Shown here: one piece after another, positions 1 to 64,000 of the stretch
How the letters are laid out: each line of letters begins with the position of its first letter
Numbering within the stretch: position 1 is the stretch's first letter
DNA from: an uncultured Spirochaetaceae bacterium
Lineage (GTDB): Bacteria > Spirochaetota > Spirochaetia > Sphaerochaetales > Sphaerochaetaceae
Length of the DNA stretch: 64,000 nt
Assembly (NCBI GenBank): GCA_944389105.1
Contig: CALXLD010000004.1
Coordinates: 1 to 64,000, forward strand
Reading direction: 5' to 3'
Program-made: the position numbers and the translations under genes
The notes under the pieces: generated by a model
What the model was told of the DNA's origin: nothing
What the model saw: only the letters and a program-made list of their open reading frames with translations
Databases searched by the model: none

Positions 1-127
1 GAAGAAACTGGGATATATGTCACCTGTTGAATTCAGGAATCTAAAGCTAGAGGAACTTGAAGATGCAAAGCTTATAATATAGCTTAAAAGAAGGTCTGGT
101 AGTGTCTACCTTCAGGGGGTTAGTTCA
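1..127 (+). mobile_element. Right end of an IS3-family insertion sequence
   Basis: The left edge of the window carries the end of an IS3-family (IS150-like) transposase, followed 18 bases later by a terminal inverted-repeat-like sequence at 101-127. Read on the minus strand from 127 this begins TGAACTAACCCCCTGAAGG, which fits IS3-family ends (TG start, run of Cs, then a GTAGACAC-like block). The element therefore enters from the left and ends at about 127. The left end and any target duplication lie outside the window. Between 128 and 388 I see no gene. Confidence 0.75.
2..82 (+). CDS. IS3-family transposase, C-terminal end (partial)
   Basis: Only the last 26 codons are present; the reading frame is open at the left window edge and stops with TAG at 80-82. 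The fragment contains KLGYMSPVEFRN, the conserved C-terminal signature of IS3-family OrfB transposases (a DDE integrase core followed by a K-LGY-SP-E-R tail). The protein would catalyse transposition by the copy-out paste-in route known for this family. Whether the full transposase is intact cannot be judged from this window. Confidence 0.8.
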   Translation, partial: KKLGYMSPVEFRNLKLEELEDAKLII

Positions 128-388
128 GGTTCCGTTTTGTCAAGCGTTTTATTCAACTTTCTTCAAAAATATTGCCCTTACCTGTCTGCGGTATATTACG
201 GTTTCATGGAATTTATCCTTTCTTCTCTTTCCCGTGCTTCCCGCTGTTGACATATTGCGTGTTTCCATGCTCTCCTCGCACGTGTGTAACCCGCGCGCGT
301 ATCTCCTTCCCCTGCAGTTATTTATCTATCTTTTCCCTTGATTTATCTCCTCCATTGCCCGATGATTGTCCCCATGGAGGGATCTATT

Positions 389-925
389 ATGTTTTATGTT
401 GACTCTATCTTCTCTAGGAAGGCTGTACTGCTCATCTTCCTAGCCTATGAACAGAATGGCCTTGCTCTTCCCGTTTCTTCCGCCTACCTCTCCTCTGCCT
501 ATTCCTCCCCGCTATGGTCACTATACCTTTCTACCCTTGAGACGCTGCTCTATCCATTGGGAGTGAACATATATGACTTCGCGTATATGCTTGAGGAAGG
601 TTCAGCTTCACCTCTTAACCCTTCTTCTGTGTTCATGCCTGTGATCCACTCAAGGAAGAAGCTTCTGGGGGTGATACAGAGGATGATGAGGGAGGATACG
701 GGATCCGAAAGGTGCAGGGCTGAGATGGCAAGGAGGATGGAAAGGGAGAGATCTGGGGTGAATGTTGATTTCAGGAGCAAGGCAGGGACGATAACGATGC
801 ACAAGGTCGAGGAGTATGCTGCGGCTGCAGGGCTCAAGGTGAGCGATGTATTCAGGAGGTATGCAGAGCTTTATCCTGAGGATGCAGACTATGAGAGGTA
901 TCCTGAAACAAGCAGCGGACTTTAA
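389..925 (+). CDS. Hypothetical protein, 178 aa
   Basis: I do not recognise this protein. The start at 389 is preferred because GGAGGG lies 7 bases upstream; an in-frame ATG at 338 has no such site. The N-terminal half is rich in Ser, Leu and Tyr and moderately hydrophobic. The C-terminal half is charged and probably helical (run around residues 95-140 with many Arg, Glu and Met, then KVEEYAAAAGLKVSDVF, which could be a small DNA- or protein-binding helical unit). It stands alone next to the IS end, with gene-poor DNA on both sides, so it may belong to an accessory or degenerating region. Confidence 0.5.
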   Translation: MFYVDSIFSRKAVLLIFLAYEQNGLALPVSSAYLSSAYSSPLWSLYLSTLETLLYPLGVNIYDFAYMLEEGSASPLNPSSVFMPVIHSRKKLLGVIQRMMREDTGSERCRAEMARRMERERSGVNVDFRSKAGTITMHKVEEYAAAAGLKVSDVFRRYAELYPEDADYERYPETSSGL

Positions 926-1464
926 ATAAGAGAAGTTCAGAATTACAGCGGATAAGCATATTCGTACATCCATATCATTTTATATAAAAGAGATAGTTGG
1001 CAGTTTATGTTTTCTCCGATTATTACAGTTATGCAGGAAGTTTTCATCATGAAATAGAAGATGAATGCTGTTTTTATGGTACTTTCAGCCTATCACAGAA
1101 TCAAAGATGATATCGCAAGGACAGCACTGACAAAGATCTTTTTCATTTCATCATCAATGATATATGGCGGTGGTTTCCTACATCACGTGGGAGGATCATC
1201 CTACCGAAACCAGCGTGATAAGGGAGGTAATGGAATTTGTTCAAAATAGCATTAGAGCTCGCTCTTATGCTTCTGAGGATTCCCCGTGATATCTTCGCAT
1301 TATCAAGGATATAAAACATGCCCGCGATGCCACTGGGTTTTCTATCGCATTGGAGCATATGATATCATAATGCATGGCACTGCCATAACAGTAGGCGGTA
1401 CTGGCCAATGCTTTCCGCAAAGGCACAGTATGCTTCCGAATCCCAAAAGGATGAAGGAGGCTGT
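926..1464. other. Gene-poor stretch, no recognisable gene
   Basis: About 540 bases without a convincing gene. Two short open frames (1061-1249 and 1286-1468, plus strand) have no family resemblance that I can see and no consistent coding character. The stretch lies between a lone hypothetical gene and a toxin-like mini-ORF, downstream of an IS end, so it may be decayed accessory DNA. The only clear signal is the ribosome-binding site AAGGAGG at 1454-1460, which serves the mini-ORF at 1465. Confidence 0.5.
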
Positions 1465-1575
1465 ATGATCCAAGAGTTTCTTGAGGTTTTTCTCGGAATC
1501 CTGAAAGTTCTTCGTGAGCTTTTGGCTCTAATAAGAGATAAGAAAAATACCCGTCACAATCCGACCAAAGATTAA
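1465..1575 (+). CDS. Type I toxin-like small hydrophobic peptide, 36 aa
   Basis: A 36-codon ORF begins with ATG at 1465, four bases after a perfect AAGGAGG. The peptide has a hydrophobic/amphipathic core (FLEVFLGILKVLRELLALI) followed by a basic, polar tail (RDKKNTRHNP). This layout matches small membrane toxins of the TxpA/Fst/holin-like type I toxin-antitoxin class. A stem TACCCG/CGGGTA (1548-1553 with 1578-1583) spans the stop codon, and the downstream block containing ACCGTCTATCGGCAGTGCCT resembles the conserved 3' segment seen after such mini-ORFs in gut Firmicutes. An antisense RNA antitoxin would be expected over the 3' region but cannot be proven here. Toxicity is inference. Confidence 0.5.
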   Translation: MIQEFLEVFLGILKVLRELLALIRDKKNTRHNPTKD

Positions 1576-1597
1576 CGCGGGTATCCCAAATTAATTA

Positions 1598-1630
1598 AGG
1601 CTGGTACCGTCTATCGGCAGTGCCTCTTTT
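1598..1630 (+). terminator. Terminator after the toxin-like mini-ORF
   Basis: AGGC...GCCT with an inner ACCG/CGG-type pairing forms an imperfect hairpin (1598-1625) followed by CTCTTTT. It ends the transcript of the mini-ORF at 1465 and may also be the site where an antisense RNA pairs. Confidence 0.5.
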
Positions 1631-1699
1631 CATCCATTATATTACATTCGCCAATATCGAAAGTCAAATGAATGTAAAGGCCGGCTTTAAAACACTATT

Positions 1700-1726
1700 A
1701 AAAGGAAAACGCTCCTCGTGGGAGCG
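1700..1726 (-). terminator. Terminator of tRNA-Thr
   Basis: On the minus strand GCTCC-CACG-AGGAGC forms a tight hairpin (1710-1726) followed by TTTTCCTTTT (1709 down to 1700). It lies about 30 bases downstream of the tRNA at 1759-1832 and is correctly oriented to end its transcript. Confidence 0.75.
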
Positions 1727-1758
1727 CTTATATATTCTCTCTGTTTTACCAGATATTT

Positions 1759-1832
1759 AGCCGCCTGTCGGATTCGAACCAACGACCCCGAGATTACAAG
1801 TCACGTGCTCTGGCCAGCTGAGCTAAGGCGGC
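1759..1832 (-). tRNA. tRNA-Thr (anticodon TGT)
   Basis: The minus strand folds as a standard cloverleaf: acceptor GCCGCCT/AGGCGGC, D arm GCTC...GAGC, anticodon loop CTTGTAA giving anticodon TGT, T arm GTTGG-TTCGAAT-CCGAC, discriminator T. The anticodon stem as I fold it has one T-T mismatch. No CCA is encoded. TGT reads ACA and, with modification, other threonine codons. Confidence 0.93.
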
Positions 1833-1859
1833 AATCAATTTAACCTTGGAGAGGTTACA

Positions 1860-1900
1860 GCATCAGAGGCAGTAGCGTCAAGTACCTCTGATGCTTTTTT
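1860..1900 (+). terminator. Strong hairpin with T-run, plus orientation
   Basis: GCATCAGAGG (1860-1869) pairs perfectly with CCTCTGATGC (1885-1894) and is followed by TTTTTT. The T-run is on the plus strand although the neighbouring genes (tRNA-Thr and the epimerase) are on the minus strand. It may block plus-strand antisense transcription, or act as a bidirectional stop after the epimerase gene that ends at 1908. Confidence 0.6.
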
Positions 1901-1907
1901 CTCAAAA

Positions 1908-2786
1908 TCAGTTGAATTTCATTTCTATGATATGCGTATTTGTTTTTCCTGCCTCAAGATGGATGAAATCTTCTCTTTCAGAAATATCAACAAGCACACC
2001 ATCGCGGCCAGGAAGAGTCCACCAAGGTTCAATGCAGACAAACGGAGCATCTCTCTTTATAGGATGCCATATACCGCAGTATGGAGCACCTTTGTATACG
2101 ACCTCAACAGACTTCTTTCCCTTCTCACTGCAGAGGATTGCTCTCTCACCAGTACCATGAAGCACAACAGCATCATCATCGAAAAGATCATGATGAAGAG
2201 GCATTTTGCCATCCTTTACGGTATCTGTAGCTTCATATGAACCTGCATCAAGATGATTATCAGTGAATGTCCTTCTCTCAACATCCCCGGCTTCTGGGAA
2301 GACAACTGAATAATCCTCAAAAGAAAGGCCCTTATCAAGAGGAACATTGAAACCGGGGTGACCACCGAAACCATAAAGCATCTCGCCACTTCCCGTATTC
2401 TGCACCTCTGCTATCTCATTTACGCCATGCTCAGTGAGACGGTATGTAACTGAGAATATGAAGTCAAACGGATACATAGCTTTTCTTTCAGCATCTGATT
2501 TGATCTGGAATGTAACTGAATCCCCGTCATTAGATACGACAGCAAATTCTGCCTGCTGGCAGAAACCATGGAGAGTCATCTCATAAACCGTACCATTATA
2601 CTGATACTTGCTGTCAAATAATCTGCCGACAAAAGGGAAAAGCACAGGAGCATGCTTCTTCCAGTATGTCTCATCGCCATTCCAAAGATACTCTGTATCA
2701 TTATCCTTGGAGTAGATTCTCGTCAGCTGTGCACCAAGCGTATTCACCTCTACGATGAAATGGCTGTTCTCGATTCTCTCAATCAT
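1908..2786 (-). CDS. Aldose 1-epimerase family protein (LacX/GalM-like)
   Basis: This 292-residue protein is a mutarotase-fold epimerase that interconverts the alpha and beta anomers of hexoses in the cytoplasm. Supporting motifs are FPFVGRLFD near residue 50, GGHPGFNVPL near residue 140 (catalytic His) and CIEPWWTLPGRDG near residue 255 (catalytic Glu). The pattern fits the shorter LacX-like subgroup rather than classical GalM, so the true sugar may be a hexose 6-phosphate or an unknown one. The second of two ATGs (ATGACAATG) is chosen as start because AAGGAG then sits 7 bases upstream. It overlaps the end of aroH by 8 bases, so the two are co-transcribed. Confidence 0.85.
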   Translation of the reverse strand: MIERIENSHFIVEVNTLGAQLTRIYSKDNDTEYLWNGDETYWKKHAPVLFPFVGRLFDSKYQYNGTVYEMTLHGFCQQAEFAVVSNDGDSVTFQIKSDAERKAMYPFDFIFSVTYRLTEHGVNEIAEVQNTGSGEMLYGFGGHPGFNVPLDKGLSFEDYSVVFPEAGDVERRTFTDNHLDAGSYEATDTVKDGKMPLHHDLFDDDAVVLHGTGERAILCSEKGKKSVEVVYKGAPYCGIWHPIKRDAPFVCIEPWWTLPGRDGVLVDISEREDFIHLEAGKTNTHIIEMKFN

Positions 2787-3162
2787 TGTCATTCTCCTTA
2801 TTGTATTCAGGGCGAAGTGATGAAGCACCTCTGAGGTAGACCATCCTCGCCTCCCTTTCTTTTTTATGATTGACAAGCAGCATTACACGTATTGCCAATT
2901 TAAGTCCCCCAGCTATATCGGCTTCCTGTACACAGAAAAGCGGAGTGAGATTCCCAAAACCGCTCTTCCTGCATGCGGCGGCAGCATTTCTTGTCCTGAT
3001 ATCCCTCGTCTGGGAAAACAGGATGAATGCAACATCAGCATCGCTGAGGCCATTCTCGCTGTAAAGCTTCTCCATCAGCTCCCCTACAGCTTCATCAACC
3101 TCCGCAGGGGAATCATGCTGTACTGTTGTTGCACCCCTCAAAGCATATACATTCTCTTCCAT
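2779..3162 (-). CDS. aroH: Monofunctional chorismate mutase, AroH type
   Basis: At 127 residues, this matches the Bacillus AroH family, which folds as a trimer and converts chorismate to prephenate for phenylalanine and tyrosine synthesis. The start LRGATTVQHDSPAEV parallels the conserved RGATTVE-D start of the family; CVQEADIAGGLKLAIRVM matches its C-terminal active-site segment; YLRGASSLRP matches the terminal YL---V-LRPD element. The start is the ATG at 3162 behind GGAGGAGGG; a GTG directly before it is less well spaced. The ATG overlaps the TGA stop of the upstream membrane-protein gene, so the genes are translationally coupled. No other aromatic-pathway gene is adjacent. Confidence 0.88.
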   Translation of the reverse strand: MEENVYALRGATTVQHDSPAEVDEAVGELMEKLYSENGLSDADVAFILFSQTRDIRTRNAAAACRKSGFGNLTPLFCVQEADIAGGLKLAIRVMLLVNHKKEREARMVYLRGASSLRPEYNKENDND

Positions 3163-3512
3163 CACATCCCTCCTCCAAATGAAAAACCTTCAAGAATAAG
3201 AGTATTGAGGATATCAAGGAGTATGGAAACAATAAAATAAGCAGACATCCTCAGAATTGTCAGAACAATCGGCTGAAGGCACATTACCCTTGAATAGAAA
3301 AACTGATAGATAGATGCAAAGATTATCCACAAACCCTCAAGAAGTATCGTCCAGCCAAGAAGCATCTGGGCCAGCGTGACAAACGAAACAAGAATCTCGC
3401 TGACGGGAAAGCAGAGAAACAGAACAAAAAGCAGCGCGAAGAAAAAATACAGCGCAAGCAGGTATGAATGTATACGCGATGAGAACGCGAGAATCCGTCT
3501 GAATGCCAGCAT
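3162..3512 (-). CDS. Small membrane protein of unknown function, 116 aa
   Basis: I do not recognise a family. The protein has about four hydrophobic segments (residues ~15-37, 40-55, 57-72 and 85-105) and short polar loops, so it is likely an inner-membrane protein. It is the first gene of a three-gene unit with aroH and the epimerase, and its TGA overlaps the aroH ATG. There is no Shine-Dalgarno upstream; instead TAGTAT ends 6 bases before the ATG (3519-3524 on the minus strand), suggesting a leaderless transcript. Confidence 0.6.
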   Translation of the reverse strand: MLAFRRILAFSSRIHSYLLALYFFFALLFVLFLCFPVSEILVSFVTLAQMLLGWTILLEGLWIIFASIYQFFYSRVMCLQPIVLTILRMSAYFIVSILLDILNTLILEGFSFGGGM

Positions 3513-3576
3513 ATTGAAATACTATCACGTTAAGAGCATTCTTGACAGATGAGAAAATGGGAGTAACCCTCAGATT

Positions 3577-4395
3577 ATGGACTGGTCTGAAATCAATGCA
3601 AAAGCCTGGGATGGAGAAGCTGCAAACGGAAATGCATGGGCAAGAATCGTCCCGGAGGATGAAATAGAACGTGCAAGAAACGGCAATCCCGGAATAAGGG
3701 TGACAATAGACAAAAACGTTCCACTCAGCTGGATTGAGCCGCTTCGAGGAAAGCATGTCCTCTCACTTGGCGGTGGCGGAGGGCAGCAGACACCTCTTCT
3801 AGCTGCATATGGATGCAGGACAGAATGCGTAGATAAAAGCTCCGGCATGCTTGAAAAGGACAGGATCGCCCTTGAAAAATACAATCTGAAAGCAGCACTC
3901 CATAGAAATGACATGACAGACCTCTCGATATTCGCAGATGAATCATTTGACGGGATAATCTCCCCAGTTTCCATGAATTTTGTCAGCGATATAGGCTCAG
4001 TCTTCTCCGAAGCTGCAAGAATACTGAGGATTGGCGGAATATTCATATTCGGAATCGCAAACCCCGCTCTCTACATTTTTGATGACAGGCTTCTTGCAAA
4101 AGGCAGGATGAAGATAAAATATACACTTCCCTTCTCTGATGAGAAAAGCCTCTCTCAGAAGGAACTAAGGAAAAGGATACTGAAAGGAGACACCATCGAA
4201 TTCTCACATACGCTGGAAACAATATTCGGAGGACTGACGGAAAGCGGCTTTGCGATTACAGGATTCTTCTCCGATGGAACATCGTTTGAACCGATAGATT
4301 CATTCCTTCAGGACTGCTACCTAGCCATCAAGGCTATCCGAATCGATGATGGTGCCATCTGTCAGAATGAGAATACATCGGACACCCATCGATGA
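3577..4395 (+). CDS. Class I SAM-dependent methyltransferase
   Basis: This 272-residue Rossmann-fold methyltransferase transfers a methyl group from S-adenosylmethionine to an unknown acceptor. VLSLGGGGGQQTPLL at about residues 60-75 is motif I (SAM binding), ECVDKSSGML follows as motif II, and FADESFDGIIS is motif IV; the ARILRIGGIFIFG segment is the usual post-I/VI strand of Methyltransf_11 proteins. The N-terminal region around residues 1-50 (WDGEA-NGN-WA) resembles a subgroup often annotated as small-molecule methyltransferases. Its 3' end runs 75 bases into the convergent apbE gene. No ribosome-binding site is seen. A perfect TTGACA lies at 3542-3547 but the matching -10 is poor. Confidence 0.8.
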   Translation: MDWSEINAKAWDGEAANGNAWARIVPEDEIERARNGNPGIRVTIDKNVPLSWIEPLRGKHVLSLGGGGGQQTPLLAAYGCRTECVDKSSGMLEKDRIALEKYNLKAALHRNDMTDLSIFADESFDGIISPVSMNFVSDIGSVFSEAARILRIGGIFIFGIANPALYIFDDRLLAKGRMKIKYTLPFSDEKSLSQKELRKRILKGDTIEFSHTLETIFGGLTESGFAITGFFSDGTSFEPIDSFLQDCYLAIKAIRIDDGAICQNENTSDTHR

Positions 4396-5283
4396 GGCAA
4401 AATCAAGTGCCTTTTCAGATCCGAGTGCAAGAAGTGTCGTAGAAAGCATATCACCAAGGGTCCCCGATTCAGATATTACCGTTGCAGATACGATATCAGA
4501 ATCAAACGGATATCCGGTCCGGTAATCAAGAATATGATGGTAGCGCACACCATCTTCTTCTATGTATCTCTGATAAACCCCGGATGTAATTACAGTACAG
4601 TTCTCTGCATCCACGACGAAAACTGAATCTTCCGCACCTCCATCAGGATTCCTGATTCCTATCCTCCATGGCCTTCCGCCTTCGGCACTCCCGTATGCAA
4701 GGATATTTCCTCCGAGATTTGCAATAAGGCCATCACTACGGCTCTTGGCAAGCATCTGGCTGATACAGTCGGAGGCATACCCTTTACCGACTCCACCTAA
4801 ATCCAATGCCATCCCCTCCAGAGGAAGGTAAACAGAGTTATCGCTATCAGAAAGCTCTATAAGCGTATAGTCAAGAAGAGGAAGAACACTGCTTATCTCC
4901 TCCTCCGACGGCACCCTTGCATCCTCCGAGCCGAACGCCCACAGTCCCGAAAGCGGTCCGATTGCAGGGTTGAAGACACCATCCGTTCTATATGCCATGT
5001 CAACGGAGGCTTTGATCAGGGAATAGATATCCTCAGGAACAGCCACCGGAGAAATTCCGGCATTCTCATTTATCTTTGAAATCCATGAAGACTGATTATA
5101 TCGGGAAAGCTCCCCGTCGATTTCGTAGACAAGGGAGAATATGTCCTCAGCAATATCTTTCTCATCTTCGGGAAGAGTCACTGTAATAAGCGTATCCATA
5201 GCAATACGGGATTCAGTCACATTACCCGCAGAACAGGATGAGAAAAGGACAAGGGCCAAGACAATAATCCACAAATGTTTCAC
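4321..5283 (-). CDS. apbE: FAD:protein FMN transferase, ApbE lipoprotein
   Basis: About 320 residues. ApbE enzymes attach FMN covalently to Thr/Ser of target flavoproteins such as Rnf/Nqr subunits and work on the outer side of the membrane. The proposed GTG start at 5283 gives a typical lipoprotein signal with lipobox LFSSC. Family motifs are present in order: TDGVFNPAIGPL, LDLGGVGKGYASD, TSGVYQRY and HHILDYRTG (Mg and FAD binding). Longer in-frame starts upstream would run into the divergent HAD gene at 5360, so they are unlikely. No clear Shine-Dalgarno is visible. The 3' end overlaps the convergent methyltransferase by 75 bases. No Rnf or Nqr genes are in the window. Confidence 0.88.
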   Translation of the reverse strand: MKHLWIIVLALVLFSSCSAGNVTESRIAMDTLITVTLPEDEKDIAEDIFSLVYEIDGELSRYNQSSWISKINENAGISPVAVPEDIYSLIKASVDMAYRTDGVFNPAIGPLSGLWAFGSEDARVPSEEEISSVLPLLDYTLIELSDSDNSVYLPLEGMALDLGGVGKGYASDCISQMLAKSRSDGLIANLGGNILAYGSAEGGRPWRIGIRNPDGGAEDSVFVVDAENCTVITSGVYQRYIEEDGVRYHHILDYRTGYPFDSDIVSATVISESGTLGDMLSTTLLALGSEKALDFASSMGVRCILILTDGTIIDSDSLDG

Positions 5284-5346
5284 GGAAAAAGAAGTAGCAC
5301 ACAGTAATTTTTCATGCAACCACTTCTCCCTTAAACCCCATCTCGA

Positions 5347-5359
5347 TATATTTATCACT
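5347..5359 (+). promoter_or_regulatory. Leaderless-type -10 element before HAD gene
   Basis: TATATT at 5347-5352 ends 7 bases before the ATG at 5360 and no Shine-Dalgarno is present. Transcription from this -10 would begin at or next to the start codon. Confidence 0.55.
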
Positions 5360-6166
5360 ATGTATCGCGCCATCTTCACAGATATAGACGGAACACTTTT
5401 CAGACAGGACCTGACCATCGGAGAAAGAACAAAGAAAGCAATAAGAAAAGCATATGAAAGCGGTGTTTCAATAGTGCTTACTTCAGGTCGTTACATAACA
5501 GGAATGGAAAGGGCACAGGAACAGCTTGATGTACCTGTTATATATGCAGCAATAAATGGCGCCCTGATAAAATCAGGAAACACCTATCTTCGCGAAAAGA
5601 GGATCGAAAAGGATGCATATATCATGGCAGCTGAACATCTCAGGGGAAAAGTATCCTCGCTTATTGCATTCTGCGAGACAAAGTTCGCGATAGATTCTGA
5701 TGACGGATGGTATGATCTGCAGACACGAATCTGCGGCGATGAAGGGATCAGAATGGATATCTCAGACCCGGATCAGGTACTCAGGAAGACAGGAGAGGCT
5801 CCATACAAGATCCTTGTAAAGGATAATGACAGGAAAAAGATCGAAAGGCTTATGGAGGAACTCAATGCAATCCTCGGAAAAAGAGCAAAGGTCATAAGCT
5901 CAAGCTACAACAACTTTGAAATACTGCCATGGGGCATCGACAAAGAAGATGCAGTTGAAATAGTCTCAGAGCATCTTGGCATAAAGACCGACGAAACCAT
6001 AGCATTCGGAGACTGGGACAACGATGCGGGAATGATAAGGAAAGCAGGACTTGGAGTCGCAATGGCAAATGGCTCAGAAAACGCAAAAGCAGCAGCCGGC
6101 TTCATAACACTGTCGAATGACGAAGACGGCATAGCCTATGCTCTGGAGAAGTTTTCCGTCATCTGA
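5360..6166 (+). CDS. HAD-superfamily Cof-type phosphatase
   Basis: The 268-residue protein belongs to the HAD IIB (Cof/YidA) group of cytoplasmic phosphatases that act on sugar phosphates or other small phosphate esters. Motif I is FTDIDGTLF at residues 5-13 with both catalytic Asp; motif II is LTSGRY; the cap domain covers about residues 80-185; motif IV is GDWDNDAGM near residue 215, followed by GVAMANGSENAKAAA, typical of the family. The start at 5360 places motif I right at the N-terminus, as usual. It diverges from apbE and overlaps the convergent PfkB-like gene by 8 bases. Confidence 0.88.
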   Translation: MYRAIFTDIDGTLFRQDLTIGERTKKAIRKAYESGVSIVLTSGRYITGMERAQEQLDVPVIYAAINGALIKSGNTYLREKRIEKDAYIMAAEHLRGKVSSLIAFCETKFAIDSDDGWYDLQTRICGDEGIRMDISDPDQVLRKTGEAPYKILVKDNDRKKIERLMEELNAILGKRAKVISSSYNNFEILPWGIDKEDAVEIVSEHLGIKTDETIAFGDWDNDAGMIRKAGLGVAMANGSENAKAAAGFITLSNDEDGIAYALEKFSVI

Positions 6167-6722
6167 CAAAATCCAGTATCCTTGATTTATCATCGGTAAT
6201 AAGGACATCCGGAATCGATGAGGAAAAGGCACTGAGCGTCCGCTCCAGGATATCATGATTTCCGATTATCCCTTCCTCGCATCCAGTATCAACTGCTACT
6301 CTCGGAAGAGGGAACATGAAGGAAACAGCATCCAGCGTGGCAGATGCCGAAGGATTATAAGACAGAATCGAAGAAGACACGACAACGCTCTTTATATCGC
6401 TGAAGTACGAGAAGGAAGCAGTAAGCTTCTCTGCATCCAGTGCAGTTGAGGCACTCCCCTTCATATACCACTCACCATCAATCCCGATAAGAAGATTCAT
6501 ATTCTCCCTTATATCTGGATCAAATACCGCTCCAAGGCGTAAAAGCTCATCAGAAAACTCTCTTCCGGTCCTTCCAAATGGGAGGACTGTCAGGAAAAGA
6601 GTATCAAGCTTCTCTGCCCTGAGCCTTGAGACCCAGTCATATCCCAATCCGGAAAAGCTTTTTTCCCAGCGGCCGTCCACAGGGCTGAATGAAACACCCA
6701 TCTCTCCAATTACAGCTATCAT
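6159..6722 (-). CDS. Shortened PfkB-family sugar-kinase-like protein
   Basis: The 187-residue product resembles the N-terminal half of ribokinase/fructokinase (PfkB) proteins: MIAVIGEMGVSF start, a GLGYDW segment where the family has GG--N-A, then LPFGRTGREFSDELLRLGAVFD matching the GDD-FG----E-L---GVD motif. Family members are about 300 residues and end with a D--GAGD-F catalytic/ATP motif, which is absent here. It is therefore either a degenerate kinase or a repurposed sugar-binding domain. It has an apparent leaderless promoter (TAGACT ending 6 bases before the ATG) shared back-to-back with the gene at 6777, which argues that it is still expressed. Confidence 0.55.
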   Translation of the reverse strand: MIAVIGEMGVSFSPVDGRWEKSFSGLGYDWVSRLRAEKLDTLFLTVLPFGRTGREFSDELLRLGAVFDPDIRENMNLLIGIDGEWYMKGSASTALDAEKLTASFSYFSDIKSVVVSSSILSYNPSASATLDAVSFMFPLPRVAVDTGCEEGIIGNHDILERTLSAFSSSIPDVLITDDKSRILDFVR

Positions 6723-6776
6723 GCTCCAAGTCTACCCCCTGTGGATTGCATTGGGCAAGGTGGCTATAATCAGGGT
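6723..6776. promoter_or_regulatory. 54-base divergent promoter region with mirrored -10 boxes
   Basis: Exactly 54 bases separate the start codons of the genes at 6722 (minus) and 6777 (plus). TAGACT (minus, 6729-6734) and TATAAT (plus, 6765-6770) each end 6 bases from their own ATG, with 30 bases between them. No Shine-Dalgarno is well placed for either gene. Confidence 0.65.
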
Positions 6777-7190
6777 ATGAATACAAAGAAGGCAGTCTGG
6801 ATATCAAAGCCGGAGAAGATAAAAGCGACACTTCACACACTATCCTATCATTCATCAGAGGCCCACTCTGTCTTTTTCGTCATTGGGGAAAATGATGAGA
6901 TAACCCTATCATGCAGATCCGAGGCAAAGACCGCTTTCATCCTGCTCCATACACCGGATGAATATATAGTCTTCGGCAAAGAGAAAACCGTAATGGCATT
7001 CGGTGGCATGAGAACGGAAATTCCCCATGAGCCTTTCTCTTCAGTCCATCTGCAGAAAGAAGGATCTAGGCTTATATTCTCTTCCGATGGAAAAGAAGTG
7101 CTCAGGATAGAAAAGGAAGCCTTCTCTTCCTCTGCATCCTTCGGAGTTGCTTCAAAAGGATCGGGAGAAGTAACTATCGAGGTATTCTAA
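6777..7190 (+). CDS. Hypothetical protein, 137 aa, predicted beta-rich
   Basis: No family recognised. The sequence alternates short hydrophobic and polar stretches in a pattern typical of an all-beta sandwich (for example AHSVFFVIGENDEITLSC, SRLIFSSDGKEVLRIEK and the closing EVTIEVF), a little like concanavalin-type glucanase domains, but nothing diagnostic is visible. There is no signal peptide. The start at 6777 is chosen because TATAAT ends 6 bases upstream in the leaderless arrangement; an ATG at 6741 would overlap the promoter of the divergent gene. glnS follows 70 bases downstream. Confidence 0.6.
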   Translation: MNTKKAVWISKPEKIKATLHTLSYHSSEAHSVFFVIGENDEITLSCRSEAKTAFILLHTPDEYIVFGKEKTVMAFGGMRTEIPHEPFSSVHLQKEGSRLIFSSDGKEVLRIEKEAFSSSASFGVASKGSGEVTIEVF

Positions 7191-7211
7191 ACAGAACATA
7201 TATGCTAGACT

Positions 7212-7259
7212 TTCACCATCTTCTAAAGGGCCCTTTGAAAGGTCTGAAAGGATGGTGAA
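7212..7259 (+). promoter_or_regulatory. Inverted repeat over the glnS ribosome-binding site
   Basis: TTCACCATC (7212-7220) is the exact reverse complement of GATGGTGAA (7251-7259), immediately before the glnS ATG at 7261. The enclosed sequence contains the 12-base palindrome AAAGGGCCCTTT (7225-7236) and a GAAAGG ribosome-binding site (7246-7251). Pairing would hide the 3' part of the ribosome-binding site, so this may be a translational control element of glnS. Confidence 0.45.
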
Positions 7260-7260
7260 C

Positions 7261-8952
7261 ATGGAAAACAAAGAAGAGCGACCGCTTAATTTCATCGAGC
7301 GGATCATCGAGGACGACCTCAGGGAAGGAAGAGTTCCTGAAAACAAGATAGTGACACGCTTCCCTCCAGAACCGAACGGATACCTCCACATCGGTCATAT
7401 CAAGGCAATCTGCATCAATTTCGGACTTGCAGAAAAGTATGGCGGAACATGCCATCTCAGGCTTGATGACACGAATCCTGCAAAAGAAGAGCAGGAATAC
7501 ATCGACTCCATAAAGGACTGTATCCACTGGCTTGGCTTCGACTGGGGTGATAAGACCTATTATGCTTCAGATTATTACGATCAGCTTTTCGATATAGCAG
7601 TAAGGCTGATCAAAGAAGGAAAGGCATATGTGGATTCCCTCTCCCCCGAGGAAATGAAAGAATACAGGGGTACGCTCACTGAACCTGGAAAGAATTCACC
7701 CGACCGGGACAGGCCAATAGAAGAGAATCTTGATCTTTTCATGAGGATGAAGAACGGGGAGTTCCCTGAAGGTTCATATACGCTTCGTGCAAAGATTGAC
7801 ATGGCTAGCCCGAATATCAATATGAGGGATCCGGCACTGTACAGGATAAAGTATGCAGAGCATCCGAGGACAGGCAGGAAGTGGTGCATCTATCCGATGT
7901 ATGACTACACTCATCCGATATCCGATGCAATTGAAGGCATAACCCATTCAATCTGTACTCTTGAATTCGAGGATCACAGACCTGCATATGACTGGGCAAC
8001 ATCGATTGACGGCATAGAGCACACACCTCACCAGTATGAGTTTGCAAGGCTCAATATCAACTATCTGCTAATGTCAAAGAGAAAGCTTCTGTATCTCGTA
8101 AACAACAACTATGTCACAGGCTGGGATGACCCGAGAATGCCAACAATCGCGGGAATAAGGAGAAGAGGCTACTCACCAGAATCGATGAAGGATTTTGTCC
8201 AGAGAGTCGGAGTTGCAAAAGTCGAATCAGTCGTTGACTACTCACTGATGGAATTCTGCGTAAGGGAAGACCTGAACAAGAGAGCCAAGAGGCTGATGGC
8301 CGTTCTTGATCCGCTCCGCATTATCATTGACAACTACCCAGAAGGACAGGTTGAATACTTCGAAGCTGAAAACAACCCAGAAGATCCTGATGCCGGTACA
8401 CACCGCGTTGCATTCACACGGGAGCTCTTCATCGAGAAAGAAGACTTCATGGAAGTTCCCGTAAAAGGCTATCACAGGCTCTATCCAGGAAATGAGATAA
8501 GGCTGAAGCATGCGTATTATATAACTGCCCAGTCAATCGAGAAGGACGAGGAAGGCAATATAACATGCGTGCACTGCACTTACGATCCTGAATCAAGAGG
8601 CGGTACTACTTCTGACGGCAGGAAGGTAAAAGGTACAAGCCACTGGGTATCTGCAACACATTCAATAACTGCAGAAGTAAGACAGTATGACAAGCTCTTC
8701 AAGGCAGAGAACCCCGGAGCTGAGACAGGGAATTACCTTGATGACCTCAACCCGGATTCACTTATCGTGATTCCAGAAGCAAGGATAGAGGAAGAAGCTG
8801 GAAGCGCAAAGCCAGGTGAATATCTCCAGTTCATCAGAAATGGATATTACATGGCTGACAGCAGGGATTCCTCTCCTGAGCATCTCGTATTCAACAGAAC
8901 TGTCACACTCAAGGACTCATGGTCCAAGATGAAGCAGAAGATGGGTATCTGA
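7261..8952 (+). CDS. glnS: Glutaminyl-tRNA synthetase
   Basis: The 563-residue class I synthetase charges tRNA-Gln with glutamine in the cytoplasm. The ATP-binding HIGH motif is HIGH within YLHIGHIKAI near residue 42, preceded by TRFPPEPNGYLHIGH as in GlnS; LLMSKRK near residue 268 is the KMSKS-like motif; the Rossmann core is followed by two beta-barrel anticodon-binding domains. Length agrees with GlnS (about 550). An upstream ATG at 7252 abuts the ribosome-binding site, so 7261 is preferred. A hairpin terminator follows directly. GlnS in a bacterium implies direct charging, with GatCAB not needed for tRNA-Gln. Confidence 0.95.
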   Translation: MENKEERPLNFIERIIEDDLREGRVPENKIVTRFPPEPNGYLHIGHIKAICINFGLAEKYGGTCHLRLDDTNPAKEEQEYIDSIKDCIHWLGFDWGDKTYYASDYYDQLFDIAVRLIKEGKAYVDSLSPEEMKEYRGTLTEPGKNSPDRDRPIEENLDLFMRMKNGEFPEGSYTLRAKIDMASPNINMRDPALYRIKYAEHPRTGRKWCIYPMYDYTHPISDAIEGITHSICTLEFEDHRPAYDWATSIDGIEHTPHQYEFARLNINYLLMSKRKLLYLVNNNYVTGWDDPRMPTIAGIRRRGYSPESMKDFVQRVGVAKVESVVDYSLMEFCVREDLNKRAKRLMAVLDPLRIIIDNYPEGQVEYFEAENNPEDPDAGTHRVAFTRELFIEKEDFMEVPVKGYHRLYPGNEIRLKHAYYITAQSIEKDEEGNITCVHCTYDPESRGGTTSDGRKVKGTSHWVSATHSITAEVRQYDKLFKAENPGAETGNYLDDLNPDSLIVIPEARIEEEAGSAKPGEYLQFIRNGYYMADSRDSSPEHLVFNRTVTLKDSWSKMKQKMGI

Positions 8953-8953
8953 C

Positions 8954-8973
8954 AAAGCGCCTTCGGGCGCTTT
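8954..8973 (+). terminator. glnS terminator
   Basis: AAAGCGCC-TTCG-GGCGCTTT is a perfect 8-base-pair stem with a stable TTCG tetraloop starting two bases after the glnS stop. The T-run is short, but the A-tract on the other arm would make it work on both strands. Confidence 0.85.
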
Positions 8974-8983
8974 CATTCAAGCT

Positions 8984-10321
8984 ATGAGATATTTTGCAGA
9001 CTGCCATTTCCATGTAATGACGATGAACGAGCCGAATTTCGCCTCGTTCCTGAATTCCTTCTATGATTCAGCTTCAGGAATTATTTCGGCCAATGCAGCG
9101 ACCAACTACATAATCACGCCGCAGAAGATGAAGGGCAATGCCATGCTCAACACGCTCACCAATGCACTCACTGCATTCTCCCGCCCGATCGGAGAAACGC
9201 TCTGCGTTATGGAGAATGATCTGGCAGGTCTTTATAATTCCGACAGGAAACAGGAGTATGCACCTCTTCTGCCATACATCCATGACGGCCGCTTTCACTT
9301 CAGGAACATGGAAGCTGACAGGATGCTTATGATTCCGCTTCTTATGGATTTCTCCCAGGACAGGAAAATACTTGATGATATCTATTATCCATATAATGCG
9401 GAGGACAAGATAACTCCATATGCAGAAGATACAATTGCAGGAATAAAGGAGTATTACAGACAGCATCCTGATGGCCTTTTTGAGTTTTATCCATTCATTG
9501 GAATAGATCCGAGGCTGCATTCGCTGCAGTTCATGGAATCGCTCTTCGACAAATATGTGAACACGTCGCACAGATTCCACGCACCTCATGAAATACCGGA
9601 CAAGCCATGTTATGGAATAAAGCTTTACCCACCGCTAGGTTTCAAGCCCTGGCCCAATGACAGGGAGACACTGGATAAGCATAGATGGCTATATTCGTTC
9701 TGCGAAAGAAACAGGATCCCGATAATAACACATTCAGATGATCAGGGGTTCAGAGGCACATCCGCAGAAGAAGCCTGGGCTAATACCGATCCTGCTTCAT
9801 GGAGAACGGTACTTGAGAACTACCCTTCGCTTATCATAGATTTTGCACATTTCGGAAAGCAGTATGCAATAGCGACGAGAAGCAATATGCAGAGCATTGC
9901 AGCAAAACTGAAAAAGCATCCTGATAGCCCGTGGTTCTATTCGATAATCTCGCTGATGATGGACTTCGACAATGTTTATGCGGATGTTTCATTCTCCGGC
10001 TGCAATCAGGATTTCTACACCGAGCTCTGCAACTATCTCAAGGACCAGAAGGAAAGCAGCAGGGAAAGAATCATGGACAGGATCCTCTTCGGCTCTGATT
10101 TCTCAGTGAACCTTCTGAAAGTTGAATCATATACCGAGTATTTCTCAGTATTTGAGAACTCGGAATTCTCTGATAGCGATGCTGAGCGCATTGCAGAGAC
10201 GAACCCGCTCAGGTTTCTTGCTTTAGAGGAGCCGTCTTCTCCACTGCGAGGGAGAAATTCCATAGGAAGCCCTGAAAGATCTGGAAAAGTGAGACGGACT
10301 ATCAAACCCCGCTCTGTATGA
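8984..10321 (+). CDS. Amidohydrolase-family metalloenzyme
   Basis: The 445-residue protein has the metal ligands of a TIM-barrel amidohydrolase (Amidohydro_2-like): CHFHV at residues 7-11 (HxH), GIKLYPPLGF near 210 (the lysine position), ITHSDDQG near 245, DFAHFGKQ near 280 and LFGSDFS near 368. The substrate is unknown. The recognisable family C-terminus ends about NPLRFLAL; the last ~33 residues run antisense through the AraC gene that ends at 10223, giving a 99-base overlap. There is no Shine-Dalgarno; a TTTCAT element lies 7 bases before the ATG, directly after the glnS terminator. Confidence 0.75.
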   Translation: MRYFADCHFHVMTMNEPNFASFLNSFYDSASGIISANAATNYIITPQKMKGNAMLNTLTNALTAFSRPIGETLCVMENDLAGLYNSDRKQEYAPLLPYIHDGRFHFRNMEADRMLMIPLLMDFSQDRKILDDIYYPYNAEDKITPYAEDTIAGIKEYYRQHPDGLFEFYPFIGIDPRLHSLQFMESLFDKYVNTSHRFHAPHEIPDKPCYGIKLYPPLGFKPWPNDRETLDKHRWLYSFCERNRIPIITHSDDQGFRGTSAEEAWANTDPASWRTVLENYPSLIIDFAHFGKQYAIATRSNMQSIAAKLKKHPDSPWFYSIISLMMDFDNVYADVSFSGCNQDFYTELCNYLKDQKESSRERIMDRILFGSDFSVNLLKVESYTEYFSVFENSEFSDSDAERIAETNPLRFLALEEPSSPLRGRNSIGSPERSGKVRRTIKPRSV

Positions 10322-11020
10322 TACTTCCGCAATCTGCAGTTCGGAATTCTCGAGAAGCTTGACGCTTTCTGCAAGACGATAGGAAATAAGGTACTGCACT
10401 GGGGATGTATCAAGGGATTTCCTGAACGTTCTCAGGCACTCTCTCTCGGAGACATTTCCGGAAAAAGCAATATCCCTTAGCGTTATGTTCTCGCTGTAAT
10501 GTTCCTTGATGAAAGTCATCATCCTCAGAAGCCTTTCATTGGAAAATGCCTTTTCATGGGCCGCTCCCTCGTTTTCCACGAGTATGGCAATAAGCACGGA
10601 TGTGATCAGATTCCTGGCAACCAGTTCATAGCAGTACTGCTTTTCAAGAACTGCAGTATAGGCTTTTTCTGCAGAATCAGCTTCTTTAGGGGAAAGAGAC
10701 ACTGCCCCGGACAATGCCAGAAGCGGTTCAGAATACTTCCTGTAAACAATGCTTTCCACATCCTCCCAGAGCAGCGAAAGAGGAAATGATATCGTATGTA
10801 TTTCCGCACTTTTGTCTGCGGCTATCACAGAGGAGATGATACGAGGAGGAATGAACACCCCCTCTCCTTCTCTCAGAGTGAAAGCCTGGAAACCATCGGA
10901 TGCAATCACGCGAAGCGAACCGCTGTGTGCGACGATAAGCTCGGCTTCATCAGAGAAATCCCAGGATGAGCCGCTTTCTCCTATCACCCTGTCATTTATC
11001 GTGATCCCATGCCCTTTCAT
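10223..11020 (-). CDS. AraC-family transcriptional regulator
   Basis: The 265-residue regulator has an N-terminal cupin-like sensing domain (residues ~1-130, with HSGSLRVIASDG and VFIPPRIISSVI) and a C-terminal pair of helix-turn-helix motifs (residues ~165-262): ITLRDIAFSGNVSERECLRTFRK for the first and IAEVSYRAGFDSPSHFSRSF for the second, closing with YGISPSQWR. Such proteins usually activate carbohydrate genes when the cupin binds a sugar. It diverges from the MFS gene at 11162 across 141 bases and is convergent with the amidohydrolase, so the MFS gene is its most likely target. Confidence 0.85.
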   Translation of the reverse strand: MKGHGITINDRVIGESGSSWDFSDEAELIVAHSGSLRVIASDGFQAFTLREGEGVFIPPRIISSVIAADKSAEIHTISFPLSLLWEDVESIVYRKYSEPLLALSGAVSLSPKEADSAEKAYTAVLEKQYCYELVARNLITSVLIAILVENEGAAHEKAFSNERLLRMMTFIKEHYSENITLRDIAFSGNVSERECLRTFRKSLDTSPVQYLISYRLAESVKLLENSELQIAEVSYRAGFDSPSHFSRSFRASYGISPSQWRRRLL

Positions 11021-11149
11021 ATATTCTGGATACCATCGATGGCGTTTTCAGTCAATTATGCGGCATTAATTGCCGGGAAATGGACACAGAATGTCGCAAT
11101 CAATCATATTTTTGTCTTTTTAATATTCTAAACAGAATAAAGCAGATGC

Positions 11150-11161
11150 TACAATCCAGCT
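11150..11161 (+). promoter_or_regulatory. Leaderless-type -10 element before MFS gene
   Basis: TACAAT at 11150-11155 ends 6 bases before the ATG at 11162. No Shine-Dalgarno is present in the preceding 20 bases. Confidence 0.6.
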
Positions 11162-12343
11162 ATGTTTTCACTACTTCTCCTGATAATCATATACCTTGCA
11201 TTCATATCATTGGGACTGCCTGATTCGATGCTTGGGGCCGCCTGGCCGATGATGTATCTCGATTTAGATGTTCCTGTATCCTTTGCTGGATTCATTTCAA
11301 TAACAATCTGCATCGGAACAACCGTATCGAGCCTGATTTATGCAAAGCTCAACAGCAGATTCTCAACATGGGGAATAACAGCTGTATCTGTAGCATGCAC
11401 GGCAGCAGCTCTCCTATCGTTTGCATTCATAACATCTTTTCCCATCCTCATTCTCGCCGCAGCTGTTCTTGGAATCGGCGCAGGAGCAGTAGATGCAGGT
11501 CTCAACAATTATGTTGCGCTTCATTACAAAGCAAGAGCAATGAACTTCCTGCACGCATTCTGGGGAGTAGGAACGCTTGTCGGTCCCTTCCTGCTATCAT
11601 ATTTCTTTGCACACGGGATGTCCTGGAGAAATGGGTATATCTCAATAGGAAGCATACAGAGCGTGATACTCGTAATAATCCTTCTTTCAGGAAAACTCTG
11701 GTCAAAAGCAGGTGAAAGCAATATCACGGAAGATGGGAAGAAACCGGAGGTCCGTAAGCAGAAAGAAAAGCTCTCAGATGCTATAAAACAGCCAGGTGCT
11801 GTGGCAGCCATGCTAGGATTCTTCTCATACTGTTCAATGGAACAGTCATCAATGCTCTGGGCCTCAACGTTCCTCGTCAGCGCACGGGGATTCTCTGAAA
11901 GCTCTGCAGCGGCTTCCGCAGGACTTCTTTTCTGGGGTATTACAGCAGGAAGGATAGTCTCTGGACTTATAGCAGACAGGATAAATGAAGAAAAGCTTAT
12001 CAGGATTTCCCAATGCTCGATCCTCATATCCGTATTTCTGGTACTATTCACTCCGCCTTCATTATCCCCTATAGCGCTTTTCCTGCTGGGAATGGGATTC
12101 GGACCAATGTATCCGACAATGCTGCATCAGACTCCTGAGTATTTCGGACATCAGTTCTCCGCAAGGATAATGGGGCTTGAGATGAGCTCTGCATACATAG
12201 GTTCTGCGTTTATGCCTGCTCTTTTCGGAGTAATCGGAAGAAGCATATCAATGACAATCTTCCCTATCTACGTTCTTGCACTTCTATTTCTCAACATCAT
12301 TGTAATTGAGATAAAGAGAAGAAGAACGAAAAATCATAAATAA
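11162..12343 (+). CDS. Major facilitator superfamily transporter
   Basis: The 393-residue protein has about 12 hydrophobic segments with a basic central loop (residues ~185-210, DGKKPEVRKQKEKL), as in MFS permeases of the inner membrane. The N-terminal YLAFISLGLPDSMLGAAWP and the FWGVGTLVGPFLLSYF segment resemble the FucP/sugar-type MFS proteins found in gut Firmicutes and spirochaetes. The GMGFGPMYPTM segment in the second half is also typical. A sugar substrate is likely but not shown. It diverges from the AraC regulator, and a hairpin follows the stop. Confidence 0.82.
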   Translation: MFSLLLLIIIYLAFISLGLPDSMLGAAWPMMYLDLDVPVSFAGFISITICIGTTVSSLIYAKLNSRFSTWGITAVSVACTAAALLSFAFITSFPILILAAAVLGIGAGAVDAGLNNYVALHYKARAMNFLHAFWGVGTLVGPFLLSYFFAHGMSWRNGYISIGSIQSVILVIILLSGKLWSKAGESNITEDGKKPEVRKQKEKLSDAIKQPGAVAAMLGFFSYCSMEQSSMLWASTFLVSARGFSESSAAASAGLLFWGITAGRIVSGLIADRINEEKLIRISQCSILISVFLVLFTPPSLSPIALFLLGMGFGPMYPTMLHQTPEYFGHQFSARIMGLEMSSAYIGSAFMPALFGVIGRSISMTIFPIYVLALLFLNIIVIEIKRRRTKNHK

Positions 12344-12345
12344 GC

Positions 12346-12378
12346 TATATGCACCTGAGGAAGCCCCGGGTGCATATA
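12346..12378. terminator. Hairpin between convergent MFS and GLUG genes
   Basis: TATATGCACC (12346-12355) pairs perfectly with GGTGCATATA (12369-12378). It lies between two convergent genes and probably stops transcription from both sides, although neither flank has a strong T-run. Confidence 0.65.
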
Positions 12379-12386
12379 ACCATCAA

Positions 12387-14558
12387 TTATCCTTCTACAA
12401 TAATCAAAGGAAGAGATTCTTCAGAATCACCATTCACAGCATAGCGGTAAGAAGTACCCTCCTCCCCAAGGATCTGGTTCATAGACTCCATTGCCATTTC
12501 CCAGGTAACAGAAGAACCGTCAACAGGAATAGCATTTGTGTTCGAAGGAGGGAAAACAAAGCCAACCATCCCACCTGCAGAATCTTGCCCTATACCATTA
12601 TCAGCACCCTGCAATGGCAACCAATAACACGTTTTGTTATTATTGCTATTTCCAAAACCCGCAATACCACCTATTGCTGTCTGACCAGAAGAAAGACTGC
12701 CAATATTGTAACATGCAGCTATAGCACAGTTAGCTCCATTACCAATTGTCCCTCCAATGAAACCTGAATATGAAATATCTCCAGCATTTACACAACAAAT
12801 AATTCTACTACCGCTGCTAGAAGATCCAGAAATACCACCAGCATTTGAGCCACTACCTGTACCTGTCACAGAAGCATAGTTTATACATGCAGCTATTGAA
12901 CCTTTATTCGAACCCGTTATTCCTCCCGCATTCAACCCTTCTATACTCCCAGAAACAGTACAATTCTCAATTAAACCCTTGTTTTCTCCAGCAATACCGC
13001 CAACTGTATTTTCAGTATTTGAAAAAGAGACATTCTCTACATTAAGATTCTTTACAACACCGCTTTCACCAATAGTTCCAAACAGCCCATATCGTTGCGA
13101 TGACGAATTCTCTGAAGCATTTATTACTGCCCCGCTGATTGTATGGCCATTACCATCAAATACACCAGTAAAAGGTTCTGCTGTTGAACCAATTGGAGTC
13201 CAATTGGAAGCCGCATCAGAAAATGCTGCAGGCAACTCTGACAAATCAATGCTTCTTGCAAGTTTGATGTTCTTTGTCAGGAAATCGGACCGCTTCGTAC
13301 AGTTTAATAACCCTTCTGAGGTATAAACCGTATATGTTTCAGCTTTCTCATCAAAGCCAAAGCCCTCTTCTGGAATTTCCAGCAATTCTTCATTTTCTCC
13401 ATTTAACTGTAAATAACAATGATTACCCCTAAAGGCCAGATTCTCCTTGATGTAATCAATGATCTGCTGGTCATCGGTATGAAGAATTGTCTTGCTTTCA
13501 GCATCATTTTCACTATTAATACTTGCAATGAAGATATCAAGAGCTTCCTTATTCCAATCATTGGTTGTCATCTGGATCTCTGTCCCGTTAGTTACTGTTA
13601 CATCAGTTACCGGAGAGTATCCACCATTACTTTGGGAAACAGAACCGTCAGCTGCTTTCCCTCCTGCATTACCAACGACGAGAGCGGCATAAGCAACTCC
13701 ATTTCCATCACTCCATGGTTCTTCTTCGATATACCCATATTGTGAATAATCTGAGATCTTAGCATTTCCTACAGCACTAATTGAACCTCCGGAAACTGTG
13801 GCTTTTCCGCCTCTGACAATTAATCCCTGGATACCTCCTATAAGATCGCTATCAACAATTTCAAGGTTGCCATTAACATTAAACAGCACAGCTGCACTGG
13901 CCCAACCTTCTGATGTATCAACGACAGTGTTCTCTATTCTTATATTAAGCCCATCACTAAGGTCATCTTTTGCATTTGTAGTAATTCCATATGCACCATC
14001 AGCAGTAATCGTAGAGTTATCCGCGACAAACGAAGAAGCATTTCCATCTACCAGGATTCCCGTATGATTGGAGTGATAATCAACATTATTGAAAATAAGA
14101 GAAGAACCACTTAAAACAGCGATTCCTCCTGAAACAGGGTCGCTCCCATTTTCAACAATTTCAAGATCAACCTCTTCTCCCAAAACACCATTGATTACAA
14201 GGGAAGAACCACCTGTAACAGTAATTGCTGCCTGCCCCTGTAATTCATTATCGTAATCATACGAAAGTGATAATCCATAACCATTAAGATCTATTGTATA
14301 GCTTCTGCCATCATCAAAATAAAAAGGATTCTCGCTTGAGGCTACTTCAACAGTTATAGAAATATCTGAAGTAAGTCTTACCTGTGCAGATTCTTCAAGT
14401 GTAACCTTCAATTCCTGTTCACTTGAAACATCATATGGAGTTTTCACCCCATTAATTATCCAAGGAGGAAGTACCCCCCCCCAGCTTGGATTCTGCTTAC
14501 ACCCGACGAAAGCAAATATTAAACAAAATATGATAGCAATAAATGAATATTTACGCAT
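12387..14558 (-). CDS. GLUG-repeat, beta-helix surface lipoprotein with G9 tract
   Basis: The 723-residue lipoprotein has a signal peptide ending in the lipobox FVGC (Cys20). Residues ~40-330 look like a right-handed beta-helix (repeated short beta segments with Asn/Gly turns, such as SSFVADNSTITADGAYGI). Residues ~450-640 hold GLUG-type repeats (GGIAGENKGLIENC, GGITGSNKGSI, GGISGSSSSG, GGIAGFGNS), typical of surface adhesins and IgA-peptidase-associated proteins. The start at 14558 has GGAGGGTGG upstream. A run of nine Gs encodes residues 26-29, just after the lipobox, and could switch the gene on and off by slippage. It is followed on the left by a convergent MFS gene. A role in binding host or polysaccharide surfaces is inference. 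Confidence 0.8.
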   Translation of the reverse strand: MRKYSFIAIIFCLIFAFVGCKQNPSWGGVLPPWIINGVKTPYDVSSEQELKVTLEESAQVRLTSDISITVEVASSENPFYFDDGRSYTIDLNGYGLSLSYDYDNELQGQAAITVTGGSSLVINGVLGEEVDLEIVENGSDPVSGGIAVLSGSSLIFNNVDYHSNHTGILVDGNASSFVADNSTITADGAYGITTNAKDDLSDGLNIRIENTVVDTSEGWASAAVLFNVNGNLEIVDSDLIGGIQGLIVRGGKATVSGGSISAVGNAKISDYSQYGYIEEEPWSDGNGVAYAALVVGNAGGKAADGSVSQSNGGYSPVTDVTVTNGTEIQMTTNDWNKEALDIFIASINSENDAESKTILHTDDQQIIDYIKENLAFRGNHCYLQLNGENEELLEIPEEGFGFDEKAETYTVYTSEGLLNCTKRSDFLTKNIKLARSIDLSELPAAFSDAASNWTPIGSTAEPFTGVFDGNGHTISGAVINASENSSSQRYGLFGTIGESGVVKNLNVENVSFSNTENTVGGIAGENKGLIENCTVSGSIEGLNAGGITGSNKGSIAACINYASVTGTGSGSNAGGISGSSSSGSRIICCVNAGDISYSGFIGGTIGNGANCAIAACYNIGSLSSGQTAIGGIAGFGNSNNNKTCYWLPLQGADNGIGQDSAGGMVGFVFPPSNTNAIPVDGSSVTWEMAMESMNQILGEEGTSYRYAVNGDSEESLPLIIVEG
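14474..14482 (-). repeat. Homopolymeric G9 tract inside lipoprotein gene
   Basis: Nine consecutive Gs on the coding (minus) strand span codons 26-29 of the GLUG lipoprotein. A change of one base would shift the frame immediately after the signal peptide. It is the longest G/C homopolymer I noticed in the window. Confidence 0.9.
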
Positions 14559-14621
14559 ACCACCCTCCACGATAATAATATATAGGAACTTGTTTCTCAT
14601 TCAAGAAAAAGTGATATGCAA

Positions 14622-14670
14622 CAGAACAAACAAATAGTATCAGCAGATTACAAACTAAGCTGCTGATACT
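14622..14670 (-). terminator. Terminator of the Arg-rich methyltransferase gene
   Basis: On the minus strand AGTATCAGCAG (14670-14660) pairs perfectly with CTGCTGATACT (14646-14636), followed by ATTTGTTTGTT. It lies 18 bases after the stop of the gene at 14688. Confidence 0.85.
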
Positions 14671-14687
14671 GCATCTATCAGAATAAC

Positions 14688-16379
14688 TCAGTTATCTCCA
14701 TCATCTCTGATTTCTGTATTCTTCAGCCAGGACACATCAGCAGAATCCCTGTTCTTTGTCACCATGAAGGAATCATATCCATATGGCTTTGGAGCATTTC
14801 TCTTTCTCTTTGCTTCTCCGAACGGGCGGCGATCTTCGCCTGTTTCAGAGTATCTTGGAGGACGGCGGTCATTGTTTCTCTCACCACGATACATTCTACC
14901 AGTCTCATTGTCCCAGTCACGTCCGCGGCGGTCAAAACGTCTGCTATCTTCGCGTCTTCCAGGCCAGCCCTCACGCTGTCTATAGCTTTCCTTATCGCCA
15001 TAAGGTCTGCGCTCTCTGTCATAATCATCACGATAGCGTGGTCTGTCAGAATAATAGCTGTCTCTGGAGCGATAATCATCACGATAACGAGGTCTGTCAT
15101 AATCCCTGTCGTTGTAACGGTCCCGTGGACGATAGTCGTCATCATATCTTCTTGAACGGCCATAACCACGATCACGGTCTCCCCGGTAGCCTCTCTCTCC
15201 TCCGCGGTCATTCCTCCAGTTATCGCGATCCCTTCTCTGATACGATTCGCGGCCTCTTCTATCTCCGCCTCTCCTTTCATAGGAACGTCTTGGCTCTCTC
15301 TCTTCTTCCGCTTTCTCTGCAGGTCTTGTCTCCACCTGCTCCAGAGCTGTCTCTGCAAATGACAGTCTCTCTACTTTCTCTTCATCCATTCGTCTACTCT
15401 TCTTCGCGGCGGGTCTTTCCTTTATTTCCTTCATATCCGCCGTCTTCTTCATCATCCATACCCTCAATCCGCTTCTCTTTACCGAGAATCCCTGGGCATG
15501 CACATCACCTGTAATCTCTACCGTTTTCCAATAAGGCTTCAGAAGCGTCTTGGAAAAACTGAAATCCTTTAAATTCTCAGAGAACAGAACAACCCCGCCC
15601 TCTGTCAGTATCCTGCTTATCAGGAAAAGATACTCAAGATAATCCTTCTGCACATCAAAATCATCTGCTTTATGCGAATTGGAGAATGCAGGCGGATCAA
15701 ATATGACTATATCATAACGTTCACCATCTTCGTAAGCTCTCTGAAGATAACTTCTGGCATCTGATGAAACAGTTTTATACTTAGCCTTATCTATAAACCC
15801 ATTTTTCTCAAGATTTCTTCCGGCCCAGGCAGTATAGACATTCGAAAGATCGACAGAGACAACGCATTCAGCGCCACCCTGTGCAGCATAGACCGAGAAA
15901 GCTCCTGTATAAGAAAAAAGATTGAGGACCCTCATTGAAGCTGACATGTCCATGATCATCGACCTTGTTATGGCCTGATCAAGAAAAAGTCCTGTATCAG
16001 TATACTCAAGAAGCTCCGTCTCAAAAGTGAGACCGTTCTCTTTCACATCCAGACGAAGTGTCTCCTCTCCCTTCTCGTGCTGTTCTCTTCCCTCTCTCTT
16101 CTTTCTGCTGCGCCAGATGATCCTTGAATGCTCCACATACATGTAGCGGGAAATCAGGTCTATGGCGACTGTCCTATTCTCTTCGGACATACCGCCCTCG
16201 CTGTAATCGACAACAAGAGCATATGGACCATAGAAATCCACTGTTACAGGAAATGCCTGAAGATTCCTGTCATACACCCTGACAGCTGTGGAATCTGTGT
16301 TCTTCATCCATCTGTGACCCTCAAGCGCACCATGCTTAAGGAGTTTAGAAAAATCCTTCTTCTCGAAATCCTCTATCAT
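14688..16379 (-). CDS. RlmI-like rRNA methyltransferase with long Arg/Tyr/Asp-rich tail
   Basis: The first ~310 of 563 residues are a class I SAM methyltransferase related to RlmI/RlmL (23S rRNA cytosine-5 or guanine-N2 methylation): TGLFLDQAITRSMI, motif I VLNLFSYTGAFSVYAA and the catalytic-loop motif FDPPAF near residue 228, followed by LFSENLKDF. Instead of ending there, the protein continues for ~250 residues, first charged (residues 312-360), then an extreme low-complexity region of Arg, Asp, Tyr and Gly (RRGGDRRGR, RPRYRDDY twice), closing with a more ordered SWLKNTEI segment. RlmI itself is about 400 residues with an N-terminal PUA domain, which is missing here. The tail resembles RGG/RNA-binding disordered regions, suggesting RNA tethering. 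Base use in the tail is repetitive, but the frame is open to its stop at a strong terminator. Confidence 0.78.
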   Translation of the reverse strand: MIEDFEKKDFSKLLKHGALEGHRWMKNTDSTAVRVYDRNLQAFPVTVDFYGPYALVVDYSEGGMSEENRTVAIDLISRYMYVEHSRIIWRSRKKREGREQHEKGEETLRLDVKENGLTFETELLEYTDTGLFLDQAITRSMIMDMSASMRVLNLFSYTGAFSVYAAQGGAECVVSVDLSNVYTAWAGRNLEKNGFIDKAKYKTVSSDARSYLQRAYEDGERYDIVIFDPPAFSNSHKADDFDVQKDYLEYLFLISRILTEGGVVLFSENLKDFSFSKTLLKPYWKTVEITGDVHAQGFSVKRSGLRVWMMKKTADMKEIKERPAAKKSRRMDEEKVERLSFAETALEQVETRPAEKAEEEREPRRSYERRGGDRRGRESYQRRDRDNWRNDRGGERGYRGDRDRGYGRSRRYDDDYRPRDRYNDRDYDRPRYRDDYRSRDSYYSDRPRYRDDYDRERRPYGDKESYRQREGWPGRREDSRRFDRRGRDWDNETGRMYRGERNNDRRPPRYSETGEDRRPFGEAKRKRNAPKPYGYDSFMVTKNRDSADVSWLKNTEIRDDGDN

Positions 16380-16466
16380 ATTTCACCATCAAATCTCTTC
16401 AGTACTTCCTGCTATCGCAAAAACATGAATCTTTTAAAGTATTCCGCAAAATAAGTAAAGCCCATT

Positions 16467-18383
16467 TCAGACTCTGAGCTCGCTCTCCCTAAATACGGCT
16501 TCTTCTCCATCAAGCACCAGGGTTATCTCATCAGAGCCAATGTCTCCATCAGCTTTGACAGCTTCTAGATCATCAGAGAATGAGAAAACGGTAACAAGCC
16601 TGGAATCCTTTGCTGTGATCCTGTACTCGAGCCTATCCACAGCCTTGTACATTCCCTGTTCCTTTCCTGTTGCGATGTATCCACCAACAGGATTCATGGC
16701 TCCCTTTGTCACAGAAAGACAGCCATTGAGGGAAAATGCTGCAGATATATCATCATACAGTGCAAAATTCTCAGAAACCGAAAGGCGTCGCGAATCAATA
16801 TGCCATAGGTAGCAGTATTCATGTTCCTTGTCGCTCAATGTCCTGTCGACAACAATCACAACAGGCTTCTTCACTGCAGAATGCTTCTTGATGAAATATA
16901 TGCTTCTCTTCCACTCAGCAGGGAAAGCCTCTTCATCACCATAGGGGCCTGAATATTTTCCTTCAGCCCAGTCTATGCTATCAGAAGAACCCCATCTGAG
17001 ATCCGAAAGCTTCCCTATATCCTCATCGTTCCATTTATAGCTCTTCCTTCTGTTCTGCCCCATCCCATCAACAATCAGCACATTGTGGCTGAATGAAGAT
17101 AATGTATGCCGTCGCATCGGAGAATCATCATAGGCATAGCAGCCTCCTTCTGTCACGACGCGTTTTCTTCCATCCGATATGATCAGGGAGAGCTTATCCT
17201 CATGCTGATGGCCTCTTCCAAAAGGAGCCGAATCGAAAAGCGCATAGACATCATCCGAGCTCCATCCAGATCTGAATACGAAGAATCCGGAGTACGGAAG
17301 GGCAATGGAGGTATATTCAGGAGCTTTTCCGTCCCTGCCTTTTGATGCACCCCATAAAAGCAGGGGGTTATCAAAGAGTCTAAGCTTCGGCTGCAGCAAT
17401 TCACTTACATCGCTGTAGGATCCGTCGTTGATATCAGGAAGAGCCCCATCTGGTTCCATCAGCGCAATATCGGCTTCTGCAGCCTTTTCGATTGTAGAGA
17501 AAAGCGATGAAGGAATCCTGACATCGAAAACCTGCAGCATTTCAAGGAAGCGCTGATAATTATTCACCGCCACCTCATGATAGCAGGTTGTCAGCTCATA
17601 CTGGAAACCATCCGGATAGAACTGTTTCCCGGCCTCTTCTTCCATAGCTGAAATCGAGAATTCCTTCCATTCTCCGGCTTTCTTAAGGAAAGGAAACAGC
17701 ACCGCAATATGGCTAAGGCCGTTCATCTCCATCAAAAGCCAATTGCCATGCATATGGTTTCTCTGGAGTCTCTCCCCATGCTGATGAAGCGATATGGTTA
17801 TCTCAGAGAGAAGCTCATCGGAGAATTCATTATATAAAGAGAAGATTATATAAGGCCAGTTCGCCCCCATCCTTATACCGCACTCTATGGTTCTCCATGT
17901 ATCTGTATCGCTTCCGGGGACATTGGGAGATGGCGGAGGACAAGTTCTAAGCCATGAAGAAAGAAGCGCAGCTGCTGAAGAGGCATACTTTCTGTTTCCA
18001 GTAACCCTATATTCATGAGCAAGATGCTTTATATCATTATGTCTTGAGAGCTGCCAGGTCCATTCCTTGTAGCCATTGTATGTTGGGTTTGAATGCCAAT
18101 CCACAGCATCCACAGCGCCGAAATCAGAAGGAATCCCTACAGAAATAAGAGTCCCCTCCGCTATCCTGTCAGCTGCGGCCCTGTCACTTTCATCAGGAAA
18201 CTTATATATATTCTCTGGATTCTCATAAGGAATTGAGAAAAAGCGCTCGGAAGCGGAATCAAGATACGACCGAAGAAAAGAAGCATAAGAAGCTATAAAA
18301 TCCTCTTCGTTTACAGAAAGAAGTTCCTTTACTCCAGGAAAGGACTCATTAAGTATTGAGATAACAGCTGATTTATCAGGCAT
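16467..18383 (-). CDS. Heparinase II/III-family polysaccharide lyase-like protein
   Basis: The 638-residue protein has the two-part layout of heparinase II/III-like lyases: an alpha/alpha toroid (residues ~60-350, with HGNWLLMEMNGLSH near 235 and YPDGFQYELTTCYHEVA near 285) and a beta-sandwich (residues ~370-600, with GRGHQHEDKLSLIISD near 395 and SSFSHNVLIVDG near 435). The His and Tyr residues in these motifs are the usual catalytic ones for cleaving uronic-acid polysaccharides by beta-elimination. No signal peptide is visible, so it likely acts in the cytoplasm on imported oligosaccharides. The start at 18383 has GGAGG 4 bases upstream; an earlier ATG at 18407 lacks it. The exact polymer (alginate, heparin, other uronan) cannot be read from sequence. 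Confidence 0.8.
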   Translation of the reverse strand: MPDKSAVISILNESFPGVKELLSVNEEDFIASYASFLRSYLDSASERFFSIPYENPENIYKFPDESDRAAADRIAEGTLISVGIPSDFGAVDAVDWHSNPTYNGYKEWTWQLSRHNDIKHLAHEYRVTGNRKYASSAAALLSSWLRTCPPPSPNVPGSDTDTWRTIECGIRMGANWPYIIFSLYNEFSDELLSEITISLHQHGERLQRNHMHGNWLLMEMNGLSHIAVLFPFLKKAGEWKEFSISAMEEEAGKQFYPDGFQYELTTCYHEVAVNNYQRFLEMLQVFDVRIPSSLFSTIEKAAEADIALMEPDGALPDINDGSYSDVSELLQPKLRLFDNPLLLWGASKGRDGKAPEYTSIALPYSGFFVFRSGWSSDDVYALFDSAPFGRGHQHEDKLSLIISDGRKRVVTEGGCYAYDDSPMRRHTLSSFSHNVLIVDGMGQNRRKSYKWNDEDIGKLSDLRWGSSDSIDWAEGKYSGPYGDEEAFPAEWKRSIYFIKKHSAVKKPVVIVVDRTLSDKEHEYCYLWHIDSRRLSVSENFALYDDISAAFSLNGCLSVTKGAMNPVGGYIATGKEQGMYKAVDRLEYRITAKDSRLVTVFSFSDDLEAVKADGDIGSDEITLVLDGEEAVFRESELRV

Positions 18384-18432
18384 AATTCCTCCAGTAGAAC
18401 CTATCATAATCCATCATCAGGAACAGCACCAG

Positions 18433-18467
18433 TTGTTGTACTCTGTTCTCTAAGCTACAATTGGAGC
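18433..18467 (+). promoter_or_regulatory. Leaderless-type promoter before 18468
   Basis: TTGTTG at 18433-18438, a 17-base spacer, then TACAAT at 18456-18461, which ends 6 bases before the ATG at 18468. This is the best complete -35/-10 pair among the leaderless-type starts here. Confidence 0.6.
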
Positions 18468-18941
18468 ATGGATACAGGAGATACAATCGCTTTCCTTAAG
18501 GAAAGAGAGGAAAAATTAGGTGCTCCGATAAAATTCAGGACCTACACGCCATGGTTTGCCAAGCTTGGAGGAGAACGAAGGGACTGGGGAGTATTCCTCT
18601 ATACAGATGGAAAGACAATGGTTTATGAGGACTTCGACAGGGAACCCATGATTCTGGGCATCCCGCTCCCTGGAAGGAAAAAGAAGGATGACTATGTGAA
18701 ACTTGAGGCATCATTTCCCGTCAAGGAGATTATCTCAATAGACAGAGTAACTAGGCAGGATGCCGAAGCATCCCTTAAAAGGAACCATGATGTATCCAGA
18801 AATGCTGGCTGGTTCAGCAAAGCCATTAGAAAACTGGTAACAAAGGTCACGCTCTCCGATGGAAGCATTTTCTTTATGGAGACGATGGATCATAAGAAAT
18901 TCAAGGAAATGATAGAGGCTTTCCAGAAGGAGGAAACATGA
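18468..18941 (+). CDS. Hypothetical protein, 157 aa
   Basis: No family recognised. The protein is soluble, charged and of mixed alpha/beta character: an N-terminal helix (IAFLKEREEKLG), several beta strands (WGVFLYTDGKTMVYEDF; VKEIISIDRV; KVTLSDGSIFFME) and a C-terminal helix. The pattern could be a PH-like fold, but that is only a guess. Its ATGA overlaps the phosphomannomutase start at 18938, so the two are co-translated and may be functionally tied. Confidence 0.6.
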   Translation: MDTGDTIAFLKEREEKLGAPIKFRTYTPWFAKLGGERRDWGVFLYTDGKTMVYEDFDREPMILGIPLPGRKKKDDYVKLEASFPVKEIISIDRVTRQDAEASLKRNHDVSRNAGWFSKAIRKLVTKVTLSDGSIFFMETMDHKKFKEMIEAFQKEET

Positions 18942-20281
18942 GCGCATTCAAAGCATATGATATAAGAGGTATCTACGGAAAGGATATCGATGAGGAGCTT
19001 GCTTATAAAGTCGGCTACTTCCTGCCGAAGCTGCTTGACGCTGACCATGTTGTCGTAGGAAGGGATATAAGGCTCTCATCCCCTTCCCTCCATGATGCTC
19101 TGGTAAAGGGAATCACAGATAGCGGCAATGACGTCTGGGATCTAGGGCTTGCAACAACTCCGATGGTATATTTCGCAACAGCATTCCTCTCTGCATCAGC
19201 CTCTGTGCAGATCACAGCATCCCATAATCCGAAAGAATACAATGGACTGAAGATAAGCAGAAAAGGAGCGCTTCCTGTTGGCGGCGATTCGGGTCTCAAG
19301 GATCTTGAAAGGATGACAAAGGAAGAGAAGATCATAGTAGCAGAGAAAAAAGGAAGCATTAAGGATTACTCATATGTAAAAGAGGAATATGAGAAATTCC
19401 TTAAGCCATACAGCGCTGGTCTGGATACTCTCAGCATTTCAATTGACTGCTCATCAGGCATGTCTTCCCTTATAATAAAAGATATCCTCGGAGAAAAACC
19501 TCATTACATCAATGATACATTCGATGGCAATTTCCCTGCACATGAGCCGAATCCTCTTGAAGAGAAGAACTGTGCGCAGATCAAGGAAGAAACCGTAAGA
19601 AACGGCTCTGACTGCGGTGTCATCTACGACGGGGATGCGGACAGAGTGATGTTCATAGATGAAAAGGGCTCTTTCATCCAGCCTGATTACATAACAGCTG
19701 TGATCGGTTACTACTATGCTTCGAAGGGAAGAGTCGGAAATGCCCTACAGGACATCAGGACTTCCCGTTCAACGACAGAAGCGTTGCAGAGACTGGGATA
19801 CAAAGTAACAACATGGAAAGTCGGGCATGCGTTTGCGAAACTCAAGATAAGGGAAATAGACGGAATATTCGGCGGAGAGCTCGCAGGCCATTATTACTTC
19901 AGGGATTTCTTCAACTGCGATAGCGGAATATTTGCCTCCCTTCTTGTGCTTTCAGTTGTCAGGGATCTCAAGGAAAAAGGCAGGACTCTATCCTCTCTCA
20001 TCGAAGAGATTGTGCAGTATGCGAATTCAGGGGAAATCAACTTCAGGCTTGATAGAAAGGATGAGGCAATCGCTGCGCTTTACAAATGTTTTGCAGAGGA
20101 TGAGAAGCCTGAGGCGGTGATGGATTTCGATGGATACAGGATCGAGTATCCGGACTGGTGGTTCAATGTAAGGAAATCCAATACAGAGCCTTATCTGAGG
20201 ATAGTTGCGGAAGCCAAAGACAAGGAACTTCTGCAGTCAAAACTCGAAAAGATACGAAACATCATCGGCAATTTCTGCTAA
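18938..20281 (+). CDS. manB: Phosphomannomutase/phosphoglucomutase
   Basis: The 447-residue alpha-D-phosphohexomutase interconverts mannose-6-P and mannose-1-P (and often the glucose forms) for nucleotide-sugar synthesis. The N-terminal AYDIRGIYG, the phosphoserine loop TASHNPKEYNGLK near residue 95, the metal loop YDGDADRVMF near residue 230, the sugar-binding loop GGELAGHYYFRD near residue 310 and the phosphate loop RKSNTEPYLRI near residue 420 are all present in the right order. Length matches the ManB/AlgC-type family. galE follows 21 bases later behind a GGAGG site, so the operon likely supplies sugars for envelope polysaccharides. Confidence 0.92.
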   Translation: MSAFKAYDIRGIYGKDIDEELAYKVGYFLPKLLDADHVVVGRDIRLSSPSLHDALVKGITDSGNDVWDLGLATTPMVYFATAFLSASASVQITASHNPKEYNGLKISRKGALPVGGDSGLKDLERMTKEEKIIVAEKKGSIKDYSYVKEEYEKFLKPYSAGLDTLSISIDCSSGMSSLIIKDILGEKPHYINDTFDGNFPAHEPNPLEEKNCAQIKEETVRNGSDCGVIYDGDADRVMFIDEKGSFIQPDYITAVIGYYYASKGRVGNALQDIRTSRSTTEALQRLGYKVTTWKVGHAFAKLKIREIDGIFGGELAGHYYFRDFFNCDSGIFASLLVLSVVRDLKEKGRTLSSLIEEIVQYANSGEINFRLDRKDEAIAALYKCFAEDEKPEAVMDFDGYRIEYPDWWFNVRKSNTEPYLRIVAEAKDKELLQSKLEKIRNIIGNFC

Positions 20282-20302
20282 GATAGGAAACGGAGGTAAT
20301 TT

Positions 20303-21280
20303 ATGAAGGTTCTTCTATTCGGAGGCGCCGGATACATCGGCACGCATGTCGCAATGGCGTTCCTCGACAGGGGGGATACAGTCGGTATTTTCGACAATCT
20401 TTCCACAGGGCTCAGGAGCAATGTCCCTGATAAAGCTGAATTCTATGAAGGAGATATCCTGGACAGGGAGCGCGTTGCAGAAGTCCTTTCAAATGGATGG
20501 GATGCAGCTGTTCATCTTGCGGCATTCAAAGCAGCTGGGGAGTCAATGGTAAAGCCGGAGAAATACAGCGAGAACAACATCACCGGATCACTGATCATAA
20601 TGACTGAATGCGAAAAGCATGGCTGTATGAATTTCATCCTCTCCTCCTCTGCTGCAACATATGGTGAACCGCAGTATCTGCCGATTGATGAAAAGCATCC
20701 AAATAAGCCAGAGAACTACTATGGCTATACGAAATACTGCATCGAGGAGAACCTCAAATGGTATTCGAAGCTCCGTGGCCTGAGATTTGCTGCTCTGAGA
20801 TATTTCAATGCTGCAGGTTATGATACAGAAGGAAGAATGCTTGGCCTTGAAAGAAATCCTGCAAATCTCATCCCTGTCATCATGGAGTGTGCCGCAGGTA
20901 TAAGAAAGGATGTCCATATCTTCGGAACGGATTACGATACACCTGATGGAACATGCATAAGGGACTATGTACATGTATCGGATCTAGCAGATGCACATGT
21001 TGCAGCAGCTGACTACCTGATCAGGACAAACGAGGACCTGATCGTGAACCTTGGTTCTGAGAAGGGCCTCTCCGTAAGAGAGATCGTGGAAGCTGCAAGA
21101 CGCATAACAGGACAGCCTATTCCATCGATAGACAGCCCAAGACGCCCAGGAGATCCTGCAAAGCTTGTAGCTTCCTCCGCCCTTGCGCATGAGAAGCTTG
21201 GCTGGAGTGCTAAACGCTCCGATGCAGATACTCTCATCTCCTCAACATGGAGAGTTTATCAGGCGAATATGAAAAAATAA
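20303..21280 (+). CDS. galE: UDP-glucose 4-epimerase
   Basis: The 325-residue short-chain dehydrogenase-type epimerase interconverts UDP-glucose and UDP-galactose using bound NAD. GGAGYIGTHV at residues 6-15 is the NAD-binding glycine motif, SSSAATYG near residue 115 holds the catalytic Ser/Thr, and YYGYTKYCIEE near residue 140 gives the YxxxK pair; GTCIRDYVHVSDLADAH near residue 215 is a diagnostic GalE segment. The ribosome-binding site GGAGG lies 7 bases upstream. It closes the unit with manB and is followed by a terminator. Confidence 0.93.
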   Translation: MKVLLFGGAGYIGTHVAMAFLDRGDTVGIFDNLSTGLRSNVPDKAEFYEGDILDRERVAEVLSNGWDAAVHLAAFKAAGESMVKPEKYSENNITGSLIIMTECEKHGCMNFILSSSAATYGEPQYLPIDEKHPNKPENYYGYTKYCIEENLKWYSKLRGLRFAALRYFNAAGYDTEGRMLGLERNPANLIPVIMECAAGIRKDVHIFGTDYDTPDGTCIRDYVHVSDLADAHVAAADYLIRTNEDLIVNLGSEKGLSVREIVEAARRITGQPIPSIDSPRRPGDPAKLVASSALAHEKLGWSAKRSDADTLISSTWRVYQANMKK

Positions 21281-21288
21281 GACAGACA

Positions 21289-21323
21289 GGAGGGAAGGAA
21301 AACGTTCTTCCCTCCATCTTTTT
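21289..21323 (+). terminator. galE operon terminator
   Basis: GGAGGGAA (21289-21296) pairs with TTCCCTCC (21308-21315), followed by ATCTTTTT. A second small palindrome, TTGAGGTTTACCTCAA, follows at 21322-21337. Confidence 0.85.
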
Positions 21324-21394
21324 GAGGTTTACCTCAATTTTGATTCATACAATTTCGTAAATCCGCTATATAAAATCTAAATCATTAAAATATA

Positions 21395-21423
21395 TTGAAA
21401 TAATACTAATTACCCGATATAGT
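21395..21423 (+). promoter_or_regulatory. Sigma70-type promoter of diaminopropionate ammonia-lyase
   Basis: TTGAAA (21395-21400), a 17-base spacer and TATAGT (21418-21423) form a near-consensus promoter in AT-rich DNA. Transcription would start near 21430, leaving a short leader that includes GGAGAAG before the ATG at 21442. This gene is therefore of the leadered type, unlike many others here. Confidence 0.7.
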
Positions 21424-21441
21424 CTCTCACCGGAGAAGAAA

Positions 21442-22680
21442 ATGGATAATCTCGATTTTGATTACATCGTATATGACTATGGAAAGAAAGATGCTTCAAA
21501 AGCTAAGGAGCTCTTTTCAATCGACAATGTAAGGAAAGCAAGGAAATTCCATCGTGAGATTCCTGGGTACAGAATGACACCTCTGAGGGCACTTCCCAAC
21601 CTTGCACAGATGCTTGGTCTTGGTGGTATTTTCATAAAGGATGAGGCACAGAGGCTTACCCTGAATTCCTTCAAGGTACTGGGCGGTTCATATGCCGTTT
21701 CAAGATATATTCAGAAGATGCTCGGTCTTTCAGACAGCGAGACTACATATGAGTATCTGACTTCCGACGAATGCCACAAAAGACTTGGCGGCCTCACTTT
21801 CGCAGCTGCAACCGATGGCAACCATGGAAGAGGAATTGCATGGGCTTCAATGCAGCTTGGACTGCCTTGTGTAATCTATGTTCACAAAGAAACCTCACAG
21901 GCAAGAATCGATGCTATCAGAGGGTATGGAGCTACAGTAAAGGTAATAGATGGAAACTATGACGATGCTGTACGCCAGATGGCAGTAGATGCAGCAGCAA
22001 ATAACTGGACCGTCATAAGCGACACATCATGGCCAGGATACACGGAAATCCCTACCTGGATTATGCAGGGCTATACAACGCTGATGCTGGAATCACAGGA
22101 ACAGCTTTTAGGAGTCGGAATCTCTAAACCTACTCATGTAATAGTCCAGGCAGGCGTTGGCGCTATGGCAGCTTCAGTCATTGGCTTCTATACAGCGCTT
22201 TTCCCGGAGAACCCACCTATCTTCATTGTTGTTGAGCCCAATAAAGCAGCATGTGTGTTTGAATCTATAAAGGCAAATGATGGTGAATGCCACAGCGTAA
22301 AAGGAGACCTCGATACAATCATGGCTGGCCTTGCCTGCGGAGATCCTTCTCCTATTGCATATGAGGTACTTGAACATACTGCAGATTTCTTCCTCTCCAT
22401 ACCGGATTACATTGCAGCACGTGGAATGAGAATACTCTCCTGCCCTCTCCATGGAGATCCGTTCGTCATCTCTGGAGAATCTGGAGCAGCACCACTTGGA
22501 GCCCTCTACTCAATAATGACAGATAAGGGTGCAAAGGAACTGAGGGAGAAGATGAAGCTCGATGAGAATTCTCTTGTATTCATGGTAAATACAGAGGGAA
22601 ATACAGATCCAAAGCATTTCAGGCAGATAATCTGGGATGGTCTTGATCCAGTACCGAGAGAATTCAGAACAAGAAAGTAA
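21442..22680 (+). CDS. ygeX: Diaminopropionate ammonia-lyase
   Basis: The 412-residue PLP enzyme cleaves 2,3-diaminopropionate to pyruvate and two ammonia molecules. It belongs to fold type II (tryptophan synthase beta family). LTLNSFKVLGGSYA near residue 75 carries the PLP lysine; ATDGNHGRGIAWA near residue 130 is the Asn-containing phosphate-side motif; VGAMAAS near residue 240 and SGESGAAPLGALYS near residue 345 are further PLP contacts. Length and the N-terminal half match YgeX. In E. coli ygeX lies in the xanthine dehydrogenase/yqeB cluster; here it stands alone, about 30 kb from the yqeB and yqeC homologues. A terminator follows. Confidence 0.9.
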   Translation: MDNLDFDYIVYDYGKKDASKAKELFSIDNVRKARKFHREIPGYRMTPLRALPNLAQMLGLGGIFIKDEAQRLTLNSFKVLGGSYAVSRYIQKMLGLSDSETTYEYLTSDECHKRLGGLTFAAATDGNHGRGIAWASMQLGLPCVIYVHKETSQARIDAIRGYGATVKVIDGNYDDAVRQMAVDAAANNWTVISDTSWPGYTEIPTWIMQGYTTLMLESQEQLLGVGISKPTHVIVQAGVGAMAASVIGFYTALFPENPPIFIVVEPNKAACVFESIKANDGECHSVKGDLDTIMAGLACGDPSPIAYEVLEHTADFFLSIPDYIAARGMRILSCPLHGDPFVISGESGAAPLGALYSIMTDKGAKELREKMKLDENSLVFMVNTEGNTDPKHFRQIIWDGLDPVPREFRTRK

Positions 22681-22688
22681 AACAATGG

Positions 22689-22722
22689 TTGGCAAGGCAT
22701 TTGATGCTTTGCCAATTTCTTT
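22689..22722 (+). terminator. Terminator of diaminopropionate ammonia-lyase gene
   Basis: TTGGCAAGGCAT-TTG-ATGCTTTGCCAA (22689-22715) forms a long stem with one mismatch, followed by TTTCTTT. Confidence 0.85.
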
Positions 22723-22777
22723 ATATGGAGATGTATATATGCGGGCTTCTTACTTCCAGATACAGTTTCCGTGTTTC

Positions 22778-22806
22778 TTTACATAAAGCTTCAAGATATG
22801 CATAAT
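22778..22806 (+). promoter_or_regulatory. tRNA-Val promoter
   Basis: TTTACA (22778-22783), a 17-base spacer and CATAAT (22801-22806) lie 15 bases before the tRNA at 22822. Confidence 0.6.
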
Positions 22807-22821
22807 AGTCCTGTTATTTCA

Positions 22822-22893
22822 GGGCGCGTAGCTCAGCGGGAGAGCATTACCTTCACACGGTAGGGGTCAGCAGTTCGATCCTGCTCGCGCCCA
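22822..22893 (+). tRNA. tRNA-Val (anticodon CAC)
   Basis: A complete cloverleaf: acceptor GGGCGCG/CGCGCCC, D arm GCTC...GAGC, anticodon stem TTACC/GGTAG with loop TTCACAC giving anticodon CAC (codon GTG), T arm AGCAG-TTCGATC-CTGCT, discriminator A. No CCA is encoded. Confidence 0.93.
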
Positions 22894-22934
22894 GCATGAA
22901 ACATGAAAGGTGATAAAGCCTTTTTCTTGAAAGC

Positions 22935-22971
22935 AAGGAGCGGTAATCTAATGAGCCGCTCCTTATTTCTT
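22935..22971 (+). terminator. tRNA-Val terminator
   Basis: AAGGAGCGG (22935-22943) pairs perfectly with CCGCTCCTT (22956-22964), followed by ATTTCTTT. Confidence 0.8.
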
Positions 22972-23502
22972 TATATGCAAATGGTTAATAATCGGATATC
23001 ACAACCAACACCTAGAACCATTCAAGGACTCATCAAGTTTACTTGCCCTGTAAATATTCAGGAAATGCCTTTGCATGCCATACGATTCGCATATTGAAAA
23101 GCAAGAAAGCTGATGCTTTTAGTACCAGCCTTCTTCGGTTCCCCGCTCCATGCAGTCTGCTTCATTGTTCCTCTGTCTTATTGACAGGGCGCAGACCACT
23201 CAGTGGCGACCTTTCTTTTGCCCATCATTATGCTTCTTGACCGTTAAGACCAATCCAATTACGACAAAACATGTCTGAGAAACTCGAAATCACACATACA
23301 TCTCACATCCTTTCAAAGATACAGCTTTGATGGCTGTACTGTACGGGAGGGGCAACGACACCTCTCGTCTGTGGGGCAAGAGGATGACCACTAGGTTATG
23401 CCTTCCATGTCATCACTACGCACAACGGAATAAGGAGGAAAGCTTCCTGAAATATCCAAAAGAAGAGGACAAGATTGTGGTTCCAGTCTGAGATTCATAC
23501 AG
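22972..23502. other. Degenerate stretch, no recognisable gene
   Basis: About 530 bases with no convincing gene on either strand. Short open frames at 22903-23097 and 23043-23240 have no family resemblance and no ribosome-binding site. The stretch lies between a tRNA gene and a frameshifted beta-helix remnant, a typical place for decayed insertions, but I find no integrase, terminal repeats or copy of the tRNA 3' end. Confidence 0.5.
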
Positions 23503-23536
23503 AAAACTTCAGCCCCTGCTTCAAGCAAAGGCTGAA
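23503..23536 (-). terminator. Hairpin downstream of beta-helix remnant
   Basis: On the minus strand TTCAGCC (23536-23530) pairs with GGCTGAA (23514-23508), followed by GTTTTCT. It is correctly placed to end transcripts of the remnant at 23554-24400. Confidence 0.55.
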
Positions 23537-23553
23537 ATCTCTTAGGTTACAAA

Positions 23554-24400
23554 TCAAATGATAAGATCCCAGTCAACGGAACTATCGTGAATATCTTCAA
23601 GGATGTCTCCATTATATGTATTACCTGTAAATGAATACGTACAGTTCTCCAGATTCTCTGATTCGAGAATCATCATACCATCTTGAACAGTTTCCGCTGC
23701 ATTTGAAATAGTATTATTCTCAATCAATATTGAAGCATTGTACCCATTTCCGAATCTTATCCCAGCCTTACCAGAAGTATTCGAGATAATATTATACTTG
23801 ATGTTTATTGAGCCTGTAAAATAATCATCTTCTACAGGCGTTTCTCCAGCAACCGTACCACCATTCTGAACAGCAAATGCATTATGCGTTGTATTATCAG
23901 AAGAACAATTAATTATTGATATTCCATCTCCGTTCTGTATATATATTCCCTGGAAACAGCTATTAAAAACACAATTATCCACTGTAATATTCCGATACTT
24001 GTTAAGAGTATCAGTCTGAATCCATACAGCTTGTCCACCATTTTCCATTCCTGTATTCTGGAATGAACAGCTTTCTATCGTCAGTCCATTTATATATGAA
24101 TCATCACCTCTATATGAGAATTCTGCAGAAAATGCCTGGCCCTATACCGGAGAAATTCATACCTTTGAAAGCAATCGATGAAAGCCTGAGATACGACTCA
24201 TAGGAATACTGCTGTCCGCTGATATCGTGTTCAAGTACGGCATTATATCCACTACTGTAAACATATCCTGATTTAATGCTGAACTTGCCAAATGCAGCAT
24301 CTGGATCACCTATAAAAACGACATCCTCCAGTTCAACATCAAATCTATATATGGTAATCGGACTATTTTGTATCTGGTCTAAAGTATATTCGCTTGTCAA
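23554..24400 (-). pseudogene. Frameshifted, truncated right-handed beta-helix protein
   Basis: Two minus-strand reading frames belong to one broken gene. The upstream part (24400-24110) ends FKGMNFSGIG then runs out of frame to a stop. One frame over, the sequence continues without a stop as QAFSAEFSYRGDDSYINGL into the part ending at 23554. Removing one G from the GGG at about 24142-24144 restores a single frame. The restored protein has beta-helix (NosD/pectate-lyase-like) repeats: short segments ending in C or N such as ITVDNCVFNSC, ISIINCSSDN and ILIENNTISN. There is no signal peptide or ribosome-binding site at 24400, so the 5' part is also missing. It probably was a surface or secreted carbohydrate-active protein. 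Confidence 0.7.
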
Positions 24401-24426
24401 GTGTTTTACTCTTCTCTTCCTTACTT

Positions 24427-24463
24427 AAGATAAAATAGAGGAAATTTTCCCTTATTTTCCTCT
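24427..24463 (-). terminator. azlCD operon terminator
   Basis: On the minus strand AGAGGAAA (24463-24456) pairs with TTTCCTCT (24444-24437), followed by ATTTTATCTT. It lies about 40 bases after the azlD stop. Confidence 0.65.
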
Positions 24464-24499
24464 GATTTCCCTTATCTCTGAAAAAGAGAAAACATAATA

Positions 24500-24817
24500 C
24501 TACATAGGGAAAACAAGCAGCATAGCGGTAGTTGCAATAAGTGCAATGATGATTGCAAGAATCATCGGGCCTTTGAAGAATGATGTAAGGAATGCGACAA
24601 CAACTCCTGCAAGTCCCGCATACCACATAGGGCCGAAATCCGTAAGAGCTAACGGGAAGATAAGGGCACCAAGAGCAGCAACAGGCAGCAGCATCATGCA
24701 TTTCCGTATGAACTTCGGAAGTTTTGACAGAGCAGATGATGCGAAATATGGAATAATCCTAGGCATCATCGTAACAAGAGCGCAGGATACAATCAGAAGA
24801 ATCTTATTCAAGGCCAA
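24500..24817 (-). CDS. azlD: Branched-chain amino acid exporter small subunit, AzlD
   Basis: The 105-residue protein has three to four membrane helices and the AzlD signature MPRIIPYFASSALSKLPKFIRKCMML compressed near residues 18-43, followed by a PVAALGALIFPLAL helix. With AzlC (also called BrnF/BrnE) it exports branched-chain amino acids or, in AzlCD, azaleucine. Its start overlaps the azlC stop by 14 bases, consistent with coupled translation of the two subunits. Confidence 0.88.
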   Translation of the reverse strand: MALNKILLIVSCALVTMMPRIIPYFASSALSKLPKFIRKCMMLLPVAALGALIFPLALTDFGPMWYAGLAGVVVAFLTSFFKGPMILAIIIALIATTAMLLVFPM

Positions 24818-25508
24818 CCTCCTTATCTGTATAAATCAAAGCACCGAAAAGTGTTGATGCTATCATCGAAATAAGAAATGACACACCTGTAGAGACAGAG
24901 AAAACCAGAATCAGGACTGAATTTATAAAAGCTGAGAATGCCGCAACAAGAAGGGCTTTCGCTCCCCTTCTTGCCTCAGAACCCAGAAGAGAGGCAAACA
25001 TCGCATAGACCGTAATCACTGCAGCCTTCTGAACGACCTCAGGAAGAAATGTGCCTCCGGCATATCCGATAGCGGTCCCTGAGGTCCATCCCAGATAAGA
25101 CGTGAAGATCAGACCTGCCATATAGCTGTATGAAAGTTTTCTTCCTTTGAAAGAAGCAACTGTGAATACTTCATCTACTGTCCCGAATCCGCATAAAAGA
25201 CGTCCTGGAATCGATCGTGGATCAGCAAGACGCTGGGAAAGGGAGGAAGCCATGAATATGTATCTGCTGTTTATGAAGAATACAGATACTACAATCGAAA
25301 GAAACATCGACCCGGCATTATATAGATTCATCATCAGGAACTGGCCAGAACCCGCGAATGTGATGATACTTGTCAGCACTCCTTCAACAAACGTAAAGCT
25401 GCTTGTTCTTGTCAGCAATCCAAAAGCCAGGGCAGTGGTGAAATATCCAAGGAAAATCGGAAAGCCATCCTTTATTCCTTCTTTCACCTCTTTTCCATTA
25501 ATAGCCAT
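24804..25508 (-). CDS. azlC: Branched-chain amino acid exporter large subunit, AzlC
   Basis: The 234-residue membrane protein has about seven hydrophobic segments. The N-terminal GIKDGFPIFLGYFTTALAFGLL and the GSGQFLMMNLYNAG and NSRYIFMASSLSQRL segments are the conserved core of AzlC. The start at 25508 sits behind GGAGGGG and lies inside the end of the upstream FAD-protein gene (11-base overlap), so azlC and azlD are read from that gene's transcript. Confidence 0.9.
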   Translation of the reverse strand: MAINGKEVKEGIKDGFPIFLGYFTTALAFGLLTRTSSFTFVEGVLTSIITFAGSGQFLMMNLYNAGSMFLSIVVSVFFINSRYIFMASSLSQRLADPRSIPGRLLCGFGTVDEVFTVASFKGRKLSYSYMAGLIFTSYLGWTSGTAIGYAGGTFLPEVVQKAAVITVYAMFASLLGSEARRGAKALLVAAFSAFINSVLILVFSVSTGVSFLISMIASTLFGALIYTDKEVGLE

Positions 25509-27030
25509 AATCCCCTCCAAGCCTGAGAGCTGCCTCAGTCCCATCAATGGCAGCAGAGACAATTCCTCCCGCATAGCCTGCGCCTTCTCCTGCTGGATAC
25601 AATCCTCTTCCCTGCTTCATAGAAGAATCCCTGAGGATCCTTACCGGGGATGATGTCCTCGTCTCAGGTGCAATGAGAAGTGCATCATGCTGGATGAACT
25701 TTCCTCTTGTCATCCTGTCAAATGCAGAAAAGCCATCTCTGAGGGAAGAGACTATCACAGGAGGAAGTATTTCTTCCATCCTTACAGGCACAAGCGGACG
25801 CGGATAGCTTGACTCCGGAAATGATGAAGAAGTCCTGTCTTTTATAAAATCATCAAGGCGCTGGGAAGGTGCTGCGAATCCTGGATTGTAGGAATTTCGT
25901 TCAATGCTTTCAATGAAGCGGAGCATAGCAAATGGATCCTGTGCCTCAAGCTCCTCCTTCCTCAGCTCGACTATCATTCCGCTATTTGCCCATCTTCCGC
26001 CTCTGGAATGCGGAGACATGCCATTTACAACCTGATGACCTTCCTCTGAAGCTGCCGGAACTATAACGCCACCGGGGCACATGCAGAAAGAATAGACACC
26101 CCTTCCCCTTACCTGTGTAACAAATGAATATGAAGCTGGTGGAAGATATTTTCCCCTCCCGCCCTCATTGTGGTACTGAATTGAGTCGATAAGGCTTTGC
26201 CTATGCTCAAGACGCACTCCGGCAGCAGTGCTCTTTGCCTCAAGCTCATAGCCAGAAGAGGAAAGCGAATAGTAGATATCCTTAGCACTATGTCCTGCTG
26301 CAAGAATCACAGGACCTGAAAAGGAACTTCCATCGGCGCATTCCACCCCCGATGTCTCTTCTGCGCTTCCTGAAAACCTGACCACCCTCTTTCCGAAATA
26401 AATCTCCCCTCCATGTGAAAGGATTGTCTCCCTTATGCGTTCTATAATATAAGGGAGTCTGTCAGAACCGATATGAGGATGGCTTTCATAAAGTATCGAT
26501 TCATCAGCACCATGCTGGACAAGAAGACGCAGTACTTTTTCCACATCTCCCCTTTTATTTGATCGTGTATAGAGCTTTCCATCGGAGAATGCTCCAGCTC
26601 CTCCTTCTCCGAAAGCATAATTTGATTCCGGATCGAGAATTCCGTCCTTTGAAAGCCTTGCAGTATCTTTCAGCCTTGAATGAACATCCTTCCCGCGTTC
26701 AAGAACAATAGGCTTTATTCCATTCTCAAGAAGTGTCAGGGCCGCAAAGATCCCAGCAGGCCCGAATCCTACTACTATCGCGCTCTTATTTCCTGAAACA
26801 TCGGGGAATGTAACAGGAACATAAAGAGGCGGAGGTGTTTCGCCGGCATATACCACAAGAGAGAGGTTTATCTTTATATCCCTTCGGCGTGCATCGAGAC
26901 TTCTGCGTTTTATCCTGACTGCAGTAATGTCACCAGGGGAAAGCTTAAGCTTCTTTGCCGCAGCATTCTCAACAGATGAGCTATCCGCGGCCTCCGCCGG
27001 CATCAGCGTGATATCAATTTCTCTCTTCAT
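25498..27030 (-). CDS. FAD-dependent oxidoreductase (COG2509-type)
   Basis: The 510-residue flavoprotein carries a dinucleotide-binding motif VVGFGPAGIFAALTLLENG near residue 87, followed by VLERGKDV, and a second FAD contact near the C-terminus, GLYPAGEGAGYAGGIVSAAIDG. GEGGAGAFSDGKLYTR near residue 140 and CMCPGGVIVPA near residue 315 are hallmarks of the uncharacterised FAD-dependent dehydrogenases of COG2509. The N-terminal ~75 residues form a ferredoxin-like cap as in that group. The physiological reaction is unknown. It heads a unit with azlC and azlD. TAGAAT ends 6 bases before its ATG and no Shine-Dalgarno is present. Confidence 0.85.
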   Translation of the reverse strand: MKREIDITLMPAEAADSSSVENAAAKKLKLSPGDITAVRIKRRSLDARRRDIKINLSLVVYAGETPPPLYVPVTFPDVSGNKSAIVVGFGPAGIFAALTLLENGIKPIVLERGKDVHSRLKDTARLSKDGILDPESNYAFGEGGAGAFSDGKLYTRSNKRGDVEKVLRLLVQHGADESILYESHPHIGSDRLPYIIERIRETILSHGGEIYFGKRVVRFSGSAEETSGVECADGSSFSGPVILAAGHSAKDIYYSLSSSGYELEAKSTAAGVRLEHRQSLIDSIQYHNEGGRGKYLPPASYSFVTQVRGRGVYSFCMCPGGVIVPAASEEGHQVVNGMSPHSRGGRWANSGMIVELRKEELEAQDPFAMLRFIESIERNSYNPGFAAPSQRLDDFIKDRTSSSFPESSYPRPLVPVRMEEILPPVIVSSLRDGFSAFDRMTRGKFIQHDALLIAPETRTSSPVRILRDSSMKQGRGLYPAGEGAGYAGGIVSAAIDGTEAALRLGGDYGY

Positions 27031-27084
27031 GCCCGGATTCTAACAATAATCGATTATTAAGAGAATATCGTGTAGAATCGCAGC
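27031..27084. promoter_or_regulatory. 54-base divergent promoter region with mirrored TAGAAT boxes
   Basis: Exactly 54 bases separate the FAD-protein ATG (27030, minus) and the ABC-F GTG (27085, plus). TAGAAT on the minus strand (27037-27042) and TAGAAT on the plus strand (27073-27078) each end 6 bases before their start codons. A perfect 14-base palindrome, AATAATCGATTATT, lies between them at 27045-27058 and could bind a dimeric regulator. Confidence 0.65.
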
Positions 27085-28941
27085 GTGGTTGTTTTATCTG
27101 TTGAGAATCTATCAAAGACTGTAAGGGACGAACCCCTGTTTGAAAATGTGACACTTGCCCTCGAGGAAAGCGAGAAAGTCGGTATTGTCGGAAGGAATGG
27201 AACCGGAAAGTCAACATTTCTCCGCTGTCTGGCAAATGATACCATTCCTGATGAAGGAACAGTATCAATAAAGAAAGATGCGGAGATAATTCTCCTGGAG
27301 CAGAATACAGCGTATCCGGAGGGAACCACTCTCTCATCCTTCCTGACATTGCAGAAATGCAGGGCGAACACACTTCTCAGTTCCTATCATAAGGCACTTG
27401 ATGAAGGAAATGAGAAAGAATACATGAGACTTTCCTCGATAATCGAGAAAGAAGATATATGGGATACAGAGAGACGGTACTTCGCAATTCTCACGGATTT
27501 AGGAGAAAATCCAGATCCTTCCACACCTATGGAACTGCTATCAGGAGGACAGCAGAAGAAAGCACAGATAGCAAGAGCGCTTTCCGTAAATCCTGATATC
27601 CTTCTTCTCGATGAGCCTACAAATCATCTTGATATCAGAACCATCGAATACCTTGAGAACTGGATAAAAGCCTCTTCCGTCTCTGTAATAATAGTCACTC
27701 ATGACAGGCACATACTCAACGAATGCTGTTCATCGATATGGGAACTTGATAGAAAGCATTTCTACAGTCATCCGGGATCCTTCTCTTCCTATCTCGAGCG
27801 GAAAGCCGAAAGACTGAGGATGGATGAGAAGCATGAAGCCAGAATAGAGAACATCCTCCGCAGGGAGCTCGAATGGCTCAAACGCGGACCAAAGGCAAGG
27901 ACAGGAAAGGACAAAGGAAGAAAAGACAGGATAGATGCAATGCTTGGAGAGATTTCGCATCCAAGAGAGGATAAGCCACGGGATTTCCAGAGTGCGGAAA
28001 GACGGCTTGGAAAGAAGATCCTGGAAATTGACGGAATATCAAAAAGCTATGATGGGAAAACTCTCTTCTCCGATTTCTCGTTCTCCTTTGTCAAAGGACA
28101 GAAAATAGCTCTTATCGGAGACAATGGAAGCGGAAAATCAACACTGCTGGATATACTTTCGGGACACACCCAGCCTGATCAGGGAACTGTCGACAAGGGA
28201 GTTAACACCGTCTTCGGATATTATGATCAGCTTGGCCGGAATCTCAGCAGCTCAAAGACAGTGATCGAATACACAGAAGATATCGGGGAAAGGGTAATCC
28301 TTGGAGATGGAGAGGAAGTTTCCGCCTCACGTTTTCTTGAGCTCTTCGGTTTTCCTGTGCAGATGCAGAGAACTCCTATCTCAATGCTCAGCGGCGGAGA
28401 AAGACGAAGGCTTTATCTCATCACCCGCCTTGTCAGGAATCCAAACTTCCTGCTCTTCGATGAACCGACGAACGATCTTGATATCGACACAATGGAAAGG
28501 CTGGAGGAATACATCACATCCTTCCCAGGCTGTGCAGTAATCTCATCCCATGACAGAACCTTCCTTGATATTGCAACAGACATGACCTTCGTACTTGAAA
28601 ATGGAAGCATCTCACTCTTTCCTGGCACATATTCAGAGTGGAAAGCACAGAAAAGGGAAAATGAGGAGAAGGAAAAAAAGAAAACAGAGGAAAGAAGCGA
28701 AGAGAAGCGGCCCAGAAGAGAAAAGAAGGGGCTATCCTTCAAGGAAGAAAAGGAAAAAAAGCTGCTTGAAGATGAAATCGCGGAACTCGAAGCTCTCATC
28801 GGAAGACTTGAAGAGTCATTCTCAACCGCAGATACCACGGATCTTGGGACTCTTCAGGAACGTACGCTGAAATACGAAAAAGCAAGAGCATCCCTCGATG
28901 AAAAGACAGAGAGATGGATTGAGCTAGAAGATAAGGTATAA
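27085..28941 (+). CDS. ABC-F family ATPase (Uup-like)
   Basis: The 618-residue soluble protein has two ABC cassettes and no membrane domain. Cassette 1: GRNGTGKST near residue 38, LSGGQQKKAQIARAL and LLLDEPTNHLD near residue 175. Cassette 2: GDNGSGKST near residue 352, LSGGERRRLYLITRL and LLFDEPTNDLD near residue 460. Between them lies the basic linker typical of ABC-F ribosome factors; residues ~520-618 are a highly charged coiled coil as in Uup. Such proteins act on stalled ribosomes or in replication-linked repair. The GTG start has no Shine-Dalgarno but a TAGAAT 6 bases upstream. nagB follows 30 bases later. Confidence 0.88.
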   Translation: MVVLSVENLSKTVRDEPLFENVTLALEESEKVGIVGRNGTGKSTFLRCLANDTIPDEGTVSIKKDAEIILLEQNTAYPEGTTLSSFLTLQKCRANTLLSSYHKALDEGNEKEYMRLSSIIEKEDIWDTERRYFAILTDLGENPDPSTPMELLSGGQQKKAQIARALSVNPDILLLDEPTNHLDIRTIEYLENWIKASSVSVIIVTHDRHILNECCSSIWELDRKHFYSHPGSFSSYLERKAERLRMDEKHEARIENILRRELEWLKRGPKARTGKDKGRKDRIDAMLGEISHPREDKPRDFQSAERRLGKKILEIDGISKSYDGKTLFSDFSFSFVKGQKIALIGDNGSGKSTLLDILSGHTQPDQGTVDKGVNTVFGYYDQLGRNLSSSKTVIEYTEDIGERVILGDGEEVSASRFLELFGFPVQMQRTPISMLSGGERRRLYLITRLVRNPNFLLFDEPTNDLDIDTMERLEEYITSFPGCAVISSHDRTFLDIATDMTFVLENGSISLFPGTYSEWKAQKRENEEKEKKKTEERSEEKRPRREKKGLSFKEEKEKKLLEDEIAELEALIGRLEESFSTADTTDLGTLQERTLKYEKARASLDEKTERWIELEDKV

Positions 28942-28971
28942 GCATACCTAAAACGGAATAAAGGAGTACCT

Positions 28972-29706
28972 ATGATAATAAATATATCGGAAACACCGGA
29001 AGAACTTGGAAGAAGAGCCGCCGCTCTGATTGCAAAGCTGATAAACGAAGCTATAAGCAGCAACGGCTACGCCAGAATCGTTCTCTCCACCGGGAAAAGC
29101 CAGTTTGAGACACTGGATCATCTTGTGCAGGAGAATGTCGACTGGGCAAAGGTTGAGATGTTCCACCTTGATGAATATGTCGGCATTGATGAAAACCATC
29201 CAGCATCCTTCAGGAAGTATCTTAAGGAGAGGTTTGTCTCCAGGGTAAACCCCGGCAAGGTCTATTTTGTAACAGAGGAGGAAAGTATCCCTGCTCTTGC
29301 AGAAAACCTCAGGGAAAAGCCTGTTGACGTCGGAGTGATCGGAATCGGGGAAAACGGGCATATCGCTTTTAACGATCCTCCTGCTGATTTTGATACAGAC
29401 GAAGCATATAAAGTTGTTACTCTTGACAGCAGATGCCGGTCGCAGCAGGTCGGAGAGGGCTGGTTCCGCTCAATAAATGAGGTTCCTGAAAAGGCGATAA
29501 CGATGTGCGTGAAGGAAATCATGAAAGCCAGACACATTGTCTCTGCAGTCCCTCATAGCACAAAAGCTGAAGCTGTATGGAGAACAATAACAACCCCGCT
29601 TACACCGGAAGTTCCCGCAACAGTTCTCAAAAGCCACGAAGACTGGAATCTCTTTCTGGATCAGGAATCGGCTTCAATGCTGCTTGGCAGCAGAGCACAT
29701 TCCTGA
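28972..29706 (+). CDS. nagB: Glucosamine-6-phosphate deaminase
   Basis: The 244-residue enzyme converts glucosamine-6-phosphate to fructose-6-phosphate and ammonia, feeding amino sugars into glycolysis. VLSTGKSQFETL near residue 38, MFHLDEYVGIDENHPASF near residue 65 and GVIGIGENGHIAFNDPPADF near residue 125 (catalytic Asp/His region) are diagnostic. Length fits the short NagB form without allosteric extension. It has a leadered start with AAAGGAG before ATG and is followed by a bidirectional terminator. Confidence 0.9.
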   Translation: MIINISETPEELGRRAAALIAKLINEAISSNGYARIVLSTGKSQFETLDHLVQENVDWAKVEMFHLDEYVGIDENHPASFRKYLKERFVSRVNPGKVYFVTEEESIPALAENLREKPVDVGVIGIGENGHIAFNDPPADFDTDEAYKVVTLDSRCRSQQVGEGWFRSINEVPEKAITMCVKEIMKARHIVSAVPHSTKAEAVWRTITTPLTPEVPATVLKSHEDWNLFLDQESASMLLGSRAHS

Positions 29707-29714
29707 CTGAAAAG

Positions 29715-29744
29715 AAAAGCAGGGTCATTGCTACCCTGCTTTTT
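29715..29744. terminator. Bidirectional terminator between nagB and tRNA-Arg
   Basis: AAAAGCAGGGT (29715-29725) pairs perfectly with ACCCTGCTTTT (29733-29743). The flanks give T-runs on both strands, so it can stop nagB from the left and tRNA-Arg from the right. Confidence 0.9.
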
Positions 29745-29817
29745 ACGCCCTACAAGATTCGAACTTGTCACCTACTGCTTAGAAGGCAGTTGCTCTATCC
29801 AGGTGAGCTAAGGGCGC
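29744..29817 (-). tRNA. tRNA-Arg (anticodon TCT)
   Basis: Cloverleaf on the minus strand: acceptor GCGCCCT/AGGGCGT (first pair G-T), D arm GCTC...GAGC, anticodon stem CTGCC/GGCAG-type with loop CTTCTAA giving anticodon TCT (AGA codons), T arm ACAAG-TTCGAAT-CTTGT, discriminator A. No CCA is encoded. Confidence 0.92.
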
Positions 29818-29880
29818 GTTTATGCACTTAATCAATGCACTTGGGGATATATACCTTTTTTTCAGACAAATGTCCAGAGC

Positions 29881-30384
29881 CTAGATAATCTTTCCGAAAC
29901 GTTCTCCGTCCAGATACTCACCGTCGATGTAGAGAAGCTGTTTATCGCATCCCTCTGAGACAAAACCATTCTTCCTGAAGAACGCCTTTGACCTCTCATC
30001 ATCTGATCTGGTCACCAGATTTATCTTAGTCACGCCTCTCTCCCTAGCCTCCGATATAGCAAAATCAAGAAGCTGCCCGGCAATTCCCTTTCCCCAGAAT
30101 TCCTTTCTCACCGCAATAGCAAGCTCGCCCCTGTGCTTTGTCCTGAGACGCCTTGAAACCCTTATTTCACAGGCCCCCACGACCTTTCCATCTGAAATAG
30201 CCAGCACATGGACAGATGGTGACTGCCTTATCTCCGCAATGAAGAACTTCTCATCCCCTGCATCAAGCGCCTCAATATCTGAACAGGAAAGCGCCAGATT
30301 ATCAGTATCCCCTGTCACTGTTTTCATGAAATCGAGAAGAAGCGCAGCATCTTCTGCTCTGACCATTCTGTAAAATGTATCCAT
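29881..30384 (-). CDS. GNAT-family N-acetyltransferase
   Basis: The 167-residue protein is a GCN5-related acyltransferase that uses acetyl-CoA on an unknown amine. The core signature is the acetyl-CoA loop VRKEFWGKGIAGQLL near residue 93 (family R/Q-x-x-G-x-G/A), preceded by the long strand GACEIRVSRRLRTKHRGELAIAV condensed there, and followed by INLVTRSDDERSKAFFRKNGF near residue 123, where family members have N--A---Y---GF. It is a lone gene between tRNA-Arg and the GluTR-like gene, transcribed in the same direction as the latter. Confidence 0.82.
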   Translation of the reverse strand: MDTFYRMVRAEDAALLLDFMKTVTGDTDNLALSCSDIEALDAGDEKFFIAEIRQSPSVHVLAISDGKVVGACEIRVSRRLRTKHRGELAIAVRKEFWGKGIAGQLLDFAISEARERGVTKINLVTRSDDERSKAFFRKNGFVSEGCDKQLLYIDGEYLDGERFGKII

Positions 30385-30417
30385 GAAGATTATCTTAACA
30401 TGAAGACAGCCTGTTTT

Positions 30418-31506
30418 CTATTTTCTTTTGATTGTCTTCGAAATATACGCTTTTCTGACGCTATCAAGAATGGAGATCCTCAGATTTCGCTCCTCCTCGG
30501 AAGAAAGTCCCAGAGAGCCGACAACACCTGAAAGCCTCCTCATCGCCTCGAATGCAACGCAGTCGGCATGTGCTTCGATATTACCAAGATTCCCTGCCCT
30601 TTCCATCCAGAAATGGAATTCCGCTATTTCCTTTCCAGCCTCTGCCTTGACAGTGGAAATCATCTTTTCCTTCAATGGCTGGGCAACTCCGAGATCCTCT
30701 GTCCTCACAACATTAGCAGCATCAGGAAGATCATGGGGAAAAGAAAGATCGTACAGCTCCTTTCCTTCCAGCCTTGAGATCTCTTCTTCGGAAAATGTAA
30801 AGTAGAGTCCCGAAGAAGCAGAAATCACAGCATCGGAAAGCATAGCCTCTTCCATGCGTCTCTCATAAGGGACCGGGCACACTCCTGGCGGCACAAGAAA
30901 TGTTTTTGTCACATCCCGAAGCGTCATATATACCTCATGAGATGGCAAAAGAGCTGAGGCGACAAGCCTCGCACTCTCTCCCGACCCGACAATCAGGATC
31001 CTGCGTTTTCCCTCAACCCTCGCGACTACTGCATCGATTATCGTTTCGTCAAAAACACGAAGCCGGTAATCTGTATGCATCCGCTTCGAAAAAGCTGCTG
31101 CCATATTGAAAAGCTTATCGAGCGCAGGGGAAGAAGAACCGATGAGCCTGGAAACAGATGCAGCTTCGATAATCTGGCCCTGTACCGTATCCTCTCCGAA
31201 AAGCGGCGATATCACCCCGGATGAAAGCAGAAAGACATGCTTCTCCGCTTCTTCTCCCTCAATACTGTATCTGCATCTGGATACAGCTATCGGATTAAGC
31301 GAGAGAGCCCTTTCAAAAACCTCTGCAGCAACCTTTGCCTCTGCTACCACTTCAGCTCTATCACAGGTAATGATTATGACAAACGGGAAGCGTATGCTTT
31401 TAAGAAGCTTCCGCCCTGTACGGACAAGCACTTCCTCACCTCTATTCTGAAGGGATGCAAAAAGCTTCGTATCTACAGTAAAATCAAGACCCGTTATATA
31501 AAGCAT
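30418..31506 (-). CDS. hemA: Divergent glutamyl-tRNA reductase-like protein
   Basis: At 362 residues this is shorter than typical glutamyl-tRNA reductase (about 410-430) but has its layout. TCDRAEVV at residues 47-54 matches the catalytic TCNRTEVY motif with the nucleophilic Cys48 kept. ISPLFGEDTVQGQIIEA near residue 100 matches the GL-S---GE-QI-GQV-A motif. RRILIVGSGESARLVASAL near residue 168 is the NADPH-binding domain, and a helical C-terminal dimer domain closes the protein. The enzyme would reduce glutamyl-tRNA to glutamate-1-semialdehyde for tetrapyrroles. The conserved Asn of TCNR is Asp, and no other hem or cob gene is nearby, so function may have drifted. TATCCT ends 6 bases before the ATG. 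Confidence 0.72.
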   Translation of the reverse strand: MLYITGLDFTVDTKLFASLQNRGEEVLVRTGRKLLKSIRFPFVIIITCDRAEVVAEAKVAAEVFERALSLNPIAVSRCRYSIEGEEAEKHVFLLSSGVISPLFGEDTVQGQIIEAASVSRLIGSSSPALDKLFNMAAAFSKRMHTDYRLRVFDETIIDAVVARVEGKRRILIVGSGESARLVASALLPSHEVYMTLRDVTKTFLVPPGVCPVPYERRMEEAMLSDAVISASSGLYFTFSEEEISRLEGKELYDLSFPHDLPDAANVVRTEDLGVAQPLKEKMISTVKAEAGKEIAEFHFWMERAGNLGNIEAHADCVAFEAMRRLSGVVGSLGLSSEEERNLRISILDSVRKAYISKTIKRK

Positions 31507-31560
31507 GGATTGAGGATAACACAGCTTCTCTTCCTTGTCTTTTTACTGTAGCATCAGAGC
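31507..31560. promoter_or_regulatory. 54-base divergent promoter region with mirrored -10 boxes
   Basis: Exactly 54 bases lie between the GluTR-like ATG (31506, minus) and the response-regulator ATG (31561, plus). TATCCT (minus, 31513-31518) and TAGCAT (plus, 31549-31554) each end 6 bases from their start codon. Both hexamers match TATAAT at four positions, so this pair is weaker than the others. Confidence 0.5.
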
Positions 31561-32244
31561 ATGAGAATACTTGTCGTTGAAGATGATAAGGATATAAGTA
31601 CGCTGATAGCCTTTCACCTGAAAGCAAATGGTTTTGAGACAGATATAGCATCGAATGGGCGGGATGCTATCGAAAAACTCAGAACCGGAAACTACGCACT
31701 CGCCCTCCTGGATATACTTATACCGGAAGTCTCAGGAATAGCTGTCCTGAAATATATCAGGACAGAAAGCCCCCATCCTGATCTTCCTGTCATAATTGCC
31801 TCAGCACTTACAGAGGAAGCCGAGATAATCGCCTCCCTTGAACTAGGTGCTGATGATTACATCACAAAGCCATTCTCCCCGAAGATCCTTGTTGCACGGG
31901 TCAGATCTGTTATCAGGAGAGGAGAACATCGAAGGATAGCAGGAGCGGTCAGGACCGAGAAAGGAATATTCATGGACCCTGGAACAAGGAAATGCACTGT
32001 GCTTGATGTCCCGGTTGTCCTCACAGCAACTGAGTTCGACATGCTTCTGGCCCTGATACGGGAAGGAGGAAGAGTTCTCACAAGAACAGAAATCATAGAA
32101 AAGATAAAAGGCAATGACTATCCTGTCACAGAGCGGTCAATCGACGTGCAGATAGCAGCTCTTCGCAAAAAGCTCGGAAAGATGGGATACGCAATAAAAA
32201 CAGTCTGGGGAATCGGGTACAGATATGCCGAAGAAGAGGAATAA
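31561..32244 (+). CDS. OmpR/PhoB-family response regulator
   Basis: The 227-residue regulator has a receiver domain (residues 1-120: acidic pocket VEDD, phospho-acceptor Asp51 in LALLDILIP, signalling Thr/Ser region IASAL, and Lys in YITKPF) and a winged-helix DNA-binding domain (residues ~130-225: LTATEFDMLLAL, RVLTRTEIIEKI, ERSIDVQIAALRKKLG, VWGIGYRY). It would be phosphorylated by the kinase encoded next, whose start lies 20 bases inside this gene. The target genes are unknown; the pair is not next to phosphate transport genes. Confidence 0.92.
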   Translation: MRILVVEDDKDISTLIAFHLKANGFETDIASNGRDAIEKLRTGNYALALLDILIPEVSGIAVLKYIRTESPHPDLPVIIASALTEEAEIIASLELGADDYITKPFSPKILVARVRSVIRRGEHRRIAGAVRTEKGIFMDPGTRKCTVLDVPVVLTATEFDMLLALIREGGRVLTRTEIIEKIKGNDYPVTERSIDVQIAALRKKLGKMGYAIKTVWGIGYRYAEEEE

Positions 32245-33280
32245 CAAAGACAGATACCTTCAGATAATAGAAGCAATGGGAGAAGGTGTGCTCCTGATTT
32301 CCAGGAAGCACAGGATAGCGCTGGCAAATTCCAGTGCACAGGCAATGCTTGGATGGAGCGGCACGATAAAAGGAAAAAGGCTTGAGGAGCTTTTCTCCGG
32401 TACGGAACTCGAGAATCACGTTGACTCAGTATTCAAGGATGGGAAGAAGAGGACATTCCGCATTATGGGCTATCATGATGCAATCGGAGAAGATGCAGTT
32501 CTCAAAGGAAAAGGAAGAGAAAAGCAATATGAGTTCTGCATCACGCTTCTAGATGAAAAGTATGCTGTAGCAACATTCAGCGATGTCACGATGCTCGAAA
32601 GGCTTGAAATGGTCAGACAGGACTTTGTCTCCAATGTCTCCCATGAGCTGAAGACCCCGCTCACGGCAATAACGGGATTTGCGGAAACGCTTGCAGAGGA
32701 AAACCTTTCGGAAGAAGAAAGAAAAGGATTTGCCCGCATAATCCAGAAAAACGCAGTTCATATGCAGGGAATAATAAAGGATCTGCTGCTTCTCACCTCC
32801 CTCGACCGCGCGGAAATAGCACCGATGATGGAAAGGACTACTGATACAAGGATCCTGCAGGATGTGAAAGCCTATACCCAGTACAAGGCACAGACAAAGG
32901 AAATAGAGGTAATATATGAGCCCTCCGACGAAACGATTCTGTGCAATGAATCACTGGTAGTGCAGGCGCTTGTGAACCTTGTTGTAAATGCAATCTCATA
33001 TTCACCCGAAAACTCAAAAGTAACACTGAGGACAAAAAGGAAGGGAGAGATGCTTGAGTTTGAAGTCACCGATCATGGTTATGGGATCTCAGAGGAAGAT
33101 ATCCCCAGGATCTTCGAGCGCTTCTACCGTGTAGATAAAGCAAGAAGCAGGGAAGACGGCGGAACAGGAATAGGGCTTTCCATAGTCAGGCATATCGCAA
33201 TAATCCACAAAGGGACAATAAAGGCAGAAAGCAGGCTCGGCGAAGGCTCCGTATTCACCCTCTCTCTGCCGGTCAGCTGA
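32225..33280 (+). CDS. PAS-containing sensor histidine kinase without membrane segment
   Basis: The 351-residue kinase starts with a PAS-like domain (residues ~10-120) and continues with a HisKA domain (His140 in VSHELKTPLTAITGF) and a HATPase domain (N box LVNLVVNAISYS near 255, G1 TDHGYGI near 280, G2 GGTGIGLSIVRH near 315, then GEGSVFTLSLPV). The catalytic part matches PhoR/ResE-type kinases. Unlike these, I see no transmembrane helix, so it should sense a cytoplasmic signal through the PAS domain. It is co-transcribed with the response regulator and its last 8 bases overlap the convergent OMP gene. Confidence 0.9.
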   Translation: MPKKRNNKDRYLQIIEAMGEGVLLISRKHRIALANSSAQAMLGWSGTIKGKRLEELFSGTELENHVDSVFKDGKKRTFRIMGYHDAIGEDAVLKGKGREKQYEFCITLLDEKYAVATFSDVTMLERLEMVRQDFVSNVSHELKTPLTAITGFAETLAEENLSEEERKGFARIIQKNAVHMQGIIKDLLLLTSLDRAEIAPMMERTTDTRILQDVKAYTQYKAQTKEIEVIYEPSDETILCNESLVVQALVNLVVNAISYSPENSKVTLRTKRKGEMLEFEVTDHGYGISEEDIPRIFERFYRVDKARSREDGGTGIGLSIVRHIAIIHKGTIKAESRLGEGSVFTLSLPVS

Positions 33281-34292
33281 CATAAGAGAAAATTATCGAT
33301 GGGGAGAATGATGAGAAATCGGTAGCCTTGAAAGAGAGCCCGATGGTTCCTGAGAAACCGCTGCCCTCTCCCCTGAGAAAGAAATTAACAAAGGCATTAT
33401 CCGGATTGAAGGAAAGCAATACATGGCTTTTCTCAAGATAAGAAACAGCAAATGTGAATGATGTTTCCGGCAGGAACTGGAAAGTGAGCTCAGCTTCAGC
33501 CTCCACAGATCTTGTATCATCCTCTACAAGCCCTGTCATCGAAACCGAGCAGCGAGGACGGAAGAACCTCAGATCTCCGGATGATGTGAATCTGTCCAGG
33601 CCAAGCGCAAGGGAAAGCGTTGTGGATTCAGCAAGCGCATCCCACCCTATATAGATATTCTCGTCACGAAGAGTCAGGAGCTTTCCGATGTATATACCAC
33701 CTGAAACAGGGCCGAATGAGAGGATCGTCCCTACCCCCACATCAAAGGATTCGCTTCCAGATTCCCTCTCGAATGGAGAGAACCAGGCATTCATGAAAAC
33801 ATCACCGATGTTATCCAGCCTCTGGTTTTCCCTTATCATCTTGTTTCCGCCCGAAACCCTCAGCCCTACTGCAAGATGCGGTATAGCATATGCCATATCT
33901 ACTTCAAGACGCAGTGATGAATGAACATCATATAAAGGTTCATTTTCGCCGATCCGTTCAAACTCAGTACCGAAGAATGCGGTAAGAGCCACATAGCGCG
34001 CTATAAAAGATGCCTCAATATTCCATTTCTGATTCTGAAGAAGCGGCATAGGATCCGATCCGAAAAGAGAAGCATCCAGCCCATCGGACAGGGACGCTGA
34101 AAGAGCAAAAGGTCCCGGCTCAGTCTCCATCAGAGCAAGTGCGGCAGGATTGGCAAAGACATCGGAGAACCTTCCCGAATATGATGCAGAGATGAGAGGA
34201 CTATCAAGAGGATTCTCATCGCTTATCGAGAATGCGGGAAGCCCAGCTGCGAAAACAAGAGCTGAAAGAAGTATCATTACCAATCGCTTCAT
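33273..34292 (-). CDS. Predicted outer-membrane beta-barrel protein
   Basis: The 339-residue protein starts with a clear signal peptide (basic MKR, hydrophobic core, cleavage near AFS-I at about residue 23). The mature part alternates polar and aromatic/hydrophobic residues in strand-length units (for example WNIEASFIARYVALTAFFG, SLRLEVDMAYAIPHLAVGL, TFAVSYLEKSHVLLSF), and ends in an aromatic-containing strand SIIFSYVS. This is typical of small spirochaete outer-membrane barrels. The NPAALALMETE segment near residue 47 recalls the UPF0164/FadL-like group of treponemal proteins. TATAAT lies 8 bases before its ATG. Confidence 0.7.
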   Translation of the reverse strand: MKRLVMILLSALVFAAGLPAFSISDENPLDSPLISASYSGRFSDVFANPAALALMETEPGPFALSASLSDGLDASLFGSDPMPLLQNQKWNIEASFIARYVALTAFFGTEFERIGENEPLYDVHSSLRLEVDMAYAIPHLAVGLRVSGGNKMIRENQRLDNIGDVFMNAWFSPFERESGSESFDVGVGTILSFGPVSGGIYIGKLLTLRDENIYIGWDALAESTTLSLALGLDRFTSSGDLRFFRPRCSVSMTGLVEDDTRSVEAEAELTFQFLPETSFTFAVSYLEKSHVLLSFNPDNAFVNFFLRGEGSGFSGTIGLSFKATDFSSFSPSIIFSYVS

Positions 34293-34338
34293 CGCTAAAG
34301 ATTATATCAGATTGACGCTGTTATGCTATACTCAGCAT
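34293..34338. promoter_or_regulatory. Compact divergent promoter region, OMP and dinB
   Basis: Only 46 bases separate the two ATGs. TATAAT on the minus strand (34301-34306) ends 8 bases before the OMP start, and TATACT on the plus strand (34327-34332) ends 6 bases before the dinB start. No Shine-Dalgarno is present for either gene. Confidence 0.6.
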
Positions 34339-35502
34339 ATGGGCGAAGTATTCTTCCACATTGATCTTGATGCATTCTTCGCTTCTGTTGAGATGCTTGA
34401 TCATCCCGAGTACCGGAACAAGCCTCTGATAATAGGCACACCAGGGCCAAGGCATGTAGCCTCTACCTGTTCATATGAAGCAAGGAAGTATGGAGTACAC
34501 AGCGCAATGCCGATGACGACAGCACTGAGACTCTGCCCTGATGCAATCTGCATTCCAGGAAGAATGAAAAGATATTCGGAGATGAGCAAGAAGGTTATGG
34601 GCATCATCAAATCATTCGCTCCAGGCTTTCTTCAGGTCTCCGTCGATGAAGCATTCCTGGACCTTACAGGAATGGAGAGAATCTATCCACTGCCAGGAAA
34701 AGCTGCCAGAAAGCTAAAAGAACAGATCTGCTCAGAAACCGGACTCACAGTCTCAATAGGTGTCGCCGCATCCAGATTTATCGCAAAACTTGCATCAGAC
34801 TACAGGAAACCGGATGGGCTTACGATAGTTCCTGCCGGAAAAGAAGAGCTCTTTGTCGATACAGTGGGGCTGAGAAAACTCTGGGGAATCGGTGATTCGA
34901 CTCTGAGGAATCTGGAGAAAAGAGGAATATCATCAACAGAAACACTTAGAAAGTATTCCCTTCAGGAACTTACCAGGCTATTTGGTGAGAGCAGCGGAGA
35001 ATACCTTTACAGAATAGCAAGAGGAATAGATCCCGGGATATATCAGGGAGAAGCGAAATCAAGATCGATATCGACTGAAAAGACATTCTATCCAGATATC
35101 TACGGTTACGATGCGCTTGACAGCTCGCTTCTCGAGATGTCACAGGAAGTCATGTTCAGGGCACTTGATGAGAAGAAAGTCCCGCGTACAGTCGGAATCA
35201 AGCTGCGCTATGGGGATTTCTCAACAATATCTGCCCAGACAACTCCTTCAAGACCTATCTACTCTTCAGGAGATGTTTTCGAGCTGGCAAGATCACTTCT
35301 GCATGAACGTTACAGCGGCGATGGCGTACGGCTAATCGGGGTTGTGCTTTCCGGAATATATGATGGAGAGGATGTAGAGCAGCGAGACCTTTTCTCAGAG
35401 AAGGAAGAGAAGGAGCGGAAGCTTGAGAAGACGATCCTTAGCTTATCACATAAAGGCTCAAAGCTCGTAAAAGCAAGGAACCTGGATTATACGGACGGCT
35501 AA
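34339..35502 (+). CDS. dinB: DNA polymerase IV
   Basis: The 387-residue Y-family polymerase carries out error-prone translesion synthesis. FFHIDLDAFFASVE at residues 5-18 holds the first catalytic Asp and the steric-gate region, STCSYEARKYGVHSAMP near residue 42 is a DinB hallmark, and SVDEAFLDLTG near residue 100 gives the second Asp/Glu pair. Thumb helices (LWGIGDSTLRNLEKRGI) and the little-finger domain follow. The start at 34339 places the active site at the N-terminus; the open frame extends further upstream through the divergent gene, which is not credible. Confidence 0.93.
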   Translation: MGEVFFHIDLDAFFASVEMLDHPEYRNKPLIIGTPGPRHVASTCSYEARKYGVHSAMPMTTALRLCPDAICIPGRMKRYSEMSKKVMGIIKSFAPGFLQVSVDEAFLDLTGMERIYPLPGKAARKLKEQICSETGLTVSIGVAASRFIAKLASDYRKPDGLTIVPAGKEELFVDTVGLRKLWGIGDSTLRNLEKRGISSTETLRKYSLQELTRLFGESSGEYLYRIARGIDPGIYQGEAKSRSISTEKTFYPDIYGYDALDSSLLEMSQEVMFRALDEKKVPRTVGIKLRYGDFSTISAQTTPSRPIYSSGDVFELARSLLHERYSGDGVRLIGVVLSGIYDGEDVEQRDLFSEKEEKERKLEKTILSLSHKGSKLVKARNLDYTDG

Positions 35503-35528
35503 GCCTTTCAAGAAAAGGACGATGATGC

Positions 35529-35540
35529 TATTCTTTCCAC
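35529..35540 (+). promoter_or_regulatory. Possible leaderless-type -10 element before trmL
   Basis: TATTCT (35529-35534) ends 6 bases before the ATG at 35541. It matches TATAAT at four of six positions, and there is no Shine-Dalgarno. Confidence 0.4.
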
Positions 35541-36041
35541 ATGCTTAATATCGTGCTCTTTCATCCTGAGATACCACAGAATACAGGCAATATAGCACGC
35601 ACCTGTGCAGTTACAGGTACGCACCTCCATCTTGTGCGTCCCCTTGGTTTCGATATCTCGGAAAAGAGCGTAAGACATGCTGGCCTGGACTACTGGAATG
35701 AAGTTGACATAACAGTCTACGAGTCAGTTGACGATTTCATGGACAAGCACAAAGGCGATGAGCTGTGGTTTTTCTCCAAAAAAGGCAGAAAAGCATACAC
35801 AGATGTCTCTTTCAGCGGAAAAGAAACATATCTGATCTTCGGACCGGAGAGCACAGGGCTTGATGAAGAGCTTCTGAGAGCATACGCTGACAAGGTGCTG
35901 AGAATACCTATGAAACATGGTGTAAGATGCCTTAATCTATCAAACAGCGTGGCAATTGCCACATATGAATATTACAGACAGCTTGGCTTCCCTTCATTTG
36001 AAATAGAATGGGAAGAAAGCTTTATCGGGGAGGATCTATGA
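35541..36041 (+). CDS. trmL: tRNA (cytidine(34)-2'-O)-methyltransferase
   Basis: The 166-residue SPOUT enzyme methylates the wobble ribose of tRNA-Leu isoacceptors. It starts MLNIVLFHPEIPQNTGNIARTCA, the diagnostic N-terminus of TrmL (YibK), and contains the knot motifs LIFGPESTGLDEELL near residue 93 and IPMKHGVRCLNLSNSVAIATYE near residue 120, where SAM binds. Length is standard. It heads the trmL-proC-serS-pncB operon; its TGA overlaps the proC ATG (ATGA). Confidence 0.93.
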   Translation: MLNIVLFHPEIPQNTGNIARTCAVTGTHLHLVRPLGFDISEKSVRHAGLDYWNEVDITVYESVDDFMDKHKGDELWFFSKKGRKAYTDVSFSGKETYLIFGPESTGLDEELLRAYADKVLRIPMKHGVRCLNLSNSVAIATYEYYRQLGFPSFEIEWEESFIGEDL

Positions 36042-36835
36042 GGATCTCTGTCATTGGATGCGGGAACATGGGAGGAGCAATAGCTTCCGCCCTTGCAGAT
36101 TCGGAATGGGAAGTCTCCGTCTATGATAAGGCCAGAGAGAAAGCAGAGGCATTGCAGGAAGCCAAGGGCATTGCAGTCCTTGATTCCCTGGAAGAAGCAA
36201 GCGGAAGCGGCGCTATCATAATAGCGGTAAAGCCACAGGTGCTTCCTTCTCTCTATGAAAGTCTTAAAGAAGTCGAAACCGGGCTATGGATTTCAATCGC
36301 AGCTGGTGTTCCCCTATCAGTTCTTGAGGATCACATAGGAACGGAGAACGTGGTGCGCTTCATGCCTAATATCGGAGCGAAATCAAGGAAATCGGTAACT
36401 GCAATAGCAGCAGGAAATGAAGTCAGCATGGAACAGAAGGAACTTGCATTATCAATTGCTTCCTCATTCGGTTCTGCATACTTCATCCAGGAAAGCCTGT
36501 TCCCTGCATTTATCGGAATATCAGGTTCTGGAATCGCATTCTATTTCGAGATGATGCATCAGATGGCAATGGCTGGGGTGAAAGAAGGAATCCCCTATCC
36601 TGAGGCACTTGCCATAGTCAGGGATACAGCCATCAGTGCAGCAGAAGTACAGAAAAGCCAGGGAGAGAATGCAATAGCACTTGAAACAATGGTCTGTTCT
36701 GCTGCAGGAACAACTATTGAAGGAATAAAAGCACTTCAGGACGGAGGATTTGCCTCCGCAGTGATGAATGCAGTTGAAAATGCAGCGGCAAAGAGCGTAG
36801 AACTCGAAGCAAAAGCACGCTATGGAGAGAGATAA
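36038..36835 (+). CDS. proC: Pyrroline-5-carboxylate reductase
   Basis: The 265-residue enzyme performs the last step of proline synthesis, reducing pyrroline-5-carboxylate with NAD(P)H. ISVIGCGNMGGAIASAL at residues 3-19 is the dinucleotide site; AVKPQVLPSLYESL near residue 68, RFMPNIGAKSRKSVTAI near residue 107 and SGSGIAFYFEMMHQMAMAGV near residue 167 are family segments. The start at 36038 follows GGGGAGG. proA and proB lie in this window at 50-52 kb, so the full proline pathway is present but split. Confidence 0.93.
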   Translation: MRISVIGCGNMGGAIASALADSEWEVSVYDKAREKAEALQEAKGIAVLDSLEEASGSGAIIIAVKPQVLPSLYESLKEVETGLWISIAAGVPLSVLEDHIGTENVVRFMPNIGAKSRKSVTAIAAGNEVSMEQKELALSIASSFGSAYFIQESLFPAFIGISGSGIAFYFEMMHQMAMAGVKEGIPYPEALAIVRDTAISAAEVQKSQGENAIALETMVCSAAGTTIEGIKALQDGGFASAVMNAVENAAAKSVELEAKARYGER

Positions 36836-36837
36836 AA

Positions 36838-38112
36838 ATGATAGATATCAGAGAACTTAAAACCCGCGAAGAAGAAATCAGGAAGAATATCGAGAATCGT
36901 TTCATGAATGTTAATCTCGATCAGATAATGGCAGACCAGGACAAAAGATCAGGTCTGATGCAGGAAACTGAGGCACTCAGGGCAAAAAGGAACGAGAATG
37001 CCCAGAAAATGAAAGGAAAGCTCGATCCTGAGACAAGGAAAGCCCTTATAGAGGAAGGAAAGGCTATAAAGGATAAGCTTGCTGAAGTTGAAGCTGAATT
37101 CAATGAAATCGACGGGAAATTCATGGATGAGGCAAAGACTATCCCTAACTACACCCACCCTTCAGCTCCTATCGGAAAAGAAGATAAGGACAGCCTTGCA
37201 GTCAAGTTCTTCGGAGAACCTACAAAATTCTCATTCAAGGCAAAGGATCATGTAGAGCTGGGAGAAGCGCTGGATATTCTTGATTTCGACAATGGTGCGA
37301 AAGTCGCAGGACAGAAGTTCTACTACATCAAGAACAAGGGAGTCATTCTTCAGATGGCCCTTGAGCGCTATGCAATGGATATTGTCATTAAGCATGGATT
37401 CACTCCATTCATCACACCTGATATCGCAAAAGAAGAAATCCTGAATGGAATTGGATTCAATCCGCGTGGAGCTGAATCAAATATCTATACAATAGAGGGT
37501 ACAGGTACCTGCCTGGTCGGAACAGCGGAAATCACTCTGGGAGGCTATTATTCAGGAGAGATCATCCCTAAGGATAAGCTCCCGATAAAGATGACAGGAC
37601 TCTCTCACTGCTTCAGAAGAGAGGCAGGCGGAGCTGGCCAGTACTCAAAAGGACTCTATCGTGTGCACCAGTTCTCAAAGCTGGAGATGTTCATCTACTG
37701 CCTTCCTGAGGAAAGCGACAGCTATCATCAGGAGATTCTTTCAATAGAAGAAGAGATCTTCCAGGGACTTGGACTGCCATATCGTATTGTTGATACAGCT
37801 ACAGGAGATCTCGGAGCTCCGGCATACCGCAAATTCGATATAGAAGCGTGGATGCCGGGAAGAGGAGACAACGGGGAATATGGAGAAGTCACATCAACTT
37901 CCAACTGTACGGATTATCAGGCAAGATCGCTGAATATACGCTACCGCGATGATGATGGAAAGCCGAAGTTCGTACACATGCTGAATGGAACTGCAGTCGC
38001 GCTTTCAAGAGCGATAGTCGCGATTCTTGAGAACTACCAGAATGAGGATGGCTCTGTATCAGTCCCGCCAGCCCTTATTCCATACTGTGGATTTGACAGG
38101 ATTACAAAATGA
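36838..38112 (+). CDS. serS: Seryl-tRNA synthetase
   Basis: The 424-residue class II synthetase has the long N-terminal coiled-coil arm (residues ~1-105) that recognises the long variable arm of tRNA-Ser, then the catalytic core: TAEITLGGYYSGEII near residue 225, motif 2 GLSHCFRREAGGAGQYSKGLYRVHQF compressed near residue 260, and motif 3 LNGTAVALSRAIVAILENYQ near residue 382. Length matches bacterial SerRS. It lies 2 bases after proC and overlaps the pncB start by 4 bases. Confidence 0.95.
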   Translation: MIDIRELKTREEEIRKNIENRFMNVNLDQIMADQDKRSGLMQETEALRAKRNENAQKMKGKLDPETRKALIEEGKAIKDKLAEVEAEFNEIDGKFMDEAKTIPNYTHPSAPIGKEDKDSLAVKFFGEPTKFSFKAKDHVELGEALDILDFDNGAKVAGQKFYYIKNKGVILQMALERYAMDIVIKHGFTPFITPDIAKEEILNGIGFNPRGAESNIYTIEGTGTCLVGTAEITLGGYYSGEIIPKDKLPIKMTGLSHCFRREAGGAGQYSKGLYRVHQFSKLEMFIYCLPEESDSYHQEILSIEEEIFQGLGLPYRIVDTATGDLGAPAYRKFDIEAWMPGRGDNGEYGEVTSTSNCTDYQARSLNIRYRDDDGKPKFVHMLNGTAVALSRAIVAILENYQNEDGSVSVPPALIPYCGFDRITK

Positions 38113-39569
38113 ATGAGACAAGTGCACTTATCACAGATTTCTATGAACTGACGATGATGCACGGCTATTATCTTGAACATCACGATTCAAAGGCCGTCTT
38201 CGATATGTTCTATCGCAACAACCCATTCCAGGGAGGATATACAATCTTCACTGGAATCGAGGAGCTTATCGACAAACTCGAAGGTCTGAGATTCAGCGAA
38301 AGCGATATAGCATATCTCAGATCGCTTTCGATATTCGATGAAGGATTCCTGGAGTATCTAAGAGATTACCGCTTCCACGGTGATGTCTATGCTTTCGATG
38401 AGGGTACTCCAGCATTCCCGGGCGAACCGCTTATAAGAGTTGAAAGCGACCTGATGGATGCGCAGCTTGTCGAGACCCTTCTGCTGAATACTGTTAATTT
38501 CGAGACGCTGATTGCGACAAAAGCCTCCAGGATGGTTCTTGCTACAAAAGGACATGGCAGGATCATGGAATTCGGGCTGAGAAGAGCACAGGGCGAAAAC
38601 GGGGCACATTCGGCTTCCAGAGCTTCATTCATAGGAGGAACCAGCTCTACAAGCAATACATTCGCAGGCAAGAAATTCGGGATACCTGTATCCGGGACAA
38701 TGGCTCATTCCTGGATAATGAGCTACAGCTCGGAAGAGGAAGCATTCAGGAAATTTACCGAAATCTACCCGGATAACGCAATTCTCCTGATAGATACCTA
38801 CGACACGCTCGGATCCGGAATCGAAGCTGCGATAAAAATAGGACTTGAGCAGAAAGCCAAAGGAAAGAAAATCGGTGTCAGAATCGATTCAGGTGATCTT
38901 TCCTACCTCACAAAGGAAATCAGGGCAAGGCTGGATGAGGCAGGTCTTGAAGATGCAATAATCTGCGTATCCAACGATCTTACAGAAGAAATCATCCGAA
39001 GCCTTGTCGCTGATGGTGCTCCTATAGACAGCTGGGGAATCGGAACGCACCTCGTCACAGGAGGAAGCCAGGCTTCTCTCAACGGAGTCTACAAACTCTC
39101 TGCTAAAGAAGAAAATGGGACGATGATTCCATGTCTCAAAGTCTCAAATAGCTATGAGAAGACAACAAACCCAGGTATCAAGCAGGTATATAGGTTCTTC
39201 GATGATAACGGAAATGCCCTTGCCGATCTGATCACCTTAGCTGACGAGAAGATCGAGAGCGGAAAGAACATAACGTTCTATCACCCATTCTCAACCGCGG
39301 ATTTCTTCATCATGAAAAAAGGACGCTATGCTTCTTTCAGGCCAATGCTTACAAAGAAAATGGAGAACGGCAGAAGGCTCTCCCCTGCTCCTGAGCTTAA
39401 GGAAATACAGAGAAGCTCTGCAGAGAAACTTACAGCTTTCGATAAGTCATACAAGAGGCAGATCAACCCGCATATCTACAAAGTTTCGCTTTCTGAGAAT
39501 CTGAGGAATCTCAAAACAGAGCTTCTTGTAAAAACAAGAACAAGAGAAAGCGAAATGAAGAACAGCTGA
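38109..39569 (+). CDS. pncB: Nicotinate phosphoribosyltransferase
   Basis: The 486-residue enzyme salvages nicotinate with PRPP and ATP to form nicotinate mononucleotide for NAD. The N-terminal LITDFYELTMMHGYY is the classic start of the family; EFGLRRAQG near residue 155, GTMAHSWIMSY near residue 197 (phosphohistidine loop) and VRIDSGDLSYLTKEIR near residue 257 are its active-site segments. It ends the trmL operon and is followed by a strong terminator. Confidence 0.93.
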   Translation: MNETSALITDFYELTMMHGYYLEHHDSKAVFDMFYRNNPFQGGYTIFTGIEELIDKLEGLRFSESDIAYLRSLSIFDEGFLEYLRDYRFHGDVYAFDEGTPAFPGEPLIRVESDLMDAQLVETLLLNTVNFETLIATKASRMVLATKGHGRIMEFGLRRAQGENGAHSASRASFIGGTSSTSNTFAGKKFGIPVSGTMAHSWIMSYSSEEEAFRKFTEIYPDNAILLIDTYDTLGSGIEAAIKIGLEQKAKGKKIGVRIDSGDLSYLTKEIRARLDEAGLEDAIICVSNDLTEEIIRSLVADGAPIDSWGIGTHLVTGGSQASLNGVYKLSAKEENGTMIPCLKVSNSYEKTTNPGIKQVYRFFDDNGNALADLITLADEKIESGKNITFYHPFSTADFFIMKKGRYASFRPMLTKKMENGRRLSPAPELKEIQRSSAEKLTAFDKSYKRQINPHIYKVSLSENLRNLKTELLVKTRTRESEMKNS

Positions 39570-39575
39570 AAATGG

Positions 39576-39603
39576 CGGTGGTGAGCAATCACCACCGTTT
39601 TTT
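39576..39603 (+). terminator. Terminator of the trmL-proC-serS-pncB operon
   Basis: CGGTGGTGA-GCAA-TCACCACCG (39576-39597) is a perfect 9-base-pair hairpin followed by TTTTTT. Confidence 0.95.
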
Positions 39604-39605
39604 AA

Positions 39606-40283
39606 TCAGATTTCCTCAATATATATTTCAGGAGAAATTGTCCTGAGCATTTTAAGCATCTCGGAATGCTCCATACGCTTCATTCCCCGCAGAGTGCAGA
39701 TGAAGCAGAATTTACCATCAGAACCAGGTTCTTCAGATTCTGTCTGCATGTTTCTTATTATTATTCCGCGCATCTTTGCTTCATGCAGGAAATAGCTGAA
39801 TGACATCTTCTCCGGAATCTCTATATAAACTTCTGCATCGCGAGCTCTGCTTCTTATAAAGAAATCCCAATGATTCAGGAGCGTAAGAACTACAAATATA
39901 GCAATACCACCTACTACCGCAACCTCATAAAGACCGATTCCTATGGAAAGTCCTATGCATGCAGAGGCCCATAATCCCGCAGCTGTAGTAAGTCCTTTTA
40001 TCTGATTTCTCCTTGTAACAATTATCGTTCCAGCACCGAGGAATCCTATGCCGCTTATAACCTGCGCAGCCATCCTGACAGGATCTCCTGTATCATAAAC
40101 CTGGTAGACGTACTGGTTCGTCATCATTACAATGCAGGACCCCATACATACGAGTATGTATGTTCTGAGTCCTGCTGGTCTGTTCTTAAGCCCTCTCTCA
40201 AGTCCAAGTATTCCACCGAGCACAAGGGAGAAAAATATCCTGAATACTATTGCTGAATCCGTAAGATAACGAATCTCATCCAT
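39606..40283 (-). CDS. MgtC/SapB-family membrane protein
   Basis: The 225-residue protein has about five membrane helices in residues 1-140 and a soluble C-terminal domain of ~80 residues. LGLERGLKNRPAGLRTYILVCMGS near residue 25 (shortened here) and RMAAQVISGIGFLGAGTI near residue 70 are the MgtC/SapB signatures. These proteins affect Mg2+ homeostasis, ATPase control or acid stress; the C-terminal part here is like the ACT-type domain of longer members. Its ATG overlaps the stop of the 2H-phosphoesterase-like gene by one base, so it is the last gene of the sugar ABC operon transcript. Confidence 0.88.
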   Translation of the reverse strand: MDEIRYLTDSAIVFRIFFSLVLGGILGLERGLKNRPAGLRTYILVCMGSCIVMMTNQYVYQVYDTGDPVRMAAQVISGIGFLGAGTIIVTRRNQIKGLTTAAGLWASACIGLSIGIGLYEVAVVGGIAIFVVLTLLNHWDFFIRSRARDAEVYIEIPEKMSFSYFLHEAKMRGIIIRNMQTESEEPGSDGKFCFICTLRGMKRMEHSEMLKMLRTISPEIYIEEI

Positions 40284-40969
40284 CAGGCTCTGGGAATCCT
40301 CACCTTGCTGAAGAAAAGCATACTGTCAAAATAAGTCATGGCTGCAGGCGGTACAGTGAAGGTAAATCCTTCCTTCCTGCATTCCATGTCAAACTCATTC
40401 TTGAAGACCTCCAAAGCTGCCATCTCCTTCTCTCCAGGCATACTTATCCCATATCCAAGGCTTATATGGAAACGATACCTGTCATGGCCAGGAAACCTCA
40501 GTCCCATTATCTCTGAAACAGAATCTCTCCAGTCTCTTATCAGGACATCATCGGAGTATGTATCAGGGTACAGTCCTATGCATATTCCGCTCTCAATCCA
40601 AAGGTCATCAAACCTCATATTGACAGAAGGAAAAGCAGGTACACCCCTCCATTTCTCCTCAAAAAGGTCATCAACCTCAGCAAGGGGGGCATCAAGAGGC
40701 AGCAGAGATGTCCAGTACCCATCTTTCCTGACACTGTCGCAGACTCCCTCGATTGCAGTCATATGAAGGCTCTCATCGGGAAGCGATGAAAAAACAGTTC
40801 TGGGAAATGCAGTAGAAATAAGGTCCCGTTCCTTTACAGTCCTCAGGAAAACCTCCGAATCATGGTCCAGAAGACAGATCATGGTGTTTCCAGTAAACTT
40901 TCTTGCACTTCCGTCTACATTGAATTTCTTTCCGACACTCTGTCCAAAGCAAATATCATCTTTCCACAT
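40283..40969 (-). CDS. 2H phosphoesterase-like protein (DUF1868-type)
   Basis: The 228-residue protein has the two short His-x-Thr/Ser motifs of the 2H phosphoesterase superfamily: LHMTAIEGV near residue 86 and FHISLGYGI near residue 180. The overall pattern (start with a G--F--DG-----GNT segment) matches the DUF1868 family, whose members are related to RNA ligase/cyclic phosphodiesterase enzymes; the substrate is unknown. The start at 40969 follows GAGGAGG. It lies 11 bases after the second sugar permease and is read on the same transcript. Confidence 0.75.
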   Translation of the reverse strand: MWKDDICFGQSVGKKFNVDGSARKFTGNTMICLLDHDSEVFLRTVKERDLISTAFPRTVFSSLPDESLHMTAIEGVCDSVRKDGYWTSLLPLDAPLAEVDDLFEEKWRGVPAFPSVNMRFDDLWIESGICIGLYPDTYSDDVLIRDWRDSVSEIMGLRFPGHDRYRFHISLGYGISMPGEKEMAALEVFKNEFDMECRKEGFTFTVPPAAMTYFDSMLFFSKVRIPRA

Positions 40970-40980
40970 ATAATCCTCCT

Positions 40981-41817
40981 CTATTTGATTGCACTGTCCA
41001 TTGTTCCCTTTATGAAATACTTCTGCAGACAAAGATATATGATTGCTACAGGAAGAACGGAGAGAACAGCAGCTGCCGCCGCTGCAGGCATATTGCTGTT
41101 TCCTTCAGTGAAAAATGAAGAAATCGCAAGGGTAATTGTCTTGAGCTTAGGCTTCTGAAGCACATACAGCTGGAAGCTGTAATCATTCCAGATCGCAACA
41201 CCGGTAAGTATCAATACAGAAGAAATCACAGGTACCATATTAGGCAATATGATTCTTGGGAAGATCATGAACTGTGAACAGCCATCTATCAATGCCGCTT
41301 CATCAAGCTCTTTTGGAATTCCTGTTATGAAATTCGAGAACATGAAAATCGACATTGGGAGATTGTAAGTCACTGTAATCAATATAATTCCCCAGAATGT
41401 ATTGATACCTCCTATTGCTACAAGTTCCTTGTAGATAGGGACAAGAACTGAAAGTGGTGGGACCATCATGACACCAACAAAACATGAAAGTATGAATTTA
41501 TTGATTCTTGTCTTGTGACGGGCAAGAGGATAAGCCGCAATCGCACCGAAAATCAGGACAAGCACTACAGAGAACACAGTTACTATCAGAGTATTTACGA
41601 TTGCAAGTCCTATATCACCCCTATCAAGTGCATATGCATAAGCATCAAAAGTAGGTTCTTTGGGAAAAAGCCAGTAGCTTGTCCTATCCGTTCTCGCCTT
41701 GAATGAAAGTGAAAGTATGATATAAAACGGCGCAAAGAAGAATAGGGATATGACAATAGCAGCCGCTGATTTCAGCCAGTTCCATCTTGTGTTCAATTTG
41801 CTCTTACTATCAGCCAT
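40981..41817 (-). CDS. Carbohydrate ABC transporter permease (MalG-type)
   Basis: The 278-residue inner-membrane protein has six hydrophobic segments and the EAA loop ELDEAALIDGCSQFMIFPRIILP near residue 185 (shortened: EAA-IDG-----F--I-LP), which docks on the ATPase. It matches the MalG/UgpE class of sugar permeases. The start at 41817 is chosen because AAGGAG lies upstream; it overlaps the preceding permease by 8 bases. No ATPase gene is in the operon, so a shared MsmK-type ATPase encoded elsewhere is probably used. Confidence 0.9.
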   Translation of the reverse strand: MADSKSKLNTRWNWLKSAAAIVISLFFFAPFYIILSLSFKARTDRTSYWLFPKEPTFDAYAYALDRGDIGLAIVNTLIVTVFSVVLVLIFGAIAAYPLARHKTRINKFILSCFVGVMMVPPLSVLVPIYKELVAIGGINTFWGIILITVTYNLPMSIFMFSNFITGIPKELDEAALIDGCSQFMIFPRIILPNMVPVISSVLILTGVAIWNDYSFQLYVLQKPKLKTITLAISSFFTEGNSNMPAAAAAAVLSVLPVAIIYLCLQKYFIKGTMDSAIK

Positions 41818-42715
41818 TGTATTGCATCTCCTTCTTCTGCAGATATTTGTTAAGCAGAACATTGACAATTACGATAAAGGCAAAACTGAACATACCAACA
41901 GCCGCAGAATAACCTGCCTGCTGATTCGCAAAATAAAGATTATTGATCAGCGAGGAAAGCGAATGAGAAGCATAGCCAGGACCTCCGTTTGTCATAGCAA
42001 CGACAAGACCGAACATCTTAAGTCCTCCTATGATATTCAGGACAAGGCTAGTGGTGAAAGCCGGGAGCAGCATCGGAATCGTAATATTCCTGAATGTCTG
42101 CCATCCATTCGCACCATCTATGCTTGCAGCTTCCTTATACATATCAGGAATGGCCTGCAGACCGGCAATAAAAATGATCATCGTCTTTCCGCAGTATGCA
42201 ATGCTGTTGATAATCGTAATTATTATGACAGCTCTCATTCCACGGCTCATCCAATCTACTTTATCAGCACCGAAAAGCACAAGAATATCATTGAGAGCAC
42301 CCCGCTCATATGTAACTATGAAGTACCAGATATAACCTATTATAAGCTGTGCAACCATCGCAGGAAGATAGATAACAGTTCGAGCAGCGCTTCTGAAGAA
42401 GAACTTGCTGCAGAGAAGCATAGCAAATGACAGGCCCAGTATCGTCTGTATGAATGTAGAACCGAATCCATATATCAGGGTATTGCGGAATGCCGTCCAT
42501 ACCTGTGGATCGGAGACCATCTTCCTGTAATTGTCAAAACCGACATATGAATAACTCTGAGAATAACCATTCCAGTTGGTAAAAGAGATATTTATACCAG
42601 AGATAATCGGAACGACAACAAAAGAAATAAAGAGTATCACTGCAGGAAGCGTCAATAATGTCAGAGCTCTTGGATCAGAGGACAAGAAACTGCCGAGATT
42701 CTGCTTTTTTTTCAT
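41810..42715 (-). CDS. Carbohydrate ABC transporter permease (MalF-type)
   Basis: The 301-residue permease has six membrane segments and the EAA motif MYKEAASIDGANGWQTFRNI near residue 190, with TNGGPG further on, typical of the MalF/UgpA class. It forms a heterodimer with the permease encoded next. It begins 49 bases after the binding-protein gene, behind GGAGG. Confidence 0.9.
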   Translation of the reverse strand: MKKKQNLGSFLSSDPRALTLLTLPAVILFISFVVVPIISGINISFTNWNGYSQSYSYVGFDNYRKMVSDPQVWTAFRNTLIYGFGSTFIQTILGLSFAMLLCSKFFFRSAARTVIYLPAMVAQLIIGYIWYFIVTYERGALNDILVLFGADKVDWMSRGMRAVIIITIINSIAYCGKTMIIFIAGLQAIPDMYKEAASIDGANGWQTFRNITIPMLLPAFTTSLVLNIIGGLKMFGLVVAMTNGGPGYASHSLSSLINNLYFANQQAGYSAAVGMFSFAFIVIVNVLLNKYLQKKEMQYNG

Positions 42716-42764
42716 TTTACCTCCATAGAAAAGAAAAGGAGCTGCAGGAGCAGCTCCTTATGTG

Positions 42765-44018
42765 TCACTGCTGAGCCATCAAAGCAAGATAGCTGTCTTT
42801 CATCGTGTTGCAGGATTCCTCAATGCTCATTTCACCTGCTGTAAGGGCTCCTCCGATTGTTCTCATCGTTGCCCACATTCCTGATGGAAGCCATTCACGG
42901 TCGAAGTACGGATAGATCTGAAGATCAGCAAACTGTGCATAGTCCTCAGCAAGCTTCTGCTCCGAATCGATATCAACAAAGCCAGCAGGCATACCAGCCA
43001 TATCACAGACATACTTAACATTCTCAGGACGAGCCATGAATTCAAGGAGTGCAATTGCAAGATCCCTGTTCGGAGAATCTTTCCAGATTCCATAGCATTC
43101 ACGTTCACCACCAATCCAGATCTGATCATCATCTTCGTGGAAAGCCGGTACCGGCATCATCGAAAGATCTGCATCCGGATTGAGTTCCCATGCGGATGCT
43201 ATCATAGCCTGATTATTGAAATTAAACATCGCTTCACCGAATGCAAGCTTCTCCTGTGTATAAATAGGATCTGCCGTTGTTGCATCGACATTCATGAAAC
43301 CACGGTCTTTGAGCTCCGTTATAAAACCAGAAACAGGAGCCCATTTCGACCAGTCAAATGTGCCATTGTAAAGTGCTTCAGCATTGTCTCCAGCCTCATT
43401 GCAGGTAATAAGCATCGACACTGCCATGATATCCATCATATTTGCTTGGATTCTCGTATCCTTTCCTGTGACATATACTGGTGTGATGCCAAGAGCCTTA
43501 ACATCCTCACAGCACTGATAGAATTCATCAAGTGTACGTGGAACATGATCCCATCCGGCTTCAGCAAGAAAGGTCTTGTTGTATATTATTCCACTCTGTT
43601 CCATTGTTATCGGCATCGCAACAATGCTTCCATCATCTGTAGTGACAGTATTTATGACGGAAGGAGCTATTCGTGATGAGAGCTCAAGATCATTGAGCGG
43701 CATAAGGTATTCAGCATACCTGTTGACAGCCCAGCCATGTGTTGCAAAAACATCCGGGAGATCATTTGCAGCCATCCTTGCCTTCATAAGGTTCTCGTAA
43801 TCGCTGCCATATGTCGTGTACTCAACCTCAACACCTGGATTTTCTTCCATGAAAAGCTCTATCACATGCTCCACGGCTTCAAATGTAGGAGATGAAGCAT
43901 TAGTTGCTACCGTCAATGATCCATGAAGTCCATCATCGGAGCTTTCGCTGGAACCACCGGCAGCTGCCGGAAGGATAATACAGAGCGATATAAGCATAAA
44001 AACAAGAAATTTTTTCAT
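42765..44018 (-). CDS. Sugar ABC transporter substrate-binding protein
   Basis: The 417-residue family 1 solute-binding protein has a signal peptide (MKK, hydrophobic core, cleavage near LPAAAG) but no lipobox cysteine, so it appears to be a free periplasmic protein. LTVATNASSPTFEAVEHVIELF near residue 40 (shortened), EENPGVEVEYTTYGSDYENLMKA and the FNNQAMIASAWELN and GGERECYGIWKDSPN segments are typical. The sugar is unknown. AAGGAG precedes the ATG at 44018. It heads the operon and diverges from the YesM-type kinase, which probably controls it. Confidence 0.9.
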   Translation of the reverse strand: MKKFLVFMLISLCIILPAAAGGSSESSDDGLHGSLTVATNASSPTFEAVEHVIELFMEENPGVEVEYTTYGSDYENLMKARMAANDLPDVFATHGWAVNRYAEYLMPLNDLELSSRIAPSVINTVTTDDGSIVAMPITMEQSGIIYNKTFLAEAGWDHVPRTLDEFYQCCEDVKALGITPVYVTGKDTRIQANMMDIMAVSMLITCNEAGDNAEALYNGTFDWSKWAPVSGFITELKDRGFMNVDATTADPIYTQEKLAFGEAMFNFNNQAMIASAWELNPDADLSMMPVPAFHEDDDQIWIGGERECYGIWKDSPNRDLAIALLEFMARPENVKYVCDMAGMPAGFVDIDSEQKLAEDYAQFADLQIYPYFDREWLPSGMWATMRTIGGALTAGEMSIEESCNTMKDSYLALMAQQ

Positions 44019-44156
44019 TACAAACTCCTTCTGCTTATATTCTTTGATTCTGAACAAGACTCTGTAAATAATACTTTCTTCAGATAAAATAACACTTTGA
44101 TATGATATAGCAATTCTTTATGATAGATTAACTTACATTTAACAAAGCTGAAATGG

Positions 44157-44168
44157 TATAATACTTCT
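44157..44168 (+). promoter_or_regulatory. Leaderless-type -10 element before yesM-like gene
   Basis: A perfect TATAAT (44157-44162) ends 6 bases before the ATG at 44169, with no Shine-Dalgarno. Confidence 0.65.
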
Positions 44169-45911
44169 ATGATAAGAACGAGGAAGCTTCTGAACAGGCT
44201 CACAAAGTATTTCATATTAAGCACTGCCCTGCCGATCCTGGCTATAATAATACTCTCTGCGGGGCTTCTCGAAAGATACTATACCAGACAGCTCCTCACG
44301 CTTATGGACGGTTATGTTGACAGTACGGCAGAGAATATTTCGATGTATATTGGCAATCTGGAGCAAGTTATACTCCTGCCGTATTTTGATGATGAGGTCA
44401 TGTCTCTTTTAAGCAAATACAGCAAGCAGGACGATGTGAGCTTTGTTGAGCAGACAATCTTTGAGAATGCTTTCGGCAACCTTATTTCCTCAATCAGGTA
44501 TGTAAGCAATAATTTCTATAGTACGCTTATAGTCCATGATGATGACGTCATATACTCAAGCTCGAACTACACACTCTCCGAGCCTCTGAATGACCACAAC
44601 TGGAGTGAAGAAGACTGGTATCAGAAAGCAATAGAAGAAAATGGAAATATAATATTTGTCCCACCGCACAGAACCGATTACTACTCCCCTTCAGACGATG
44701 AGATAAAAATATCGCTTGTATGCACTATAAGGAATCTTGTGACAAGGACACCATATGCGGTAATCAAGATTGACATACTCCCATCATCATTCGCCTCATT
44801 TTTCGCAAATCTCGATTTCGATGTCCCATTTTCTGCCTATATATCGGATACGGAGAACAATCTGGTTTTCTCAACCTCATCCGATAGCTTCATGGAGAAG
44901 ATGCTACCGCTGAAAGAAGAAAACGGGCAGATAAAAATTGAAGAATATAATGAGAACCTTGTCCATCACATCCAGCATAACATTGTAGATACGCCATATA
45001 CCCTGAACATACTTCTGGATAAAACGACAATGATGAAGAGGACCGTGACAGTCTATGCAATAGGAATCGGACTGTATATTATTGCCTTTATTATAGCGCT
45101 CCTCCTTAACAGAAGACTCACAAAAAGGATCTCGGAACCTATTACGGCGATGAGAAAGGTTCTATCCGAAGTTGAAAAGGGTAATTTCAACGTTTCTTAT
45201 GAAAGCCGTAAAGGCTGGGAATTGGAGGAACTGGGAACCAGCCTTAACCATGCTATAGATGATCTGAAAGATCTGATTGAAAAGAACTATATAGCCAAGC
45301 TCGCAGAGGAGAAAGCTGAGAACAAAGCACTACTTTCACAGCTGCAGCCCCACTTCCTCTTCAACACCCTGAACACACTTATAGCGCTAATTTATGAAGA
45401 GAAGTACAAAGAACTTGAAAATGGTCTTTACAGTCTTTCCGATCTGCTTCGCTATGTTCTGAGAAAGGACAATCTTGTACCTCTATCCGATGAAATGAAT
45501 TTCATAATGTCATATCTTCTGCTGCAGAAAGACAGATTCGGAGACCGGCTGGATTATTCAGTCTCGGTGGATGAAAAAGTCCAGAAGATGCTGGTTCCAC
45601 GCCTTCTGGTACAGCCTTTTGTAGAGAATGCTGTCATCCATGGGATGGAACCGGACAAAAGGAAATGCACAATACAGATAACTGCAGAAGAAAAAGATGG
45701 CCGCATGATGATAACCATAACAGATGATGGCAGAGGTTTTGACATGGACAGGACCGACATAATGTCATCAATCGGAATCTCAAACAGCTTTGACAGAGTA
45801 AAGATCCTGGATCCAGAAGCAACTGTGAACATCTCATCAAGCCCTGGAAATGGATGCATTGTCATTATTGATATAAAGGAGGTCTCCTCATATGAAAATC
45901 CTGATTGCTGA
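44169..45911 (+). CDS. YesM-type sensor histidine kinase
   Basis: The 580-residue kinase has a first membrane helix (residues ~17-38), an extracytoplasmic dCache-like domain (~40-285), a second helix (~295-315), a HAMP linker (TKRISEPITAMRKVLSEVE), the His_kinase domain QPHFLFNTLNTLIAL near residue 395 with the phospho-accepting His, and a HATPase domain (FVENAVIHGM near 490, DDGRGFD near 522). Such kinases sense sugars or their binding proteins outside the cell. It pairs with the AraC-type regulator encoded next (20-base overlap) and diverges from the sugar ABC operon. Confidence 0.92.
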   Translation: MIRTRKLLNRLTKYFILSTALPILAIIILSAGLLERYYTRQLLTLMDGYVDSTAENISMYIGNLEQVILLPYFDDEVMSLLSKYSKQDDVSFVEQTIFENAFGNLISSIRYVSNNFYSTLIVHDDDVIYSSSNYTLSEPLNDHNWSEEDWYQKAIEENGNIIFVPPHRTDYYSPSDDEIKISLVCTIRNLVTRTPYAVIKIDILPSSFASFFANLDFDVPFSAYISDTENNLVFSTSSDSFMEKMLPLKEENGQIKIEEYNENLVHHIQHNIVDTPYTLNILLDKTTMMKRTVTVYAIGIGLYIIAFIIALLLNRRLTKRISEPITAMRKVLSEVEKGNFNVSYESRKGWELEELGTSLNHAIDDLKDLIEKNYIAKLAEEKAENKALLSQLQPHFLFNTLNTLIALIYEEKYKELENGLYSLSDLLRYVLRKDNLVPLSDEMNFIMSYLLLQKDRFGDRLDYSVSVDEKVQKMLVPRLLVQPFVENAVIHGMEPDKRKCTIQITAEEKDGRMMITITDDGRGFDMDRTDIMSSIGISNSFDRVKILDPEATVNISSSPGNGCIVIIDIKEVSSYENPDC

Positions 45912-46866
45912 TGATGAGACAGGGGTAAAGACCCTTTTCAGGCATTTCATGGAACAATACCCATCTCCCTATACGGAATACAAGATGGCAAATACTGGAG
46001 AAGAACTCAGGAACCTCTGTCTTCAGGAGTCCTTTGATATCGTTTTTTCAGATATAAAAATGCCGGGTCTTACAGGGCTTGAGGCGATATATGAGATAAA
46101 AAACGCCTCAGAAAATGACACCGCAAGCTATTATATCATCTCAGGATATGGGGAATTTGAGTTTGCCCAGCAGGCAATAAGACTAGGCATAAAGGATTAT
46201 ATTCTCAAACCAGTAAGATACTCCGTAATAGAGAAAATTCTGCGAAGCGAAGAGGAAAAGCTCTTTCTTGGCCTTTCTCTGGAAAATGCATGGGCAATGA
46301 AGGATGAGAAAGCGGCAATGGAGCTTTCCCAGGCCATACAGAATCTTGCAGCTTCATATGAAGAAAGATACAAATCATTTTATTCATCCCTGAATGGATG
46401 GAAAAGCAGAGCAGCAGGCAATGGGATTCCTATTGATGGGGAGTATTTCAGAAAATGGTTTGGCTCTGATCTTGGAACTTTCAATGAGCAGCGTGCATTT
46501 CTTGAAAAAGCTACTCTCAGCAGCACGGATGGCTCTTATTCGAAAGAGCTTATGATGAAGATAATAAGCCAGATAGAAGACAATTACCGCAACCCGTCTC
46601 TAGGACTCGATATGATTGCAGATCAGCTTGGGTACAGCACACAGTACCTCAGTATGATATTCAGCAAGGAAACAGGAATTCCATTTTCTCTATACCTGAC
46701 GAAAAAGAGAATCGAGAACGCCAAGCATCTGCTGGATACAACAAAGATGAAAGTCAAAGACATAGCCAAGCTGTGCGGATATTCATATACAAGCTATTTC
46801 ATCAAGGTATTCAGAAAGGAAACTGGTTTCTCCCCTAATGAATGGAGGGATGATCCTAACAGCTGA
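45892..46866 (+). CDS. YesN-type response regulator with AraC DNA-binding domain
   Basis: The 324-residue regulator joins a receiver domain (residues 1-120: IADDE acidic pocket, FSDIKMPGLTGLEAI with the phospho-acceptor Asp, and YILKPVRY with the conserved Lys) to an AraC-type double helix-turn-helix at the C-terminus (residues ~225-322: LGLDMIADQLGYSTQYLSMIFSK shortened, VKDIAKLCGYSYTSYFIKVFRKETG). It is shorter than most YesN proteins. It is the likely activator of the sugar ABC operon at 44018-39606. Confidence 0.92.
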   Translation: MKILIADDETGVKTLFRHFMEQYPSPYTEYKMANTGEELRNLCLQESFDIVFSDIKMPGLTGLEAIYEIKNASENDTASYYIISGYGEFEFAQQAIRLGIKDYILKPVRYSVIEKILRSEEEKLFLGLSLENAWAMKDEKAAMELSQAIQNLAASYEERYKSFYSSLNGWKSRAAGNGIPIDGEYFRKWFGSDLGTFNEQRAFLEKATLSSTDGSYSKELMMKIISQIEDNYRNPSLGLDMIADQLGYSTQYLSMIFSKETGIPFSLYLTKKRIENAKHLLDTTKMKVKDIAKLCGYSYTSYFIKVFRKETGFSPNEWRDDPNS

Positions 46867-46877
46867 GCTATGCTGAA

Positions 46878-46901
46878 AGAGGCCCGCAGAACCGGGCCTC
46901 T
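46878..46901. terminator. Hairpin between convergent yesN-like and esterase genes
   Basis: AGAGGCCCG (46878-46886) pairs perfectly with CGGGCCTCT (46893-46901). It sits between two convergent genes; no strong T-run on either side. Confidence 0.7.
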
Positions 46902-46907
46902 CACCAA

Positions 46908-48692
46908 TTATTCTACTACGGCTCCATCATAAAAAATCTTTCCATCCACCCTTGCATAATGGGAGAAGAATTCATTCCATATCCTCCACGATTCCTCAGG
47001 GAAATAGGAGTGAGCAGAATCCTTGACCTGTGTGAACTGCACAAGAGGTACTCCATCAGGCCCTGGATATGTAGTAGTTGTAAAAAGACCATCATCGCTG
47101 GTTTCCATCACGGAGTTCTCAGTTCCGATTCCATTCAATGCTGTCCAGTAAGCTGTTGCATTTGCAACTCCATCTGCATTAACAGCACTATCATACTGTC
47201 CATAGTAAAGGCTTAGAGGGATAATCGTATCGATGGAATCTGTCAGACCTTCCGCTGCATAGCCAATCGGAGCAATTGCAGCAAATACATCAGGAGCAAC
47301 GGATGCAAGAGCAAGTGTCATCGCACAGCCGTTGGAATGTCCTGTTCCATATACTCTTGATGAATCAATATTATAGTTTGCCTTTGTCTCATCAATTACG
47401 TGAAGAAGGAATGAAACATCGTCAGCACCTTCTGCATCACCAAAGAGAGCTGGAACCATCCATGATGGCGCAGGAATATTTGCAGGGTTTGCATCTGGAT
47501 TCGGATATCCCTGGGCAAATACTACAATCAAGCCTTCCCTTTCCGCGATATCAGCCCATCTTGATTCCTCTGCAAGAGCGTACATTGTAGCTGTATAGCC
47601 ATGAAGCACAAGAACCATAGGAGCTGGAACTGATGGGTCATAAGACTCAGGTACATATGTCATGTATCTTCTGATAAGGCCATCATATTCCTCTTCGGTG
47701 AAGATGTATCCAGTTCCATCCGGGCGCTCTGCGAAATTCATTGCAAAGGCAAGATGTCCGCCAGCCTTTCCAAGAGGACGTGTATGCGTTCCCGCAAACT
47801 CATTCCAGATAACAGCAGGTGTAAGCTCTGCATCGGAAGCACTAGACCATACTGCAGAAACTACGTTGTCTGAATCATACTCAACAATTGCGTAATCATT
47901 ATACGCGTAGGAATCGACGCCATCGATTGTCCTGAAATAGTCTTTTACTGCTTCATCTTTGCATCCGATGAACCATACAGGTATCTGAAGCGTATTTGCA
48001 ACAAGTCCTACTTCCTCAAGCCCTCTCATTCCATCTGCAGGGAATGGATAGCAGAAGCCCTTTCCCAGCTCCTCGATGTAGGCTTCATCAGGATCTTCCG
48101 CATTTACGGCAACCACACCGCAGAATGCGGCAGGACAAGCTGCAGCAGCTGCAAGTGCCATCTCGCCACCCTCTTCATATCCGACGAGAGTTACTCTTGA
48201 TTTATCCATTGTAAATGGAAGATAGAGAGATACGCTCTTGCTCCTCATCTGCGTGTAGACATCTTCAATAGCCTGAACATCATTTCTCATCGAAGGATCA
48301 CCGGATACATTCCATGTTCCGTTCCCGCTTTCTGCAAATCCAAGTGCAAAACCAAGTTCATCGGCTGCTGCCATCCACTCTCTTCCAAGCTCGGACATTG
48401 CAAAGCCCTCTGCAGTTTCTCCATCTGGAACAATGATGATCACACCTGGTGCCCATGGATATAAATTGGAAGGAACATAGACACTGTATACTGCACCATT
48501 GGCAGCCATGTTATTGGCAAGACCTGATACAGGAGGAAGATACGGAGAAGCAGGATCCAGTGAATATCCTTTCTCCGAAACAGGTACTTCAGCTACTATG
48601 CTGATACTCTCAATGTCCTTAGGCTGGGCAACCATTAAAGGAAGTACAACGGCAAGACAGAGAAGTATCATAAAAAACTTCTTCAGATTCAT
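46908..48692 (-). CDS. Secreted tandem alpha/beta-hydrolase, PHB-depolymerase/esterase-like
   Basis: The 594-residue protein has a signal peptide (MNLKKFF, core, cleavage near MVAQ) and two alpha/beta-hydrolase domains. The C-terminal one (residues ~330-590) has YVPESYDPSVPAPMVLVLHGY, the nucleophile elbow GTGHSNGCAMTLALA with catalytic Ser, and a late HSYFPEE with the catalytic His, as in LpqC/feruloyl-esterase-like proteins. The N-terminal one (residues ~50-300) keeps the same fold order (SVYVPSNLYPWAPGVIIIVPDG, then VTLVGYEEGGEMALAAAA) but has Glu where the Ser should be, so it is probably non-catalytic. The substrate may be an acylated polysaccharide or polyester. A hairpin with a T-run lies just upstream. 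Confidence 0.82.
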   Translation of the reverse strand: MNLKKFFMILLCLAVVLPLMVAQPKDIESISIVAEVPVSEKGYSLDPASPYLPPVSGLANNMAANGAVYSVYVPSNLYPWAPGVIIIVPDGETAEGFAMSELGREWMAAADELGFALGFAESGNGTWNVSGDPSMRNDVQAIEDVYTQMRSKSVSLYLPFTMDKSRVTLVGYEEGGEMALAAAAACPAAFCGVVAVNAEDPDEAYIEELGKGFCYPFPADGMRGLEEVGLVANTLQIPVWFIGCKDEAVKDYFRTIDGVDSYAYNDYAIVEYDSDNVVSAVWSSASDAELTPAVIWNEFAGTHTRPLGKAGGHLAFAMNFAERPDGTGYIFTEEEYDGLIRRYMTYVPESYDPSVPAPMVLVLHGYTATMYALAEESRWADIAEREGLIVVFAQGYPNPDANPANIPAPSWMVPALFGDAEGADDVSFLLHVIDETKANYNIDSSRVYGTGHSNGCAMTLALASVAPDVFAAIAPIGYAAEGLTDSIDTIIPLSLYYGQYDSAVNADGVANATAYWTALNGIGTENSVMETSDDGLFTTTTYPGPDGVPLVQFTQVKDSAHSYFPEESWRIWNEFFSHYARVDGKIFYDGAVVE

Positions 48693-48703
48693 ACAAACCT
48701 TCA

Positions 48704-48745
48704 AAAACAAAAAAAGAAGCTGCTGAAGGAACAATACCCTCAGCA
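48704..48745 (-). terminator. Hairpin with long T-run upstream of the esterase gene
   Basis: On the minus strand TGCTGAGGG pairs with CCTTCAGCA (48745-48721, one bulge), followed by GCTTCTTTTTTTGTTTTTG. It is only about 12 bases before the esterase ATG, so it either ends the proA-proB-48904 transcript or acts as an attenuator in the esterase leader. Confidence 0.65.
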
Positions 48746-48903
48746 ACCTCCCATTCCGGATTATATCATCCTTTTTCCCTGCTAATGAAAAATCTGTTCA
48801 TGAATTTCTCAGATATAGTGAGAACAAGAGCTATGCTTCACAGAAAAGCCTATGACTAAAAAACCAAGATGCAATGGCTGCCCTCCAGAATAGGGAGAAG
48901 CTG

Positions 48904-49833
48904 TCATTCCTCCTCAGCAGAATCCTTTGTTTTCCAATTCTTCATAAGCGTAAAGAAATCTGTTTTCTGGAGAAGCATCTGCTTTTTCTTCACTTCTTCA
49001 TTAAGGACCTCTTTATCAACATATGGCTTCCATTTTTCTATGACGTTCTTTCCAGCTATACGCCGTATCGACATTGCTTTAGTGTAAAACCTGTCAGCAC
49101 CATCGCATAAGGAACGATCCTCTATTATTGAGAGGCGTTTAGGAAACTGTATTGCCAGAGACTTTGTCGTAAAGATCCTGTAGCCAAGAAGGAAGCATCT
49201 TACACCGAAATCCATTGCCTGATAGAACTCTCCTGAAATCATCGGATCGTATGACCGAAGGCGCTGGAAAAGCGCTCTGTCATATAAACCCAGTTCCATT
49301 ACAGGGTAAAGATTCAGCTCTTCCTCATCTGTATCCAGCGATGGGGTAAAAGACATTGGATCAACCTGTCTGCCATTGATAAAAGGAGCTCTTAAAGTCG
49401 GAAGGACCTCAAGGGATGAGGAAATCATAACAGGCGTGATTATCGCCGGATGATTCTTCTCCCCCATTGCATGCATAAGCTTCTCCCCATCGAAAGCAAT
49501 CAGAGAAGCATCCGATCTTACTACAAGGAAATAAGTAGCATAGCATTCATCTGCAAATGCATTTATATATTCCCCTGTTGTCGCAGGGAGCTTGAAAACT
49601 ATGAAATTCACATCAGGATACAGCTGTGCCCAATCCTCTTCCTCAATCCTGGACTGAAGGGTTATTACGTAAATCGGATTGCTCATATTTGCTGTATACC
49701 ACTTCAGAGAATCAATAAGATCTTCCTTTGAAGATAAATCAAGCAGACCTACAGCAAGTTGCTGCTGCCTGTATAACGAAGAAATCCTGCTGCCTACATC
49801 CTGCCGCTGATGCACTACCCTGTAATTAGACAC
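48904..49833 (-). CDS. Hypothetical protein, possibly glycosyltransferase-like, 309 aa
   Basis: I do not recognise a firm family. The first 200 residues have the alternating strand-helix pattern of a Rossmann/GT-A-like fold: NPIYVITLQSRIEEED, DVNFIVFKLPATTGEYINAF and TYFLVVRSDASLIAFDG, where a sugar-nucleotide site would lie in family 2 glycosyltransferases. There is no DxD motif at the expected place. The C-terminal 60 residues are basic and helical. It has no signal peptide. The start overlaps the proB stop by 8 bases, so it is read with proline genes, but a functional link is not evident. Confidence 0.5.
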   Translation of the reverse strand: MSNYRVVHQRQDVGSRISSLYRQQQLAVGLLDLSSKEDLIDSLKWYTANMSNPIYVITLQSRIEEEDWAQLYPDVNFIVFKLPATTGEYINAFADECYATYFLVVRSDASLIAFDGEKLMHAMGEKNHPAIITPVMISSSLEVLPTLRAPFINGRQVDPMSFTPSLDTDEEELNLYPVMELGLYDRALFQRLRSYDPMISGEFYQAMDFGVRCFLLGYRIFTTKSLAIQFPKRLSIIEDRSLCDGADRFYTKAMSIRRIAGKNVIEKWKPYVDKEVLNEEVKKKQMLLQKTDFFTLMKNWKTKDSAEEE

Positions 49834-50944
49834 TTTCAGTAAAGACTAAATCCTCTGGTCTGAAGATTACGTCCTTCCTCCCTTTCCCCAAAACAGATTC
49901 TATCTCAGAGCTTTTATGCCCCTGAAGCTTCTCAATCTCAGTACTATCAAAATATGGTACAGCCTTAGCGAAGACATTGCCATCTATATCCATTATAGCG
50001 GCAACTTCACCTTTTCCGAATATACCTTCTATGCTTTTTATGCCAGATGGCAGAAGGCTCTTATGTGCAAACAGCGCTTTTTTTGCACCATCATCTACGA
50101 TTATGCTGCCATGAGGCGTAGTATTGAGTATCCATCTCTCCCTTTGCGAAAGCCTTGCTTCCGGAAGTATGTATGACCCAAGCTCCTCTCCTCTCAGGAT
50201 CCTGACAAGAATATCCTTCTCATATCCGGATGCAATGATAGTCCCACATCCGCCCTGCTGGGCAATTCTGGCGGCAAGCAGCTTTGTCTTCATTCCCCCT
50301 GTTGCAAAAAGTGATCCTGCACCCTTTGCATACGACATGATTTCAGTGGTTATTTCAGGAATCGTATGAATCAGTACAGCATTCTCATCTGAACGAGGAT
50401 TACCTGTATAAAGACCATCTATATCGGTAAGAAGAACAAGGAGGTCCGCATCAATTTTCGAAGCAACAAGAGCACTCATTCTGTCGTTATCACCAAAGAC
50501 ATCCTTAAGCTCTGCAGTAGAAACGACATCATTCTCATTGAAAATAGGAACAACTCCCATTGCCAGAAGCATTGATACAGAAGAACGGAGGTTATTGTAG
50601 CTTTTCCTGTTATTCAGTATAGACTTCGTTATGAGAACCTGAGCGCAAAGCATATTATGCTTCTGAAACTCCTCTCTATATGCACTCATCAGAAGCGGCT
50701 GCCCTATCGCAGCACAAGCCTGCTTCATTGCAATGTAAACAACAGGACTTGTATGGCCCAGCGCCTTAGCACCCAGCCCAACGGCTCCAGAGGAAACAAG
50801 TATCACCTGATACCCAAGTTCCCGTAGCCTTGCAATCTGGTCGACGATATCTCTGATTCTATCTCTGTCTATCCCTGTAGATGAGGAAAGGAGATTTGTT
50901 CCAGCTTTTATAACTATACGCTTTACAGATGTGAAATCACGCAT
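49826..50944 (-). CDS. proB: Glutamate 5-kinase
   Basis: The 372-residue enzyme phosphorylates glutamate in the first step of proline synthesis. The amino-acid-kinase domain (residues 1-255) shows IVIKAGTNLLSS near residue 10, LVSSGAVGLGAKAL near residue 48, FNENDVVS near residue 137 and FGDNDRMSALVA near residue 150; a PUA domain covers the C-terminal ~90 residues, as in full-length ProB. The ATG at 50944 is 8 bases after AAGGAG. The start overlaps the proA stop, so proA and proB are coupled; the proA-proB order is the reverse of E. coli. Confidence 0.95.
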   Translation of the reverse strand: MRDFTSVKRIVIKAGTNLLSSSTGIDRDRIRDIVDQIARLRELGYQVILVSSGAVGLGAKALGHTSPVVYIAMKQACAAIGQPLLMSAYREEFQKHNMLCAQVLITKSILNNRKSYNNLRSSVSMLLAMGVVPIFNENDVVSTAELKDVFGDNDRMSALVASKIDADLLVLLTDIDGLYTGNPRSDENAVLIHTIPEITTEIMSYAKGAGSLFATGGMKTKLLAARIAQQGGCGTIIASGYEKDILVRILRGEELGSYILPEARLSQRERWILNTTPHGSIIVDDGAKKALFAHKSLLPSGIKSIEGIFGKGEVAAIMDIDGNVFAKAVPYFDSTEIEKLQGHKSSEIESVLGKGRKDVIFRPEDLVFTESV

Positions 50945-52290
50945 CACATAAGCTCCTTATGATGGAAACTCTTCCCATCAGGACCTGAATAGTCCGCAAC
51001 AATCTCTCCATTTCCAGAGAGGAGCCATTTCGTTGTCATAAGGCCATCAAGCCCGACAGGACCACGTGCATGTATCTTGGATGTGGATATCCCCACTTCA
51101 GCTCCAAGGCCGAATCTGAAACCATCAGCAAAACGAGTAGAGCAATTTGCAAATACATCCGCACTGTCAACGGAACTGAAGAAAAGGTTCTTTGACTCTT
51201 CCGATTCTGTGACTATGGCATCTGTATGATGTGATCCATGCTCTGCAATATGTTCAATAGCTTCATCAATTGAAGAGACAACCTTTACAGCACATTCAAG
51301 CGAGAGGTACTCAGTATGATAATCATCTTCTGTAGCGGCTAATGCATCTGGAATATATTTCCTTGTTATTTCATCTCCATGGATAACTACTCCTTTCTCT
51401 TTCATAGCTTTGCCGAACTCAGGCAGAAAGCGTTCAGCAATATCTCTATGGATGAGGAAAGTCTCTGCTGCATTGCAGGCAGCGGGATACTGTGTCTTGC
51501 TGTCAGCAGCGATACGGACAGCCATATCAACATCAGCAGAAGAATCTATGAAAACAGAGCAGATTCCATCTGAGTGCCCGATTACAGGAATATGCGTATG
51601 ATCCATCACATAACGGACAAACCTGTTTGATCCGCGAGGGATGATCAGATCTATATCCTTCTCCATTGTAAGAAGCTTATCTACATCGGCATGGCTTTCT
51701 ATGCCAAGTATCCAGTCTGCTCCAACAATATCCTCTGTTGCTTCTCTTATTATCTCAACGAGAACACGGTTAGATCTCTCAGCTTCCCTTCCACCTTTGA
51801 GGACAACTGCATTACCAGAACGAAGTGCAAGCCCTGCAATCTGCACAAGAGCATCGGGACGCGCCTCGAAAATCATTGCAATTACACCAATTGGGAAAGA
51901 AACCTTTTTAAGTACAAAACCGGAATCAAGCTCCCTCATCTCCCGGATCTTTCCAATCGGATCCGGAAGACTCTCAAGTTCCTCAAGTCCCTTAACTGCT
52001 GAGGAAATCTTATCATCAGAGAATCTGAGACGATGCAGAAGAGATTCAGATATTCCATCATTCTCTGCCGCTGCAATGTCTTCCTTATTTGCTTTCTCGA
52101 TTTCAGAGCGTCTTCCGACAATTGCTTCCGCCATGCTCTCAAGAGCTTTCTTCCTTGTATCATCACTCGTCATCGAAAGAATTGATGCACCCTTTCTTAA
52201 CGCTTTGATTCTTTCTTCCAACACGTCCATAGCTTCAGGATGCCCCAATAATGAAATTGATTCAACCTTTGGCTTCAGGAGTCTCTTCAT
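50944..52290 (-). CDS. proA: Glutamate-5-semialdehyde dehydrogenase (gamma-glutamyl phosphate reductase)
   Basis: The product reduces glutamyl-5-phosphate with NADPH. Aldehyde-dehydrogenase-like motifs are FPIGVIAMIFEARPDALVQIAGL near residue 132 (shortened), LRSGNAVVLKGG, LIIPRGSNRFVRYV near residue 218, the catalytic Cys in YPAACNAAETFLIH near residue 273, and HARGPVGLDGLMTTKWLL near the C-terminus, all typical of ProA. The frame gives 448 residues from 52290; the family is usually ~415-420, so an ATG at 52230 (428 residues) may be the true start. Neither has a strong ribosome-binding site. It is followed directly by proB. Confidence 0.93.
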   Translation of the reverse strand: MKRLLKPKVESISLLGHPEAMDVLEERIKALRKGASILSMTSDDTRKKALESMAEAIVGRRSEIEKANKEDIAAAENDGISESLLHRLRFSDDKISSAVKGLEELESLPDPIGKIREMRELDSGFVLKKVSFPIGVIAMIFEARPDALVQIAGLALRSGNAVVLKGGREAERSNRVLVEIIREATEDIVGADWILGIESHADVDKLLTMEKDIDLIIPRGSNRFVRYVMDHTHIPVIGHSDGICSVFIDSSADVDMAVRIAADSKTQYPAACNAAETFLIHRDIAERFLPEFGKAMKEKGVVIHGDEITRKYIPDALAATEDDYHTEYLSLECAVKVVSSIDEAIEHIAEHGSHHTDAIVTESEESKNLFFSSVDSADVFANCSTRFADGFRFGLGAEVGISTSKIHARGPVGLDGLMTTKWLLSGNGEIVADYSGPDGKSFHHKELM

Positions 52291-52580
52291 TCTAAGCGGA
52301 ATGAAATGAGGAGAGAAATTGAGGAAAGATTTTCTGCATTCTTCTTCCAGGACACAGCAATGATTTCAATGCCGTTATAACAGAGGATATAAACCTCCAG
52401 CACATGGCTGCAACCCACTTCGGTAAGGCCGTATGACAGAGCCAGGAATGCAAGGACACACAGACACTCAGGTGGAAGTCAGACTTCGATACCTCGTATG
52501 AGCTATGTAAGCATTCTGCGCCCAGGGAATGGAAAGAGCCCGGAAGCTCCATCTTCAAGCACCAGCTAAGATTGAATGGT
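52291..52580. other. Intergenic stretch with no recognisable gene
   Basis: About 290 bases between proA and the xdhC-yqeB fusion, longer than usual for this compact region. A minus-strand frame (52627-52292) is open but reads into the end of the upstream gene and has a composition rich in Ser, Cys, His and Trp unlike its neighbours. It may be a remnant of a mobile element. No hairpin or repeat stands out. Confidence 0.4.
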
Positions 52581-54029
52581 TCACTTGCAAAACCATCCAT
52601 CAATAGCTTCCAGAACACCACCTGCAATAGCTCTTGCCTTATCTGAGATGGTTGTATGATCGGCCTCTTCTCCTCTGGGATCTATATCTGCAATCTTGAA
52701 GCCATCGGGAACGGATAGACCATCATGAAGAAGTCCTCTCAGCTTGCCATTTATGGTTGCAGTGACGGGAACATCACCAACGAAAGCAATCACTTCACCC
52801 TGTCTGACTATATCACCTATATGCTTTACACCTTTAAAAACACCTCTTGCAGGAGAATGGATCACTCTCTCTGCTGCATACCCCGCTATATTCCCTGGAA
52901 TTCCTGTATTCGGAATGGCAGATCCTGAATAAATCACGGAACCGAGAGTATGACCTCTTTTTGTCTCTATAACAGCATCGGCATCTACCCCAGCTGTGAA
53001 ACCAGGTCCTAATGCAACCACAAAAGGAGCAAGCCCGGTTCTAGTACCAAGATTGTGTTTTGCTATTATCGCATCAACAAGTACAGCCGGATGGAAAGAA
53101 GACAGTATATTCAGATCCGTATCTATCATGATAGGAACATTCCCATTATCAAGAGCCCGCCTGGTTTCAGCTTCCGTTGAAACAAGGATACCCTTCACAC
53201 CTTCCACGACCATCTCTTTTTCGTAGACAGCTTCTGCAAGGGACACCGTACGCCTGATTACCGTAGGTTTCTCAGCTTCCAGAGCAATTACTTTGTATCC
53301 TGCCTTCACAAGGCGGACAATTGTTCCGGTAGCAAGATCACCTGCGCCTCTCACGACAACAAGATTCCTTTCCCAGTCCCTGTTTGAAGATGCTGGCCGC
53401 TTATTGAAAACAGCAAGAACCTCAGCAGCGATAGAAATAGCTATCTCCTCAGGAGTTTCTTCTCCTATATCCAGACCAATCGGAAAGTATAGCCTCTTAT
53501 CGGGAATGGTCCTGAAACTCCTTGATGCAAGAAGCCCTACATAGAAAGCTTCAGTGGAAAGAGCCGGGGAAATAAGCGAAGCCCCGGCTTTTCCTGCAAT
53601 TATAATAGCCGTTTTCCTATCAATCCTTTCAGAAAGCAGCTGAGAGACATCTGCATTCCGATCAAGCAGACGAACACCCCATCCTATGCTCTTAAAAAGC
53701 GATGAAACCGCATTTCCTACATGCCCTTTACCTACGATGATTACCTTACCGGAATGCTCTGGAATATCTACAAAGACAGAAACATTATTTCCTTCACCAT
53801 GGGTTATCATAGCGCACCGGCACTTTCCATCAGATAAAGCCTCCAGAGCAATGAGCTTTGCTTTATATTCTATCTCTCCTCCGCCTATTGTGCCGAAGAT
53901 TTCCCCTTCCTCAGAAACGAGCATCCTGCCGCTCTTTCTGGGAACAACCCCTTCGGTATTTGTGATGGTGACAACTGCAAAGGCGACCCCCTTTCTTTCA
54001 AGTTCCGCCGCCTCAGAATACAAGCCCAT
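52581..54029 (-). CDS. XdhC-YqeB fusion, selenium-dependent molybdenum hydroxylase maturation
   Basis: The 482-residue protein fuses two domains that are usually separate. Residues 1-207 are XdhC-like (GTIGGGEIEYKA near 46 with the conserved GGG-E, CRCAMITHGEG, then the Rossmann segment KVIIVGKGHVGNAVSSL near 95); XdhC proteins insert the sulfurated molybdenum cofactor into xanthine dehydrogenase-type enzymes. Residues 221-482 are YqeB-like (VVVRGAGDLATGTIVRLVKAG near 224, then DTDLNIL, ALGPGFTAGVDADAVIETKRGH near 370), a marker of selenium-dependent molybdenum hydroxylases. The start at 54029 has AAAGGAGG. It overlaps yqeC by 17 bases. The hydroxylase itself is not in the window. Confidence 0.88.
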   Translation of the reverse strand: MGLYSEAAELERKGVAFAVVTITNTEGVVPRKSGRMLVSEEGEIFGTIGGGEIEYKAKLIALEALSDGKCRCAMITHGEGNNVSVFVDIPEHSGKVIIVGKGHVGNAVSSLFKSIGWGVRLLDRNADVSQLLSERIDRKTAIIIAGKAGASLISPALSTEAFYVGLLASRSFRTIPDKRLYFPIGLDIGEETPEEIAISIAAEVLAVFNKRPASSNRDWERNLVVVRGAGDLATGTIVRLVKAGYKVIALEAEKPTVIRRTVSLAEAVYEKEMVVEGVKGILVSTEAETRRALDNGNVPIMIDTDLNILSSFHPAVLVDAIIAKHNLGTRTGLAPFVVALGPGFTAGVDADAVIETKRGHTLGSVIYSGSAIPNTGIPGNIAGYAAERVIHSPARGVFKGVKHIGDIVRQGEVIAFVGDVPVTATINGKLRGLLHDGLSVPDGFKIADIDPRGEEADHTTISDKARAIAGGVLEAIDGWFCK

Positions 54030-54723
54030 ATATTCTGTCCTCCTTTTCAGATGCAGCGTATATAGTCGTATTCTCAGGGTAATCAAGAGAAAAAAGCATC
54101 CTGATTGTCTCATCTGACACATTCTCTGCGCCATTGAAAAGAATTACATTATTATCAGCAAAGCCTTTTGACAGACCTTCAGCCGAGGAAATATACCATT
54201 GGAGATAATCCTTATCTATGATAACGTCCCGGTCCTCTCCAAAAGCATATGAATAAGCCTTTTCACCAATTCCCCAGAGCCCCATCACAGCAATCACTGC
54301 TGTTGTACCGCTGTATATCACAGGGTCCCTTTCAGTGTGTATCTTGAGAGGAAGTCCCTTCGAACCATCCGCTTCGGAAATCACCACATCAAATCTGGAG
54401 GCAAGAGCTGAGATAATCTCCTCTCTCGGCGCTATCCACTTCTTCATATCAAGGGTATGGTGTTCTGCATAGAAGACGACTTTGCCTTTCTCTGGGACAT
54501 AGCCCAGAATACTTTCGTCTTCGAAAATAATGTCAGTTTTATAATCATGAAGGTATGGAGAAGCTACTTTCGTAGCTGTAGTAAGAAGCACAGAACAGCC
54601 CTGCTTGGCACATTCACGGCCAAGAAGCGTGAGAAGAGTTGTCTTTCCTCCCCCTCCCGTGATTGATATAAACCCCTTCCCATCCTTAAGCAAGGTACAA
54701 AATAATGATTCTGATAGTCTCAT
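54013..54723 (-). CDS. yqeC: Selenium cofactor biosynthesis protein YqeC
   Basis: The 236-residue protein has a P-loop GFISITGGGGKTTLLTLLGRE near residue 18, a second segment LLTTATKVASPY, VVISEADGSKGLPLKIHTERDPVI near residue 118 (shortened; the EADG--KLP-K---EHEPVI motif of YqeC), and a C-terminal helical region. YqeC occurs with YqeB and SelD in bacteria with selenium-dependent molybdenum hydroxylases and is thought to help build the labile selenium cofactor. The start at 54723 is chosen because TATAAT ends 6 bases before it; a GTG at 54759 would be 12 residues longer and would span the promoter. It heads the two-gene unit with the xdhC-yqeB fusion. Confidence 0.85.
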   Translation of the reverse strand: MRLSESLFCTLLKDGKGFISITGGGGKTTLLTLLGRECAKQGCSVLLTTATKVASPYLHDYKTDIIFEDESILGYVPEKGKVVFYAEHHTLDMKKWIAPREEIISALASRFDVVISEADGSKGLPLKIHTERDPVIYSGTTAVIAVMGLWGIGEKAYSYAFGEDRDVIIDKDYLQWYISSAEGLSKGFADNNVILFNGAENVSDETIRMLFSLDYPENTTIYAASEKEDRIYGLVF

Positions 54724-54775
54724 GGAAGCATTATAACCTTGATTCACATTTCTCTCCACGATAGACTACAGCTCA
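54724..54775. promoter_or_regulatory. Divergent promoter region, yqeC and CDF transporter
   Basis: On the minus strand TGGAGA (54753-54758), a 17-base spacer and a perfect TATAAT (54730-54735) end 6 bases before the yqeC ATG. On the plus strand TAGACT (54762-54767) ends 8 bases before the CDF ATG at 54776. The start codons are 52 bases apart. Confidence 0.6.
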
Positions 54776-55891
54776 ATGATTGATGAAGAGACTAGAAATA
54801 ATGTACTGAAGCGGACTGCGATCCTGGGAATAGTGTCCAATGCAGCTATTGCAGCTGTGAAAATCCTGATCGGATTCTTCTCAGGTTCTGTTGCCATCAT
54901 GTCGGATGCTGCAAACAACGCCTCCGATATGCTCTCTTCAGTTGTGACAATCATGGGCTTCAATCTTGCAAAGAGAAAGCCTACGCATACCCATCCTCTC
55001 GGATTCGGAAGGATGGAATATATTTCGGCATTATTCGTGGCATTCATAGTACTTTTCACCGGCGGCGCATTTTTCAGGACATCGGTGGATAGAATACAGA
55101 ATCCAAGCCCTGTGACAATATCAATGCCAATGCTGTTCATCCTTCTTCTTACGATAGCTGTCAAAGTCATTCTCTGGAGGATAAATCAGAAAAACGGGAA
55201 GAAAATAGAGAGCGAAGCCCTGTCTGCTTCAGGAACCGATGCCCTCTCAGATGCGCTTGCAACATCTGTTACCATCATTGCGGCTGTCATATCGCTTTTC
55301 ACATCATTCCCGATTGATGGGTGGGCAGGAATCATCGTCTCGATCTTTATCCTCTATGCAGGAGTAAAGAGCGTGGTGGATACGGTCTCTGCAATCGTAG
55401 GGGAAAGGCCATCAAAAGAAACCGTCCGCGAGATAAGAAGCATTATTGCAAAACACCCGCCTCTCTCCGGCGGTTATGATATCCAGATTCACACATATGG
55501 TCCCTCCAGAATGATAGGAACCTGCAATGTAGAAGTTCCTTCGGATGCGAAAGGCGAGGAAATTTTCGATGCAATGACCGATGCGCAGACAGAGATAATG
55601 GACAGCATGGGAATCTACTTCACTTTCGGAATGTATGCAGTCAACTCTGACAATCCTGTTGTAATACTGATGAAAAGAGAGGTTCTGAAAGTCCTGAAAA
55701 GCGTATCCCCTGATGTCATATCCATACATGCATTCCATGTGCATCTCAATGATTCGAGAGTACATTTCGATGTTGTTGTTGACTTCTCTCTTACCGATTA
55801 TGCTGCTTTCAGAAAGAATGCATCAAAAGCCCTCACAGAAGCTTTCCCAACCTATTCCTTTCAGTTCAACATCGACCCGGACTATGCCTGA
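54776..55891 (+). CDS. Cation diffusion facilitator family transporter
   Basis: The 371-residue exporter of divalent metals (Zn, Co, Mn, Fe or Cd) has six membrane helices in residues ~15-215 and a cytoplasmic C-terminal domain. Metal-site residues are in SVAIMSDAANNASDMLSSV near residue 36 (shortened; family N/H-D-x-x-D), HTHPLGFGRMEYISALF near residue 75 and SGTDALSDALATS near residue 155 with its D-x-x-x-D pair. The soluble tail from ~220 is longer than average and appears to contain a second small ferredoxin-like unit (IHAFHVHLNDSRVHFDVVVDFS). It diverges from yqeC. Confidence 0.88.
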   Translation: MIDEETRNNVLKRTAILGIVSNAAIAAVKILIGFFSGSVAIMSDAANNASDMLSSVVTIMGFNLAKRKPTHTHPLGFGRMEYISALFVAFIVLFTGGAFFRTSVDRIQNPSPVTISMPMLFILLLTIAVKVILWRINQKNGKKIESEALSASGTDALSDALATSVTIIAAVISLFTSFPIDGWAGIIVSIFILYAGVKSVVDTVSAIVGERPSKETVREIRSIIAKHPPLSGGYDIQIHTYGPSRMIGTCNVEVPSDAKGEEIFDAMTDAQTEIMDSMGIYFTFGMYAVNSDNPVVILMKREVLKVLKSVSPDVISIHAFHVHLNDSRVHFDVVVDFSLTDYAAFRKNASKALTEAFPTYSFQFNIDPDYA

Positions 55892-55933
55892 GCCTCTGCA
55901 TCCCGGAATACAAATCTGCCTTTATAAAAAATG

Positions 55934-55960
55934 CTTCTGATTGTCTGCAGCAATCAGAAG
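55934..55960. repeat. Inverted repeat upstream of the ModE-like gene
   Basis: CTTCTGATTG (55934-55943) and CAATCAGAAG (55951-55960) are perfect inverted repeats with a 7-base loop, 8 bases upstream of the proposed -35 of the ModE-like operon. It has a T-run only on the minus strand. It is either the terminator of the CDF gene or an operator for the regulator. Confidence 0.6.
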
Positions 55961-55968
55961 ATATTACC

Positions 55969-55997
55969 TTGCCCCATCGTATTTTTATATATATAAT
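55969..55997 (+). promoter_or_regulatory. Promoter of the ModE-like/metal ABC operon
   Basis: TTGCCC (55969-55974), a 17-base spacer and TATAAT (55992-55997) give a good sigma70-type promoter, with transcription starting about 56004. Confidence 0.6.
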
Positions 55998-56026
55998 GGA
56001 TACGAATTATTTTGGAAAACAATTCG

Positions 56027-56368
56027 ATGGATGCTGCGCTTCTTCTGAAACTAAAGGACAACAATGGCATTGCCTTCTTCGGCCCGGGGGTCGCGGAATT
56101 ATTTGCTCTGATCGATGAAACAGGATCCGTGAGACATGCTTCGGAAAAAATGGGGCTCTCCTACTCCAAAGCCTGGAAAATGATACATGGCACGGAGAAG
56201 GCGATGGGAAAGGAAGCTGTTTCATGTATGCAGGGAGGAAAGGGAGGAGGTAAAGCTGAGCTTACAGAAAGCGGCAGGAATCTTCTCAGATTGTTTACGT
56301 CTTTGGAGAAGGAGATGCAGGAGCATCTTACAGAAATCTGGGGAGGATATCTTGAAGAAATCAGATAA
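56027..56368 (+). CDS. ModE-like winged-helix DNA-binding regulator
   Basis: The ~113-residue protein is the DNA-binding part of ModE: FFGPGVAELFALIDETGSVRHASEKMGLSY (shortened; the conserved G-G-R-LL-AI---GSI--AAK--GMSY pattern), then SKAWKMIHGTEKAMG and the basic wing SCMQGGKGGGKAELTESGRNLL. It lacks the molybdate-binding MOP domains of E. coli ModE. Such short ModE-type proteins regulate molybdate or tungstate uptake. An alternative TTG start at 56012 would add five residues. The stop lies 17 bases inside the next gene, an ABC permease, so it likely regulates its own operon. Confidence 0.83.
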   Translation: MDAALLLKLKDNNGIAFFGPGVAELFALIDETGSVRHASEKMGLSYSKAWKMIHGTEKAMGKEAVSCMQGGKGGGKAELTESGRNLLRLFTSLEKEMQEHLTEIWGGYLEEIR

Positions 56369-57365
56369 AGCCCCATTTGCGATTCTCATTATTCTGTATC
56401 TTGCGGTATTTGTACTCTCCTTCTCCATTGGCCGTTTTCCTGTAGGACCTGCCGAGCTTCTGAAAATACTCCTTTCAAGAATTCTTCCGATAGCCCAGGA
56501 CTGGACGACACAGGCAGAATCCGTCGTATTCAACATAAGGCTTCCAAGGATACTTGCCTCCTCTCTTATAGGAGCTGGCCTATCTCTTTCAGGACTTATT
56601 TTCCAGACCATCTTCCGCAATCCGATGGTTTCACCGGATGTGCTGGGAACATCAACCGGAGCAGGATTCGGAGCTTCAATTGCCCTTCTTCTTGCGCTTC
56701 CTGCAGTTTATGTCCCGGCATTTGCCTTTATTTTCGGAATCCTTGCAGTTCTCCTTGTCTGGAAAGTCGCAGCAAAAGTACCATCGAATCAGGTCCTTGG
56801 CCTCATACTTGGCGGCATCATGATAAGTTCCCTCTTCCAGTCGGGAACAAGCTTCATAAAGCTTGTCGCAGATCCCGAGGATGAACTGCCTGCTATAACA
56901 TATTTCCTGATGGGCTCCCTGGCAGGTACTGGAATGGATGAAGTCAAGCTCATAGCGCCTCCGATGCTTATCTCAATAATACCGATGCTCCTTCTATCCT
57001 GGAGAATGAATCTTCTGTCTCTGTCCGAGGAAGAAGCAAAATCCCTTGGTGTGAATACAAAGGCAATACGTGCAATTGCAATAGCCGCTGCAACGCTCAT
57101 GACAGCCTCTACGGTAGCTGTTGCAGGCGTAATAGGCTGGGTCGGGCTTGTAATACCGCACATCACAAGAATGACGGTAGGACCGGATTCAAGGAAAACC
57201 ATTCCATCCTCCATCTTTCTTGGAGCCGCATTTCTTACCGTCGTTGATACCATATCAAGATCAGTAACATACTCCGAAATACCGATAGGGATCCTCACCT
57301 CTTTCATCGGAGCCCCATTCTTCCTATATCTCATCATCAAGGAGGGCAGAAAGAATGAAGCTTAA
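56352..57365 (+). CDS. FecCD-type ABC transporter permease
   Basis: The 337-residue membrane protein has about nine to ten helices and the FecCD/BtuC signatures: NIRLPRILASSLIGAGLSLSG near residue 58, FRNPMVSPDVLGTSTGAGFGA near residue 85 (shortened) and AGVIGWVGLVIPHITRMTVG near residue 258. The family carries iron-siderophores, cobalamin, heme, or, in MolBCA of Haemophilus, molybdate/tungstate. The start is a TTG at 56352 behind GGAGG, inside the end of the regulator gene; no better in-frame ATG exists. It overlaps the ATPase gene by 11 bases. Confidence 0.9.
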   Translation: MKKSDKAPFAILIILYLAVFVLSFSIGRFPVGPAELLKILLSRILPIAQDWTTQAESVVFNIRLPRILASSLIGAGLSLSGLIFQTIFRNPMVSPDVLGTSTGAGFGASIALLLALPAVYVPAFAFIFGILAVLLVWKVAAKVPSNQVLGLILGGIMISSLFQSGTSFIKLVADPEDELPAITYFLMGSLAGTGMDEVKLIAPPMLISIIPMLLLSWRMNLLSLSEEEAKSLGVNTKAIRAIAIAAATLMTASTVAVAGVIGWVGLVIPHITRMTVGPDSRKTIPSSIFLGAAFLTVVDTISRSVTYSEIPIGILTSFIGAPFFLYLIIKEGRKNEA

Positions 57366-58128
57366 AGCTGACAGCATCTCATTCAGCTATGGAAAGAGAA
57401 AAGTCCTGTCAAATGTCTCTTTTGAACTGGAAGAATCAACAACACTCTCTCTCCTTGGAAGGAACGGCTCTGGAAAAACAACTCTGCTCAGGCTTCTCTT
57501 GGGCTTTCTGACGCCGGAAGAAGGAGTGATCACAATAGACGGCAAAGACATAAGGACAATGAGCGACAGAGAACGGGCTTCACATATAGCATATATTCCC
57601 CAGTCTTCATCAATGGTCTATCCCTACTCCGTACTCAATACGGTTTTAATGGGAAGGGCACCATTGCTGTCTATATTTGAACATCCAGGGCAGGAAGATA
57701 AGGAAAGAGCCGAGGAATCACTGAGGATGCTTGGTATCTGGAACCTGAAGGACAGGTCCATAAATGCAATCTCCGGAGGAGAAAGACAGCTTGCTCTTAT
57801 CGCAAGAGCTCTCACCCAGGATGCCAGGATACTGCTGCTTGATGAGCCAACCTCTTCCCTGGATTATTCAAACCAGCTCCTGGTACTTGAGACAGCCGAG
57901 AAGCTGAGGGAAAAAGGATATTCGATAATATTCTCAACCCACAACCCGGAACAGGCCATGATGAATGCAACAGATGTCATGATACTCTCTTCCTCGACTG
58001 TTACATTCAACGGAAAACCGGAAGAGCTTCTCGATGGGAAACTGCTTGAAGAACTTTATTCTAGAAAGCTCTTCATCGACAGAATCGACACAGGCGAGAA
58101 CATGAGAATAGTCTGCATACCGAGGTAG
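57355..58128 (+). CDS. ABC transporter ATP-binding protein (FecE/MolC-like)
   Basis: The 257-residue ATPase energises the FecCD-type permease: Walker A GRNGSGKTTLLR near residue 36, Q loop AYIPQSSS near residue 82, signature ISGGERQLALIARAL near residue 139, Walker B ILLLDEPTSSLD near residue 159 and the switch His in STHNPEQA near residue 196. Only two bases separate it from the methyltransferase gene. Confidence 0.92.
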   Translation: MKLKADSISFSYGKRKVLSNVSFELEESTTLSLLGRNGSGKTTLLRLLLGFLTPEEGVITIDGKDIRTMSDRERASHIAYIPQSSSMVYPYSVLNTVLMGRAPLLSIFEHPGQEDKERAEESLRMLGIWNLKDRSINAISGGERQLALIARALTQDARILLLDEPTSSLDYSNQLLVLETAEKLREKGYSIIFSTHNPEQAMMNATDVMILSSSTVTFNGKPEELLDGKLLEELYSRKLFIDRIDTGENMRIVCIPR

Positions 58129-58130
58129 CT

Positions 58131-58799
58131 ATGTGGTGGGATGACGAGAGGATAAAATGGTATAGAGAAGCTGCGGAAAGAACTGTTTTCCACTCTTCTC
58201 TTGCTTCGGAGCTTGAGACATTCCTAAAAAAGGATGAGCGCATCCTTGAAATAGGCTGCGGCCTTGGATATGTCTCGGAGATCCTTAAGAAACATGGCTA
58301 TGATATAAAGGCGACAGATATCGAGGAAGCGGCCATAACCGAAGCAGAACGAAGGAGTTCTCTTGATATTTTCTCAATACTAGATGCAGACACTCCTCTT
58401 CCCTGCAGCGATACTCTTCTCATGATCTTCTTCGGAAGGATCAGGGAAAACGGCAATCTTGAAAGGTATCTTTCAAACACAGGAAGGATTATCTATGTAC
58501 TCTCCGAGCATAGAGGGCAATCAGATACACTACGCAAAAAGGAAGGGGAACCGGAGGATACAATCGCATTCCTGGATTCCATTCCTGATATCCGTTATCA
58601 GCGTTACCCATTCTCCGCTGATTTCAGCCAGTATCTTGAATCAGCAGAAGATGCCCTGAAGTATATAAGACGCATGTACGGAGAAGAAAAGGAGGAAGAA
58701 TATATGAGCTTCCTTCAGAAGAAGGATGACGGCATGATTTTTCCGAATACAAAGCACACTTCAATATTCATCATAGAAAAAAGGAGGAGACTGCCATGA
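58131..58799 (+). CDS. Class I SAM methyltransferase in a metal ABC operon
   Basis: The 222-residue protein has the SAM-binding motif ILEIGCGLGYVSEILKKHG near residue 43, the acidic ATDIEEAAI ribose contact near residue 63 and a shortened second half with few strands. It lies between the ATPase and the binding-protein genes (2-base gap and 4-base overlap), so it is a full member of the transport operon. A role in methylating a metal ligand or chelator is possible but not shown. Confidence 0.78.
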   Translation: MWWDDERIKWYREAAERTVFHSSLASELETFLKKDERILEIGCGLGYVSEILKKHGYDIKATDIEEAAITEAERRSSLDIFSILDADTPLPCSDTLLMIFFGRIRENGNLERYLSNTGRIIYVLSEHRGQSDTLRKKEGEPEDTIAFLDSIPDIRYQRYPFSADFSQYLESAEDALKYIRRMYGEEKEEEYMSFLQKKDDGMIFPNTKHTSIFIIEKRRRLP

Positions 58800-59821
58800 A
58801 AAAAGCCCTAGCCTTAGCTGCTCTGCTTTTCATCACAATCTCACTATGGGCTATCCCATTCACAGATTCGCTCGGAAGGGAATTCGATCTTCCGGAAAAC
58901 CTCGACAGAATAGTACCATCTGGAAACCTCTCACAGCTCATACTCTACTCTGTAGCGCCTGAAAGGATTGTCGGATGGTCTTCAGCTCTTTCAGAGAATG
59001 CCTCCAGGTATTTTGTCCAGGACGTAGTGAACCTTCCTGTATTCGGTACTTTCTATGGAAAGAAAGCAAACCTCAACAAAGAAGCACTCATGTCAGCAGA
59101 TCCTGACGTAGTCATAGACATGGGGGAGATAAAAGGGACGAGAGAAGAGATGGCAAAGGAGCTGGATGATCTTCAGAACGATCTTCTTATTCCTGTAATC
59201 TTCATTGAAGCCTATCTCGATAATACACCTGATGTATACAGAACACTGGGACAGCTTCTTGGCAAAGAAGAGAAATGCGAAGCTCTCGCCGTTTATGCGG
59301 AAGAAGCTCTTGCCATGGCTTCAGATGCCCGAGGGAAAATAACAGATCCCGTCACTGTTTATTATTCCTCATCATCCGATGGACTTGAGGCAATTGCAGA
59401 AGGAAATTTCCATGGAGAGGTTATCGAAAAAGTTGGAGCAAAGAATGTAGTTCCTTCATCATTCGGCTCATCATCAAATAAGATTTCAATGGAACAGCTG
59501 TATATCTGGGACCCCGACGTAATTCTGCTCACATCTGAAGAAGCCTATAAATCAGCTACTACAAGCGGTGTCTGGAAAAGCCTCTCAGCTGTAAAGAATG
59601 ACAGAGTCTACCTAATACCTTCAGAACCTTATCCATATATAGATAACCCACCGGCAACGAACAGGATAATAGGCATATACTGGCTTGGGAACCTTCTTTA
59701 TCCCGAACTCTATCCTGTTGATATCATAGAGAAAACAACAGAATTCTACTCACTGTACTACAATTACGAGCTCTCGCCATCTGAAGCCGGAAGAGTACTG
59801 AACATCGGAATTAATTCATAA
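58796..59821 (+). CDS. Metal-chelate/oxyanion ABC substrate-binding protein (FepB/MolA-like)
   Basis: The 341-residue periplasmic protein has a signal peptide (MKKALALAALLFITISLWA) without a lipobox. Two lobes joined by a long helix fit the cluster A-II/class III binding proteins: DSLGREFDLPENLDRIVPSG near residue 25, LMSADPDVVIDMGEI near residue 100, IWDPDVILLTSEEA near residue 240 and NPPATNRIIGIYWLGNLLYPE near residue 287 (shortened). The last segment is common in binding proteins of metal or oxyanion systems rather than siderophore systems. A molybdate/tungstate ligand is suggested by the ModE-like gene at the operon head. Confidence 0.85.
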   Translation: MKKALALAALLFITISLWAIPFTDSLGREFDLPENLDRIVPSGNLSQLILYSVAPERIVGWSSALSENASRYFVQDVVNLPVFGTFYGKKANLNKEALMSADPDVVIDMGEIKGTREEMAKELDDLQNDLLIPVIFIEAYLDNTPDVYRTLGQLLGKEEKCEALAVYAEEALAMASDARGKITDPVTVYYSSSSDGLEAIAEGNFHGEVIEKVGAKNVVPSSFGSSSNKISMEQLYIWDPDVILLTSEEAYKSATTSGVWKSLSAVKNDRVYLIPSEPYPYIDNPPATNRIIGIYWLGNLLYPELYPVDIIEKTTEFYSLYYNYELSPSEAGRVLNIGINS

Positions 59822-59825
59822 TGTC

Positions 59826-59849
59826 TTCCTCCATCGCATGATGGAGGAA
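59826..59849. terminator. Hairpin between metal ABC operon and MATE gene
   Basis: TTCCTCCATC-GCAT-GATGGAGGAA (59826-59849) is a perfect 10-base-pair hairpin between convergent genes. Confidence 0.8.
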
Positions 59850-59853
59850 TTCA

Positions 59854-61182
59854 TCAAAGTCCGAGCCTTCTTCTCGAATAGAAATAATACGGAACCTCGA
59901 AAAGCAGCATCAGCGACCACCCCGCTGCACAGGCATATGCAATACCATGTATTCCGAAAACCGGTACAAGTATGAAAGTGAAAATCACCCTTACTGAGGT
60001 CTGTATAAAGGTGGAGATCAAAGTCACTTTCATATCCCCCATGCCACGGAAAAAGCCCTGGATACCATTGGTAAATGCAGGAAACACATAAAAGAATGCC
60101 ATTGCTGAAAGGTATTTCCTACCCTCTTCTATAACGAGTGCAGCATCCTTACCACTCACAAAAAGCGACATCAGGAATTCTTTGAGAAGCAGAACTGCAG
60201 ATGCAATGAGGACAAAATACAGGGCTTCAAGAAAAAGTCCTTTTCTGAAACCTTCTTTCACCCGTCCTGCCTCTTCTGCTCCCCTGTTCTGGGCCGTGAA
60301 GGTTGTTATTGCATGGCTGATTGACTGCTCTGGGGTGAACGCAAAGTCATCAATCCTGGTAACCGCATTATATGCAGCTGCCACTGCAACCCCAAGGGTG
60401 TTTACGGAACTCTGTATAAGAAGCTTTCCAACTGGCTGGCAAGCCTGCTGCAAAGCAGTAACAGAACCGAAGGCCAGAGTCTTCTTCAGAAGTACTCTGT
60501 CAATTGAAAGCCCATTGAAAGCCAGAATCGGAACCCTCTTTTTTATGAACCAGAAACACAGAAGCGCAGAAACTGCCTCTGCTATTATCGTAGTAAGTGC
60601 GGAGCAGGCTATGCCAAAACCAAGATAACCTATCAGAAAAAGATCAAGAAGACAGTTGAGGACAGATGAGAATGCAAGGAATTTCAAAGGAGTCCTTGAA
60701 TCCCCTACGCTTTTCATTGCCTGTGCAAGAGCATTGTAAAAACAGGTAAAAGGAAGTCCAAGGAAGATTATCCTGAGATACAAAGCCGTCATATCATGTA
60801 CTTCTGAAGGAACATTCAGGAGGCCAAGAAGAGGATAGGCAAAAACAATTCCGATTACAGCAGCCAGAGAGGAGAATACAAGCCCTGCTCCAAGAAGCGT
60901 GGAGAGCTCTCGTCCAAGCATTTTATAATTTTTAGCTCCGAAATAGGAACTCATTATCACGCCTGCACCTATAGACAATCCGGAAATACCCAGAATAAGA
61001 ATATTCATTACAGGTCCCGCCATTCCAGTGGCGGCAAGAGCCTCAGTGCCGATAAACCGCCCTGCTATCATTGAGTCGACAGCATTATACGCAAGCTGGA
61101 AAAGAGAACCGAGAACAAGAGGAACAGCATACCCGGCAAGATGCCTTATTATGCTGCCTTTAGTCATATCCACACTTGTCAT
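59854..61182 (-). CDS. MATE-family efflux transporter
   Basis: The 442-residue membrane protein has 12 predicted helices in two similar halves (IRHLAGYAVPLVLGSLFQLAYNAVDSMI near the start, shortened, and FGSVTALQQACQPVGKLLIQ near residue 235), the layout of MATE (NorM/DinF) pumps that export drugs or metabolites in exchange for H+ or Na+. The FRGMGDMKVTLISTFIQT segment near residue 365 is typical. TATAAT ends 7 bases before the ATG at 61182; longer in-frame starts would overlap the divergent gene. Confidence 0.9.
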   Translation of the reverse strand: MTSVDMTKGSIIRHLAGYAVPLVLGSLFQLAYNAVDSMIAGRFIGTEALAATGMAGPVMNILILGISGLSIGAGVIMSSYFGAKNYKMLGRELSTLLGAGLVFSSLAAVIGIVFAYPLLGLLNVPSEVHDMTALYLRIIFLGLPFTCFYNALAQAMKSVGDSRTPLKFLAFSSVLNCLLDLFLIGYLGFGIACSALTTIIAEAVSALLCFWFIKKRVPILAFNGLSIDRVLLKKTLAFGSVTALQQACQPVGKLLIQSSVNTLGVAVAAAYNAVTRIDDFAFTPEQSISHAITTFTAQNRGAEEAGRVKEGFRKGLFLEALYFVLIASAVLLLKEFLMSLFVSGKDAALVIEEGRKYLSAMAFFYVFPAFTNGIQGFFRGMGDMKVTLISTFIQTSVRVIFTFILVPVFGIHGIAYACAAGWSLMLLFEVPYYFYSRRRLGL

Positions 61183-61213
61183 GATGGGAATTATAGCATT
61201 GAATAACACCATC
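61183..61213. promoter_or_regulatory. Very short divergent intergenic region, MATE and DUF362
   Basis: Only 31 bases lie between the two proposed ATGs. A perfect TATAAT on the minus strand (61190-61195) ends 7 bases before the MATE start, so its -35 must lie inside the start of the divergent gene. I see no good -10 for the plus-strand gene. Confidence 0.5.
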
Positions 61214-62284
61214 ATGAAAACGAGGATTTCCGTAATATATGGCAATAATATAAAAAAGATGACACAGACCCTTCTTCAGGCTGAGAATGCTGCGGAAAGG
61301 ATAGGAGATAAAACAGCCTCAATCGTGCTGAAACCCAACCTCGTCCTGTATTCCGACCCAGCGCAGGGAGCGACAACGCACACGGAAATAGTGGAAGGAA
61401 CCATAGAGTATCTTAATGATAACGGTTTCCGAAGAATAACGGTTGCAGAAGGAGCATGGATCGGAGCCTCCACGGAAGAATGCTTCAGGAAACTCGGATA
61501 CTACGATCTCAGGGAAAGATATGGAATAAGACTTGTAGATACAAAGAAGGACGAATATGTGAAAGTCTCTCCATGCGGAATCCCTATGGAGGTCTCAAGG
61601 ACATTGATGGAGGCTGGATTCATCATAAACATGCCAGTTCTGAAAGGACACTGCCAGACACAGATGACACATGCCATGAAGAACCTGAAGGGCTGTATTT
61701 CAGATAAATCCAAACGCGATTTCCACCGTCTTGGACTGGATCTGCCTATAGCTGCCCTGAATACGGTACTCAGAAGCGATCTGACAATATCCGACAGCAT
61801 CTGCGGAGACCTTGATTTCGAGGAAGGAGGAAATCCCGTCGAAACAAACAGGATGATGGCATCTGATAACCCTATAATCCTCGATGCTTATGCCGCAACG
61901 CTTATGGGCTATGAACCAGAGGAGATAGGCTACCTGAAAGAAGCCCGGAAGCTTGGCTTACTGGAAAGCGGGGAATGGGAAATCAGCGAGCTTTCAAAAC
62001 CGATACCCTCAGAATCCGGTCCGAAGGGCACTGCAAAACGCCTTTCAGTCTATACAGAGCCAGATGAAGCATGCTCAGCCTGCTATGCTTCTCTGATCAG
62101 GGCTCTCAGGATTTTCAAGGAAGAAGGAGGAAATCCCGGAAACATGAAAATTGCCATAGGCCAGGGATATAAGGGAAAGACCATCAAAATAGGCGTTGGC
62201 AGCTGCTGCTCAGAAGCCACTATAAATGTACCAGGATGCCCTGCAAAAGCCAGTGACATACTAACAATGCTCAGGAGGTTATGA
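61214..62284 (+). CDS. DUF362-domain protein with C-terminal cysteine cluster
   Basis: The 356-residue protein matches DUF362 proteins: SIVLKPNLV near residue 47, VAEGAWIGASTEECFRKLGY near residue 90, NMPVLKGHCQTQMTHAMKNLKGC near residue 145 (shortened), and DAYAATLMGYEPEEIGYL near residue 225. The C-terminal 90 residues have clustered cysteines (CSACYAS; GSCCSEA; GCPAK) that could bind a metal or an iron-sulfur cluster. The family's reaction is unknown. The start at 61214 avoids overlapping the MATE gene. Its stop overlaps the GNAT start. Confidence 0.78.
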   Translation: MKTRISVIYGNNIKKMTQTLLQAENAAERIGDKTASIVLKPNLVLYSDPAQGATTHTEIVEGTIEYLNDNGFRRITVAEGAWIGASTEECFRKLGYYDLRERYGIRLVDTKKDEYVKVSPCGIPMEVSRTLMEAGFIINMPVLKGHCQTQMTHAMKNLKGCISDKSKRDFHRLGLDLPIAALNTVLRSDLTISDSICGDLDFEEGGNPVETNRMMASDNPIILDAYAATLMGYEPEEIGYLKEARKLGLLESGEWEISELSKPIPSESGPKGTAKRLSVYTEPDEACSACYASLIRALRIFKEEGGNPGNMKIAIGQGYKGKTIKIGVGSCCSEATINVPGCPAKASDILTMLRRL

Positions 62285-62769
62285 TGATTATCAGGGAAGC
62301 AACTGAAGAAGATGCAGCCTCGCTTGCTGCCATATATAAATACTATGTAGAAGAAACGGCAATCTCATTCGAGCTTACCGCCCCGGATAAAGATGAGATG
62401 GAAAGGAGAAGAAAGGAGTACTCCTCATCTTATCCATATCTTGTTGCGGAGGAGAACGGCAGGGTTGTCGGATATACATATGCCCATCCTTTCTCAGCAC
62501 GTGCAGCATACTCAAGAAGTGCTGAGATAACAATCTATCTGGACAGGGACAGCAAAGGGAAAGGATACGGAAAGGCGCTTTATGCAGAAATTGAAAAAAG
62601 GCTGAGGAAAAGCAATGTAAAGAATCTATACGCGATTGCAATGTATCCGGGCCTTGGCAGCATCGAGTTCCATGAGAAGATGGGATACAGAATCGTAGGA
62701 AAGCTGACGGACTGCGGAGAGAAATTCGGGAAGCTCTGGTCAGTTGTATATATGGAGAAGATGATATGA
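62284..62769 (+). CDS. GNAT-family acetyltransferase (phosphinothricin/methionine-type)
   Basis: The 161-residue protein resembles the PAT/MnaT group (acetylation of phosphinothricin or methionine sulfoximine-like amines): MIIREATEEDAASLAAIY start, the ISFELTAPDKDEM segment, GYTYAHPFSARAAYSRSAEITIYL near residue 60 (shortened) and the acetyl-CoA loop DRDSKGKGYGKALYAE near residue 85, then SIEFHEKMGYRIVG near residue 125. The second of two ATGs is preferred because AGGAGG then lies 5 bases upstream. It overlaps the TatD gene by 4 bases. Confidence 0.85.
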   Translation: MIIREATEEDAASLAAIYKYYVEETAISFELTAPDKDEMERRRKEYSSSYPYLVAEENGRVVGYTYAHPFSARAAYSRSAEITIYLDRDSKGKGYGKALYAEIEKRLRKSNVKNLYAIAMYPGLGSIEFHEKMGYRIVGKLTDCGEKFGKLWSVVYMEKMI

Positions 62770-63548
62770 TCCTCGACAGCCACTTTCATTTTCTCTCAAT
62801 GAAACGGAAAGGTCTCGATGCTCTTCCCGATGACCTCATCGGAATAGATGCGGGCACCGATTCAGGGGATGCTGCTTCCCGCATAGCTATCCTGCCTCAA
62901 AGCCGTAGCATATTCATCTCAATAGGATCCGGGCCATGGGTGCTGGATAACGAGAACTACATCTCCCCGGAAGATGAAATGGAAAGGATCCTCGCTGATT
63001 ACAGAACTTTCGGTGCCGATGCCATCGGGGAATGCGGCTTCGACAACCACTGGAAGTACGGAACAAAGGAAGCGCAGAAAGAGCTTTTCATGATCCAGGC
63101 GGAAATTGCCTCCGAACTCAATCTGCCTATAATCATACATACGCGTGATGCAGATGCTGAAATATCGGAAGCTATCTCATCCCCTTCTTTCAGGTGCAGA
63201 GGGATAATGCACTGCTTTTCTTCCGACACAGCCCTTATGAAGAAAGCACTGGATAAGGGCCTGTACATCTCTTTCGCGGGAAATGTCACATATAAATCAA
63301 ACACGAAAATCCAGGAAGCCGCCCGATCCGTTCCAATTGACAGGATTCTATATGAGACAGATTCCCCTTACCTATCCCCGGTTCCCATGCGAGGAAAACC
63401 ATGCTCTCCCGGATATACGGAATATACCCTTGATTTTCTCAGTGCTATAAGAAAAGAGGACAGGGAGAAAATAAAAGAAGCGGCAATAAAGAATCTTTAT
63501 GATGTACTACAGAGAAAGGAGAGTGTAAGAAAGCTCAGCATTTCCTGA
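62766..63548 (+). CDS. TatD-family metal-dependent hydrolase
   Basis: The 260-residue TIM-barrel hydrolase (3'-5' exonuclease or deoxyribonuclease in known members) has the metal ligands SHFHF at residues 5-9, IGECGFDNHW near residue 92 (Glu), IIHTRDADAE near residue 125, MHCFSSD near residue 150 and YETDSPYLSPVPMRGK near residue 200 (Asp). It is the last gene of the DUF362-GNAT-TatD unit. The final 42 bases overlap the convergent gene at the window edge. Confidence 0.9.
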   Translation: MILDSHFHFLSMKRKGLDALPDDLIGIDAGTDSGDAASRIAILPQSRSIFISIGSGPWVLDNENYISPEDEMERILADYRTFGADAIGECGFDNHWKYGTKEAQKELFMIQAEIASELNLPIIIHTRDADAEISEAISSPSFRCRGIMHCFSSDTALMKKALDKGLYISFAGNVTYKSNTKIQEAARSVPIDRILYETDSPYLSPVPMRGKPCSPGYTEYTLDFLSAIRKEDREKIKEAAIKNLYDVLQRKESVRKLSIS

Positions 63549-64000
63549 GAGAAGATTATCAACAGTAGCATCCCAGTCAATCGAGACAGCATAGTCCACT
63601 TCTGTTGTTTCCATTGCAGCACTGTCACGGACATCCATCACAACGCTCCATTGATGATCGGATCTTAGCAGTTCCATAGAAGTCGATGGCGTCAGTGCAA
63701 ACAGATATTCTGCTGATGCACTTTCTATTGAAGAGCGCACTGAATCAATGTTGGCAACAGAAATCCTGCCAGAATAGGATACGCTCTTTATATCAGGATC
63801 AATTTCCTCCAGATGCGAGAGAATCTCCCTGGAAGCAGGATCCGATTCTTCATAAAGGACCACAGCCGATCCTAATGGCAGAGCACTTTCCCACATCCTG
63901 CCAGTATCTATTGCAAGTACTGCTGCTGGATTCTCACCATCTTCTGCTTCCCGTCCGAAAAGATATGAATCAGATCCTGATGGAACAGCAGCATCCGGTG
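63507..64000 (-). CDS. Unidentified protein, C-terminal part (partial)
   Basis: The frame is open from the right window edge to a stop at 63507, giving at least 163 residues. I do not recognise it. The pattern of strands and helices (AAVLAIDTGRMW, GSAVVLYEESDPASREILSHL, VSYSGRISVANIDSVRSSI, YLFALTPSTSMELL, WSVVMDVRDSA) looks like the Rossmann-type lobes of a periplasmic-binding-protein fold, similar to LacI-type or BMP-type binding proteins, but this is inference. The N-terminus and any signal peptide are outside the window. Confidence 0.55.
   Translation of the reverse strand, partial: PDAAVPSGSDSYLFGREAEDGENPAAVLAIDTGRMWESALPLGSAVVLYEESDPASREILSHLEEIDPDIKSVSYSGRISVANIDSVRSSIESASAEYLFALTPSTSMELLRSDHQWSVVMDVRDSAAMETTEVDYAVSIDWDATVDNLLSGNAELSYTLLSL

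Follow-up and report, generated by a model that had tools for sequence, protein, structure and literature searches.

The stretch of DNA analysed here (the window) comprises 64,000 nucleotides from an uncultured Spirochaetaceae bacterium. On its reverse strand it carries one intact open frame of 563 codons and a stop, the product of which is a methyltransferase core followed by a long disordered tail (Table 1). The neighbouring genes give no clue to function. A divergent gene for a 157-aa protein without a Pfam match stands head to head with the methyltransferase gene in most relatives examined, and is a possible functional partner of the enzyme. In the window a Heparinase II/III-like gene lies between the two; it is likewise placed in the close relatives L034, L038 and L042 and is absent from that position in others. 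On the other side lies a gene whose 737-aa product begins like a lipoprotein and is without a Pfam match; among the loci compared, a related copy, at 53% identity, was found in L034 only.

Table 1. Features of the rlmK-type gene and its neighbours, in window coordinates.
Feature	Residues	Position	Strand	Evidence
Whole gene, standalone RlmK-type (putative rRNA) methyltransferase with disordered tail, 563 aa	1-563	14688..16379	(-)	frame reading, orthologues
Methyltransferase core; DTGLFLD, NLFSYTG, DPPAFSNS and FSEN motifs	1-312	15444..16379	(-)	Pfam, NCBIfam, PDB, Foldseek, AlphaFold2
Linker with short ERLSF patch, fastest-evolving part	313-359	15303..15443	(-)	omega, conservation profile
Whole tail, 248 residues	316-563	14691..15434	(-)	
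Arginine-rich mixed-charge low-complexity region	360-523	14811..15302	(-)	composition, charge mixing, pLDDT <50 mostly
RPRYRDDY, copy 1	429-436	15072..15095	(-)	translation read directly
RPRYRDDY, copy 2	446-453	15021..15044	(-)	translation read directly
DWDNETGRMYR, short peptide within the low-complexity region, conserved in most of the genus		14886..14918	(-)	alignments, tails
C-terminal motif RKRNAPKPYGYDSFMVTKNRDSADVSWLKNTEIR; family-wide core PYG[YFM][DE]		14706..14807	(-)	complete tails and profile search
Heparinase II/III-like gene		16467..18407	(-)	
157-aa protein, no Pfam match		18468..18941	(+)	
737-aa protein, lipoprotein-like start, no Pfam match		12387..14600	(-)	

Pfam returned only methyltransferase families for the whole protein, with PF10672 at 4.8e-22. 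The best NCBIfam match was the fused RlmKL model NF008748, of which the RlmK half aligned (model positions 396-702 of 704, 1.7e-70); lacking an RlmL half, the protein scored under the whole-protein cut-off of that model. The top solved structures were those of Escherichia coli RlmKL (3v8v and 3v97, 1.3e-46, spanning residues 8-310), and a Foldseek search with the AlphaFold2 model of the protein agreed with the sequence match (3v97, 2e-23). AlphaFold2 ended the folded core at residue 312. An earlier sequence-only reading of this locus had called the protein an rRNA methyltransferase with a catalytic core ending near residue 310, and both statements are borne out, the former by the RlmK-type core that NF008748 and the two PDB entries identify. 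In the alignment, the catalytic-site motifs DTGLFLD, NLFSYTG and DPPAFSNS are as in RlmK and the DPPKF of RlmI is absent. A quick tree of core sequences, in which the one tailless family row sits on a long branch in an unsure position and the misplaced start chosen for one row (L080) adds unaligned residues only, placed the RlmI rows as a distant outgroup. The standalone rows were closer to RlmK yet outside the RlmKL clade, forming a clade apart from the RlmK half of RlmKL (99) and from RlmI.

The sequence-only reading had further proposed that an N-terminal PUA domain was missing and that the tail might replace it as the RNA-binding element. A PUA domain was indeed not found, since Pfam gave no PUA match and the protein starts where RlmK starts in the PDB alignment. 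Its loss, with the idea of replacement, was nevertheless rejected: the core is RlmK-type and not RlmI-type, RlmK has no PUA domain, and its tailless standalone relatives lack one as well. An intact fused RlmKL (L001) is encoded elsewhere in the same genome, as is a second PF10672 protein of 421 aa. Because the core matches the PUA-free RlmK and the genome keeps an intact RlmKL, the protein is an RlmK-type methyltransferase that stands alone as a paralogue of RlmKL's RlmK half, and its lack of a PUA domain is an ancestral state. We infer that its substrate is rRNA; as the genome also has RlmKL, the target of the standalone enzyme may differ from m7G2069.

Beyond the core, pLDDT fell below 50 over residues 321-505 and 519-563 in an AlphaFold2 model whose input alignment held 10 rows only. 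The tail of ~250 residues that had been described at 14688-15330 is confirmed in length and in predicted disorder, whereas that interval omits ~100 bases of the tail start; the duplicated RPRYRDDY unit is present as reported. The low-complexity part of the window protein is ~30% Arg, 15-20% Asp and ~10% Tyr/Phe, with Lys almost nil. The same composition recurred in 60 tailed orthologues (R 0.30±0.03, D 0.18±0.03, Y+F 0.10±0.02, K 0.03), a few of them cut by contig ends or frame breaks, although the low-complexity length analysed varied from 92 to 398 residues. Their FCR was 0.59±0.04 and their NCPR +0.066±0.019. Mean kappa, calculated with our own implementation, was 0.054 against 0.132 for shuffled sequences (30 shuffles per sequence, same residues), meaning that the charges are more evenly mixed than in the shuffles. 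The tail is an arginine-enriched mixed-charge region, with arginine over lysine, high FCR, low kappa and a slightly positive net charge. The sequence-only reading rightly compared the tail with those of eukaryotic RNA-binding proteins, but the RGG-like steps noted there are a weak feature of what is instead an R/D mixed-charge tail, and an RGG box was rejected: the window tail has 2 RGG steps and many orthologues have none.

The repeat units from which these tails are built vary by lineage, with DDRPRYRD, RPSGDRPSYRDRDDR, YGDRDSKPSFGGDRDRRPS, DRDRPPRRFDNDRPRGDRPF and DRDDRGYGRRSYG among the examples. That unrelated units reach one composition argues for selection on composition. In several Sphaerochaeta-like genomes (L071, L074, L081 and L083) the R/D array is also preceded by an acidic, Glu/Asp-rich linker, and a (L)xLxWDDxD patch recurs at the linker's end.

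Searches with the tail gave no significant match in Pfam or the PDB. Within its own genome the window tail matched itself alone among the matches listed, in a search that could miss weak look-alikes. An R/D array query matched only the rlmK-type locus in six complete family genomes, one of the six giving no match, and gave no match in the three genus members tested. None of the DEAD-box helicases of the window genome has an R/D-type tail; two DEAD-box proteins of the same genome (L098 and L099) have basic K/R-rich tails of other composition. A literature search turned up no account of a bacterial tail of this kind, nor any of Sphaerochaeta methyltransferases. A rival idea, prompted by the condensates mentioned in the sequence-only reading, is that the tail forms or enters a phase-separated body concentrating ribosome assembly or RNA processing, in the manner of the eukaryotic arginine-rich mixed-charge domains (R-MCDs) of nuclear speckles. 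The composition fits, with interspersed R and D, a slight positive charge and ~10% aromatics, and raising NCPR toward +0.2 is reported to increase incorporation into speckles (PMC9324279). Since the R/D array occurs at one locus in the genomes searched, with no second such-tailed protein found, and since the conserved terminal motif described below suggests a specific contact and not bulk cohesion alone, we regard a condensate role as unlikely.

The distribution of the tail was examined by a search of the class (297 genomes) that took only the core as query. The window's family yielded orthologous open frames of 423-1315 aa in at least ten genera, and tails of 185-581 residues were confirmed there by reading the genes; the longest frame, of 1315, contains upstream open sequence, and the protein from the chosen start has 809 aa. 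Outside the family, frames were mostly 300-415 aa, bar RlmKL fusions of ~700 aa. Within the genus, every orthologue fetched whole has the tail, which is 200-306 residues long in nearly all and 110 in two. The sequence-only reading had suggested looking for the architecture in related genomes, where it proved family-wide: nearly every family orthologue examined carries the tail, with one lineage having lost it and one having shortened it. The exceptions are a tailless orthologue in G115 and a genus (g32) without an orthologue at the search threshold. In one single-contig family genome (L073; G306:C1:2837500-2841000) the R/D array is split over several frames, with the terminal motif in yet another, through either natural truncation or sequencing error. 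In the core tree the tailed family formed a single supported clade (99 SH-aLRT), and in the other families of the class the tail is absent or short and basic. This pattern indicates a single origin of the tail, at the family's base. Four of the standalone RlmK-type relatives read outside the family (L113, L114, L115 and L119) have short basic tails of 37-57 residues, rich in Arg, Ser and Pro (NCPR +0.16 to +0.33), so that basic C-terminal extensions recur on the RlmK-type protein.

In nearly all computable genus pairs, omega for the low-complexity part was 0.05-0.11 (pS 0.24-0.74) and close to that of the core; these values are approximate, because several pairs are synonymously saturated, leaving omega undefined, and because alignment of low-complexity sequence inflates identity. 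Two related pairs were higher: the barely divergent L025/L030 (0.37) and L025/L027 (0.24). Linker omega was mostly 0.15-0.5 in genus pairs, with some lower exceptions. In the window, no DNA tandem repeat was detected in the low-complexity part, and the Arg, Asp and Tyr codons of the tail are mixed. These substitution rates show purifying selection on the tail; moreover, the family keeps both the tail composition and the final motif, and the tail is therefore real and selected for. A frameshift near 15330, which had been envisaged earlier, is excluded, as orthologues carry tails and omega in the tail is low. More generally, the chance that the tail is a frameshift, assembly or gene-calling artefact is negligible: nothing in the window genome supports it, and independent genus and family assemblies share the same architecture. 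Functionless expansion by slippage of an R/D-coding repeat could account for the long DNA tandem arrays (45 bp x 18 copies at 88%) that several relatives in the family carry, for the variable array length and for the array broken by frame changes in G306. However, tail omega is about as low as that of the core in many pairs, a motif-bounded tail persists in more than ten genera, one composition is reached from differing units, and the array is followed by a conserved motif. Neutral expansion is thus largely refuted already, and we consider it very improbable.

The most conserved part of the tail is its terminal motif. PYG[YFM][DE] was exact in 51 of 54 complete tails, the other three having close variants, and both shortened tails of 110 aa retain PYGMD. 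The usual form of the tail end is PKPYGYDxF..(T/S)(K/R)xR, and FFWL or WLKNTE comes after it in many genera. The SWLKNTEI end that had been described as conserved-looking is indeed conserved in close relatives; the stronger, family-wide motif is PKPYGYDSF just before it. A profile of the motif run over 198 class genomes matched, at E <= 2e-6, a single site in each of 18 family genomes, always in the rlmK-type frame; the divergent copy of G179 was missed at this threshold, and two more matches near E 0.008 are at chance level. An earlier motif profile over 101 family genomes was concordant, matching only the rlmK-type frame. AlphaFold2 predicted no confident contact between motif and core from its alignment of 10 rows only, a point against the docking model proposed below.

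In another reading the tail serves chiefly protein contacts or regulation: the terminal peptide would be autoinhibitory or bind a partner, while the R/D region would play no part in RNA binding and act as an inert, expanded spacer, like the linkers of SSB and FtsZ. Consistent with it, the motif outlasts shortening of the tail, and polymer theory predicts an expanded coil for well-mixed charges at high FCR. On the other hand, an inert spacer need not keep arginine at 30%, lysine near 3% and aromatics at 10%, and the basic tails carried by relatives of other families suggest contact with nucleic acid. We regard this reading, too, as unlikely.

We favor, with about even confidence, a model in which the single-copy standalone RlmK-type enzyme takes part in 50S assembly and its tail is a tether with weak affinity for RNA or the pre-50S particle that presents a docking peptide. 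In this proposal the enzyme would act on rRNA during 50S assembly, and the disordered, well-mixed polyampholyte of Arg, Asp and aromatic residues would be a tether of variable length. Many weak Arg-phosphate and Arg/Tyr-base contacts would hold the enzyme near pre-50S RNA, while the terminal PKPYGYDxFxxTKxR would dock on a fixed partner, whether a ribosomal protein, an assembly factor or the enzyme itself. Both the contact of the tail with RNA and the docking by the motif are putative. Against the tether, the net charge of the tail is slight and well mixed, and tailless relatives show that the core can occur without it. In the eukaryotic model system a strictly alternating R/D peptide did not phase-separate alone, and RNA association was reported for the blocky form (PMC9324279). 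Such data cut against a simple "sticky RNA tail", and our confidence in the tether is held at that level because of them. More speculatively, and less probably than either the condensate or the spacer taken by itself, the R/D domain might organize ribosome assembly in Sphaerochaeta-like spirochaetes, gathering the enzyme and pre-50S RNA into a nucleolus-like body, in which PKPYGYDxF would be the address for a ribosome-assembly partner.

As a rule, disordered tails are passed over for want of alignable sequence. Here, ~60 natural orthologues differ in sequence, repeat unit and length but keep composition, charge mixing and terminal peptide. Orthologues with no tail, a short tail or a long one are available, so that what the tail adds to the enzyme can be tested cleanly.

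Among known systems, the closest is the RlmK half of E. coli RlmKL (YcbY; 23S rRNA m7G2069; 3v8v/3v97), which has the same fold and the same DTGLFLD, NLFSYTG and DPPxFSNS motifs and no PUA domain. The protein described here differs in being a standalone paralogue beside an intact RlmKL, in falling into a separate clade, and in having a 248-aa tail that RlmKL lacks. RlmK and RlmL exist as separate proteins in some bacteria, and RlmKL acts on 23S rRNA near helix 74 and promotes 50S assembly partly independently of methylation (PMC11194073). RlmI and the other COG1092 PUA-type 23S rRNA m5C methyltransferases have Pfam PF10672 in common with the window protein, but RlmI has the PUA domain and DPPKF, whereas the window core has neither and belongs to a distant clade. 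METTL14 serves as a precedent for RNA binding supplied by a tail, since its disordered Arg-rich C-terminal RGG tail provides this function to a methyltransferase component (PMC8755082). Both are disordered Arg-rich C-terminal tails on RNA methyltransferases, that of METTL14 being RGG and that of the window R/D mixed charge, and no homology between them was found (best phmmer E 5.9). With SSB and FtsZ the protein shares the order of a folded core, a length-variable disordered linker and a conserved C-terminal peptide, the last two seen in AlphaFold2, the complete tails and the motif profile; core, linker composition and end peptide are all different. Eukaryotic R-MCDs with interspersed R and D enter nuclear speckles (PMC9324279), and the tail is likewise made mainly of R and D, interspersed and near-neutral to slightly positive. 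It differs from them in being bacterial, in having more aromatics and Gly/Ser, and in its conserved end peptide. The tail is a bacterial counterpart, on an rRNA-modifying enzyme, of domains that among the systems compared here are otherwise described only for eukaryotic nuclear bodies.
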